Shown here piece by piece: positions 1 through 33,248 of a stretch of 33,248 nucleotides of DNA (position 1 is its first letter; each line of letters begins with the position of its first letter). This DNA is from a virus. The notes under the pieces were generated by a model, which did no database searches, had not been told where the DNA came from, and saw nothing but the letters and a program-made list of their open reading frames with translations. The DNA is taken from positions 1-33,248 of IMG/VR virus record IMGVR_UViG_3300027736_000138, one strand, 5' to 3'. Position numbers and translations under genes: made by a program.

Positions 1-80
1 TTCGCACGTTCTTTAACCTCAAGAAAGAACTCCTTAATTGCTTGTTTGCTGTCAATCTCAAGAAGTTCGTTGTCACTCAT
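1..80 (-). CDS. Hypothetical protein, N-terminal fragment (runs off the left edge)
   Basis: A minus-strand gene starts with ATG at 80 and continues past base 1, so only about 26 residues are visible. They begin MSDNELLEIDSKQ and look like a charged, probably helical segment. It follows the 1019-residue virion protein by 25 nt in the same direction, so it is probably part of the late operon. The visible part is too short to assign a function. The reading frame is open to the window edge, which with the start position supports a real gene. Confidence 0.6.
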   Translation of the reverse strand, partial: MSDNELLEIDSKQAIKEFFLEVKERA

Positions 81-105
81 GTTGTTTGTTACTTGGAATT
101 AAGAT

Positions 106-3100
106 TTAATCCTGCTTAAACTGCAAGCCTTCTTTTTCATTGAAGTTTTTAAGTTCATTTTGTAGTTCAGCAGAAAATTCTGGATCGCTTGATGCTTGGT
201 TTGCTAATGCGGTAATTCCCTGCCTTGTCATAAAAGTTCCTTTGAACATTTTAACGTAAGCGTCATTTACTTCTCCAGGCAAAGCATTCCTAGCAAGAGC
301 GGATTTTAACCCATATCGCTCTGTTCCAGTTGAAAGCATTGCTGCTAGGTAGCGATTTTTTAGCTTACCAAGGATTGGAGAAATCGGAATAACAAAAGTA
401 GTTCCTCCTTGGTTTGCCACAGTTCTAAGATTGCTTGCTTTAGCTGTAATATCAGTTATAGTATTGCCTTCATAAACTTTGGCTAAGTCATACATAAACT
501 GAGCATCTTTCTGCCCAAGAACAATTTCTAATTTTTGAGCAAATTGAGATTTTCCAGTTGGTGATTCCCAATTCGCAAGAAACTTTTTAGCGTCAAATAA
601 TGGTGTATATGGCGCACTAGCAGAAGGAACACCACCAGAATAATCATCAAGCAAATTTCGCATAAAGTCACCCTTAAAAAGATTCCTTGATTCTGGTGAT
701 AACTTTCCAAGTTGTACCATTATTGTTTCAGTATCCTTAATGGTATTTCCTTTTGAAAGTATTGATTTAGAAAGCAAATCTGGATCAATATCCTTAAAAT
801 TTCCTTTTTTGGCGGCCTTGAATATTGAAGATGTAACCAATGCTTCTTCTTGTCTTTCTAAAGCGTTTCTTTTGATTATCCCGTTAGCTACTTCATCTCT
901 AGCATCTTTACTAAGAGCATAAGACAACGAATTTAAATCAGTAAGGGTCATCTGTGGCACATTTGCTGATTTTAAAACCCTAAGTTTGCCATTTATGCTA
1001 TCCAATCCCCTAGCTATTGCTGCCGATTTATTACCATATAATGAATCAAGTATACCTTGATCATAATCAAGTAGTGCTACTCCCTTTTTACTACCCATAC
1101 CAAGATCGTCAAGGTATTGAACTTGCATCATTTCTTGCATTTTTTGAGTAATGCCTGCTTGAGTTGGGTCGGCTAATTCAAGTTCTTTTGATGCTTGAAG
1201 AACTCTATTGATAGTGAATGGTTCTTTCATAACAGAACTAACAATATCTCTTGGGGTTGTTGCTTGTTCTCCAACAACTTCTTTTAAAACTCTACCAAGG
1301 ATATTTCCCTTAAACGTTCCTCTAGTTTCAACTAGTTCAGTTGCTTTCTGGAATTCTTTCCCAAGATTTCCAACCGTTCCATCTGGAAGTGCAACATTAA
1401 ATTTGCTGTAAATATTGCGTCTTAATTCTGATAACTCACCAGAAATACCACTGCCAAAAACATCTGTTGTTGTTCCTCCAACGGCCCCACCATCAGGTCT
1501 GGCATCATTAAACGCTCTAATCCAAGCATCGAAAGACCTAAAGTCTAATTGGTCTGCTTTTTTAATTTGTTGTATTTGATTTTGCAACTGTGAAATAACA
1601 GAAGAATCTTTTTCACCGTCTATTGACTTTTGAATTGAAGAAATTTTATTTTCATCTAGTGCTAATAATTTCAACCTTGATTCTACGCTGTTTACTGCTG
1701 ATTCATCAAATGCTCCAGCAAAGTTTACTTTTCCTTTAAGTCTTGGCAAAGCATCCAATAATTGTTTTGCGCTTATTTTAAATCCAGAAGCATTCGCTAC
1801 ATCAGCTAATACGTCATATTGTGCAGTTGTTGATTTGACTGCCTGATCTTCTGCTGACGCAACAGTATCTCTAAATATTTTACCCAAATCATCCACGTTT
1901 GCTTTTGCGGGAGGTTTAAGTATTTGATTTATCCTATCTTCAATAATCAAAGTATTTTTATCATTAGATCTGGCAATGCTATTTGCAAGTGATCGGCGTT
2001 GTCCATCTTGATTAACAGCAATAGCACTAAAATCATTGGCTGTTGCTGGAACGCCTTTCTTTACGCCTTCAAAAAGAGTTCGAATGCTTTCTTGTGCTTT
2101 CCTCATGTTGTCTGCAATACCAGACCTTGGGAATTGACCGCTTAATTCTTGAGCGGTTTCAAGTCCTTGTTTTCCAAATTGCGCTCCAGCAGGAATAGCA
2201 GATTCAGAAAGTCCTAGTCTTTTGACAGATCCTTCATAAGCCTTTAAAAACTCATTTTTAAAACCACTTGGCATTCTAGCGGCAATCATTGTAGATGGAA
2301 CTACATCTATTCCTAATCCAACGGCTGTGCCAATTGCTGCCTCTAAACCTCTTCGTCCAATGCTTTCAACAACCTTTTGCGGCATACTTAATGCTGCTCT
2401 TGTTATAGAATCAGCAATAGGTCCAAGTGTTGCTCTTGTTGCTCCACCAGCAAGAGTTGCAGTAACTGGGCTTTTAGTTACTGCTAGTGTTCCTAATGTA
2501 GCTCCAATTTCAGCAACAGCAAGTGGTGCTTCAACAGCAAGCATTCCAGCAGTTCCAGCAACACCCTTATCAAGCGTTGTAAAACTACTTCCGTTTTGAT
2601 TTTTTATCAAATACTCAGTATTACCACCAACGTCAATTGGTGTAATATTTGAGTTTGGATATGTTCTTTTTAAGTATTCAAGTTCTGACTCAGGTGTAGG
2701 TAACGCACCAACACCAGCCCTAACTCCTGCTGGAAGTTGTTCCGCTTCTCGGCTACCTGCTGGAGCGTTGTAAAGTTGACCAATAATCTCACGTTTTCTT
2801 TGTGTATCTTGTTCTAGTGTTGTTGGATTAACATTACCTCCAGCAAGGTTTGGAGCATTTGGCATTAAACCATAAGGAGAATATACTACTGATGTACCTG
2901 CTGCATACGGAGTCCTAAGTTCCTGTCCAAGTTTGCTGATTTGTTCTTGTTGTGGTTTTTCTTCTTGTTGTTGAAGTGAAGAGTATTGAATTTGAAGTTC
3001 TTCAGACTTTCCTTCAAAAAGTTTTAATTTATCTAAAAGAGAAGTGTCTATTTCTTTACCTTGCGCTTTAGATTCTCTGAGCCTTTTACCAATTTCATTA

Positions 3101-3165
3101 ATTCCAGTAGAAAGATTTGCAAGATCGGACTCAATTATTTTTTTGTTTTCTTGGAGATTGCTCAT
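106..3165 (-). CDS. Large internal virion / DNA-ejection protein candidate (1019 aa)
   Basis: No enzymatic motif is visible. Residues 1-75 are Gln/Glu/Lys-rich and predicted coiled coil. About residues 205-265 form a long Ala/Gly/Val/Leu-rich stretch that could cross or insert in a membrane. The rest is mainly helical with many Lys/Glu/Gln. The start ATG at 3165 overlaps the stop of the preceding 567-residue gene in an ATGA junction, so the two are translationally coupled. Three proteins of 355, 567 and 1019 residues follow the nozzle and fibre genes, the same order and size progression as T7 gp14, gp15 and gp16, which form the ejection channel. The role is inferred from that synteny, size and composition, not from sequence similarity. 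A large tail-associated structural protein is the alternative. The gene is clearly more AT-rich than the 4870-5937 gene. Confidence 0.6.
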   Translation of the reverse strand: MSNLQENKKIIESDLANLSTGINEIGKRLRESKAQGKEIDTSLLDKLKLFEGKSEELQIQYSSLQQQEEKPQQEQISKLGQELRTPYAAGTSVVYSPYGLMPNAPNLAGGNVNPTTLEQDTQRKREIIGQLYNAPAGSREAEQLPAGVRAGVGALPTPESELEYLKRTYPNSNITPIDVGGNTEYLIKNQNGSSFTTLDKGVAGTAGMLAVEAPLAVAEIGATLGTLAVTKSPVTATLAGGATRATLGPIADSITRAALSMPQKVVESIGRRGLEAAIGTAVGLGIDVVPSTMIAARMPSGFKNEFLKAYEGSVKRLGLSESAIPAGAQFGKQGLETAQELSGQFPRSGIADNMRKAQESIRTLFEGVKKGVPATANDFSAIAVNQDGQRRSLANSIARSNDKNTLIIEDRINQILKPPAKANVDDLGKIFRDTVASAEDQAVKSTTAQYDVLADVANASGFKISAKQLLDALPRLKGKVNFAGAFDESAVNSVESRLKLLALDENKISSIQKSIDGEKDSSVISQLQNQIQQIKKADQLDFRSFDAWIRAFNDARPDGGAVGGTTTDVFGSGISGELSELRRNIYSKFNVALPDGTVGNLGKEFQKATELVETRGTFKGNILGRVLKEVVGEQATTPRDIVSSVMKEPFTINRVLQASKELELADPTQAGITQKMQEMMQVQYLDDLGMGSKKGVALLDYDQGILDSLYGNKSAAIARGLDSINGKLRVLKSANVPQMTLTDLNSLSYALSKDARDEVANGIIKRNALERQEEALVTSSIFKAAKKGNFKDIDPDLLSKSILSKGNTIKDTETIMVQLGKLSPESRNLFKGDFMRNLLDDYSGGVPSASAPYTPLFDAKKFLANWESPTGKSQFAQKLEIVLGQKDAQFMYDLAKVYEGNTITDITAKASNLRTVANQGGTTFVIPISPILGKLKNRYLAAMLSTGTERYGLKSALARNALPGEVNDAYVKMFKGTFMTRQGITALANQASSDPEFSAELQNELKNFNEKEGLQFKQD

Positions 3166-4865
3166 TTAGATTTAGGTAAAAATTCTTGCAATGTATCTTT
3201 TGCTCCTTGATCTAATCCAACACCACCACTTAAAGTAGCTGGAGCTTCGTAAATAGTTGACTTGCTCAAAAGATTTTTATTTAATTTTGTCCATTCATAT
3301 GACTTGCCTTCAACTCCATTAGCATTTACTCTTGCAATTTGCCTATTGGTTATGTAGTCGCTAACATATTTATCGTATTCGGTTTGACTTATTTTCTTTT
3401 CGTCAAAAGCCTTAATAACATCATCTGGCATTCCATTGATTGCTTCAAATGAGTTAAGAAGATTTAAACTAAGGGATTTTGCGATTGTATCCTTTCTTGC
3501 GTTTATTTTAAGTGGAGAAAATCGACCTTCATATCTAGGCCATTCTTTTTCAGTCATTGTTCCAGAAGCTCCTCCAGTTATAGAACTATCTCTTTGCTGT
3601 TTCATTTTTATAAAAGAGTTTTCTCCATTTATTCTTTCATAGAATCCAGCTAATTCTCCTCTTTCTGATGCTGGTAAAGCCTCAGCAAGCAAAGCATTTC
3701 CTGCTGCAAAAATAGGATTATTTGTTCCTGTTGTATCAAGACGTTTAAATGCCTCTTCAGTATTTGCTTGGTTAAGTCTAAATGACTCATTTTTTAACTG
3801 TTCTCCCGCTTTAGCTGCATTTTCAGTTTTTGCACCACCGCCACCTCTTGTAATTTTAAATCCACCTCCAGGAACACTTTCAATTGTTTCTCCAGCTCCT
3901 CCAATATCTGCTCCACTAACCATGAAGCTGCCATCAGCAAGTGGTCTGGCGTTAATTTTAAATCCTTTAATAGCAAGATCTTGAACTTGTTGAGCCGTCA
4001 TTGGAGTTTCGGCTTTGCTGCCTCCAGCGATTGGTCGTCCAAGTGGAACTGGCGCATTTGCATTGCTAGTTCCTACATTTAGTCCAGCTTGAACTTGATT
4101 AGCGGCATTTGTTGGTGCTTTTTGATTCATAACACCTGCTTGCAACCCAGCTTGTACTTGTTGATCTGGCGTTGAAACAACATCTCCAGGAACAACTGGA
4201 ATTTGATTGTAATTCATACTTGCTGGTGGATTTGGAACATTTGGATTTGTTGTTAAATCTGCCAACGAATTATTAGTTAGTGTTCCTCCAGTTCCATTAG
4301 CATATGCATCCATATCTACAATTGGATCTTGATTTAGTGCGCTAAACATATCGCCGGCAGCATTTACCAAAACTGGAACACCTGTTCTTCCTCCAACATC
4401 AATGCTTTTAAGTTCTAATTTTCCAGCGTTAGAACGAGCTTCTGCTTGAGTTGCCAAATTTTGCTGATTATATTTTCCTTGTTGTATATCAAGCTCTCTG
4501 GATTTAAGTCCAAAATCCCTATTCTTATTTGACTGACCAATTGCAAGTTCAATAAGCCCAGGAGTAGCACTAGCACTAGCAAAACGATCATTTAGAGAAA
4601 TATTCTCATCACGAAGATTGTCTAAAATTGGTGCAAATGCTCCTTGCAACTCTGGATACAACTTAATTGCGGCATCAATTTGCGTGGAACTTTGCTTTAG
4701 CAGCTTTTTCTTATCATTCTGATCTTTAAAATAATCAGTTGCAGTTTTTGCAATAGTCTGCCCAAGCCCCGTTATTGCGTTAGCGTTGGTGTTTGCTGCG
4801 TTTACAAACCCAGAGTAGTCCTGTCTAAACAGACTGGGGTCAATTGATGCTCCTAGTAGTGCCAT
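3162..4865 (-). CDS. Internal virion protein candidate (567 aa), gp15 position
   Basis: The N-terminus (MALLGASIDPSLFRQDYSGF) is followed by a long helical region with Asn/Ala/Gln/Lys-rich segments to about residue 165. A low-complexity middle rich in Gly, Ala, Pro, Asn and Gln (about 165-290) follows, with two similar stretches around Q-V-Q-A-G-L, then a helical C-terminal part ending in LPKSK. No catalytic motif or transmembrane segment is seen. The gene lies 4 nt downstream of the 355-residue gene and overlaps the next gene by ATGA. Position between a Gln/Ala-rich 355-residue protein and a 1019-residue protein suggests the middle member of an ejection-protein trio. That assignment is inference; the coding call itself is safe. 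Confidence 0.6.
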   Translation of the reverse strand: MALLGASIDPSLFRQDYSGFVNAANTNANAITGLGQTIAKTATDYFKDQNDKKKLLKQSSTQIDAAIKLYPELQGAFAPILDNLRDENISLNDRFASASATPGLIELAIGQSNKNRDFGLKSRELDIQQGKYNQQNLATQAEARSNAGKLELKSIDVGGRTGVPVLVNAAGDMFSALNQDPIVDMDAYANGTGGTLTNNSLADLTTNPNVPNPPASMNYNQIPVVPGDVVSTPDQQVQAGLQAGVMNQKAPTNAANQVQAGLNVGTSNANAPVPLGRPIAGGSKAETPMTAQQVQDLAIKGFKINARPLADGSFMVSGADIGGAGETIESVPGGGFKITRGGGGAKTENAAKAGEQLKNESFRLNQANTEEAFKRLDTTGTNNPIFAAGNALLAEALPASERGELAGFYERINGENSFIKMKQQRDSSITGGASGTMTEKEWPRYEGRFSPLKINARKDTIAKSLSLNLLNSFEAINGMPDDVIKAFDEKKISQTEYDKYVSDYITNRQIARVNANGVEGKSYEWTKLNKNLLSKSTIYEAPATLSGGVGLDQGAKDTLQEFLPKSK

Positions 4866-4869
4866 AATG

Positions 4870-5937
4870 TTATACGAATGCCCTCCCGCTTGCGTCTCCT
4901 ACGATTTTAGCTCGTTGTGGGGAAAACAATCCAGCAAGGGAACCACCAGCAAGTGACGCACCGCCTGTAAGTGCAGCAGCACCAATTTGTCCAACAGCAT
5001 TAAATATCCCAGCATTTTGCTGTGCTTGCATCTGTGCATTTGCTTGCTGTGCCGCTAGTTGGTTGCTACGTTCGGTTGCACCAAGGTTTAGTGCTTGCCC
5101 TGCGTCGAATAACCCAGGTGTGCCGCGACCGATTTGTTGTAAGCCAACGCCTAATTGTTGCTGACCTGCTTGGTAGCTTAGTGGTGTTGATCCTAGTAGT
5201 TGTAACCCAGGTTGTGAGTAAAACTGTTGACCCATGTTGTAAGCACCAAGGTTAGCGTTCTGTGCTTCACCGCGAAGATTGCCCATCGTGCCTTGTTGTG
5301 CTTGGAACTGATTGAAGGCATTTAGACCCGCTGTGCTTGCCTCTCCTCGACGCGCTGCGAGTGCGTTCTCACGGTTCAGTATCTCGCTTGCCACACCGAG
5401 GTTGCCACCGATACGTCCTGCTGCCTGTGCGCCTGCACGGGCTTGTTGATCGGCGTTACGCATCTGCTCTTGGGACAAGTACCCACGGCGAGCGAATGCC
5501 TCGTTGCCTAGCATGTTGGCTTGGTTGACGTATCCTTGGCTCTGATCTTGGTATAACCCAGCTAGACCCTGTGCCTGTAGTGCTTGATCCTGCGATTGCT
5601 GTACCCGTGCTGCCGCTTCTGGTGACATCGCTTGCAGTAGACCCCGTGCCTGACCTGCTTGACCAGTCATCTGACCGAGTTCTGCAGATCGAGCGTCACC
5701 TAGTTGCCGTGCAGCCTCTTGCGTAGCACCTTGCATTTGTCCATAGTAACCTTGCTGCCCATTTACACCTTGTGTAAACGCTGAGATATCACCTAGATTT
5801 AGTCCTTGGAACTGCGGACGGTACTGACCCTCAAACGCCATAGTGCTAGGCATAGATTGCTGGTATGCACCAAGCAACTTGTTGATGTCAGCACCGTAAT
5901 TAGCCTTGGGGGCTTTGACTTTTTTAACTTTACCCAT
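4870..5937 (-). CDS. Gln/Ala-rich internal virion protein candidate (355 aa), gp14 position
   Basis: A basic start (MGKVKKVKAPKANYG) is followed by about 250 residues exceptionally rich in Gln, Ala and Gly (many QAQ, AQQ and AGQ runs), predicted helical. The C-terminal 60 residues contain a hydrophobic, Gly/Ala-rich segment (about 310-340, including AAALTGGASLAGG) that could associate with membrane. This composition recurs in phage internal virion and ejection proteins. It is the first and smallest of three consecutive such proteins. The gene has visibly higher GC than the two genes downstream, so part of the difference may reflect the amino-acid bias and part a separate origin. Function is inferred from composition and order. 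Confidence 0.55.
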   Translation of the reverse strand: MGKVKKVKAPKANYGADINKLLGAYQQSMPSTMAFEGQYRPQFQGLNLGDISAFTQGVNGQQGYYGQMQGATQEAARQLGDARSAELGQMTGQAGQARGLLQAMSPEAAARVQQSQDQALQAQGLAGLYQDQSQGYVNQANMLGNEAFARRGYLSQEQMRNADQQARAGAQAAGRIGGNLGVASEILNRENALAARRGEASTAGLNAFNQFQAQQGTMGNLRGEAQNANLGAYNMGQQFYSQPGLQLLGSTPLSYQAGQQQLGVGLQQIGRGTPGLFDAGQALNLGATERSNQLAAQQANAQMQAQQNAGIFNAVGQIGAAALTGGASLAGGSLAGLFSPQRAKIVGDASGRAFV

Positions 5938-5944
5938 GATCGTC

Positions 5945-6277
5945 TTATTTGAGTTTTTTGTAGAATTTTAGAATGTCGTAGACCCTGACATGGGGAGATT
6001 GCTTGAAGTCTCGTTGAAATGATATGTAATCGAAATCGGGGACGAACTTTGCGAGTGCGTTCCGCATATTTCCCGTGCAGATGGTGACAAACAACGTGTT
6101 GGAATCGTGGTGTTCCCGTGCTTCTTCGGGGTTGTTTGAGTCAGAGTAGTAGCACAACGCGAAAGAATGCTTGTCGCAAATGACCACACCGTGGCAAAGA
6201 TGCCATGTGATGAGTTCTTGTAAGTTGAGCTTGTTTCTTTCATATAGTTCTATTGTACCTGCTAGGTGCTTATTCAT
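5945..6277 (-). CDS. Small protein in the gp13 position, possible GNAT-like fold (110 aa)
   Basis: The start is the ATG at 6277, which overlaps the stop of the collar-fibre gene by one base (TGATG); a TTG one codon upstream is less likely. The protein has alternating strands and helices: a predicted helix, a strand near LCHGVVICD, another near TLFVTICTGNM, and a C-terminal RVYDILKFYKKLK. T7-type phages carry a short acetyltransferase-like protein (gp13) between the nozzle and the ejection proteins, and size and position fit that here. I see no convincing acetyl-CoA loop, so the fold is a guess from synteny. Confidence 0.5.
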   Translation of the reverse strand: MNKHLAGTIELYERNKLNLQELITWHLCHGVVICDKHSFALCYYSDSNNPEEAREHHDSNTLFVTICTGNMRNALAKFVPDFDYISFQRDFKQSPHVRVYDILKFYKKLK

Positions 6278-6957
6278 CAATATTTGATGCAGTATAGTAA
6301 AGCAATATTGCGTGGACGGGTTTCAGTACCACCTGTTGCCTGTGTATTAAATGATCCTAATCCCAAATTATCAAATCTAGCTGGATTAGTGTTTCCACCA
6401 CTACCAGTTGCAGGATGCACAAACATTGAGTGTGTATGGCTTTTAAAATCATCCGCTTGTGTTGTACCAAATGTTCTTCCAGAATCGTATACCGTACCAT
6501 CATCTGCCCAAGACCTTATGAATTGTCCTCTTAGATCAGGTAAGTTAAATGTTGAACTACCGTCACCAACTCCAAATGTTGTGCCAATAGCAGCAAATAG
6601 ATCGGCATAAATTCCTGTTCGGCTTATAGCTGCACCATTAGCTTTTAACCACCCAGTTGGGGCCGTTGTCATGGCAAATGGCATGAATGCTCCTGTTGGC
6701 ACAAGGGAATTATTTGTTTTTGCTTGCGTGACGTTACCGTCTAAAATCTTTACGGTAGTAACAGAATCATTTGCCAATTCATTTGCAGTAATACCAAGTG
6801 TATTAACCTTTAACGCCCCGCTTGAAAGGGCAAGTGTGTTGTTACCAGTTGCAATTGCACTACTTGTAAACGTAGTCTGATCGATCACGTTATTGAGCTT
6901 CGCACTTGTAACAACGTCCGTGGCAGTAAATGTGTATGTAGTGTCTAGTACTCCCAT
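6277..6957 (-). CDS. Tail collar domain fibre protein (226 aa)
   Basis: Residues 86-150 carry the phage tail collar / microcystin-dependent-protein signature: LVPTGAFMPFAMTTAPTGW, then NGAAISR, YADLFAAIGTTFG, GDGSSTFNLPDLRGQFIRSW. A GRTFGTTQ segment and an H-T-H pair at 174-176 follow; HxH pairs in such short trimeric fibres bind metal ions. The C-terminus RPRNIALLYCIKY is also typical of the family. The first 80 residues are a thin Thr/Asn/Ser-rich beta region, probably the shaft. The start ATG is preceded by an AATAATAAT leader that overlaps the end of the nozzle gene. The likely role is a short tail fibre or host-contact protein attached near the nozzle. Confidence 0.85.
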   Translation of the reverse strand: MGVLDTTYTFTATDVVTSAKLNNVIDQTTFTSSAIATGNNTLALSSGALKVNTLGITANELANDSVTTVKILDGNVTQAKTNNSLVPTGAFMPFAMTTAPTGWLKANGAAISRTGIYADLFAAIGTTFGVGDGSSTFNLPDLRGQFIRSWADDGTVYDSGRTFGTTQADDFKSHTHSMFVHPATGSGGNTNPARFDNLGLGSFNTQATGGTETRPRNIALLYCIKY

Positions 6958-6961
6958 ATTA

Positions 6962-9181
6962 TTATTTTTGTGAAATGATTTGTCTGTTGGTCACGGAACC
7001 CGCGACCATGATTGAGTGAACCTTTGGACTGCCTTGAGTCCTGTTAAGTAGTAACGTACCAGTAAACCCACGCACACCACCAATACGGCAACGGATAGTC
7101 GCAGTCTCAGCTTCGTTAGTCGTGCTAGGCGTAAGCATACCACCAAGGAACGTAGATGTAGTGCCAATAGCAGCAGCAAAGTCTGGGTCTTCAGCGGCAA
7201 ACGAGATGCTATACTCGCCAGTCTCGCCAGCAAGGTTCTGCATCTGAATTTGAGTGTCCGTAAAGCGTTTCCGTTCTAGAGTGTTGAAATTATAGCCCCT
7301 AGATGTCAAAGATGCGGCAATCTGCGGTGTTACGATAGTTCCATCAAGGTTAGACACGCTTAATCTGTCTTGGATTGACTCGGCAAACTCCATCTGGTGC
7401 AAACCACCGTTGCTTGTGACCGTGTATAGGTTGTTTCTTACCCCGCCAGAGGCAGTAATGTAGTCCGTGATGATAAACTGGTTGTTTCCGTAGGTATCAA
7501 TCGACTCCCACCCCTTATTTAGGAAGTTATACACCAATACTGCGTTGTTACCAATGGCATCGTTAGCACCAGCAACGCTATCAAGCGGTACGGCAAGGAA
7601 ATATCGGTTGTCAAAGTACACCGCTACGGCCTTATCCGCCTTGTCAGGGTTAATCCTGTCGATGTACGGCTGGATATTCTTGGAAAGCGGTTGATCCATG
7701 CCTCGCAGGTTGTAATCATTGAGGAACTCAAGACCATACACCCCGTTGTCAGACAAGAAATACATGGTATTACCACGCATAAGCACTGTCTTACGGGCTA
7801 AGCATCCAACTTCGCCAGTAAGTTCGCGTACAACCGTGTCTGTGAGGTTTCCAGACGTGTTGCTGATTGAGTGGATGCTGTTGCGGTTAAGCACAATCAT
7901 CGTGTCATCGAAGAATCCGTGCATTGCCACCACTCGATCTGCTGTGCCACCAGAAATACGGAACTGGTTGTAGATCTGATCGTAGGTATTCTCGTCTAGG
8001 ATGTCGCTAATTGCTACCTCGTCACGGATATTCCTGTCTGTAAATGTACCATTTGGACTAGTACCAGATTGATCGTAGTAGTACGGCACAAACAAACGTC
8101 TCTGGAAGTAAGTCCCCCACGGTGCGCCTGGTAGGTGCATAAACCCGCCACCACTGCTTTGGGGTTTTGTGTAGGTAATCTTATGACCTGTAGGAGAATG
8201 GTCTACCCAATCAACGTACATTTTAAATTCTGTTGCAGACGTAATGCTTGCAACGTAATACTGGTCACCAATTACTGGCCCAGCAGGTGGAGATGTAGTT
8301 GCAATATCAATAATCTGAATAAGATCGCCTTCAACTAACCCATGTCCTGCTGCGTGTGTTACAGTTGCAACTCCGTTTAATATTACTGTATTGTTATTAT
8401 CATCAATAATTACAGGCTGGGTGTAATCACCACCTACCATAACCGTAAACGCAGCACTAGTACCATCCCAGACAAGTGGTTGTTTCCTGTCACGGAACAA
8501 GATCACCTTGTCAAAGCATTGCTGCATATCCGTAAACGCATCTACTGTCTGCGAAGCTGGGTAGGTAATCGTAGTTACCAAATAAGTATCAAGGTCGATC
8601 TTCTTGGCAACAGTATCTAGTGCTACAATAACGTACTCTTTAGATTGCTCATTAGGGTTGCTAAACAAGCAGGACGCACGGACGTTGCCAGCAGCAGCGT
8701 CATTGATTGGAGTCTGTGAAAGCGTACCTGTACCAGATGCTGCGGTTACGCCAGTAACTGGAAATGTTAGAGTATTAGCTGTATCATAAGTTACTACCCT
8801 ATCGCCATTTGGGTCAGTCCCACTAAAAGTCAAACCAGCAATCCTAGCAAGACCTGTAGTGCCGACAGCAAACCCGTGCGCCGTAACTGTAATTTTTACG
8901 GTGTTTGTGCTTGGGTAGGACGCAGCAGAGATTGTTTTTGTGGCATCAATAACTAGGAACGGCAACTGCAATGGGTTACCACCAGATACCAACGCACCCG
9001 TCCTGCTCTCGACGCTCTTCCTCGGTTTCCAGTACCCCTCCATGCGCCCGTTAACGCTCTCCCGTACCTCGGTAAGCAGCAACTGGTTCAACTGGTCACG
9101 CAGGTTAACACTATTAAACGCCTTGTCACCATCACTGGCAATCGCGTCATCTAATCCACCCGTTGACCTGTATTGACTCAT
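6962..9181 (-). CDS. Tail nozzle / stabilisation-like protein (739 aa)
   Basis: The protein has a beta-rich, propeller-like pattern. Repeated blades include VILFRDRKQPLVWDG, DDTMIVLNRNSIHSIS, TMYFLSDNGVYGLE and RYFLAVPLDS followed by VLVYNFLNKGWESID. A conserved phrase about NPDKADKAVAVYFDNRYFL marks the tail nozzle or stabilisation proteins common in podoviruses. Two small beta modules are inserted, residues 78-158 and 262-338, each with a T-V-T-x-x-x-HG(F/L)-x-x-G core. The gene sits between the small structural protein at 9238 and the collar fibre, the position of gp12 in T7-type phages. The start follows an AAGG immediately before ATG; no normal SD is seen. Family recognition is moderate; a tail hub protein is the alternative. 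Confidence 0.7.
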   Translation of the reverse strand: MSQYRSTGGLDDAIASDGDKAFNSVNLRDQLNQLLLTEVRESVNGRMEGYWKPRKSVESRTGALVSGGNPLQLPFLVIDATKTISAASYPSTNTVKITVTAHGFAVGTTGLARIAGLTFSGTDPNGDRVVTYDTANTLTFPVTGVTAASGTGTLSQTPINDAAAGNVRASCLFSNPNEQSKEYVIVALDTVAKKIDLDTYLVTTITYPASQTVDAFTDMQQCFDKVILFRDRKQPLVWDGTSAAFTVMVGGDYTQPVIIDDNNNTVILNGVATVTHAAGHGLVEGDLIQIIDIATTSPPAGPVIGDQYYVASITSATEFKMYVDWVDHSPTGHKITYTKPQSSGGGFMHLPGAPWGTYFQRRLFVPYYYDQSGTSPNGTFTDRNIRDEVAISDILDENTYDQIYNQFRISGGTADRVVAMHGFFDDTMIVLNRNSIHSISNTSGNLTDTVVRELTGEVGCLARKTVLMRGNTMYFLSDNGVYGLEFLNDYNLRGMDQPLSKNIQPYIDRINPDKADKAVAVYFDNRYFLAVPLDSVAGANDAIGNNAVLVYNFLNKGWESIDTYGNNQFIITDYITASGGVRNNLYTVTSNGGLHQMEFAESIQDRLSVSNLDGTIVTPQIAASLTSRGYNFNTLERKRFTDTQIQMQNLAGETGEYSISFAAEDPDFAAAIGTTSTFLGGMLTPSTTNEAETATIRCRIGGVRGFTGTLLLNRTQGSPKVHSIMVAGSVTNRQIISQK

Positions 9182-9237
9182 CCTTAAATAGCTGTAGAAC
9201 CAACATTAGCCATACGTCCTGTACGGCATACCGCACA

Positions 9238-9501
9238 TTATGCGTAGTAACCAATAACAACACCAGTGGTTCCACTTGAAATTGTAAACCCAGTAACCAA
9301 CCCACCAATACCCGTACCCGCATTGTGCGTGATCGTAATCAGCTTTGTACCACTGTCTTCCAAGTTAGAAGCAAACGCGCTAAACGCAGTGTCATTAACA
9401 ATTTGTAGCCACCGAAACGAACCCGTGACAGCACCGTTTGCAGCCGTAAACACCTTGCCGCCTTGTTGACCTTGTAGCTGGTATGAATCTCCTCTTGCCA
9501 T
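9238..9501 (-). CDS. Small beta-rich virion protein, first gene of the leftward operon (87 aa)
   Basis: I chose the ATG at 9501 (MARGDSYQLQGQQGG) over a TTG six codons upstream. The protein is short, rich in Gly, Thr, Ser and Val, and predicted all-beta, ending in TGVVIGYYA. Similar small proteins with an SFRWLQIVNDTAFSA-type core occur among phage structural genes, but I know no assigned function. It is the first leftward gene after the control region, and a 26-bp direct repeat with a TACAAT box lies 48-112 bases upstream of its ATG. Confidence 0.6.
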   Translation of the reverse strand: MARGDSYQLQGQQGGKVFTAANGAVTGSFRWLQIVNDTAFSAFASNLEDSGTKLITITHNAGTGIGGLVTGFTISSGTTGVVIGYYA

Positions 9502-9545
9502 GCACAAACCTACGCACAATTACGCCAACCTGTCAAGTACATTCG

Positions 9546-9613
9546 CCCATTGTAGCATTTTTTGTTTGGCTGATTGATGACAATAGCCCCATTAGGTAAT
9601 TTTTTGTTTGGCT
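9546..9613 (-). repeat. 26-bp direct repeat, two copies 42 bp apart, promoter-proximal
   Basis: Copies lie at 9546-9571 and 9588-9613. Both read CCCATT, five variable bases, then ATTTTTTGTTTGGCT on the plus strand (21 of 26 identical). On the minus strand the first copy contains TACAAT (9554-9549), a good -10 box for the leftward gene at 9501. The 42-bp period is four helical turns, as expected for sites bound on one DNA face. Likely binding sites for a regulator of the late leftward operon, or repeated promoter elements; no -35 of normal type is obvious. Confidence 0.55.
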
Positions 9614-9812
9614 AGGTTATGGTACAGGAATTTCCAAGCCAGCCCGATGCCGACCCCCTCCCCCCCTATTGCACATTGTGTGCGCTTGCATAGTCCAGGC
9701 GTTTGCTTGTTGCTTGCGTTTGCATACTGCTTGCGTCATGCGTAATTTAAACGATCGTTTGAATCATGCCGGCATTAAAACGCTTGTTTGAATCGAACGT
9801 TTGCTTGTCACT

Positions 9813-9965
9813 TGTTCCACGTGGAACATTGTCGCGTCAACCCGTGATGAAACGTCACGCTTTACTTCGTCATTACATTGCTGGCATCCGTGGAACATTG
9901 CCGTGGAACAAATCCTAGCGCACCATTGCCAATCCATGTGTGTTCCACGCGATCCCTGTGGAACA
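9813..9965. promoter_or_regulatory. parS-like palindrome with four extra half sites
   Basis: A perfect 16-bp palindrome TGTTCCACGTGGAACA lies at 9813-9828. It matches the bacterial ParB-binding parS consensus (TGTTNCACGTGNAACA type). Four more copies of the 8-bp half site GTGGAACA or its complement follow at 9890-9897, 9903-9910, 9941-9948 (complement) and 9958-9965. The last two face each other across 9 bp. The cluster ends 14 bp before the -35 box of the first early promoter. Binding by host ParB is inferred from the match; a phage regulator that recognises the same half site is equally possible. Confidence 0.6.
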
Positions 9966-9979
9966 TTACGCACCGTGAT

Positions 9980-10007
9980 TTGACCAGGTCGTTTCCGCTT
10001 ATATAAT
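9980..10007 (+). promoter_or_regulatory. Early promoter candidate P0 (TTGACC, 16 bp, TATAAT)
   Basis: TTGACC at 9980-9985, a 16-bp spacer and a perfect TATAAT at 10002-10007 form the best sigma-70-type promoter of the window. It points toward the early genes and starts just after the last GTGGAACA half site, so a protein bound there could control it. Confidence 0.55.
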
Positions 10008-10068
10008 CCGAAATGAGGCTCAGAATGAAAGTTTCCAACGCTTTCACTTGCTTGCGAAAAATTAAACA

Positions 10069-10098
10069 TTGACCGATTTAGAAAACTCTGAGTAAAAT
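10069..10098 (+). promoter_or_regulatory. Early promoter candidate P1 (TTGACC, 18 bp, TAAAAT)
   Basis: TTGACC at 10069-10074 and TAAAAT at 10093-10098 with an 18-bp spacer. It is the second of three rightward boxes with the same TTGACC -35. Confidence 0.4.
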
Positions 10099-10126
10099 TG
10101 ACCACGTTATGATGACGCCGTATTAA
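10098..10126 (+). promoter_or_regulatory. Early promoter candidate P2 (TTGACC, 17 bp, TATTAA)
   Basis: TTGACC at 10098-10103, a 17-bp spacer and TATTAA at 10121-10126. The -10 box lies inside the left arm of the 14-bp inverted repeat, which may act as an operator. Confidence 0.4.
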
Positions 10127-10209
10127 TAACGGGATAAGTTCGAATCGCGTAGTTCGTTTAAGTTTGTTCGTGATGGATGGATTCTGGCGGTAGTTTGAAT
10201 ATCTGCTAG

Positions 10210-10239
10210 TCTAACGATCTAACTATCTAACGATCTAAC
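10210..10239. repeat. Tandem 14-bp iterons (TCTAACGATCTAAC)
   Basis: The 14-mer TCTAACGATCTAAC is present exactly at 10210-10223 and 10226-10239, a 16-nt period. Each holds two TCTAAC hexamers, so the core occurs four times in 30 bases. The array stops 7 bp before a DnaA box, the usual arrangement of iteron origins in plasmids and some phages. Confidence 0.6.
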
Positions 10240-10246
10240 CAATCAC

Positions 10247-10255
10247 TTATCCACA
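10247..10255 (+). promoter_or_regulatory. Consensus DnaA box (TTATCCACA)
   Basis: A perfect match to the strong bacterial DnaA box. One 9-mer could occur by chance, but it lies next to iterons in noncoding DNA, and the phage encodes a DnaA domain IV-like protein at 14737-15075, which makes an origin role credible. Confidence 0.55.
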
Positions 10256-10469
10256 CAATAACAAAGCAACTTTGCTTTCGCGATTGCCGGAATTCAAACG
10301 TGAAGCGTAATAAATGCTACGTTATTAATACGGTAACTCGCTTAGTTTCAACGTGACACAATCGGACGCAAAAATAATTCACTTTGTTGGCAGATTTTTG
10401 TTGGCAATGGGGAAAGCGTATTGTAAAGTATTGGCAGTTGAGAGAGTAACAACTCAACACGACAAACAA

Positions 10470-10658
10470 ATGACAACGACAGAAACACAACGCAAGGCGG
10501 CTGAAAACTATTTCCTTTCCCTAGCCGAAATTGAGCTAAACGCTTATAAGGCTCTCCGCGACGAAACCGCCGCTTGGCAATTCCACCGTGAACGCTACGT
10601 TGAACTTTCCAATGCTGCCGCTCGCCTCATGGGCGAAAGCATTCCATTCCAAGATTGA
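10470..10658 (+). CDS. Small helical early protein (62 aa)
   Basis: The chosen ATG at 10470 follows the leader gacaaacaa and opens MTTTETQRKAAENYFLSLAE, the same start style as many early genes here. The frame is open up to an in-frame ATG at 10353, but the extra residues are basic and irregular and would run into the leader. The protein looks like two amphipathic helices and ends in MGESIPFQD. It is the first early gene; function unknown. Confidence 0.6.
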   Translation: MTTTETQRKAAENYFLSLAEIELNAYKALRDETAAWQFHRERYVELSNAAARLMGESIPFQD

Positions 10659-10665
10659 TCCTACT

Positions 10666-10686
10666 AAGTAGGTTCTACCCCTACTT
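10666..10686 (+). other. Intergenic hairpin with a T-arm-like loop, copy 1
   Basis: Stem AAGTAGG (10666-10672) pairs with CCTACTT (10680-10686) around the 7-nt loop TTCTACC. The same 21 bases recur at 11268-11288. It lies between two early genes and is not followed by a T tract, so it is more likely an RNA stability or processing element than a terminator. Confidence 0.5.
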
Positions 10687-10715
10687 CACAAACAAACAAC
10701 AACAAACACACAAAC

Positions 10716-10964
10716 ATGAAAAACAAAATCGAAATCACCACTAACGCCGAAGGAATCATCATCGTTGGCATTGCCAACGATAGCTACCCTGCCTCCTTCG
10801 GCCCTTACCGTCCATCGACGGCGGAAGTAATCGCTGCTGACCACGGAGATTTTTTCCTTGCAGCTTGCCGTTTTCCAGGCGGAATCGGATCGCCGTCCTT
10901 TCGGGACATGATCGACCGTTTGGCAGCAGACATGGGTGGCTATCCTGAATGGTGGCAGGCATAG
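10716..10964 (+). CDS. Hypothetical early protein (82 aa)
   Basis: Start ATG at 10716 follows a leader made only of A and C (caacaaacacacaaac). The product opens MKNKIEITTNAEGIIIVGI, a beta pair, followed by a SYPASFGPYRPST loop and a helical half that ends in GGYPEWWQA. No family recognised. The isolated, evenly spaced position among similar small early genes and the standard leader support coding. Confidence 0.6.
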   Translation: MKNKIEITTNAEGIIIVGIANDSYPASFGPYRPSTAEVIAADHGDFFLAACRFPGGIGSPSFRDMIDRLAADMGGYPEWWQA

Positions 10965-10985
10965 GTCGAAACGGGGAAGCCCATC

Positions 10986-11002
10986 TCACGGTAAGGCCGT
11001 GA
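10986..11002 (+). other. Intergenic hairpin (TCACGG / CCGTGA)
   Basis: A 6-bp stem at 10986-10991 and 10997-11002 with loop TAAGG, 34 bases before the next start. No T tract follows. It belongs to a set of short stable hairpins between the first early genes. Confidence 0.35.
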
Positions 11003-11035
11003 CTGAAGAGACCACAAACAAACAAACAAACAAAA

Positions 11036-11257
11036 ATGAAATACCTACCGACATTAGACCTTTGGAACAACGCAACACAACAAGCCGTCATAAGCGGTCA
11101 GATTAAGCTACAAGCTGGCCAGTGGGTCAGTTGCGGTGGTGGCAAGCCGTCCCGCTTCGTCAAATCGAATGGGCGCACGTTATGGGTAGCACACCCGCAA
11201 GGCTCACCCAAAGCAACTTGGGAGCGGTTCTTGTCTCTTCTTTCCGCTTCAAAGTAA
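11036..11257 (+). CDS. Hypothetical early protein (73 aa)
   Basis: Start ATG at 11036 follows the leader acaaacaaacaaacaaaa. The product MKYLPTLDLWNNATQQ is followed by a small predicted beta sheet with VSCGGGKPSRFVKSNGRTLWV and ends in FLSLLSASK. No known domain. An overlapping frame at 11122-11316 lacks this leader and was not chosen. Confidence 0.6.
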   Translation: MKYLPTLDLWNNATQQAVISGQIKLQAGQWVSCGGGKPSRFVKSNGRTLWVAHPQGSPKATWERFLSLLSASK

Positions 11258-11267
11258 ATCCAACACC

Positions 11268-11288
11268 AAGTAGGTTCTACCCCTACTT
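11268..11288 (+). other. Intergenic hairpin with a T-arm-like loop, copy 2
   Basis: Exact copy of the 21 bases at 10666-10686: stem AAGTAGG, loop TTCTACC, stem CCTACTT. Flanking bases are also similar (both followed by ACAAAC leaders). It sits 24 bases before the next start codon. Confidence 0.5.
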
Positions 11289-11312
11289 TACAAACGACAA
11301 ACTACAAACGAC

Positions 11313-11531
11313 ATGAAAACACAAACTAAACTGACACAAGCGGATTTCACCCGCCTTTCAAATGACGTAAACGGTAACCCACGTTATTACCTGCCCGCAT
11401 TTATGGCGGATGAAAAGGCCGCACGGAAAACAGGAGGCGTAAAATATCGCGGAAAACGCTACGGGGTAGGCTGGGTTTTCCAGTCCTACGCATTACAAGG
11501 GGAAGTTGACGCTCTTAGCTCCTCAATCTGA
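11313..11531 (+). CDS. Hypothetical basic early protein (72 aa)
   Basis: ATG at 11313 after leader aaactacaaacgac. The product starts MKTQTKLTQADFTRLSND and contains a basic beta segment, KTGGVKYRGKRYGVGWVFQS. Net positive charge suggests nucleic-acid contact, but there is no recognised domain. Start style (ATGAAAAC) matches its neighbours. Confidence 0.6.
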   Translation: MKTQTKLTQADFTRLSNDVNGNPRYYLPAFMADEKAARKTGGVKYRGKRYGVGWVFQSYALQGEVDALSSSI

Positions 11532-11546
11532 CACAACAAACAAGCA

Positions 11547-11690
11547 ATGAAAACTTATCACTATTTGGTTTATTCTCCAATTCTCAAAAGATCATTTGAC
11601 CATTCAAAAGGATTTAAAAGCATGGATGATTTTAAATTATATTGTTACGCTTTATACTCAGGAAACTGGAAACTTATTTCAATATCCTAA
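11547..11690 (+). CDS. Small hypothetical protein (47 aa)
   Basis: ATG at 11547 after acaacaaacaagca, product MKTYHYLVYSPILKRSF and ending WKLISIS. It fills the gap between two early genes, has the standard leader and ATGAAAAC start, and is rich in Tyr and Phe. Function unknown. Confidence 0.55.
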   Translation: MKTYHYLVYSPILKRSFDHSKGFKSMDDFKLYCYALYSGNWKLISIS

Positions 11691-11701
11691 ACAATAAACA
11701 C

Positions 11702-11720
11702 GCAAGGTTCGACCCCTTGC
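11702..11720 (+). other. Intergenic hairpin with a T-arm-like loop, copy 3
   Basis: Stem GCAAGG (11702-11707) pairs with CCTTGC (11715-11720) around TTCGACC. The stem sequence differs from copies 1 and 2 but the pairing is kept and the loop differs by one base, which indicates that the structure rather than the sequence is conserved. TTCGACC fits the tRNA T-loop pattern TTCRANY exactly. Confidence 0.5.
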
Positions 11721-11750
11721 CACTATCATACACCACAAACGAACGAAACA

Positions 11751-11885
11751 ATGACAACTGAACAAATTAAATATCTCCTAATGAAGCATAGTGATTTCTG
11801 CTTAATCTTAAAATACCGCGATTTAACTCCATCCGAAGATGCGGAATTAATTGAAATCGAATTCCAACTTGACTCATTGAAGTAA
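11751..11885 (+). CDS. Small helical hypothetical protein (44 aa)
   Basis: ATG at 11751 after acgaacgaaaca. Product MTTEQIKYLLMKHSDF, then a charged helix ending in FQLDSLK. It fits one gene slot between neighbours, with the ATGACAAC start shared by several early genes. No family recognised. Confidence 0.55.
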   Translation: MTTEQIKYLLMKHSDFCLILKYRDLTPSEDAELIEIEFQLDSLK

Positions 11886-11903
11886 CTTTAAAACATTAAA
11901 AAC

Positions 11904-12068
11904 ATGACAACGACAAAAATTAAAACAATAGATTGCGTCTTAACCTGGGAATATGCCGTACAAGTGTATATCGAAGTATTAAGAAACCCAGATGCTGGCT
12001 CATGTTCCTTGCAATCTGCTAAGGAAGAGTTGCTTCGACTGGCACGAATTGTGGACAAACTAAACTAA
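11904..12068 (+). CDS. Small conserved phage protein, helical (54 aa)
   Basis: ATG at 11904 (leader taaaaac). After MTTTKIKTIDCVL comes TWEYAVQVYIEVLRNPDAG followed by a second helix with AKEELLRLARIVDKL. This two-helix pattern, with a W near the start of helix 1 and a PDAG turn, is common in small uncharacterised phage proteins. No function known. Confidence 0.6.
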   Translation: MTTTKIKTIDCVLTWEYAVQVYIEVLRNPDAGSCSLQSAKEELLRLARIVDKLN

Positions 12069-12081
12069 ACATCACGAAACC

Positions 12082-12282
12082 ATGACAACGCAAAAGCAAA
12101 TCAGAGCCTCATTCTGGCAATCGCACCCGCATCTTGAATCCTTTGCCCTTATGTGGGGCATTAAGACCGCGCCATATAACCGCCACAACGACGAAACGCG
12201 CATGGCCTTCGTGGACTATGTGGATTATCTTGAGAAATCGGGTGAAATCACGGATGAGCTAGCTTCCCGCGCAATCTTATAA
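12082..12282 (+). CDS. Small conserved phage protein (66 aa)
   Basis: ATG at 12082, 13 nt after the previous stop. The product MTTQKQIRASFWQSHPHL continues to a DETRMAFVDYVDYLEKSGEI segment and an ELASRAIL end. I recognise this layout (QIRxxFW, then TRMAFVDYVD) from many phage early regions, always without assigned function. Probably an all-helical regulator or binding protein. Confidence 0.65.
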   Translation: MTTQKQIRASFWQSHPHLESFALMWGIKTAPYNRHNDETRMAFVDYVDYLEKSGEITDELASRAIL

Positions 12283-12296
12283 ATACACTAAAAAAA

Positions 12297-12920
12297 ATGA
12301 AAACGCAACAATTCCAAGAACTTATTCAATCCGTTACTGGAAGACCGCTGAATTTAGAAATATCACTTGAAGAAATACCTTTAGAATCAAAAATCACAAT
12401 CTCCAGACCTTGGAAAACTAACAAGAGAGCTTTCGCCTTTGAATGGAAAACACCCAAAAAAGAAGATTCTCTTTTGCGTAGTTTTATCACCGCTTTTTGC
12501 TCTAAATATCTTGAACCAGACCCCGAAACATATTCTAGAAATTGCTCTCTTTATGGTGATAGGTGGATTAGTCACGAAAACGAGTGGAGCAATCTGGAAA
12601 CACGCTGGAATTGCTCTTTATGGAATCACCACAGGGGACATCAAACGAGTAAAGAGAAGCTAAAAGCGCAAGTAATTGCTAATTTCGCAAACTTTGACGC
12701 TGGCATGGCAAGGCTTGGATTTTACGAAACAAATTACGGAATCGGAATATTCACAATTTACGGTGGAACTTGGGTGCAAGAAAGCCTTTCGAGCATGGCA
12801 GACTATTTAACCCGCCAAGGTATCCCATACCGAAACGAATTATCTAAAGCGGAGTGGGTTACTCGTTTTATTCTAGGATTAGACAAGCCAGCGCACGCAA
12901 ACTTACTTTCTAGCTTTTAA
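12297..12920 (+). CDS. Hypothetical early protein (207 aa)
   Basis: ATG at 12297 after cactaaaaaaa. The product MKTQQFQELIQSVTGRPLN is followed by mixed strands and helices, a Trp/His/Asn-rich middle (about 95-120) and a C-terminal helix-rich part ending in AHANLLSSF. No motif recognised. It is one of the larger proteins in this part of the early block and ends before a 92-base gap with hairpins. Confidence 0.65.
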   Translation: MKTQQFQELIQSVTGRPLNLEISLEEIPLESKITISRPWKTNKRAFAFEWKTPKKEDSLLRSFITAFCSKYLEPDPETYSRNCSLYGDRWISHENEWSNLETRWNCSLWNHHRGHQTSKEKLKAQVIANFANFDAGMARLGFYETNYGIGIFTIYGGTWVQESLSSMADYLTRQGIPYRNELSKAEWVTRFILGLDKPAHANLLSSF

Positions 12921-12945
12921 ATAAATCCCCACGGGGCAATCTAGC

Positions 12946-12959
12946 CAGGCAAACGCCTG
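12946..12959 (+). other. Hairpin CAGGC / GCCTG after the 207-aa gene
   Basis: A 5-bp GC-rich stem (12946-12950 with 12955-12959) and loop AAAC lie in the 12921-13012 gap. A short CCCC/GGGG pair occurs just upstream (12927-12936). No T tract follows, so termination is uncertain. Confidence 0.3.
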
Positions 12960-13012
12960 ATCGTCACAAGCCGATTAAATAGAGAGTGACCCAATAAACA
13001 TAACACAAAACC

Positions 13013-13333
13013 GTGAAACAAATCACAAGAAAACAAGCTGAAGACTTAGCATGTGCGAACGGTGCATTGAAGCTAGAAATCGAGTATTGCCAAGCTGATT
13101 GGATTAAGGAAAATGCACGGGTGATCGCTGACATTGAATGCAAGCGCACCGACAAAACCTATTTTAGCAACTGGCCGAAAGGCTGGAAAGCCACAATGAA
13201 GACAGAATCTGCTGAACGTGCCTTGCATGATATTACCGAACGATTTTTGCGCCGTGAATGCAAAGAATTAGACGGAGCAATCTGGCTTGGTAACTGGCAA
13301 ATGATTCAAAACCTTGAAGGGAAAACAGCATGA
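13013..13333 (+). CDS. Hypothetical early protein, GTG start (106 aa)
   Basis: The start is GTG at 13013 after the leader taacacaaaacc, giving MKQITRKQAEDLACANGAL. A charged helical N-terminal half is followed by a beta/Trp-rich region (FSNWPKGWKA) and a helix with RALHDITERFLRRECKEL. The stop overlaps the next start (ATGA at 13330). No family recognised. Confidence 0.6.
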   Translation: MKQITRKQAEDLACANGALKLEIEYCQADWIKENARVIADIECKRTDKTYFSNWPKGWKATMKTESAERALHDITERFLRRECKELDGAIWLGNWQMIQNLEGKTA

Positions 13334-13539
13334 AGACCACATTAGAAGTCGATCAATTACTTATCCAAATAATGAGTTTAACAATAAACGGCTTTGGAAA
13401 GTTCTTAAATGGATTTTCAAAAGAGCTTTTGTTTTTAGCTGTGTACACTCCAAAAGAAGAGGATAAATTGTTTTTATATAATGCCGCCGAAGCATTAGAG
13501 AAGATTTCAAATAAAATAAACGGTGAAAATATAGATTGA
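13330..13539 (+). CDS. Small hypothetical protein (69 aa)
   Basis: The ATGA junction couples it to the 106-residue gene. MKTTLEVDQLLIQIMSL is followed by hydrophobic helical segments (FGKFLNGFSKELLFLAVYT) and an acidic/Asn-rich end. Its first six residues equal those of the 36-residue protein two genes on (13556), which hints at a shared or duplicated start region. Function unknown. Confidence 0.55.
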   Translation: MKTTLEVDQLLIQIMSLTINGFGKFLNGFSKELLFLAVYTPKEEDKLFLYNAAEALEKISNKINGENID

Positions 13540-13555
13540 CAAACAAACAAACAGC

Positions 13556-13666
13556 ATGAAAACCACACTTGAAATCTTCGCCTGTTGCTTGATCGGCGCG
13601 GGAATCATTCCCTTTGTCGTCAAGCTGAAGCATCTACTTCATGCATTCTACCACTATTTTAATTAA
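13556..13666 (+). CDS. Single-span membrane mini-protein (36 aa)
   Basis: ATG at 13556 after the leader gacaaacaaacaaacagc. The product MKTTLEIFACCLIGAGIIPF has one hydrophobic span (about residues 7-22) and a short basic, aromatic tail (KLKHLLHAFYHYFN). The leader is the clearest CAAA repeat of the region, which supports translation. It may be a membrane effector expressed early; a host-takeover role is only a guess. Confidence 0.5.
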   Translation: MKTTLEIFACCLIGAGIIPFVVKLKHLLHAFYHYFN

Positions 13667-13681
13667 CAAACACGAAACAAC

Positions 13682-14224
13682 ATGAAAACATCATTTACAA
13701 AATCAGAAAGCAAAATTTATATTAGCGGATGCTTGCCCGAAACTGTTCCATTTAGCCTTGCGGTTGACACATTGCGAGCCTACGCATTTTTAGGCGAGTC
13801 TATCGAAGTTGACCACGGTAACGGTAAAAAAATAAGCAATCGAGACATTGCTAAACCATCAGGGCTAACGGATTCTCAAGCGGCAATCGCCTGTTCGGTG
13901 CTTTGTCACGGGTTACGTTACAAAATCGAGAGATTCCTGCCTGTAGGTACAAAAATTGAGGTAGTTGACGTTGGCTTTTCGACTGGCGAAGACCCACAAG
14001 CGTCATGGCAAAGCGAAATAATGCTGGAGATTAATGGTTTCACAATAGCACCATCAATCGAGTTGAATCATGGTTATCGGGGAGCTATAAAGTGGCATGC
14101 ATTTGACCCGCATGGGGATGCCATCGTTGAAAACACGATTGAAAAGGTTGCGGTTTTCATGCTAATATCCAGCATCATGGCCAACACTATTGAGGAATTC
14201 TATATAACGGAGACAACCCCATGA
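13682..14224 (+). CDS. Hypothetical early protein (180 aa)
   Basis: ATG at 13682 after aaacacgaaacaac. Product opens MKTSFTKSESKIYISGCLPE; the middle is a helix with SDSQAAIACSVLCHGLRYKI-like hydrophobic faces, followed by strands and a C-terminal hydrophobic helix (IEKVAVFMLISSIMANTI). Stop overlaps the next start (ATGA at 14221). No family recognised. Confidence 0.6.
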   Translation: MKTSFTKSESKIYISGCLPETVPFSLAVDTLRAYAFLGESIEVDHGNGKKISNRDIAKPSGLTDSQAAIACSVLCHGLRYKIERFLPVGTKIEVVDVGFSTGEDPQASWQSEIMLEINGFTIAPSIELNHGYRGAIKWHAFDPHGDAIVENTIEKVAVFMLISSIMANTIEEFYITETTP

Positions 14225-14514
14225 ACCACGACAACCAAGCATTAAACCTACTTGTTGACGGTGGCGCAACGCCCGAAGATGCGCTCTTCATCCTTGATGA
14301 CCTAAAACACGTTATAAATTACGCTGAAGATCACCTGGGCGAGCAAGAAATGGTCAATGAACTGACGAAGCACTGGCAACGAAACCAATCAACAGATAAT
14401 CACTACGGGTTCCCGAATTGGGAACAATTCCAATCATTACTAAATTACTTAGGATTCGATTTGGAACATATGCAACAACAATTAAACGAAAACATAAAAC
14501 ATGATAACTATTGA
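14221..14514 (+). CDS. Acidic helical hypothetical protein (97 aa)
   Basis: Starts in an ATGA overlap. The product MNHDNQALNLLVDGG is strongly acidic and helical with a Gln/Asn-rich end. Its last 14 bases overlap the start of the next gene. Function unknown. Confidence 0.55.
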   Translation: MNHDNQALNLLVDGGATPEDALFILDDLKHVINYAEDHLGEQEMVNELTKHWQRNQSTDNHYGFPNWEQFQSLLNYLGFDLEHMQQQLNENIKHDNY

Positions 14515-14740
14515 AAAACAAAAATGGCTGGCAAATGATAATTACAAAAATTATCTGATCAAATGTAGCGTCACCAATTCCACAACGCGATTTCACACCC
14601 GTCATGGCAAGGAATCTTGGCAAAAATATGCTGTTTTGATCTTGGGCTTAGAGGCTATGGAAGTAGATAGGAAAAGATTTGCTTTGATGCTTAAGCGAAT
14701 TCGCACCGATAATCGCGAGAATTACAGAAAAACCGCATGA
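14501..14740 (+). CDS. Basic hypothetical protein (79 aa)
   Basis: ATG at 14501 inside the end of the previous gene; stop overlaps the next start by ATGA (14737). The product MITIEKQKWLANDNYKNYL is rich in Lys, Arg and Tyr, with RFHTRHGKESWQKYAVLIL in the middle. Basic charge and position directly before the DnaA-like gene suggest a nucleic-acid role, unproven. Confidence 0.55.
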   Translation: MITIEKQKWLANDNYKNYLIKCSVTNSTTRFHTRHGKESWQKYAVLILGLEAMEVDRKRFALMLKRIRTDNRENYRKTA

Positions 14741-15075
14741 AAACACGCTTTGAGCCAGAAAATGACGAAGACGCAAGTCGTTTTGAAGAGCTTCTTGATT
14801 GCGTGGCGCACGTTTTTAGCGTACCCAAGGAGGGTATACTAAGCGATTCCAAACTCGGCATGTATTGCACACCAAGACACCTTCTGGCGACGATCTGGAG
14901 CGAAACCCACTCGTTGCAGGATACGGGCTGGAGAATCGGGAAAAGACACCACGGAACGATCATGCACTCAAGGGAGCGTGTCCAGTACCTGGTCGAACAT
15001 GACCCGAAATTTGCGGATGCTGCCCAGAAGGTGCTTGATTTAATGAGCATGGAAGAAAATGAAAATTTGTCTTGA
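14737..15075 (+). CDS. Lone DnaA domain IV-like DNA-binding protein (112 aa)
   Basis: Residues about 22-90 match the C-terminal DNA-binding domain of bacterial DnaA (Bac_DnaA_C): CVAHVFSVPKEGILSDSK, then TPRHLLATIWSE, then the signature region WRIGKRHHGTIMHSRERVQ, which aligns with the GxRDHTTVLHA motif of DnaA. The ATPase domain is absent, so this protein can bind DNA but cannot form the ATP-driven DnaA filament. In the signature the usual Asp is His and the first Thr is Gly; both contact DnaA-box bases in E. coli DnaA, so specificity may be altered. It may bind the origin at 10210-10255, compete with host DnaA, or act as a repressor. Translation is coupled to the preceding gene by ATGA. Family call is good, role inferred. 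Confidence 0.75.
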   Translation: MKTRFEPENDEDASRFEELLDCVAHVFSVPKEGILSDSKLGMYCTPRHLLATIWSETHSLQDTGWRIGKRHHGTIMHSRERVQYLVEHDPKFADAAQKVLDLMSMEENENLS

Positions 15076-15108
15076 TAAGCTAAATTAAAACGATAAAAAA
15101 CGAACGCA

Positions 15109-15309
15109 ATGGAAACAGAACAACAACAAAAAACAGACTACGAAATTACAGTCTTACTGGGGCCAAGAGAAAAAATGATTATTGACCTCAATGACAAGAC
15201 AATCGAGCAACTGAAGCAATTTATTGATAAGACGAAAGCAAAATACCCAGAAGCACGGATTATGATTGACCGGAAAAAGAACACTTTTCTTAACAACAAT
15301 GGAAACTGA
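15109..15309 (+). CDS. Small hypothetical protein upstream of recT (66 aa)
   Basis: ATG at 15109 after aaaacgaacgca. METEQQQKTDYEITVLLG is followed by a beta-alpha-beta-like arrangement (LNDKTIEQLKQFIDKTKAK) and ends in NTFLNNNGN. The stop lies inside the start of recT (ATG 15299), an 11-nt overlap. Both genes start METE plus Gln/Thr repeats. Function unknown. Confidence 0.55.
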   Translation: METEQQQKTDYEITVLLGPREKMIIDLNDKTIEQLKQFIDKTKAKYPEARIMIDRKKNTFLNNNGN

Positions 15310-16084
15310 AACAACAACAAAAACTGAAGCGATTGTGGCGCAGGAACCACAAAATCACATCATGTTGAGAGTCCAAGCGGAGACTCAGGCATTTGAGCTA
15401 ATCCAGCGGCAAGCTATGATGCTTTCAAAATCCACGCTAGTCCCCAAGGATTTTGCTGGTAATGTCGCCAACTGCGCGATTGCTCTCAATGTGGCAAAGC
15501 GGACAAGGCTCGACCCCTTGATGGTCTGCCAAAACCTCGCCATCATTCACGGGCGGCCTTCATGGTCAGCAACAGCACTTATCGGCATGATCAACGCAAG
15601 CGGTAAATTCTCACCGCTGCGCTTTGTGCTGGATGATGATGACAATCCCACATCCTGCTACGCTGTGGCACGGGATCGGGAAAGCGGTGAGGAACTCAAA
15701 GGTGAGAAGATCACCCTAGACATGGCAAAGCGGGAAGGATGGTCAACGAAAAACGGAAGCAAGTGGCTAACCATGCCTGGGCAAATGCTCCGCTACCGTG
15801 CCGCTTCATTCTGGAGCCGTGCCTATGCTAGCGACATGAGCTTGGGGATGTACACGCAGGACGAGGTGCGTGACTTCGCGGAACCACCTAGGAACGTCAC
15901 ACCGAAAAACCCGTTTGTGCTACCAGAACCTGAGCCACAACCAGAGGAACCAGCGCAGGAACCCGCCAAGGAACCAGAAACCATCGAAGCGGAGATTGTA
16001 CCTGAGAAGAAGGTATCCAGCAAGAAAGCTGGATTTGCGCTAGATGAGATGATTAAAGAACTCGAAAAGGAGGTAAACCCATGA
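15299..16084 (+). CDS. recT: RecT-family single-strand annealing protein (261 aa)
   Basis: RecT proteins anneal complementary single strands for homologous recombination. Residues 33-195 carry the family core: AFELIQRQAMMLSKSTLVP, NVANCAIALNVAKRTRLDP, VCQNLAIIHGRPSWSA and the end block MPGQMLRYRAASFWSRAYASD. A linker of Pro/Glu repeats (about 205-235) leads to a charged C-terminal helix that may contact partner proteins. The ATG at 15299 (METETTTK) is preferred over an upstream ATG at 15266 that lies deep in the preceding gene. The stop overlaps the nuclease gene by ATGA. Next to a RecE-like nuclease and SSB it forms a recombination operon. Confidence 0.9.
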   Translation: METETTTKTEAIVAQEPQNHIMLRVQAETQAFELIQRQAMMLSKSTLVPKDFAGNVANCAIALNVAKRTRLDPLMVCQNLAIIHGRPSWSATALIGMINASGKFSPLRFVLDDDDNPTSCYAVARDRESGEELKGEKITLDMAKREGWSTKNGSKWLTMPGQMLRYRAASFWSRAYASDMSLGMYTQDEVRDFAEPPRNVTPKNPFVLPEPEPQPEEPAQEPAKEPETIEAEIVPEKKVSSKKAGFALDEMIKELEKEVNP

Positions 16085-16887
16085 GACTGGAGCATGACCT
16101 TGGGAGGAAATACTACGAAGGTGGTGCTACACCGTCAAACCTTGGTGGATATGTAAGCAAGTCGATGCTATTCGACTTTGCAAAAAGCCCGTGGGGATGG
16201 AAGCACTCAAAAGCCAAGGAAAGCACCCCTGCTATGGCTTTGGGTAGCTTGGTGCATTGTTTGGCACTAACGCCTAAGAAATGGCAAGAGGACTACGCAA
16301 TCAGCGAATTCGACTCATACAGGACGAAGGCCGCGCAAGAATGGCGGGACGACATGATCGCCAAGGGGATTGTTCCCATAACGAATGAGCAATACGAGCA
16401 AGCCTCGATCATTGCGGATTCCGTTATGAGTGACGATGACCTTCAACCATATCTTGTCGCTGGATACGATACCGAGGTTGCCATGTATTCAGAATCGGAC
16501 GAGATTAACGTCAGAGGCATGGTGGACATTGCACCTAAATCTGGGGATTGCTTGATTGACTTAAAGACCATTAGCTCGATCACCAGCGAGGCTAATCTGG
16601 TCAATGTGGTGCTTAATCGCGGCTACCATTGGCAAGCGGCCATGTACCTTGATCTCTGGAACGCTATTACAGGGGAGAATCGTTACAGATTCATCCTCGC
16701 ATTCGTCGAATCGTCAGCACCATACGAAACCGCTATCGTTGACATTAGCGAATTCATCGAGCTTGGGCGGGATGGTTACACCAAAGCAATCTCGCTTTGG
16801 AAGAAATGCGTAAGCGAAGACACCTGGACTAAGACAATCTCTGGCAACACTAAACTAAAACTCCCACACTGGGCTATAAAACAATGA
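16081..16887 (+). CDS. RecE-like PDDEXK exonuclease, RecT partner (268 aa)
   Basis: It would degrade one strand of duplex ends to make single-stranded DNA for RecT. Motifs of the PDDEXK/DUF3799 (exodeoxyribonuclease VIII-type) family are visible: SKSMLFDFAKSPW at 26-38, ALGSLVHCLALTP at 53-65 with the conserved His59, GMVDI at 146-150 with Asp149, CLIDLKTI at 157-164 giving the D-x-K pair (Asp160, Lys162), and YHWQAAMYLD at 182-191. It starts and ends in ATGA overlaps, with recT upstream and the SSB-like gene downstream. Length suits the phage family and is far shorter than E. coli RecE. Confidence 0.85.
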   Translation: MRLEHDLGRKYYEGGATPSNLGGYVSKSMLFDFAKSPWGWKHSKAKESTPAMALGSLVHCLALTPKKWQEDYAISEFDSYRTKAAQEWRDDMIAKGIVPITNEQYEQASIIADSVMSDDDLQPYLVAGYDTEVAMYSESDEINVRGMVDIAPKSGDCLIDLKTISSITSEANLVNVVLNRGYHWQAAMYLDLWNAITGENRYRFILAFVESSAPYETAIVDISEFIELGRDGYTKAISLWKKCVSEDTWTKTISGNTKLKLPHWAIKQ

Positions 16888-17192
16888 AACAAGACATATC
16901 ACTAAGCATCAACCTAGAAAAGATCGACAAGAGTTTGATCTATGAATCGCCCAAAAATGGCAAGAAATACCTCAACCTTAATCTCGTCTTAACTGGCGAG
17001 AAGGGGCAATATGGTGACGATGGATTTATCAAGCAAGTTGTCACGAAAGAGCGCAAATTGAGCGGCGAACGGGACATCATCGTAGGTAACGCCAAGATCA
17101 TCGACTGGGAGGCGTACAACCAAGCAAAGAATATCAAGGCTGACGTACAAGCGGCAGTTGAGGATGATGATGATTCGGATATTCCGTTCTGA
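16884..17192 (+). CDS. SSB-like single-stranded DNA-binding protein (102 aa)
   Basis: The C-terminus VEDDDDSDIPF is the acidic, Phe-ended tail that SSB proteins use to bind partners. The preceding 85 residues are predicted mostly beta, compatible with a small OB-fold (LNLNLVLTGEKG, FIKQVVTKER, IIVGNAKIIDW). It is translated from an ATGA overlap with the nuclease gene, as the third gene of the recT unit. Length is below a typical bacterial SSB. The alternative is a RecT/RecE cofactor with a copied SSB tail. Confidence 0.75.
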   Translation: MKQDISLSINLEKIDKSLIYESPKNGKKYLNLNLVLTGEKGQYGDDGFIKQVVTKERKLSGERDIIVGNAKIIDWEAYNQAKNIKADVQAAVEDDDDSDIPF

Positions 17193-17264
17193 CCTGCGAG
17201 CCGAGTTGCAACGGCATACAAAATACTGTGACCCGCAGAATTGCAGCAGGGTTTATTTCACGAA

Positions 17265-17471
17265 ATGATTACCATAATTACACCAGAAGAAGCCGCTAAA
17301 CTAGGACATACGTCAATCACCATGCCGTATGACGAGAAGTCCGAAACAGAAATGACATGGCTTAGAACCGTCTTGCGTGACATGGCGGGATGCCGATCCT
17401 CGTTAGTCGAAACGCCAAAAGGACTTGAAGTCTGGAGACACAAAAACGAAATCAACACACTAACACAATGA
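17265..17471 (+). CDS. Small hypothetical protein (68 aa)
   Basis: I chose ATG at 17265 (MITIITPEEAAKLGHTSIT) rather than a TTG at 17241. The product is mixed alpha/beta with a helix (EMTWLRTVLRDMAG) and ends in INTLTQ. Stop overlaps the next start (ATGA at 17468). No family recognised. Confidence 0.55.
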   Translation: MITIITPEEAAKLGHTSITMPYDEKSETEMTWLRTVLRDMAGCRSSLVETPKGLEVWRHKNEINTLTQ

Positions 17472-17623
17472 GACTAAAACAAATTTGTAAACCAATCAGG
17501 GCAATCGGGAGCGATCCTGTTTTAACCTTAGCAATTATCAAGGCAATTAGCCAACCTAAGAAGCAAACTGGATGGTTAAACATCCTCAAGAACATAGCAA
17601 AACGAAATGGAGTTTCTCTTTAA
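17468..17623 (+). CDS. Small basic protein (51 aa)
   Basis: ATG in an ATGA junction at 17468. The product MRLKQICKPIRAIGSDPV is basic, with a KAISQPKKQTGWLNILKNIA helix and a Ser-Leu end. It overlaps the next gene by 17 nt. Function unknown; coding is supported by the coupled start and an open frame that fills the gap. Confidence 0.45.
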   Translation: MRLKQICKPIRAIGSDPVLTLAIIKAISQPKKQTGWLNILKNIAKRNGVSL

Positions 17624-17813
17624 TGAGCTACCCGAAGAGCTATCTCCGAGGCTAAAATGGATGCGAAAGCACCAGATTCACGTTGAACAGTCGAAAGACG
17701 GAACTTGGATTGCTTACAAGGAGAAAACTAAGCATTTCCATCGAGATACCGAGGAGAAACACGCATTAGCGGGACTAGCCAGCAAGATTAAAATCAAACT
17801 TTGGAACGAATAA
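17607..17813 (+). CDS. Small hypothetical protein (68 aa)
   Basis: ATG at 17607 (MEFLFNELPEELSPRLKWM) within the end of the preceding gene. It contains a charged helix, a beta pair (HVEQSKDGTWIAYKE) and a basic C-terminal helix (AGLASKIKIKLWNE). No family recognised. Confidence 0.55.
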   Translation: MEFLFNELPEELSPRLKWMRKHQIHVEQSKDGTWIAYKEKTKHFHRDTEEKHALAGLASKIKIKLWNE

Positions 17814-17826
17814 ACAACACAACACA

Positions 17827-18027
17827 ATGAAAAATAGCATAATATTTAAACTGCATGAGCATTTAATGGAAGGAAACGGCATCACTCCAATGGAGGCCTT
17901 GAAGAAATGGAAATGTTTCAGACTTAGCGCAAGGATTAACGAGCTGCGCAACGCAGGCACACCGATCATCACGGAAACCATTAGGAAAAACGGCAAGTCA
18001 TTTGCCAATTACTTCATAGCGCAATGA
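17827..18027 (+). CDS. Small HTH DNA-binding protein (66 aa)
   Basis: The sequence fits the HTH_39-type phage helix-turn-helix family: a first helix, then NGITPMEALKKWKCFRLSARINELRNAG written as ITPMEALKKW and RLSARINELR, where the second is the probable recognition helix, and a beta wing with PIITETIRKNGKSFANY. It probably regulates phage transcription and is a candidate to bind one of the palindromes reported below. ATGA overlap with the next gene. Confidence 0.75.
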   Translation: MKNSIIFKLHEHLMEGNGITPMEALKKWKCFRLSARINELRNAGTPIITETIRKNGKSFANYFIAQ

Positions 18028-18260
18028 TTACCAGACTTGATGATATGTTTTACGGCGATCCTGTTGCACCTGGGCAAGTGATTGTCGAAGGCAAGATGCT
18101 TATGACAACGGCAAGAGCTAAGAAAATACCTTATGGGTTGGTTGGCGATAAGCTAATCTACCGAAAAACACACGGTATCGTGATCGAGCAGAAGAACCTT
18201 AAAACCTTAACGGAGGCAATTGAAGAAAAATGCAAGCGCAAACTGAACGAGTCAAAATAA
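18024..18260 (+). CDS. Hypothetical protein (78 aa)
   Basis: ATGA-coupled to the HTH gene. The product MITRLDDMFYGDPVAPGQ continues in a beta-rich part (IVEGKMLMTTARA, LVGDKLIYRK) and a charged C-terminal helix. Its last 31 bases overlap the RHH gene. Because it is coupled to two DNA-binding proteins it could be part of a small regulatory set; no function known. Confidence 0.55.
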   Translation: MITRLDDMFYGDPVAPGQVIVEGKMLMTTARAKKIPYGLVGDKLIYRKTHGIVIEQKNLKTLTEAIEEKCKRKLNESK

Positions 18261-18550
18261 AGCACCGCAAGTTCTCATTCGGCTCTGGACGCAAACGCAA
18301 CCAGATACAGGACAAGAAGGTCAACACTAGGGTCAGCTTCTCCGTTGAGACATTTAGACGGGTTACGAGCCTCGCGGAAAGGCTTGATTGCTCGTTCTCC
18401 TCAGCGGTTGAAAGGCTAATTAGGACGGCAGAATCAGAGGCTATTGAGCCAACGCCTGTAATCGACTGGAACGAATTCAAGAAAAAGCGTAATTTTTATT
18501 GCTTAACGAATGTTCTCGACGCATCATTCAAGAAAAGAGGCTTAAAATGA
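18230..18550 (+). CDS. Ribbon-helix-helix-like DNA-binding protein (106 aa)
   Basis: A strongly basic N-terminus (KIKHRKFSFGSGRKRNQ) precedes a segment of ribbon-helix-helix type: KVNTRVSFSVETFRRV as strand and first helix, then LAERLDCSFSSAVERLI as turn and second helix (about residues 29-66). RHH dimers insert the strand in the major groove. The C-terminal part (WNEFKKKRNFYCL) is extra. Stop overlaps the PAPS-reductase-like gene by ATGA. Probably a transcriptional regulator. Confidence 0.6.
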   Translation: MQAQTERVKIKHRKFSFGSGRKRNQIQDKKVNTRVSFSVETFRRVTSLAERLDCSFSSAVERLIRTAESEAIEPTPVIDWNEFKKKRNFYCLTNVLDASFKKRGLK

Positions 18551-19314
18551 ACCATGCACAACCAAAAGACGGTGACACAATCGCGGTGTGGGTTTCTTGC
18601 GGTGCTGCCAGTGCCGCCGCTGCAATCTTAACGGTAAGTATGTATGACGAGCGGTGTAATATCCGCTTGCTTAATAACCCAATCAAAGAAGAACACATAG
18701 ACAACCAACGATTTGTGCGCGATCTTTCAAAATATCTAAATAGAGAAATTGAAGTTGTAATAAATCCAGCATTTCCATCTTGTTCAATCTTTGAAGTATT
18801 TGAAAAGCGTAAGTTTGTATCTTCACCGTATGGCGCACCATGCACTGGGGAGCTGAAGAAAAAAGCTAGGCAACATTGGGAAAGCAACAATCATGCAGAC
18901 TGGCACGTAATTGGATTCACCGCAGATGAAAAGCATAGACACGCACGATTCACAGCAACCGAAAGAAATAATGTTTTGCCCGTTCTAATTGAGCGTGGAA
19001 TGACAAAGAACGATTGCGGGAAAATGATGGTCGCTTTAGGTCTAAAAATGTCTATCGCCTATGAAATCGGAATGCCGAACGCTAATTGTATGGGATGCGT
19101 TAAGTCTTCAAGCCCTGCATATTGGCAACTCATAAAAAAGATTGCGCCAGAGCAGCACCAGAAAATGGGTGAGGTAACGCGCAGACTTGGATGTCGTCTT
19201 GTTAAACTCAAAGGCAAACGCATTTTTCTGGACGAACTGCCAGATGGGTTTTATGGCAGCTTAAAAAAAATGGATCTCGATTGCGGTTTTTTCTGCGAGG
19301 AGAAATGGAAATAA
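18547..19314 (+). CDS. PAPS reductase / adenine nucleotide alpha-hydrolase family protein (255 aa)
   Basis: The ATG at 18547 in an ATGA junction is preferred to the one at 18499. The P-loop-like motif WVSCGAASAAAA (15-26) replaces the usual SGGKDS of PP-loop ATPases and is typical of the phage branch. Further conserved blocks are GAPCTGELKKKAR (96-108), VIGFTADEKHRHARF (121-135), ERGMTKNDCG (149-158) and NANCMGCVKSSSPAYW (178-193). Cys99, Cys157, Cys181 and Cys184 could bind a metal or iron-sulfur cluster, as in DndC-like and some PAPS reductases; Cys246 and Cys250 near the end are additional. Such enzymes handle sulfur or adenylated substrates. A role in DNA or nucleotide modification is possible but not shown here. 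Confidence 0.8.
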   Translation: MNHAQPKDGDTIAVWVSCGAASAAAAILTVSMYDERCNIRLLNNPIKEEHIDNQRFVRDLSKYLNREIEVVINPAFPSCSIFEVFEKRKFVSSPYGAPCTGELKKKARQHWESNNHADWHVIGFTADEKHRHARFTATERNNVLPVLIERGMTKNDCGKMMVALGLKMSIAYEIGMPNANCMGCVKSSSPAYWQLIKKIAPEQHQKMGEVTRRLGCRLVKLKGKRIFLDELPDGFYGSLKKMDLDCGFFCEEKWK

Positions 19315-19326
19315 CTAAACATATTT

Positions 19327-19647
19327 ATGCAACTACCAACCTACCAAATAAAAATCTACCTATCAGGCTCAATCGAAGTAGCCAAGCAGGTAATTCGTGA
19401 GCATCTACTGGAACACCCATTATGCGTCACAATCGAGCCGACCACGTTTATTTACGTTGGAGGAGAAGAATCGGGGTATGTTGTGGGATTATTGAATTAC
19501 CCGCGATTTCCTACGCCGCCGAACGAGCTGAACGTCAGAGCTGATATTCTGACTGAGTTGCTAATCAAAAAAACATTTCAGCGATCAGCTTTGGTTGTTA
19601 AACCAGAAACGACCAGATGGATAACCTTGGATTCAATAATCGAGTAA
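19327..19647 (+). CDS. Hypothetical early protein (106 aa)
   Basis: ATG at 19327 after taaacatattt. MQLPTYQIKIYLSGSIEVAK suggests a beta-alpha start with YLSGSIEVAKQVIREHLLE, then CVTIEPTTFIYVGGEESGY, a two-layer sheet. Proteins with this pattern recur next to phage replication genes, without function. It lies 12 nt before the loader ATPase. Confidence 0.6.
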   Translation: MQLPTYQIKIYLSGSIEVAKQVIREHLLEHPLCVTIEPTTFIYVGGEESGYVVGLLNYPRFPTPPNELNVRADILTELLIKKTFQRSALVVKPETTRWITLDSIIE

Positions 19648-19659
19648 CCACAAACAAAA

Positions 19660-20244
19660 ATGAACTACCTTAAAGGATTCCCAAAGCGTTACAAGCTAGC
19701 TGAATTGCCAACTGGCGAGTTATGGTGGGACGGGTACAATAAGACATTGGAAACGATCAACAATGGCGGCATTACATTGCTTTACGGCAAGCATGGGACA
19801 GGGAAAACACGCATGGGTTACGAACTAGCTAAGGTCTGCACCCCGCCGAATAATCAAACGACTGTTGGGCGTGGATCTGGCATGGTTAAACGTGATTTGC
19901 CTTGCGTATACACGACCGCAGTCAATTTGTTCATGGAGATCCGCGAGACGTACAAGAAAGAGTCTGAGCGCACCGAGAGAGGCATTATAAACGATTACAG
20001 CAATGCTGCCTTCCTGGTCATCGACGAGATACAAGATCGAGGCGAAACGGCATTTGAAGACCAGAAGCTGACGGCCATTATAGACGCACGTTACATGGAT
20101 AATAAGCCAACCTTGCTAATCTCAAACCATGACAGAAAGCGGTTCGCCGAGTCACTATCACCTGCGGTGCTGGATAGGATTCGTGAAAACGGATGTGGAG
20201 TACACTTTAGCTGGGAATCATACAGAAAAGGAGACATATTATGA
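19660..20244 (+). CDS. DnaC/IstB-like helicase-loader ATPase (194 aa)
   Basis: AAA+ protein of the DnaC/DnaI/IstB type. Walker A GKHGTGKT is at 43-50, Walker B FLVIDE at 118-123, a sensor-1-like TLLISNHD at 151-158 and VLDRI at 170-174, where the Arg is the probable finger. The N-terminal region is short, so a separate DnaB-contact domain is not obvious. It would load the host replicative helicase at the phage origin, since no helicase gene is visible here. ATGA overlap with the next gene. Confidence 0.85.
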   Translation: MNYLKGFPKRYKLAELPTGELWWDGYNKTLETINNGGITLLYGKHGTGKTRMGYELAKVCTPPNNQTTVGRGSGMVKRDLPCVYTTAVNLFMEIRETYKKESERTERGIINDYSNAAFLVIDEIQDRGETAFEDQKLTAIIDARYMDNKPTLLISNHDRKRFAESLSPAVLDRIRENGCGVHFSWESYRKGDIL

Positions 20245-20489
20245 GCTTGAAAAACATAAAACTACCGCAACACCACGCCGAGAGCTTACCGTTACTTTGT
20301 ATGTTGAAAGTCTATTTCGACCAACTACACTTCAAATCGACGGGTAAATCTCGACCAACCCTGCCAATGGAGGAGGAAGAAATCGACGAGCTAGAGGAGG
20401 ATATTGCTACCTACAAGCTGTTTCTGGATGAGGTCAAGAAACATGAAGAAAACGAGCAACTAGAAACCAAGGAAAAACTATCAAGATGA
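20241..20489 (+). CDS. Acidic coiled-coil-like protein after the loader (82 aa)
   Basis: ATGA-coupled at both ends. MSLKNIKLPQHHAESL is followed by PMEEEEIDELEEDIATYKLF and a further Glu/Lys helix. It is probably an acidic helical partner of the loader or of the next protein. No family recognised. Confidence 0.55.
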   Translation: MSLKNIKLPQHHAESLPLLCMLKVYFDQLHFKSTGKSRPTLPMEEEEIDELEEDIATYKLFLDEVKKHEENEQLETKEKLSR

Positions 20490-20785
20490 GTGCAGGTAAG
20501 GGTGATACCCCAAGAAAGATGGATAACGGTAAATACGCCACAAACTACGAGCGCATATTTAAAAAGCCTGAGGACACCACCACCACCACCAGGAGTCCTA
20601 GCATAGAGCGCGGGTGTAGTGGGAAGGCTAATCTTGGGCGAGACTATTCCAAACAGGCTGATAATCTTGCTATGAAGCACGGTAAAAAATATGGAGTGTA
20701 TCACTGCCCACACTGCGGCGGAACCCACCTTACCACCAAGCTCGACAAATTAGAAACCTATGCGCCTCTACTTTATACTACTTAA
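20486..20785 (+). CDS. Small zinc-ribbon-like phage protein (99 aa)
   Basis: It opens MSAGKGDTPRKMDNGKYATN, a start shared by many small phage proteins. The C-terminal YHCPHCGGTHLTTKL (72-86) supplies Cys-x2-Cys and a nearby His, a half zinc ribbon. The (ACC)n repeat around 20575-20590 encodes a Thr run (TTTTT). Basic and compact, so probably a nucleic-acid binder; dimerisation may complete the zinc site. Function unknown. Confidence 0.65.
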   Translation: MSAGKGDTPRKMDNGKYATNYERIFKKPEDTTTTTRSPSIERGCSGKANLGRDYSKQADNLAMKHGKKYGVYHCPHCGGTHLTTKLDKLETYAPLLYTT

Positions 20786-20812
20786 TGAATACTTCCTTTG
20801 GAATAATCAGGC

Positions 20813-20896
20813 ATGACCTGTGAAGAATGTGATTTTAAACATGATCAACTGGTTACAAATTGTAACCACCTCGATTCAACTACTAACGACAATTAA
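20813..20896 (+). CDS. Possible micro-protein with Cys-x2-Cys (27 aa)
   Basis: ATG at 20813 gives MTCEECDFKHDQLVTNCN and a short polar tail. The CEEC plus a later Cys and His could bind zinc, but the frame crosses the perfect operator-like palindrome at 20851-20867 and has no usual leader. It may be only noncoding DNA. Confidence 0.25.
   Translation: MTCEECDFKHDQLVTNCNHLDSTTNDN
20851..20867. promoter_or_regulatory. Operator-like palindrome GGTTACAA-A-TTGTAACC
   Basis: A perfect 17-bp odd palindrome 39 bp upstream of the start at 20906. A related site (GTGACAAATTGTAAC, one difference in 15) lies at 22011-22025, before the resolvase gene. Two matching sites before two gene groups indicate a dimeric repressor or activator. 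Confidence 0.55.
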
Positions 20897-20905
20897 ATCA
20901 GTAAT

Positions 20906-21175
20906 ATGAACAAAGAAAACGCACACGAATACCTTCCATTAGTTCAGGCATTAGCGGATGGTAAAACAATCCAGCACAAATCGTTTGATAATCATTGGGT
21001 TGATATAGATGATCATAAAATTATTTATTTTCATGAGCCGTCACATTACTACCGTATCAAGCCAGAACCTCGCACGTTTGTAATATACGTCAATAAATAC
21101 ACCCACCAAATTCATAACCAGAATTATGGCGATCCCGACTGGGAACAAATCAACGTACAGGAGGTGCTGAAGTGA
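20906..21175 (+). CDS. Small hypothetical phage protein (89 aa)
   Basis: ATG at 20906. The product MNKENAHEYLPLVQALADGK continues with TIQHKSFDNHWVDIDD, HEPSHYYRIKPEPRTFVIY and an acidic end. The layout 'helix, ADGKTIQ, W-D, then YRIKPEPR' recurs in small phage proteins of unknown function. Stop overlaps the next GTG start by 4 nt. Confidence 0.65.
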   Translation: MNKENAHEYLPLVQALADGKTIQHKSFDNHWVDIDDHKIIYFHEPSHYYRIKPEPRTFVIYVNKYTHQIHNQNYGDPDWEQINVQEVLK

Positions 21176-21486
21176 CTGACACACCAGAAACAGACAATTT
21201 ATCAAGGGGAAACCACGTTGTTCCAACTACGTTTGCTGAGCAGATGGAACGCAAGCGGGACGAATGGAAAGCAAAATACCTCCAGCAAAACAAAGACCTT
21301 GGATATGAGCTACTTGATCCAAACGGGACTATCTGGAGTGAGTGCAAAAGGTTGCAAACCGAACTCGCCGACGTCACCAAACAACTGGACGAGCTTATAA
21401 GCCAGCGTGATGGTGCTGAACGAAAACACATAGGCCGCTGGGGTCACAACAAAAAAGAATTCACATCACCATACATAAACCAATGA
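21172..21486 (+). CDS. Coiled-coil early protein, GTG start (104 aa)
   Basis: The start is GTG at 21172 in a GTGA overlap, giving MTDTPETDNLSRGNHVVP. A charged helix (FAEQMERKRDEWKAKYLQ) and a second one (ECKRLQTELADVTKQLDELI) form a coiled coil. MTDTPETD openings are frequent in small phage proteins, so I recognise the type but not a function. ATGA to the next gene. Confidence 0.65.
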   Translation: MTDTPETDNLSRGNHVVPTTFAEQMERKRDEWKAKYLQQNKDLGYELLDPNGTIWSECKRLQTELADVTKQLDELISQRDGAERKHIGRWGHNKKEFTSPYINQ

Positions 21487-21710
21487 GTAAATACATAACC
21501 AGCGTTGTAAGTACTGTCGTACACATGGACGACCGAAACCCTATATTCGGCGAGGATATTACTACCATAACCATCGACGATGAGACTTGTGGTGGTTATA
21601 TCGTTTTAACTCAGAACGATCAAACTATAAAAATTGACCCTGACGAGCTACAATTGATTACAAAAACTGCAATGAAAATGCTAGCCAATTACAAAAAGCA
21701 TGAGAAGTAA
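21483..21710 (+). CDS. Beta-rich hypothetical protein (75 aa)
   Basis: ATGA-coupled at 21483. MSKYITSVVSTVVHMDD leads to acidic strands (ITTITIDDETCGGYIVL) and a C-terminal helix (LQLITKTAMKMLANYKKHE). Its last 11 bases overlap the next gene. Function unknown. Confidence 0.55.
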   Translation: MSKYITSVVSTVVHMDDRNPIFGEDITTITIDDETCGGYIVLTQNDQTIKIDPDELQLITKTAMKMLANYKKHEK

Positions 21711-21984
21711 AACCGAAACAATCATTGGTGCGTTGCGTGTACTGGCACAAGACATCCAAACGCAAGATGGTGTAGCCAACGCTGCCATTGCGGAAGCAGC
21801 AGATCGGATGAAGGAATTATGCAGCGAGTTGCTATTCTACACAAAACTTAATGAAAACTTTTCGGAGGCTAGTAGAATCTGTGCAAAGATTTACATAGCC
21901 AGAAACATAAGCCTTTCAGAAAAAGATGTGCTTTCAGCGTTGGTTGAAATCGACAAACTTTACCGCGAAGAAAACCACAACTAG
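21700..21984 (+). CDS. Helical hypothetical protein (94 aa)
   Basis: ATG at 21700 (ATGAGAAGTAA, within the previous gene end). Three helices: IIGALRVLAQDIQTQDGVAN, AAIAEAADRMKELCSELLF and a third with LSALVEIDKLYREE. The first two resemble helical segments common in small phage early proteins. Function unknown. Confidence 0.55.
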   Translation: MRSKTETIIGALRVLAQDIQTQDGVANAAIAEAADRMKELCSELLFYTKLNENFSEASRICAKIYIARNISLSEKDVLSALVEIDKLYREENHN

Positions 21985-22010
21985 GTGACAAGCTGTCCCC
22001 TACTTAAACC

Positions 22011-22025
22011 GTGACAAATTGTAAC
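22011..22025. promoter_or_regulatory. Second operator-like palindrome (GTGACAAATTGTAAC)
   Basis: Inverted repeat with flanks: CCGTGACAA at 22009-22017 pairs with TTGTAACGG at 22019-22027, eight of nine positions. It matches the 20851 site in 14 of 15 core bases and lies 32 bp before the resolvase start. Confidence 0.5.
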
Positions 22026-22059
22026 GGGTTGGAACTAACTAATACCGCTTAAAGCAGAT

Positions 22060-22605
22060 ATGCAGGATAAGTCAACTCATGTCAATCCAACCGTTGTCAT
22101 TGGCATCGACAATGGCATTTCTGGTGGTTTGTGCGCTATTTCAGCACACAACGGTGCTGTTATCAGCTCAATACCCATGCCGACGATCAAGCACAACGGC
22201 AAGACCGAGGTGGACGTTCTGGCGGTACTACGCTACATCCGAGGCTTTCTGCCACAAGATGTCTCCGTAGCCATTGAGGAACCACTAGCACACGCTAAGT
22301 CATCACAAGCCATCCGCTCGATGGCGTTAGCATTTGGTATGCTCTACGGGGCTTGCCTCGCACACGGGTTGCCAGTTGCCCGTATCGCGGTCAGACCTTG
22401 GCAGGATGCAATGCTTGGTAAGAAGCGTGAAGCAGGGATGACGAAAGTGCTTGCTTTAGCGTTGGCAAACGAGTTAGCTCCAGACGAGACATGGCTAGCT
22501 ACGAAACGATCCAGCACACCGCATGATGGGATGGTTGACGCATTTTTGATAGCCAGATATTACCTTAAACAGCGATGGACTGAACAAAGTCGCCTCGACC
22601 GATAA
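22060..22605 (+). CDS. RuvC-like Holliday junction resolvase (181 aa)
   Basis: RNase H-fold resolvase. Acidic motifs are VIGIDNGISGG (13-23, Asp17), VAIEEPL (70-76, Glu73) and TPHDGMVDAFLIARY (153-167, Asp156 and Asp160). This set corresponds to the catalytic residues of RuvC-type crossover junction endonucleases. It would cut recombination or replication intermediates and may help packaging. ATG at 22060 is the best start, after a 75-base gap that contains the second operator-like palindrome. Confidence 0.8.
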   Translation: MQDKSTHVNPTVVIGIDNGISGGLCAISAHNGAVISSIPMPTIKHNGKTEVDVLAVLRYIRGFLPQDVSVAIEEPLAHAKSSQAIRSMALAFGMLYGACLAHGLPVARIAVRPWQDAMLGKKREAGMTKVLALALANELAPDETWLATKRSSTPHDGMVDAFLIARYYLKQRWTEQSRLDR

Positions 22606-22615
22606 ACGAGGAAAC

Positions 22616-22630
22616 GCAGGTTAACCCTGC
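22616..22630 (+). other. Hairpin after the resolvase gene
   Basis: GCAGG (22616-22620) pairs with CCTGC (22626-22630) around TTAAC, 10 bp after the stop. No T tract directly follows. It is the first of two stem-loops in this gap. Confidence 0.35.
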
Positions 22631-22640
22631 TCGCTGACCT

Positions 22641-22661
22641 AAACGTCCATTACGGATGTTT
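22641..22661 (+). terminator. Weak intrinsic terminator candidate
   Basis: AAACGTCC (22641-22648) pairs with GGATGTTT (22654-22661), one G-T pair, loop ATTAC, followed by TAATTAA. The T tract is short, so termination is probably partial. It separates the resolvase from the HNH gene, which has its own promoter. Confidence 0.4.
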
Positions 22662-22671
22662 TAATTAAGGG

Positions 22672-22700
22672 TTGACATGGATTTGTTAATTTAGTAATAC
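22672..22700 (+). promoter_or_regulatory. Promoter candidate for the HNH/methyltransferase unit
   Basis: Consensus TTGACA at 22672-22677 and TAATAC at 22695-22700 with a 17-bp spacer, ending 9 bp before the HNH start. The perfect -35 makes this the best internal promoter of the early block; the -10 is weak. Confidence 0.5.
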
Positions 22701-22709
22701 TCTTGCCAC

Positions 22710-23111
22710 ATGAATAAAGGATGCATACCAGATATTGAAACCACTGAAAATATGTGGAACGCTTACCAACAAGATAAATCATGCGCTGAAATAGCTAATG
22801 AATTTGGCGTTACTAGGCAGACAGTTTGGAAAAGATTACAACGCAGAAACAAATCACTTCGTCAGTTGGCGAAACTTGAATCCGTTACATTTAATGGCAG
22901 CTTATATACTATGAGAAACAATGGATACCTTGGCAAAACCACAGAAAACCGTTCATACTTACACCGTGATATTTGGGAGTTTTCATTCTTTAAGATACCA
23001 TCTGGATGGGATATTCATCATGTTAACGAAGATAAGACCGATAATCGTGTTGAAAATCTTTGCTTAATTCATAAATCAGCACACACATACCTTCATGGAC
23101 AATTCAAATGA
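22710..23111 (+). CDS. HNH endonuclease with N-terminal HTH (133 aa)
   Basis: Residues 23-45 form an HTH (SCAEIANEFGVTRQTVWKRL). Residues 82-128 form an HNH_3-type nuclease: SYLHRDIWEFSF, then GWDIHHVNEDKTDN, then RVENLCLIHKSAH. His103/His104, Asn112 and His121 are the probable metal and catalytic positions. Free-standing HNH genes of this type are homing endonucleases. Its own promoter and the terminator before it are consistent with a separately acquired unit. The stop overlaps the start of the alternative frame of the methyltransferase by ATGA, and the methyltransferase start lies inside its last 17 bases. Confidence 0.85.
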   Translation: MNKGCIPDIETTENMWNAYQQDKSCAEIANEFGVTRQTVWKRLQRRNKSLRQLAKLESVTFNGSLYTMRNNGYLGKTTENRSYLHRDIWEFSFFKIPSGWDIHHVNEDKTDNRVENLCLIHKSAHTYLHGQFK

Positions 23112-24174
23112 TAACGATCCCATTACAGTTGTTGAATTCTGCGCCGGATACGGAGGTCTTGGACTTGGCATCAAAAGAGTGCTTGGCGAGAGAATGCGAC
23201 TCATCGGACTTTGTGAACTTGAGGGGTTCGCCCAAGCAAATCTCATCAGTAAGATGGAAGCAGGACTCATGGCACAAGTTCCTATTTGGTCGAATCTGCT
23301 TGCCTTCCCATACAGAAAGTTTCGAGGACTTGTGGATTTTGCAGTTGCGGGAATCCCTTGCCAACCGCATAGCCTTGCAGGAAAACGAAAAGGAGGAGGT
23401 GATGAGCGATTCCTCTTTGACGATTGGTTGCGAGGACTTGAGCAAATGCAACCTAGATACATCCTTATTGAGAATGTTGAAGGATTGCTCTCAAGTAAGA
23501 TGCCAGACGGAACTCTTTGCATTGCCTGGACAATTGAGAGATTGGAAGCAATGGGTTACAAAGCTACGGCAGGAATATTCAGTGCGCGTGAAGTCGGCGC
23601 ACCTCACCAGAGAAAGCGTGTGTTCATCATGGCCTACCGTAACTGCGAACGAGGACAGCTACCGAATTGGTGGAGAGAGTCAGCAGAGCAGGTGCTTGTC
23701 AGCGATGGCGAGAAGAGGCGAGCTTGGCCAAGCCGCCCCAGTCAACCCCAGTACGGATGGGAGCCGCCAAGAGTCGTGGGCGACACCCAGCACAATGGAT
23801 CACATCAATGTGGTGCGGATGCCACAGGAGCGGAGTCCGGCGGCGAACAAGGGGGGTTGCAAGAATCTGAGGGAGGAAGTCCATCAGTGGCCAACCATCT
23901 GTGCAGGGGATTACAGGACACCTCCAACAAACAGCGGTACAACGGGACAGACAATCATGCCGGCATCGGAACACGCCCTACCGAAAGCAGCAGGCGGCAA
24001 ACTCAACCCCCGCTGGGTGGAAACCCTCATGGGACTGCCTGTGGGATGGACTATGCCGAGTTGTGCATCTCCTGTGACAATCGTACCGACGAACTGCGAC
24101 TGCTTGGAAACGGAGTCGTACCCGCAACAGCAGAACGAGCATTCAGAACTCTTTTAGCCGAACTAATACCATGA
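23095..24174 (+). CDS. Cytosine-C5 DNA methyltransferase, Dcm type (359 aa)
   Basis: Conserved motifs of the C5-methyltransferase family are present in order: motif I FCAGYGGLGLG (15-25) for S-adenosylmethionine, motif IV AGIPCQPHS (85-93) with the catalytic Cys89, motif VI IENVEGLL (125-132), motif VIII QRKRVF (172-177) and motif X LLGNGVVPATA (336-346). Residues 185-325 form a variable, Gly/Ser/Asn-rich region where the target recognition domain should be. It probably protects phage DNA from host restriction. The start ATG lies within the HNH gene end. Nearly the whole length is also open in the +1 frame (see 23108-24157), so this gene may be dual coding. Stop overlaps the next start by ATGA. 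Confidence 0.85.
   Translation: MDNSNDNDPITVVEFCAGYGGLGLGIKRVLGERMRLIGLCELEGFAQANLISKMEAGLMAQVPIWSNLLAFPYRKFRGLVDFAVAGIPCQPHSLAGKRKGGGDERFLFDDWLRGLEQMQPRYILIENVEGLLSSKMPDGTLCIAWTIERLEAMGYKATAGIFSAREVGAPHQRKRVFIMAYRNCERGQLPNWWRESAEQVLVSDGEKRRAWPSRPSQPQYGWEPPRVVGDTQHNGSHQCGADATGAESGGEQGGLQESEGGSPSVANHLCRGLQDTSNKQRYNGTDNHAGIGTRPTESSRRQTQPPLGGNPHGTACGMDYAELCISCDNRTDELRLLGNGVVPATAERAFRTLLAELIP
23108..24157 (+). CDS. Candidate overprinted protein in the methyltransferase's +1 frame (349 aa)
   Basis: The frame starts with ATG at 23108 in an ATGA overlap with the HNH stop, the junction type used throughout this operon, and stays open for 349 codons, ending 17 bp before the methyltransferase stop. 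Random sequence would give about 16 stops. The product is Ser-, Gln- and Cys-rich. It has recurring W-(P/A)-T motifs: SSWPTVTANED (173-183), SWATPSTMDH (223-232), HQWPTICAGDY (259-269), then LNPRWVETLMGLPVGW (299-314). I recognise the last motif and the WPT pattern from the C-terminal parts of phage proteins tied to cytosine methyltransferases. So the frame may be a real second product, or hold a recognition domain displaced from the main frame. Translation is not proven. Confidence 0.45.
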   Translation: MITIPLQLLNSAPDTEVLDLASKECLARECDSSDFVNLRGSPKQISSVRWKQDSWHKFLFGRICLPSHTESFEDLWILQLRESLANRIALQENEKEEVMSDSSLTIGCEDLSKCNLDTSLLRMLKDCSQVRCQTELFALPGQLRDWKQWVTKLRQEYSVRVKSAHLTRESVCSSWPTVTANEDSYRIGGESQQSRCLSAMARRGELGQAAPVNPSTDGSRQESWATPSTMDHINVVRMPQERSPAANKGGCKNLREEVHQWPTICAGDYRTPPTNSGTTGQTIMPASEHALPKAAGGKLNPRWVETLMGLPVGWTMPSCASPVTIVPTNCDCLETESYPQQQNEHSELF

Positions 24175-24353
24175 AACCAAACATATACAATATAGTCAGA
24201 GACGCAATCGAATCGGGAACCGTAAAAGGCATCCGTAGGGCGCACAAGCACACCGATGATCCAACGCACGAACATATGGAGGCAGAGGTATTCGCGGCTA
24301 TTATGCTTGAGCTAGATCATTATTTTACCTTTGACATACCAGCACTAGACTAA
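24171..24353 (+). CDS. Small conserved phage protein (60 aa)
   Basis: ATGA-coupled to the methyltransferase. Product: MKPNIYNIVRDAIESG, then GIRRAHKHTDDPT and a helix with AAIMLELDHYF. Small proteins with a G-(I/W)-x-R-A-H-K-H-x-(D/N)-x-P core are widespread in phages, function unknown. Its stop overlaps by 4 nt the stop of the convergent gene at 24350. It is the last gene of the early block. Confidence 0.7.
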   Translation: MKPNIYNIVRDAIESGTVKGIRRAHKHTDDPTHEHMEAEVFAAIMLELDHYFTFDIPALD

Positions 24354-24583
24354 GCCTTTGAGTAAAGCCTAGAATACCTTCCATCATGCAGACCTTTGCG
24401 GAAAACAAGTAACTTGTCCTTAACCATTCCGTTCAAAAGTCTGCGGGAAACTGACTCCGTAACACCTTTTTTGTCCATGAAATCTGCTATTGTAAACTCG
24501 TTATCGCGTTTGTACTCAGGTGCTTGGGACAAGGCAAAATCAAGGTCTGTCAGCGTCTTGTTCAATGTTGTTGATTTCTTCAT
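24350..24583 (-). CDS. Winged-helix-like small protein (77 aa)
   Basis: Start ATG at 24583 (MKKSTTLNKTLTDLDFALSQ). The middle, EFTIADFMDKKGVTESVSRR, is followed by LLNGMVKDKLLVFRKG and a short hairpin; this is a winged-helix layout with helices 2-3 and a beta wing. It is the last gene of the leftward block, facing the early genes tail to tail. It may be a regulator of late genes; moderate confidence in the fold only. Confidence 0.6.
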   Translation of the reverse strand: MKKSTTLNKTLTDLDFALSQAPEYKRDNEFTIADFMDKKGVTESVSRRLLNGMVKDKLLVFRKGLHDGRYSRLYSKA

Positions 24584-24621
24584 GATGTGTTATCTTGTAA
24601 AGGTCTACGGTGTACGGAAGT

Positions 24622-25350
24622 TTATAAAATCCCTTGTGGCGAGATCCAATCGCTACCTTCTTTTGTTACGTTCCAAGCGTTCCAAGCCCCAGTTTTATCG
24701 TTGATCAAACCGTAAAGGAAACCATTACGCCATGATAACTTCGCGGCATGACGGTCTGCGTAAGTCAGTGCGTCGATATTTGCCATGCAACCTAGGCTAA
24801 ATGCCTGTGAGCCATCAATGTGCCTTGCCGAGTAGATATCTGGCTTATGGACATGACCAACTAGGCAACTACCCCAGTTTTCGTAGTGCGATCTGGCAGG
24901 GTACATCGTAGCGCGGAATCCGTGTAGCAGTTTAGGGCCGCCCTCTGGCATTTGCAGGTACTTTGAAACATGGTACGAACACCATGTAATTTTACGTTTT
25001 TTGAATTGCTCCTCAGAGTGTTTTACCAACTCCGCACACCGCTCTTGTAGGATGCCGTCACCGCTGTTCATGCCTAGCCAGATACGATCATCGTGGTTGC
25101 CGAGGGTCAGGTAATTCGGCTTGAACGCATCAAGGAATGTCATCCCAGCAAGGTAATCCATAGAGATACCTTCAGCACGATCTTCTGGCGAAGCACCTTT
25201 CCGCAATGGCGAGAAATCCCACAAGTCACCCAAATGAATGCGGTAATGTGGCTTCCAACTATCAGCAAAAGCCATGAGTTTGATCATAGCGTCAGCATCG
25301 ACCAAATGACCATGATTATCGGCGCAGACTAGGAATCGTTTATATGCCAT
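24622..25350 (-). CDS. Calcineurin-like metallophosphoesterase (242 aa)
   Basis: The five metal-binding blocks of the family are present: ADNHGH (10-15), HLGDLWD (39-45), LGNHDDR (83-89), LLHG (141-144) and VGHVHKPD (164-171). Asn12 stands where most family members have Asp-x-His, so metal site 1 uses Asp11 and His13. Enzymes of this type cleave phosphomono- or diesters; in phages they may act on DNA ends or nucleotides. The start overlaps the SprT-like gene by 11 nt. Substrate unknown. Confidence 0.85.
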   Translation of the reverse strand: MAYKRFLVCADNHGHLVDADAMIKLMAFADSWKPHYRIHLGDLWDFSPLRKGASPEDRAEGISMDYLAGMTFLDAFKPNYLTLGNHDDRIWLGMNSGDGILQERCAELVKHSEEQFKKRKITWCSYHVSKYLQMPEGGPKLLHGFRATMYPARSHYENWGSCLVGHVHKPDIYSARHIDGSQAFSLGCMANIDALTYADRHAAKLSWRNGFLYGLINDKTGAWNAWNVTKEGSDWISPQGIL

Positions 25351-25630
25351 GCTTTTTAGTTAGGTTGTCCCACGCTGGGAAGAACATATTCTCAAGACAC
25401 CGTATAAGTGCCTCCTCGTCGTAGTTCTCCGCCCAAGAATGTCCCGCTAGTGCGAGTGTGGCATGAATCATCTCATGCCTTAAAGTTTCAATAGCGACTA
25501 AGTTATCCTTTATAGAAGTCGAAATGGTGATCTCGCGCACCTCAAAATCCATCTCACCATATGCCTCAATTTTAGTACGTTTTACCCTGAAAGTAACGCC
25601 ACCAATCGTTACCTTTTTGGGAAGTACCAT
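25340..25630 (-). CDS. SprT-like putative zinc metallopeptidase (96 aa)
   Basis: A zincin motif RHEMIHATLALAG gives HExxH at 52-56 (His52, Glu53, His56). N-terminal strands (KKVTIGGVTFRVKRTKI) and a helix with EEALIRCLENMFFPAW follow, the general plan of short phage SprT-like proteins. A third ligand is not clear; Glu72 or Glu73 are candidates. It is placed between the endolysin and the phosphoesterase. Start shares one base with the endolysin stop (TAATG). Substrate unknown. Confidence 0.7.
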   Translation of the reverse strand: MVLPKKVTIGGVTFRVKRTKIEAYGEMDFEVREITISTSIKDNLVAIETLRHEMIHATLALAGHSWAENYDEEALIRCLENMFFPAWDNLTKKHGI

Positions 25631-26190
25631 TAAGTTGTAGCTTGGTGATGCATCGAATCGCGACCCCAGAAAACACCTGCGGATAGGAATCCTTCGCGTG
25701 AGAACGCCTCGATCACCTTAAAGGGCATATCAGCCGATACAGGCCAATGCTGGTGGTTAGCGTTGGTATCTGCACGGAAGTCCACAGCAGCACCGTATGC
25801 GTGTAAGGAAGGCTTATTAAGCCCCCTCATGGGGCGATTGTTGTACGCCCCACAGTATTCCCGTAAAGTCTCTGGCGAGACGATGGCGACCTCTTCTAGC
25901 ACCCTTCTGAGGGCAGCAGCGATCCTGTTGTGTACACGCATAGTTTTAACTTTACTACCTTCATACTGCACATCCAAGTCGCCAACGAATAAGTTGACCA
26001 ATCTGTCCTCGTTGCCGTGCATACCAAAGAATCCAATCAATGCCGCTTCAGACTGTGCTGGCCACGGGTTAGGTATTGGCATCAATCGGCGGCAATGACG
26101 TTGGCAAGCCTCGATGGATTTAGCGCCCCAGAAACCATCTGGGACAACGCCAATCTTGTGCTGGATCTCAATGATGGCTTCGCGTTTCAT
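25630..26190 (-). CDS. M15-family peptidoglycan peptidase, endolysin (186 aa)
   Basis: The N-terminus (IIEIQHKIGVVPDGFWGAKS, 6-25) resembles a small peptidoglycan-binding repeat. The M15 zinc site is clear: SLHAYGAAVD (128-137) fits S-x-H-x2-G-x-A-x-D with His130 and Asp137, and RDSMHHQ (177-183) supplies Asp178 and His181. Such enzymes cut peptide cross-links (L-Ala-D-Glu or D-Ala-D-Ala type). It is followed upstream by small membrane proteins, so this is the lysis module. No signal peptide is seen, so export would need a holin. Confidence 0.85.
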   Translation of the reverse strand: MKREAIIEIQHKIGVVPDGFWGAKSIEACQRHCRRLMPIPNPWPAQSEAALIGFFGMHGNEDRLVNLFVGDLDVQYEGSKVKTMRVHNRIAAALRRVLEEVAIVSPETLREYCGAYNNRPMRGLNKPSLHAYGAAVDFRADTNANHQHWPVSADMPFKVIEAFSREGFLSAGVFWGRDSMHHQATT

Positions 26191-26205
26191 AGCGATTATG
26201 TGAGC

Positions 26206-26382
26206 TTACTTGCTCGAATGGAACTGTACGTCAAACTGCCCCGTGGATGGGGTGTAACCAAACTCGCCACGGAATGGGAAAGCCTCGTTTACGGCACATG
26301 ACGAGCAGGTCACGGCAAAGATTGCAATACCTGCCAAGGCAAGCAACATAAATAGACCTGGTAGTGCTGAGTCCGTTCTCAT
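26206..26382 (-). CDS. Small membrane-anchored protein, Rz1/spanin-like candidate (58 aa)
   Basis: ATG at 26382 in an ATGA overlap with the upstream gene gives MRTDSALPGLFMLLALAGIA, a basic start and a hydrophobic helix to about residue 24, followed by TCSSCAV, which could hold a lipidated Cys though it is not a clean lipobox. The remaining 30 residues are polar (FPFRGEFGYTPSTG). Placed next to the endolysin, it may be an outer spanin or a membrane-bound lysis factor; the other half of a spanin pair is not identified. Confidence 0.5.
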   Translation of the reverse strand: MRTDSALPGLFMLLALAGIAIFAVTCSSCAVNEAFPFRGEFGYTPSTGQFDVQFHSSK

Positions 26383-26540
26383 GCCGTTGGTGGTTCTTGG
26401 TCTTTGGCTAGGAAACCTAGTGCTGCAAGTGCTGCTGGTAATGCCCATGTCTTCCAATCATCAATGCTATGACCTTGTTGTACGATGCTTTGAATGGCAG
26501 CAAAGATTGCCGCAAGTAGTCCTACGATTGTCGTATTCAT
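26379..26540 (-). CDS. Small membrane protein, holin-like candidate (53 aa)
   Basis: ATG at 26540 gives MNTTIVGLLAAIFAAIQSIV, then WKTWALPAALAALGFLAKDQ. Two hydrophobic helices (about 4-20 and 32-45) separated by a polar turn make a holin-like hairpin, and the C-terminus ends in polar residues. The stop overlaps the next start by ATGA. The pattern 'W-K-T-W-x-P-A-A-L-x-A-L-G-F-L-A-K-D' recurs in small phage lysis-region proteins. Function inferred. Confidence 0.55.
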   Translation of the reverse strand: MNTTIVGLLAAIFAAIQSIVQQGHSIDDWKTWALPAALAALGFLAKDQEPPTA

Positions 26541-26575
26541 AGTTATGGTTTAATGTATTTTGAAATTGTTGTCAA

Positions 26576-26764
26576 CTACTTAAGATTTTGCCGAATAATC
26601 GACAATGCCGAAAGAAGCGATACGATGATTGCCGCTACAAACGCAATGGTCTGTAGCCACGGGTTAACCTCCGCTGGCACTAGGTCAGTCATCATGCTTG
26701 CAATGGGCGCACAGATACCTGCAAATGTCTTTACTGGAAGACTGGTGTTGTCGAACGGATTCAT
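26576..26764 (-). CDS. Small membrane protein, second holin-like candidate (62 aa)
   Basis: ATG at 26764 is chosen over a TTG two codons upstream. A polar start (MNPFDNTSLPVKTFAG) is followed by a weak first hydrophobic segment and a clear C-terminal membrane helix (IAFVAAIIVSLLSALSII, about 40-58), ending in basic residues RQNLK. It sits in the same leftward module as the endolysin. Holin or antiholin are the likeliest roles, by inference. Confidence 0.5.
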   Translation of the reverse strand: MNPFDNTSLPVKTFAGICAPIASMMTDLVPAEVNPWLQTIAFVAAIIVSLLSALSIIRQNLK

Positions 26765-26786
26765 TTGCAAATGTGGGGGAACGGAT

Positions 26787-27101
26787 TCATTTTGGTGTAG
26801 CGGTAGTGGTACGGACGATTTTAGAAATACGAAATCCTTTTGGTATGGTCGGTGCAGATGGCACGATCAGCGTAGTAGATGGTTCGCTTTCACCAGCAAT
26901 GTTCACGCCTGTCACGTTGACGTTGGTGCGATCGTCTGGTAGTTGCACGGTGATCTGCGTGTTGCTAGTGCTGGCTACAGGCGAACCGTTTATGTATAGC
27001 ATATATGAGTCCGCATCAGGCGTAGCGTCCCATGCAAAGGTCACTGTGCGTTCGGCGGCGAGCGGTAAGGTTAGTGCTAAGAGTATGAGTAGGAGTTTCA
27101 T
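26787..27101 (-). CDS. Secreted fibronectin type III domain protein (104 aa)
   Basis: ATG at 27101 (ATGA overlap with the protease gene) opens a clear signal peptide, MKLLLILLALTLPLAAERT, with cleavage probable after LAA. Residues 18-80 fit one FnIII domain: VTFAWDATPDADSYMLYING, then strands VQLPDDRTNVNVTGVN and a SEPSTTLIV end. An upstream ATG would destroy the signal peptide at the N-terminus. It may act outside the cytoplasm or be a virion protein. A signal-bearing FnIII protein between a protease and the lysis genes is unusual. Confidence 0.7.
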   Translation of the reverse strand: MKLLLILLALTLPLAAERTVTFAWDATPDADSYMLYINGSPVASTSNTQITVQLPDDRTNVNVTGVNIAGESEPSTTLIVPSAPTIPKGFRISKIVRTTTATPK

Positions 27102-28660
27102 GGGCGTTCGACTTTGCTGGTGTTTGTGGGTTTTGCCATGATCTGTGGGTAGGCAACAGTCCCAGCGTATCCCGCCCAAGTTTTCATTGCTTCAATTTGT
27201 GCATTGATAAATGGCAACCCTCGATAATTCAGCCATTCTGCACCTCCGTCATTTAAACCTATAAAACAAAGTTGACCACCATCACCTTCAAAGAAAAACG
27301 GAGTACCTGAATCGCCGACATCGTAGCCTCTAGCAAAATAGCGGTAAAATGTATCTGCCCCATAAAAATTCTCTTCCGCAATACTCAATGGTTGGGTATT
27401 TGGGTTTTCGTCATAATATGCACGAGCAAAATTCGCTGTCCACAAAGGGTCGTGCTGTATTGACAGGTTTGTTAAGCCCATATTAGGCGTATCTGGCACG
27501 TCTGATCTATGCCCATTCCAATCAAAATATATACTATTTCTATTTCTAAAGGCGGAAAAAGCTATAGGATATGCCCTTTTATTTTGATCAATACCATATC
27601 CTATGCCACTAAAGAATTCTTTTGCAGTAATTAACGGCCTTTTTGACCGAGCAATAGTTTGAGAGTTATCAATATTGGTTTCGTTGTCATATAGCCAAGA
27701 TCCTGCAAATTTTAATGGCCTGACTGTTTCTGGAAGAGGGGAACTAAGCAAATAAATAACTACATCTCCCTTTGCGAAGTTGCTAATTGGTTTTGGAGGA
27801 GTGGAAGCATAATCCAAACTGCTAAATGGAATAGTATTAACTGCACCAGTGCCATTGTTTGGCGCATCAAAGAAGTTAACAGAAGCAATTACTGTCCGAA
27901 CGTGCAGCACTCCGTCATTAGCCTTAAAAGCTATCTGCCGCCCAGACGTTAGGTTACGGTCAATGCCGACACCAGTAGTACCAAAGTTCCATGTCCAGTG
28001 AGCAACGCCAATACCCACTTGTGGGGCGATTAAGCACCCCATATTTGCCTGACTCCATGTTTCAAAAATATTGTTGCCAATCGGTATTCCCGAAATGTCT
28101 AAATCTCCTATCCAGCAATATGGGTTACGAGTTCCAACAAGGTTCGTGTAGACGTTTGAAGTAAGGTTTACGTTGTCCCAAATCTTATTGGTTTTCCCTG
28201 ATGCTTTTAATCTGAAAAGCGCATTCCACGCAATAATTTCGGATGATGTAATTTGGCCAGTAAACCCGTGAATTTTACGATTAGCTGCTCTTACTGAGGG
28301 TGCAACTGGGTTTTGAAGCGTAAGCGTCCTGCGAGTTATTTTGCGGACATCGTTTTGGGTTAGCACAAAATCAACATCAGCAGATTTAGTGCTAATAGTT
28401 TCTGATGTGACGCTGTCCCGTAACGATACAAAGGTATTTTGTATGGTAAAATTATCAGATCCAAATTCTCCTGTTGATGAAACAATTTCTAAATTTATAT
28501 TATCTGGAGTAATTTTAGTATCAATAACTTTCTTAGTTTGCGAGGCTACATATGTAATTAAAGTCCCATCACAGGATACATCTATGTTGTTTGGAGACAC
28601 AACATATTCCTCTGTAAACTCAGGGAATAATAACCCCATATCTTTCAATATTATATCCAT
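27098..28660 (-). CDS. Trypsin-like serine protease fused to a fibre-type domain (520 aa)
   Basis: I chose ATG at 28660 (MDIILKDMGLLFPEFTE), 5 nt after the preceding stop; ATG at 28687 is possible. Residues 1-200 look beta-rich, without known domain. The rest has the marks of a chymotrypsin-fold protease: IGVAHW (217-222, His221), GDVVIYLLSSPLP (298-310, Asp299) and DVGDSGTPFF (447-456, Ser451), in the correct His-Asp-Ser order. The spacing is longer than in compact trypsins. In a tail-fibre module it could cleave a host surface protein or mature a fibre. It lies upstream of the FnIII protein by ATGA coupling. Catalytic assignment is good, role inferred. Confidence 0.75.
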   Translation of the reverse strand: MDIILKDMGLLFPEFTEEYVVSPNNIDVSCDGTLITYVASQTKKVIDTKITPDNINLEIVSSTGEFGSDNFTIQNTFVSLRDSVTSETISTKSADVDFVLTQNDVRKITRRTLTLQNPVAPSVRAANRKIHGFTGQITSSEIIAWNALFRLKASGKTNKIWDNVNLTSNVYTNLVGTRNPYCWIGDLDISGIPIGNNIFETWSQANMGCLIAPQVGIGVAHWTWNFGTTGVGIDRNLTSGRQIAFKANDGVLHVRTVIASVNFFDAPNNGTGAVNTIPFSSLDYASTPPKPISNFAKGDVVIYLLSSPLPETVRPLKFAGSWLYDNETNIDNSQTIARSKRPLITAKEFFSGIGYGIDQNKRAYPIAFSAFRNRNSIYFDWNGHRSDVPDTPNMGLTNLSIQHDPLWTANFARAYYDENPNTQPLSIAEENFYGADTFYRYFARGYDVGDSGTPFFFEGDGGQLCFIGLNDGGAEWLNYRGLPFINAQIEAMKTWAGYAGTVAYPQIMAKPTNTSKVERP

Positions 28661-28665
28661 ATCAA

Positions 28666-29820
28666 TTATGATATGTAAACTTCGCATGAACTACTAAATG
28701 AGTTGTCTGGAAATTTAGGTACTAAAACCCATGCAGTGCCAACATATTTAAAATGACCTACGGTATTATTTAGTACAATCCACAGCTTACCCGCCGTACC
28801 CGCAGGTGGACTTGCTTCCGTGGCTGTAACAACGTAACCAGCAGCAGCAGCATAAGGAACCCATTCATTATTAGTGGCATCCCACTGTTTTAGTAAACTT
28901 AATGTTGTATTATACCAACGCGCACCAGCAAATTGCAGGGATGGATAAGCCGTCCCATGTAAAATCGCATCTTTATTCATGATTTTAAGAATTATGCGAG
29001 CATAACCCGATGCTGGCCAAACAGGAGATAGTGCATAATTGTTCGCTGGGCGTACTGAAACATTATTTTGCAAAGTCGTCCCGTTGTAAGATTGACCAAG
29101 TAGATTTTGTTTTATTGGGCCACCGCCAACTGGAAATAAAGTTGACGATTCAAGGTTAAAGAAAATTGGGAAATCCTCTGGCGTACTTGGAAATAGGTCT
29201 TCACCATAACCAGTAAACGCAATAATATTCCTATTCATGGTAATGTCGTCTAATTCAAATACAAGAGTAGGGGGGTCAGCAAGCGTTGTGCTAGCTAGCC
29301 ATGACAACGTATAAACATATCTGTCAGAGGTTACAGTTGGGGGTGCTTCAAAAAGCACATTTAATCGCACTCGTACTAACCCCGCAACGCTAATAGCATT
29401 AAAATTAATGGGACTCTGGAAAATTATATGCTCGCCCGTTAACGGTAGGATGCCAGAGGCATAGGTAACATTTTCGCTGTAGTAACCAACTTGGGACGCA
29501 CCCGCTATACTACTGACCGCAACACCCCCTAAAGTTACGCCATCGTGGCGGGCTAACACCCCACTTTTATAAGCTAAAGTTCCAGTGGGTGCTATAACCG
29601 CAGACATATCGGCAAGAATCAGATTGGTTGGAGTTAAAGTTTGAGGCATATACTCTGTGCCAATACGGTTAGAGATTGCTGCGGTTCCACCCAGTTTTGC
29701 AGTAATGCTAGTTGCTGTTACTGGTGCGCCTAATGTTCCCAGTGCATTGGTAGAAGTTGTCAAGTCTCCCCCCGAATTCAATAAAGAGTGTACTGCTGCG
29801 CTTACTGTTATATTTGCCAT
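28666..29820 (-). CDS. Putative tail fibre / receptor-binding protein (384 aa)
   Basis: ATG at 29820 (MANITVSAAVHSLLNSGGDL). The sequence is rich in Thr, Ser, Gly, Ala and Asn and predicted almost all beta, with aromatic patches such as ARWYNTTLSLLKQWD and a C-terminal domain with GKLWIVLNNTVGHFKYVGTAW. The N-terminal 60 residues may be an attachment segment. It is the first gene of an AT-rich fibre module with the protease. No known domain is certain; a fibre or a virion appendage is inferred from composition and position. Confidence 0.55.
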   Translation of the reverse strand: MANITVSAAVHSLLNSGGDLTTSTNALGTLGAPVTATSITAKLGGTAAISNRIGTEYMPQTLTPTNLILADMSAVIAPTGTLAYKSGVLARHDGVTLGGVAVSSIAGASQVGYYSENVTYASGILPLTGEHIIFQSPINFNAISVAGLVRVRLNVLFEAPPTVTSDRYVYTLSWLASTTLADPPTLVFELDDITMNRNIIAFTGYGEDLFPSTPEDFPIFFNLESSTLFPVGGGPIKQNLLGQSYNGTTLQNNVSVRPANNYALSPVWPASGYARIILKIMNKDAILHGTAYPSLQFAGARWYNTTLSLLKQWDATNNEWVPYAAAAGYVVTATEASPPAGTAGKLWIVLNNTVGHFKYVGTAWVLVPKFPDNSFSSSCEVYIS

Positions 29821-29832
29821 GATTTTATTTTA

Positions 29833-29985
29833 TTAAGGTTGAATGTAGTATTTACCAGAATTCGGAGCAACGTAAAAAAAGTTATCAGGAGATGGGCTTT
29901 TGTAACCATTATTGTCTGGAGGCACAATGATTTCAATGATTACATCCCTAATGTTAACAAGAGTGTTTGCTAGAGCATAAAACAT
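29833..29985 (-). CDS. Small hypothetical protein before the fibre gene (50 aa)
   Basis: ATG at 29985 gives MFYALANTLVNIRDVIIEII followed by a polar, aromatic part (PPDNNGYKSPSPDN, FFYVAPNSGKYYIQ). It fits the 176-base gap between the adaptor and fibre genes exactly, in the leftward direction, ending 12 nt before the fibre ATG. A short virion protein is likely; function unknown. Confidence 0.6.
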   Translation of the reverse strand: MFYALANTLVNIRDVIIEIIVPPDNNGYKSPSPDNFFYVAPNSGKYYIQP

Positions 29986-29996
29986 ATTTTTATAGA

Positions 29997-30665
29997 TTAA
30001 CCGTTACCATTAGCACCCAATGCGCCCCCACCACCACCGTAGCGTGACTGCATATTCATGTTTGTAAAGATGCGTTTTGCAATCACCGTCTGGGTATGCT
30101 GCTCGTCGAGCTTCATTAGCTCGTCGAGTAGTATCTCGCTAGCTTCTGCGTCAGCTACTGCTGCCTTTTCCTGTTGGCCTTCAGCACGGAGGTAGTCGGC
30201 GTATGTGCCGTGTGCAATGTATTCAAACCATTCCTCGGGAATTAGCGACGATGACGTTAGTGACTGTGTAGTTGCCCCTGCTGCTGTAGAGAAGCTCAGG
30301 ATGCCCTTGTAGACCACAAAGGCAGACGTTGGTGTGATAGTGCCAGAAAGCACCTCAGCACCGTCAGAACCCACCGTATACTGGTATTCCTGACTTCCTG
30401 TGGTCTTGAACGGTGCGTAGACAAACACCCGTAGGAACGAGTCGATAGTAGTCTTATCAACCTCGACGAAAGGTATTACGCCATCCGTAACGGTGCGCTC
30501 CTCACCGATCTTGATAAAGCGCGTCCAGTAGTTGCTAGACTTAAACGCCCGTACTGCCCTGCGGTTCATCAAGGCGCGGATACGAGGTTCTTCTATAGTT
30601 GCAAACGTGACCCCGCAGAGGGCTGATACTAGCTCAAATAGGTCTGCGTAGGTTCTCGTCTGCAT
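29997..30665 (-). CDS. Head-tail adaptor candidate (222 aa)
   Basis: ATG at 30665, 1 nt after the previous stop. The product opens MQTRTYADLFELVSALCG and has a conserved-looking helix (EEPRIRALMNRRAVRAFKSS), a central beta part (FLRVFVYAPFKTTGSQEYQY) and a helical region with WFEYIAHGTYADYLRAEGQ, ending in a Gly-rich tail. Helix, then beta insert, then helix is the plan of podoviral head-tail connectors and tail tubular protein A (gp11). Position after the capsid genes supports this. Moderate confidence. Confidence 0.6.
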   Translation of the reverse strand: MQTRTYADLFELVSALCGVTFATIEEPRIRALMNRRAVRAFKSSNYWTRFIKIGEERTVTDGVIPFVEVDKTTIDSFLRVFVYAPFKTTGSQEYQYTVGSDGAEVLSGTITPTSAFVVYKGILSFSTAAGATTQSLTSSSLIPEEWFEYIAHGTYADYLRAEGQQEKAAVADAEASEILLDELMKLDEQHTQTVIAKRIFTNMNMQSRYGGGGGALGANGNG

Positions 30666-30666
30666 A

Positions 30667-30945
30667 TCAAATATGTCCCGCTCTCAAGTGTGATTGTGAT
30701 TTAAAAAAGTCACGAACAAAGCCTCGGTCATCCCAGCATTCTTTTCCGTACTTATTCGCCAACAAAAAGTATTCATGCTGTGGGATAGCTCCGATTGGAC
30801 TACCAAGCATGGATTTAGCATCTTTCATAGAACGTGCCTCAGCAGATGCCGCTTGTTCACGCGTTTTTTGCATTGTTTCCTTTAGCATTCGTCCAGAACA
30901 AAGTTCTTTAACGAGTGCTGAAGTAAGTGCTTCGCTTTCAAACAT
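30667..30945 (-). CDS. Small helical structural-region protein (92 aa)
   Basis: ATG at 30945 (MFESEALTSALVKELCSGRM). A charged helix with Glu/Gln/Ala (KETMQKTREQAASAEARSMK) is followed by an aromatic middle (PQHEYFLLANKYGKECWDD) and a basic end. It sits between the decoration protein and the adaptor. Its layout is seen in small virion-assembly proteins of unknown function. Confidence 0.55.
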   Translation of the reverse strand: MFESEALTSALVKELCSGRMLKETMQKTREQAASAEARSMKDAKSMLGSPIGAIPQHEYFLLANKYGKECWDDRGFVRDFFKSQSHLRAGHI

Positions 30946-30992
30946 AAAAAATAAAGGAGAGGGAGATTTTACCCTCCCTCCCCAGTTTGGAT

Positions 30993-31451
30993 TTAAGCTT
31001 GATGTTGGGTAAGATCAATAATCTCAAGACCAATCAAGATTTCACCAGCAGTAATACTTGCAACAGCAGAATCTGCTACTTTAATGTAGATTGGTGTAGC
31101 TGTAGACGCTGCTCCAACTGGCAATACACCTCCTTTAATGGTGGTATTTCCAGCAGTTTGAACAAATGAAGTACCAGTATTAAATGTTGGAAGACCAACA
31201 GTTGCGGCATCAACATCAAGTGCGCTGATAAATTCTACTGGAGTAGCAAGAGTTGTACCAATACCAATAGATAAAGTTGATGAACCAACAATATCAACAG
31301 TATTAGTAACAGCGCAGAGGGTTACAGCACCACCAGCAGGGATTGTCGCAATTTGACGAGTTCCTGCATTGCCAATGGCAATAAGATCAGCCGCCGTAAG
31401 GCGAATTACATCAGTGTATGGGGAGCGTTCGTTATTATTAAGTTTAGCCAT
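30993..31451 (-). CDS. Capsid decoration / stabilising protein candidate (152 aa)
   Basis: ATG at 31451 after an AATAATAAT leader, directly downstream of the major capsid gene. The product MAKLNNNERSPYTDVIRLTA is followed by an almost purely beta part rich in Ala, Thr, Gly and Val, such as IATIPAGGAVTLCAVTNTVD and a repeated PVEFISALDVDAATV pattern, ending in IDLTQHQA. It has no catalytic motif. Size, composition and place suggest a decoration protein; inference. Confidence 0.6.
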   Translation of the reverse strand: MAKLNNNERSPYTDVIRLTAADLIAIGNAGTRQIATIPAGGAVTLCAVTNTVDIVGSSTLSIGIGTTLATPVEFISALDVDAATVGLPTFNTGTSFVQTAGNTTIKGGVLPVGAASTATPIYIKVADSAVASITAGEILIGLEIIDLTQHQA

Positions 31452-31477
31452 ATTATTATTTTTCTGATTATTAAGGA

Positions 31478-32476
31478 TTAGGTGTAAGCGATCTTGCCGT
31501 GTGCTTGTGGATGCTTAACGCACAGGGTTCCTGCTACGTCAACAAAACCACGCTCACCACCACCTTGGTTCTCAAGGCGGGTAGCACCCATTGGGATCAA
31601 GGTGTTAAAGCCAAGATACTTAGGATTGAGGACATAACCAAAGTTAGTTCCAGATCCAGTAGGCATACAAGATGGGTTTCCGTTAAGAATTTTCACCATA
31701 CCAAAGTCCGAATCATACATATTGACAGACAGAGTAATAGCTTTCGAGGTTGCATCTTGGTTTACATGATAAGTGTTTTGCGTAGATGCAACAGCACGAC
31801 TAAAGTTACTAATAAGTGTCCGAAGAGCAGTATTGGCAACAAGTGTAAGACTGTTCATTTCTCCGTTCTTGGAGAAAATTGAGCCAATCACACCATTAAA
31901 TGCAGTTTCCGTAAGGGTAGTAGTTAAAATTGAAAGAGTAGGAGTACGATATGCAGCAGGAACTGGATTTGTTCCTTGAGCTGCAACTTGCAACCAAGCA
32001 CCAAGACCGCGCATACCGTAAGGAGTACCAGCACCGTTTTCAACTGTCATTTCGTTAGAAGAGGCAATCGTTGCCTCGATGTCACGTTTGATTTCACGCA
32101 TCGATTTAGCTTCTGCCTGGGCTACGTTTGCAGGGCCAACGGAGGTAACAGCTTGTTGCAAGTTTGACACAAGATAGTCACGGCGCATCAATTGAACGTA
32201 GTTACCAAGGCGAGCGCGATCAGCAAACTTGTCGCTAAACGATGTCACATCGGAACCTTCAGAGATACCAGTTGTAACTGGAGCAGCAAGGGAGTCCACA
32301 GTCCATTCGCTAAAAGTAGCGGTAGCTTTACCTTTCGAGCAAAGACTAAGAATTGGGGTTTCTTCTGGTGCAAGCAAGCTCAACTCGTTGCTAAGATCCT
32401 CGCGGTTAGCCACTGCGGAACCAGTGTTAGTTTTGCCCGTTGGAGCATTCGGGGAATATGTATTTGAGATAGGCAT
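31478..32476 (-). CDS. Major capsid protein, SU10 / HK97-fold type (332 aa)
   Basis: ATG at 32476 after an AATAATAAT leader. The opening segment, EDLSNELSLLAPEETPILSL, followed by CSKGKATATFSEWTVDSLAAP and then ARLGNYVQLMRRDYLVSNLQ, is the pattern of the SU10-type (DUF5309) major capsid proteins: an N-arm with E-E-T-P, a W-x-x-D-S-L-A turn and a helical spine with REIKRDIEATI. The rest is alpha/beta with a P-loop-like domain ending in VKHPQAHGKIAYT. The scaffold gene lies upstream, as expected. No separate protease is visible. Confidence 0.85.
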   Translation of the reverse strand: MPISNTYSPNAPTGKTNTGSAVANREDLSNELSLLAPEETPILSLCSKGKATATFSEWTVDSLAAPVTTGISEGSDVTSFSDKFADRARLGNYVQLMRRDYLVSNLQQAVTSVGPANVAQAEAKSMREIKRDIEATIASSNEMTVENGAGTPYGMRGLGAWLQVAAQGTNPVPAAYRTPTLSILTTTLTETAFNGVIGSIFSKNGEMNSLTLVANTALRTLISNFSRAVASTQNTYHVNQDATSKAITLSVNMYDSDFGMVKILNGNPSCMPTGSGTNFGYVLNPKYLGFNTLIPMGATRLENQGGGERGFVDVAGTLCVKHPQAHGKIAYT

Positions 32477-32493
32477 ATTATTATTTCGGTAAA

Positions 32494-33248
32494 TTATTTC
32501 ATTCTAGCAATTCTGGAAGCAACCCAATCTTCAACAGATCCTGTTGATTCAAACTTGTGGTACGCATCTTTTGTTTTTGCCTTTGAGCTAGAGTTAATCT
32601 TTAACGAACCAGAACCAACTGGGGAAGCGGGTGGCGACACCTTCAACTTATTCCCAGCTCCAGTTTGTATAGACTTTGCTTTACCTCCAAAGATAGACTT
32701 TGATGCGTGTGCAAGGATGTATTCTATTTGTATCCCAATCTCTGGGATGTCTCGTTTGATTTTAGAAATTAGTGGGTCAGAAATTAGTGCTTTGTAGTTC
32801 TTTCCAATATCGGACGTTTCATCCTTAATGTCTGGAACTTCTTTTTGTGCTGCTGCTAAGTATTGCCTTTCCATCACTCCGTACTCAGCAATCTTTGCAA
32901 TCTCCTGCTGTCTGGCAGGGATGTACTTGGTAATTGCCTTTTTGGAATTTCGGTTAGCTAGACGGATTTTAGACTTAGGGAACTCCTTGTCACCAACAAC
33001 GATAATATCGTCATCAGCATAATCTTGGTGTTCGTCAAGAATATCATCCGTCATCTCCAACGTCCTTGCCATCTCCTCATGGAATGATTTTAGTGCCTCT
33101 AGATCTCCAATTGCTTGGATGTCGTCTGGCATTCTATCACCATTCGCTAGCGGTGCTGGCAGGGGTTGAGCAGCAAGTTTTTCCTCTAGGCTCCGCTTTT
33201 GGGCGGTAAGCTCTCCAATTCGTTGAAGTAGTCGGCTTTTACCTTTTT
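32494..33248 (-). CDS. Scaffolding protein, 5' end beyond the window (at least 251 aa)
   Basis: A 212-residue protein starting with ATG at 33132 is possible, but the same frame stays open without a stop to the right edge. The added residues (GELTAQKRSLEEKLAAQ, then a Pro/Ala linker) are classical coiled coil, so the real start is outside. Visible segments are acidic N-terminal helices (ALKSFHEEMARTLEMTDDI), a middle helix with AAAQKEVPDIKDET, and a basic Ser/Lys-rich end (SLKINSSSKAKTKDAYHK). The gene lies 17 nt upstream of the major capsid gene, which matches the usual portal, scaffold, capsid order. Confidence 0.7.
   Translation of the reverse strand, partial: KGKSRLLQRIGELTAQKRSLEEKLAAQPLPAPLANGDRMPDDIQAIGDLEALKSFHEEMARTLEMTDDILDEHQDYADDDIIVVGDKEFPKSKIRLANRNSKKAITKYIPARQQEIAKIAEYGVMERQYLAAAQKEVPDIKDETSDIGKNYKALISDPLISKIKRDIPEIGIQIEYILAHASKSIFGGKAKSIQTGAGNKLKVSPPASPVGSGSLKINSSSKAKTKDAYHKFESTGSVEDWVASRIARMK

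Follow-up and report, generated by a model that had tools for sequence, protein, structure and literature searches.

Long same-strand overlaps between genes are considered rare in bacteria and phages, and most annotation pipelines disfavour them. Among C5-cytosine DNA methyltransferases, M.EcoHK31I (YGGCCR) is reportedly a case in which a small ORF lies within the large one in another frame; its beta polypeptide, of ~176 aa, starts inside the gene. M.EcoHK31I is described as two polypeptides, a large one with motifs I-VIII, motif X and a predicted recognition domain, and a small one with motif IX (PMC3404938, citing Lee, Kam and Shaw 1995). In M.AquI (CYCGRG), the small subunit carries motifs IX and X (PMC3404938). 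The ShiLan domain is an HNH endonuclease encoded out of frame within a phage methylase (PMC11855218). For overlapping frames in C5-methyltransferases, the open-access literature yielded only the M.EcoHK31I mentions and the ShiLan paper, and no description of family-wide double coding was found in that literature.

The locus reported here belongs to the window, the whole 33,248-nucleotide stretch of viral DNA analysed. Like M.EcoHK31I, it has a large polypeptide (alpha) with motifs I-VIII and X and, as is said of that enzyme, a second ORF (beta) inside the first in another frame. It differs in the length of the overlap, since beta covers 349 of the 359 alpha codons, against the ~176 aa of the M.EcoHK31I beta. 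It also differs in that its conserved recognition-region sequence is in beta, whereas the predicted recognition domain of M.EcoHK31I is assigned to the large subunit (PMC3404938). Following that description, the window locus is best filed with the M.EcoHK31I-type enzymes; the E. coli and plasmid collections searched contained no recognisable annotated EcoHK31I sequence. The likeness to M.AquI consists in a second polypeptide that would carry the recognition region and, putatively, motif IX, but motif X of the window is in the alpha frame and both ORFs share DNA, so an M.AquI-type split was rejected for this locus.

Two phage systems are also close. Proteins Diva gp50, Redbud gp51 and Lily gp63 of Paenibacillus larvae phages belong to the same overlapping beta family, each as an 'internal gene' of the methyltransferase. 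They are shorter than the window beta and start internally, at 184 nt of the gene, and annotators gave them no function of their own; the passages found of an overview paper on P. larvae phages contain no discussion of this 'internal gene'. The ShiLan domain resembles beta in being read from a different frame of a phage DNA methylase (PMC11855218), but it is a mobile HNH insertion of patchy distribution, whereas beta is family-wide and overlaps conserved catalytic motifs. A ShiLan-type hidden HNH was rejected for beta, which has no HNH match in Pfam or PHROGs.

Taken globally, our sequence comparisons strongly support the translation of two proteins from this one DNA, and we consider it probable that alpha and beta would together make up an m5C methyltransferase of two polypeptides, like M.EcoHK31I, in which beta would be the recognition subunit. 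The sequence-only reading of the window had offered a choice between one stretch encoding two proteins and the shift of a recognition domain out of frame; the comparisons support both at once. The coordinates and lengths of the two open frames were re-derived and agree with that reading (Table 1).

Table 1. Features of the methyltransferase locus in the window, with the evidence or conservation of each.
Feature	Position	Strand	Evidence or conservation
HNH endonuclease	22710-23111	+	PF13392 E=2.1e-13; phrog_7545
alpha, C5-cytosine DNA methyltransferase frame, 359 aa, motifs I-VIII and X	23095..24174	+	PF00145, phrog_363, AF2/Foldseek
alpha motif I (VVEFCAGYGG)	23128..23157	+	G18, G21 invariant (alignment A2)
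alpha motif IV (GIPCQPHSLAGKR), catalytic Cys 89	23350..23388	+	P88, C89, Q90 invariant
alpha motif VI (ENVEG)	23470..23484	+	E126, N127, V128 invariant
alpha motif VIII (QRKRVFI)	23608..23628	+	R173, R175 invariant
alpha WPSRPSQPQYGWEPPRV, main-frame element conserved past motif VIII	23725..23775	+	alpha consensus
alpha motif X (LRLLGNGVVPATAERAFRTLL)	24094..24156	+	G338, N339 invariant
beta, +1-frame protein, 349 aa	23108..24157	+	phrog_1008; open and conserved among relatives
beta WPTVTANED, first WPTP-type element	23630..23656	+	conserved in beta alignment
beta WATPSTMDH module	23777..23803	+	T226, P227 at least 90% conserved
beta WPTICAGDY element	23888..23914	+	T263 at least 90% conserved
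beta LNPRWVETLMGLPVGW, element at the C5-methyltransferase motif IX position	24002..24049	+	most conserved part of beta

Alpha is readily recognised as the catalytic subunit. Residues 11-186 match PF00145 (E=4.3e-28, 99.1 bits against a cut-off of 22) with motifs I, IV, VI and VIII present, and the protein also matches PHROG phrog_363 (E=3.5e-48). The AF2 model has pLDDT mostly above 90 up to ~residue 180, covering the catalytic part, is also confident in the region of the motif X helix, and retrieves M.HhaI and M.HaeIII in Foldseek (E ~1e-13). Residues 211-321 have pLDDT below 50, with values of 32-43 between the catalytic part and motif X, and the model predicts a disordered linker between motifs VIII and X. 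Several truncated alphas (L069, L167, L172, L177) retain the WPSRPSQPQYGWEPPRV element as their C-terminal part.

Beta gave nothing above the cut-off in Pfam and nothing in NCBIfam, and residues 72-315 match phrog_1008 ('DNA methyltransferase', E=4.7e-15). With this match, the motifs that the sequence-only reading had linked to phage methyltransferase-associated proteins prove to belong to a real conserved family. The same profile matches beta together with motif X of the other frame, consistent with a profile that includes split-type proteins. The beta alignment shows a family signature of WPTP-type repeats, the WATPSTMDH module and LNPxWVExLMGxPxGW, while the N-terminal half, overlapping the catalytic motifs, is weakly conserved in sequence.

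The LNPxWVExLMGxPxGW element sits 20-35 residues N-terminal of motif X, the usual place of motif IX, and by eye it looks like motif IX (M.HhaI: LHPRECARVMGYPDSY, sequence verified). Across the dual-frame loci, this pattern and position are found in beta only and not in alpha; motif-IX-type matches of at least 15 bits fall 275 times in frame +1 and 9 times in other frames, with none elsewhere on the forward strand. A shuffle test of the motif IX profile did not give convincing homology for the element, and hhalign aligned motif X alone; no profile comparison gave a significant match to motif IX of M.HhaI or M.HaeIII. The beta alignment (A5) found no match in the PDB at E up to 10, natural split betas scanned with Pfam showed no PF00145 match, and an alpha/beta chimera spans the whole PF00145 model with a gain of merely 0.5 bits. 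Modelled alone by AF2, beta has a mean pLDDT of 52, too poor for a fold search, so the model displays no recognition fold; the poor model may reflect a shallow alignment, or a protein that folds solely with alpha and DNA.

To place the locus among its relatives, viral contigs were searched with the beta protein (39 loci), the methyltransferase protein (11), the methyltransferase alignment (best 80 of 566) and a fused relative (80 loci), and 80 loci were kept of 246 from bacterial and archaeal genomes. Each locus was assigned to a class with three profiles, one built for the catalytic part (CAT), one for the LNPxWVExLMG element (IX) and one for motif X (X). Phages with the alpha-beta pair include Lacticaseibacillus phages R23.9 and Lc-Nu. 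Across all samples, both frames are open in 256 related loci from viruses, bacteria and a few archaeal MAGs, and the stops throughout the second frame that would have spoken against the sequence-only reading did not appear. The loci found with the methyltransferase alignment were chosen by their catalytic motifs and not by beta; 76 of these 80 viral loci (the best 80 of 566) could be classified, and the LNPxWVExLMG element lies in frame +1 in 76/76. Alpha is open to motif X in 70 of them, motif X is in the beta frame in 4, and alpha is interrupted in 2. Since this sample holds the window's nearest relatives, the claim covers its clade and not all C5-methyltransferases. Over 189 dual-frame loci, the catalytic domain and the element are separated by anything between 88 and 1156 nt, yet by 1 mod 3 without exception; the median overlap of alpha and beta is 308 codons and the longest is 577.

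The beta starts have properties of their own. In 51% of 188 loci, the first beta ATG follows a Shine-Dalgarno core of four bases or more; among 608 later in-frame ATGs the share is 10%. In one class, beta begins where alpha begins, in many cases at ATGTG, an overlap of the beta ATG and the alpha GTG seen in 58 loci; in 32/58 of these, the 90 nt upstream hold no alternative start for alpha. The two starts of ATGTG are two bases apart and share one ribosome site (examples are L001, L003, L004, L007, L012, L014, L063, L151, L152, L156, L159, L160 and others). In a second class, beta begins ~120-190 nt within alpha (for example L029, L032, L053).

In the window itself, the alpha ATG is 13 nt ahead of the beta ATG, and the beta ATG and the HNH stop share ATGA, just as the sequence-only reading had described this junction; at the other end, beta stops inside alpha motif X. 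A clear Shine-Dalgarno sequence was found for neither the alpha nor the beta start of the window, so the coupling of beta to the HNH stop is something we infer, and translational coupling of the window starts to that stop is plausible. The 3' end of the HNH gene overlaps the start of alpha, its stop overlapping the beta ATG, and this neighbour of the methyltransferase is possibly a mobile gene.

The second frame might be open by chance or composition and untranslated: one such frame in a single gene could be luck, and the GC content here, 50.7%, is moderately high. The figure of about 16 expected second-frame stops given by the sequence-only reading is too high because it took no account of how the main frame is constrained; the average over synonymous shuffles is 6.7 for the main ORF. 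The window (L051) has 2 alternative-frame stops over the main ORF, both outside beta, and 0/500 synonymous shuffles of its methyltransferase matched the open run length of beta. The +2 frame of full-length loci contains 7-48 stops. In 36 loci, the beta frame of the catalytic part has 0 stops against 100 expected when the alpha protein is kept, and the alpha frame past motif VIII has 0 stops against 271 expected when the beta protein is kept. This count left out visibly broken alphas, loci truncated at the end of a contig, and near-duplicates (L002, L021-L023, L050, L058, L061 and others), as well as seven further loci without a motif VIII match. Shuffles and stop counts, together with the Shine-Dalgarno enrichment and the codon-position signature described below, refute chance openness, whose probability we regard as negligible.

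Selective constraint was then compared between the two parts of the gene. Since close-pair scores are inflated in other frames by shared ancestry, the distant pairs are those to read. Against shuffles, distant pairs have a median z of 10.9 for alpha and 1.6 for beta in the catalytic part, and of 7.7 for beta and 1.8 for alpha in the recognition part past motif VIII. Kinship alone, which raises other frames too in close pairs, was rejected as the cause of beta conservation with these distant-pair and region-wise tests. Codon positions give the same picture: over 110 independent close pairs, alpha position 3 accounts for 50% of the differences within the catalytic part and position 1 for 30%, while past motif VIII they distribute as 48/27/24% over alpha positions 1/2/3 (46/26/28% in an alpha-codon alignment), so that the wobble there is position 3 of beta. 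Constraint is thus divided, with alpha holding motifs I-VIII and X and beta the region between.

Such a division fits exactly a single polypeptide made by two programmed frameshifts, from alpha (I-VIII) into beta (recognition) and back to alpha (X), and single-frame fusions of this order do exist. However, this scheme needs neither an alpha frame open in the recognition part nor a beta frame open in the catalytic part, and both are open. It is also at odds with the synonymous divergence of alpha in the class with internal beta starts, where third-position divergence per codon is 0.50 ahead of the beta ATG, 0.30 behind it and 0.45 in motif X, at or past the beta stop. Suppression thus starts at the beta ATG and ends at the beta stop, the boundaries predicted by the beta ORF; the synonymous check proposed in the sequence-only reading comes out in its favour, and main-frame variation is not normal over the overlap. 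With Shine-Dalgarno sites at beta starts and beta as a separate ORF in split relatives, we regard the double frameshift as very unlikely.

Natural rearrangements locate the module within the enzyme. In two fusions, one viral (L223) and one from a Pelosinus MAG (L130), a single frame holds motifs I-VIII, WPTP, the element at the motif IX position (LNPDWVECLMGFP, LNPDWVECLMGFPIGW) and motif X; the two are independent records, 70% identical, and L224 is also classified as fused. In the split loci (L121, L112, L129, L093, L069, L167, L177, L225, L279 and others), alpha stops at or shortly past motif VIII and beta holds the recognition region and motif X; L121, L112, L129 and L177 show the M.AquI motif layout. 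Fusions and splits together indicate that the module is part of the enzyme, placed between VIII and X, and the natural fusion is a stronger argument than the resemblance to motif IX.

The same rearrangements bear on the possibility that beta is real but serves a function unrelated to the methyltransferase, such as counter-defence or regulation, as a mere overprint. Its own start, the weakly conserved N-terminal half and the missing Pfam domain would agree with this. Nevertheless, the module is fused between VIII and X in L130 and L223, is joined to X in the splits, occupies the same place in 76/76 classifiable relatives and faces a stretch of alpha with no folded region in AF2. An unrelated function is therefore unlikely.

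A few copies are broken. In L021, L022 and L023, alpha is broken past motif VIII, beta runs uninterrupted through 350 codons and motif X is still in the alpha frame, which suggests a decaying or variant form. In E. coli PCP07014 (L303, 1500-2261), a prophage methyltransferase is annotated as a pseudogene with an internal stop; its LNP-type element and motif X are in different frames, and both ORFs are cut. In L050, both frames shift together near 3285, consistent with one indel or an assembly error. The interrupted alphas of L021-L023 and L303 are what one would expect of a relic, an inactive enzyme whose recognition domain slipped out of frame and whose frames have so far not decayed. Against this, the arrangement is retained across viruses and many bacterial phyla with both frames strongly constrained, and interrupted copies are few among the classified loci, which makes a relic highly improbable.

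Mechanistically, in the two-subunit enzyme, alpha (359 aa) would act as the catalytic subunit with motifs I-VIII and X and a disordered linker between VIII and X. Beta (349 aa), encoded one base out of step, would bring the WPTP repeats and LNPRWVETLMGLPVGW to the position of the recognition domain and motif IX. By analogy with M.EcoHK31I, the two would most likely combine to form a single m5C methyltransferase with sequence specificity. We infer that both proteins would be expressed in the phage, that alpha would bind beta and that beta would set the specificity, and the enzyme could then mark phage DNA against host restriction.

Extending this to the relatives, a large clade of phage and bacterial C5-methyltransferases probably encodes its recognition module one base out of frame with the catalytic gene; the overlap would typically span 250-570 codons, in many cases with ATGTG starts. 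Enzyme and specificity subunit would then come from the same DNA, and the in-frame and split forms would be derived or intermediate. What looks new is the generality and length of the double coding: a common enzyme family seems to double-code throughout, and consequently one subunit would usually be absent or mislabelled in databases. Cloning or prediction from the annotated gene alone would yield a catalytic subunit without its recognition part. The family is also a large natural data set on two proteins sharing one sequence, and its fused and split forms show evolutionary routes between architectures.

Downstream of the methyltransferase, the opposite strand (24625-26190, -) carries a calcineurin-like phosphoesterase (24625-25350), a weak SprT-like match (25343-25630, -) and an M15-type peptidase (25633-26190, -).
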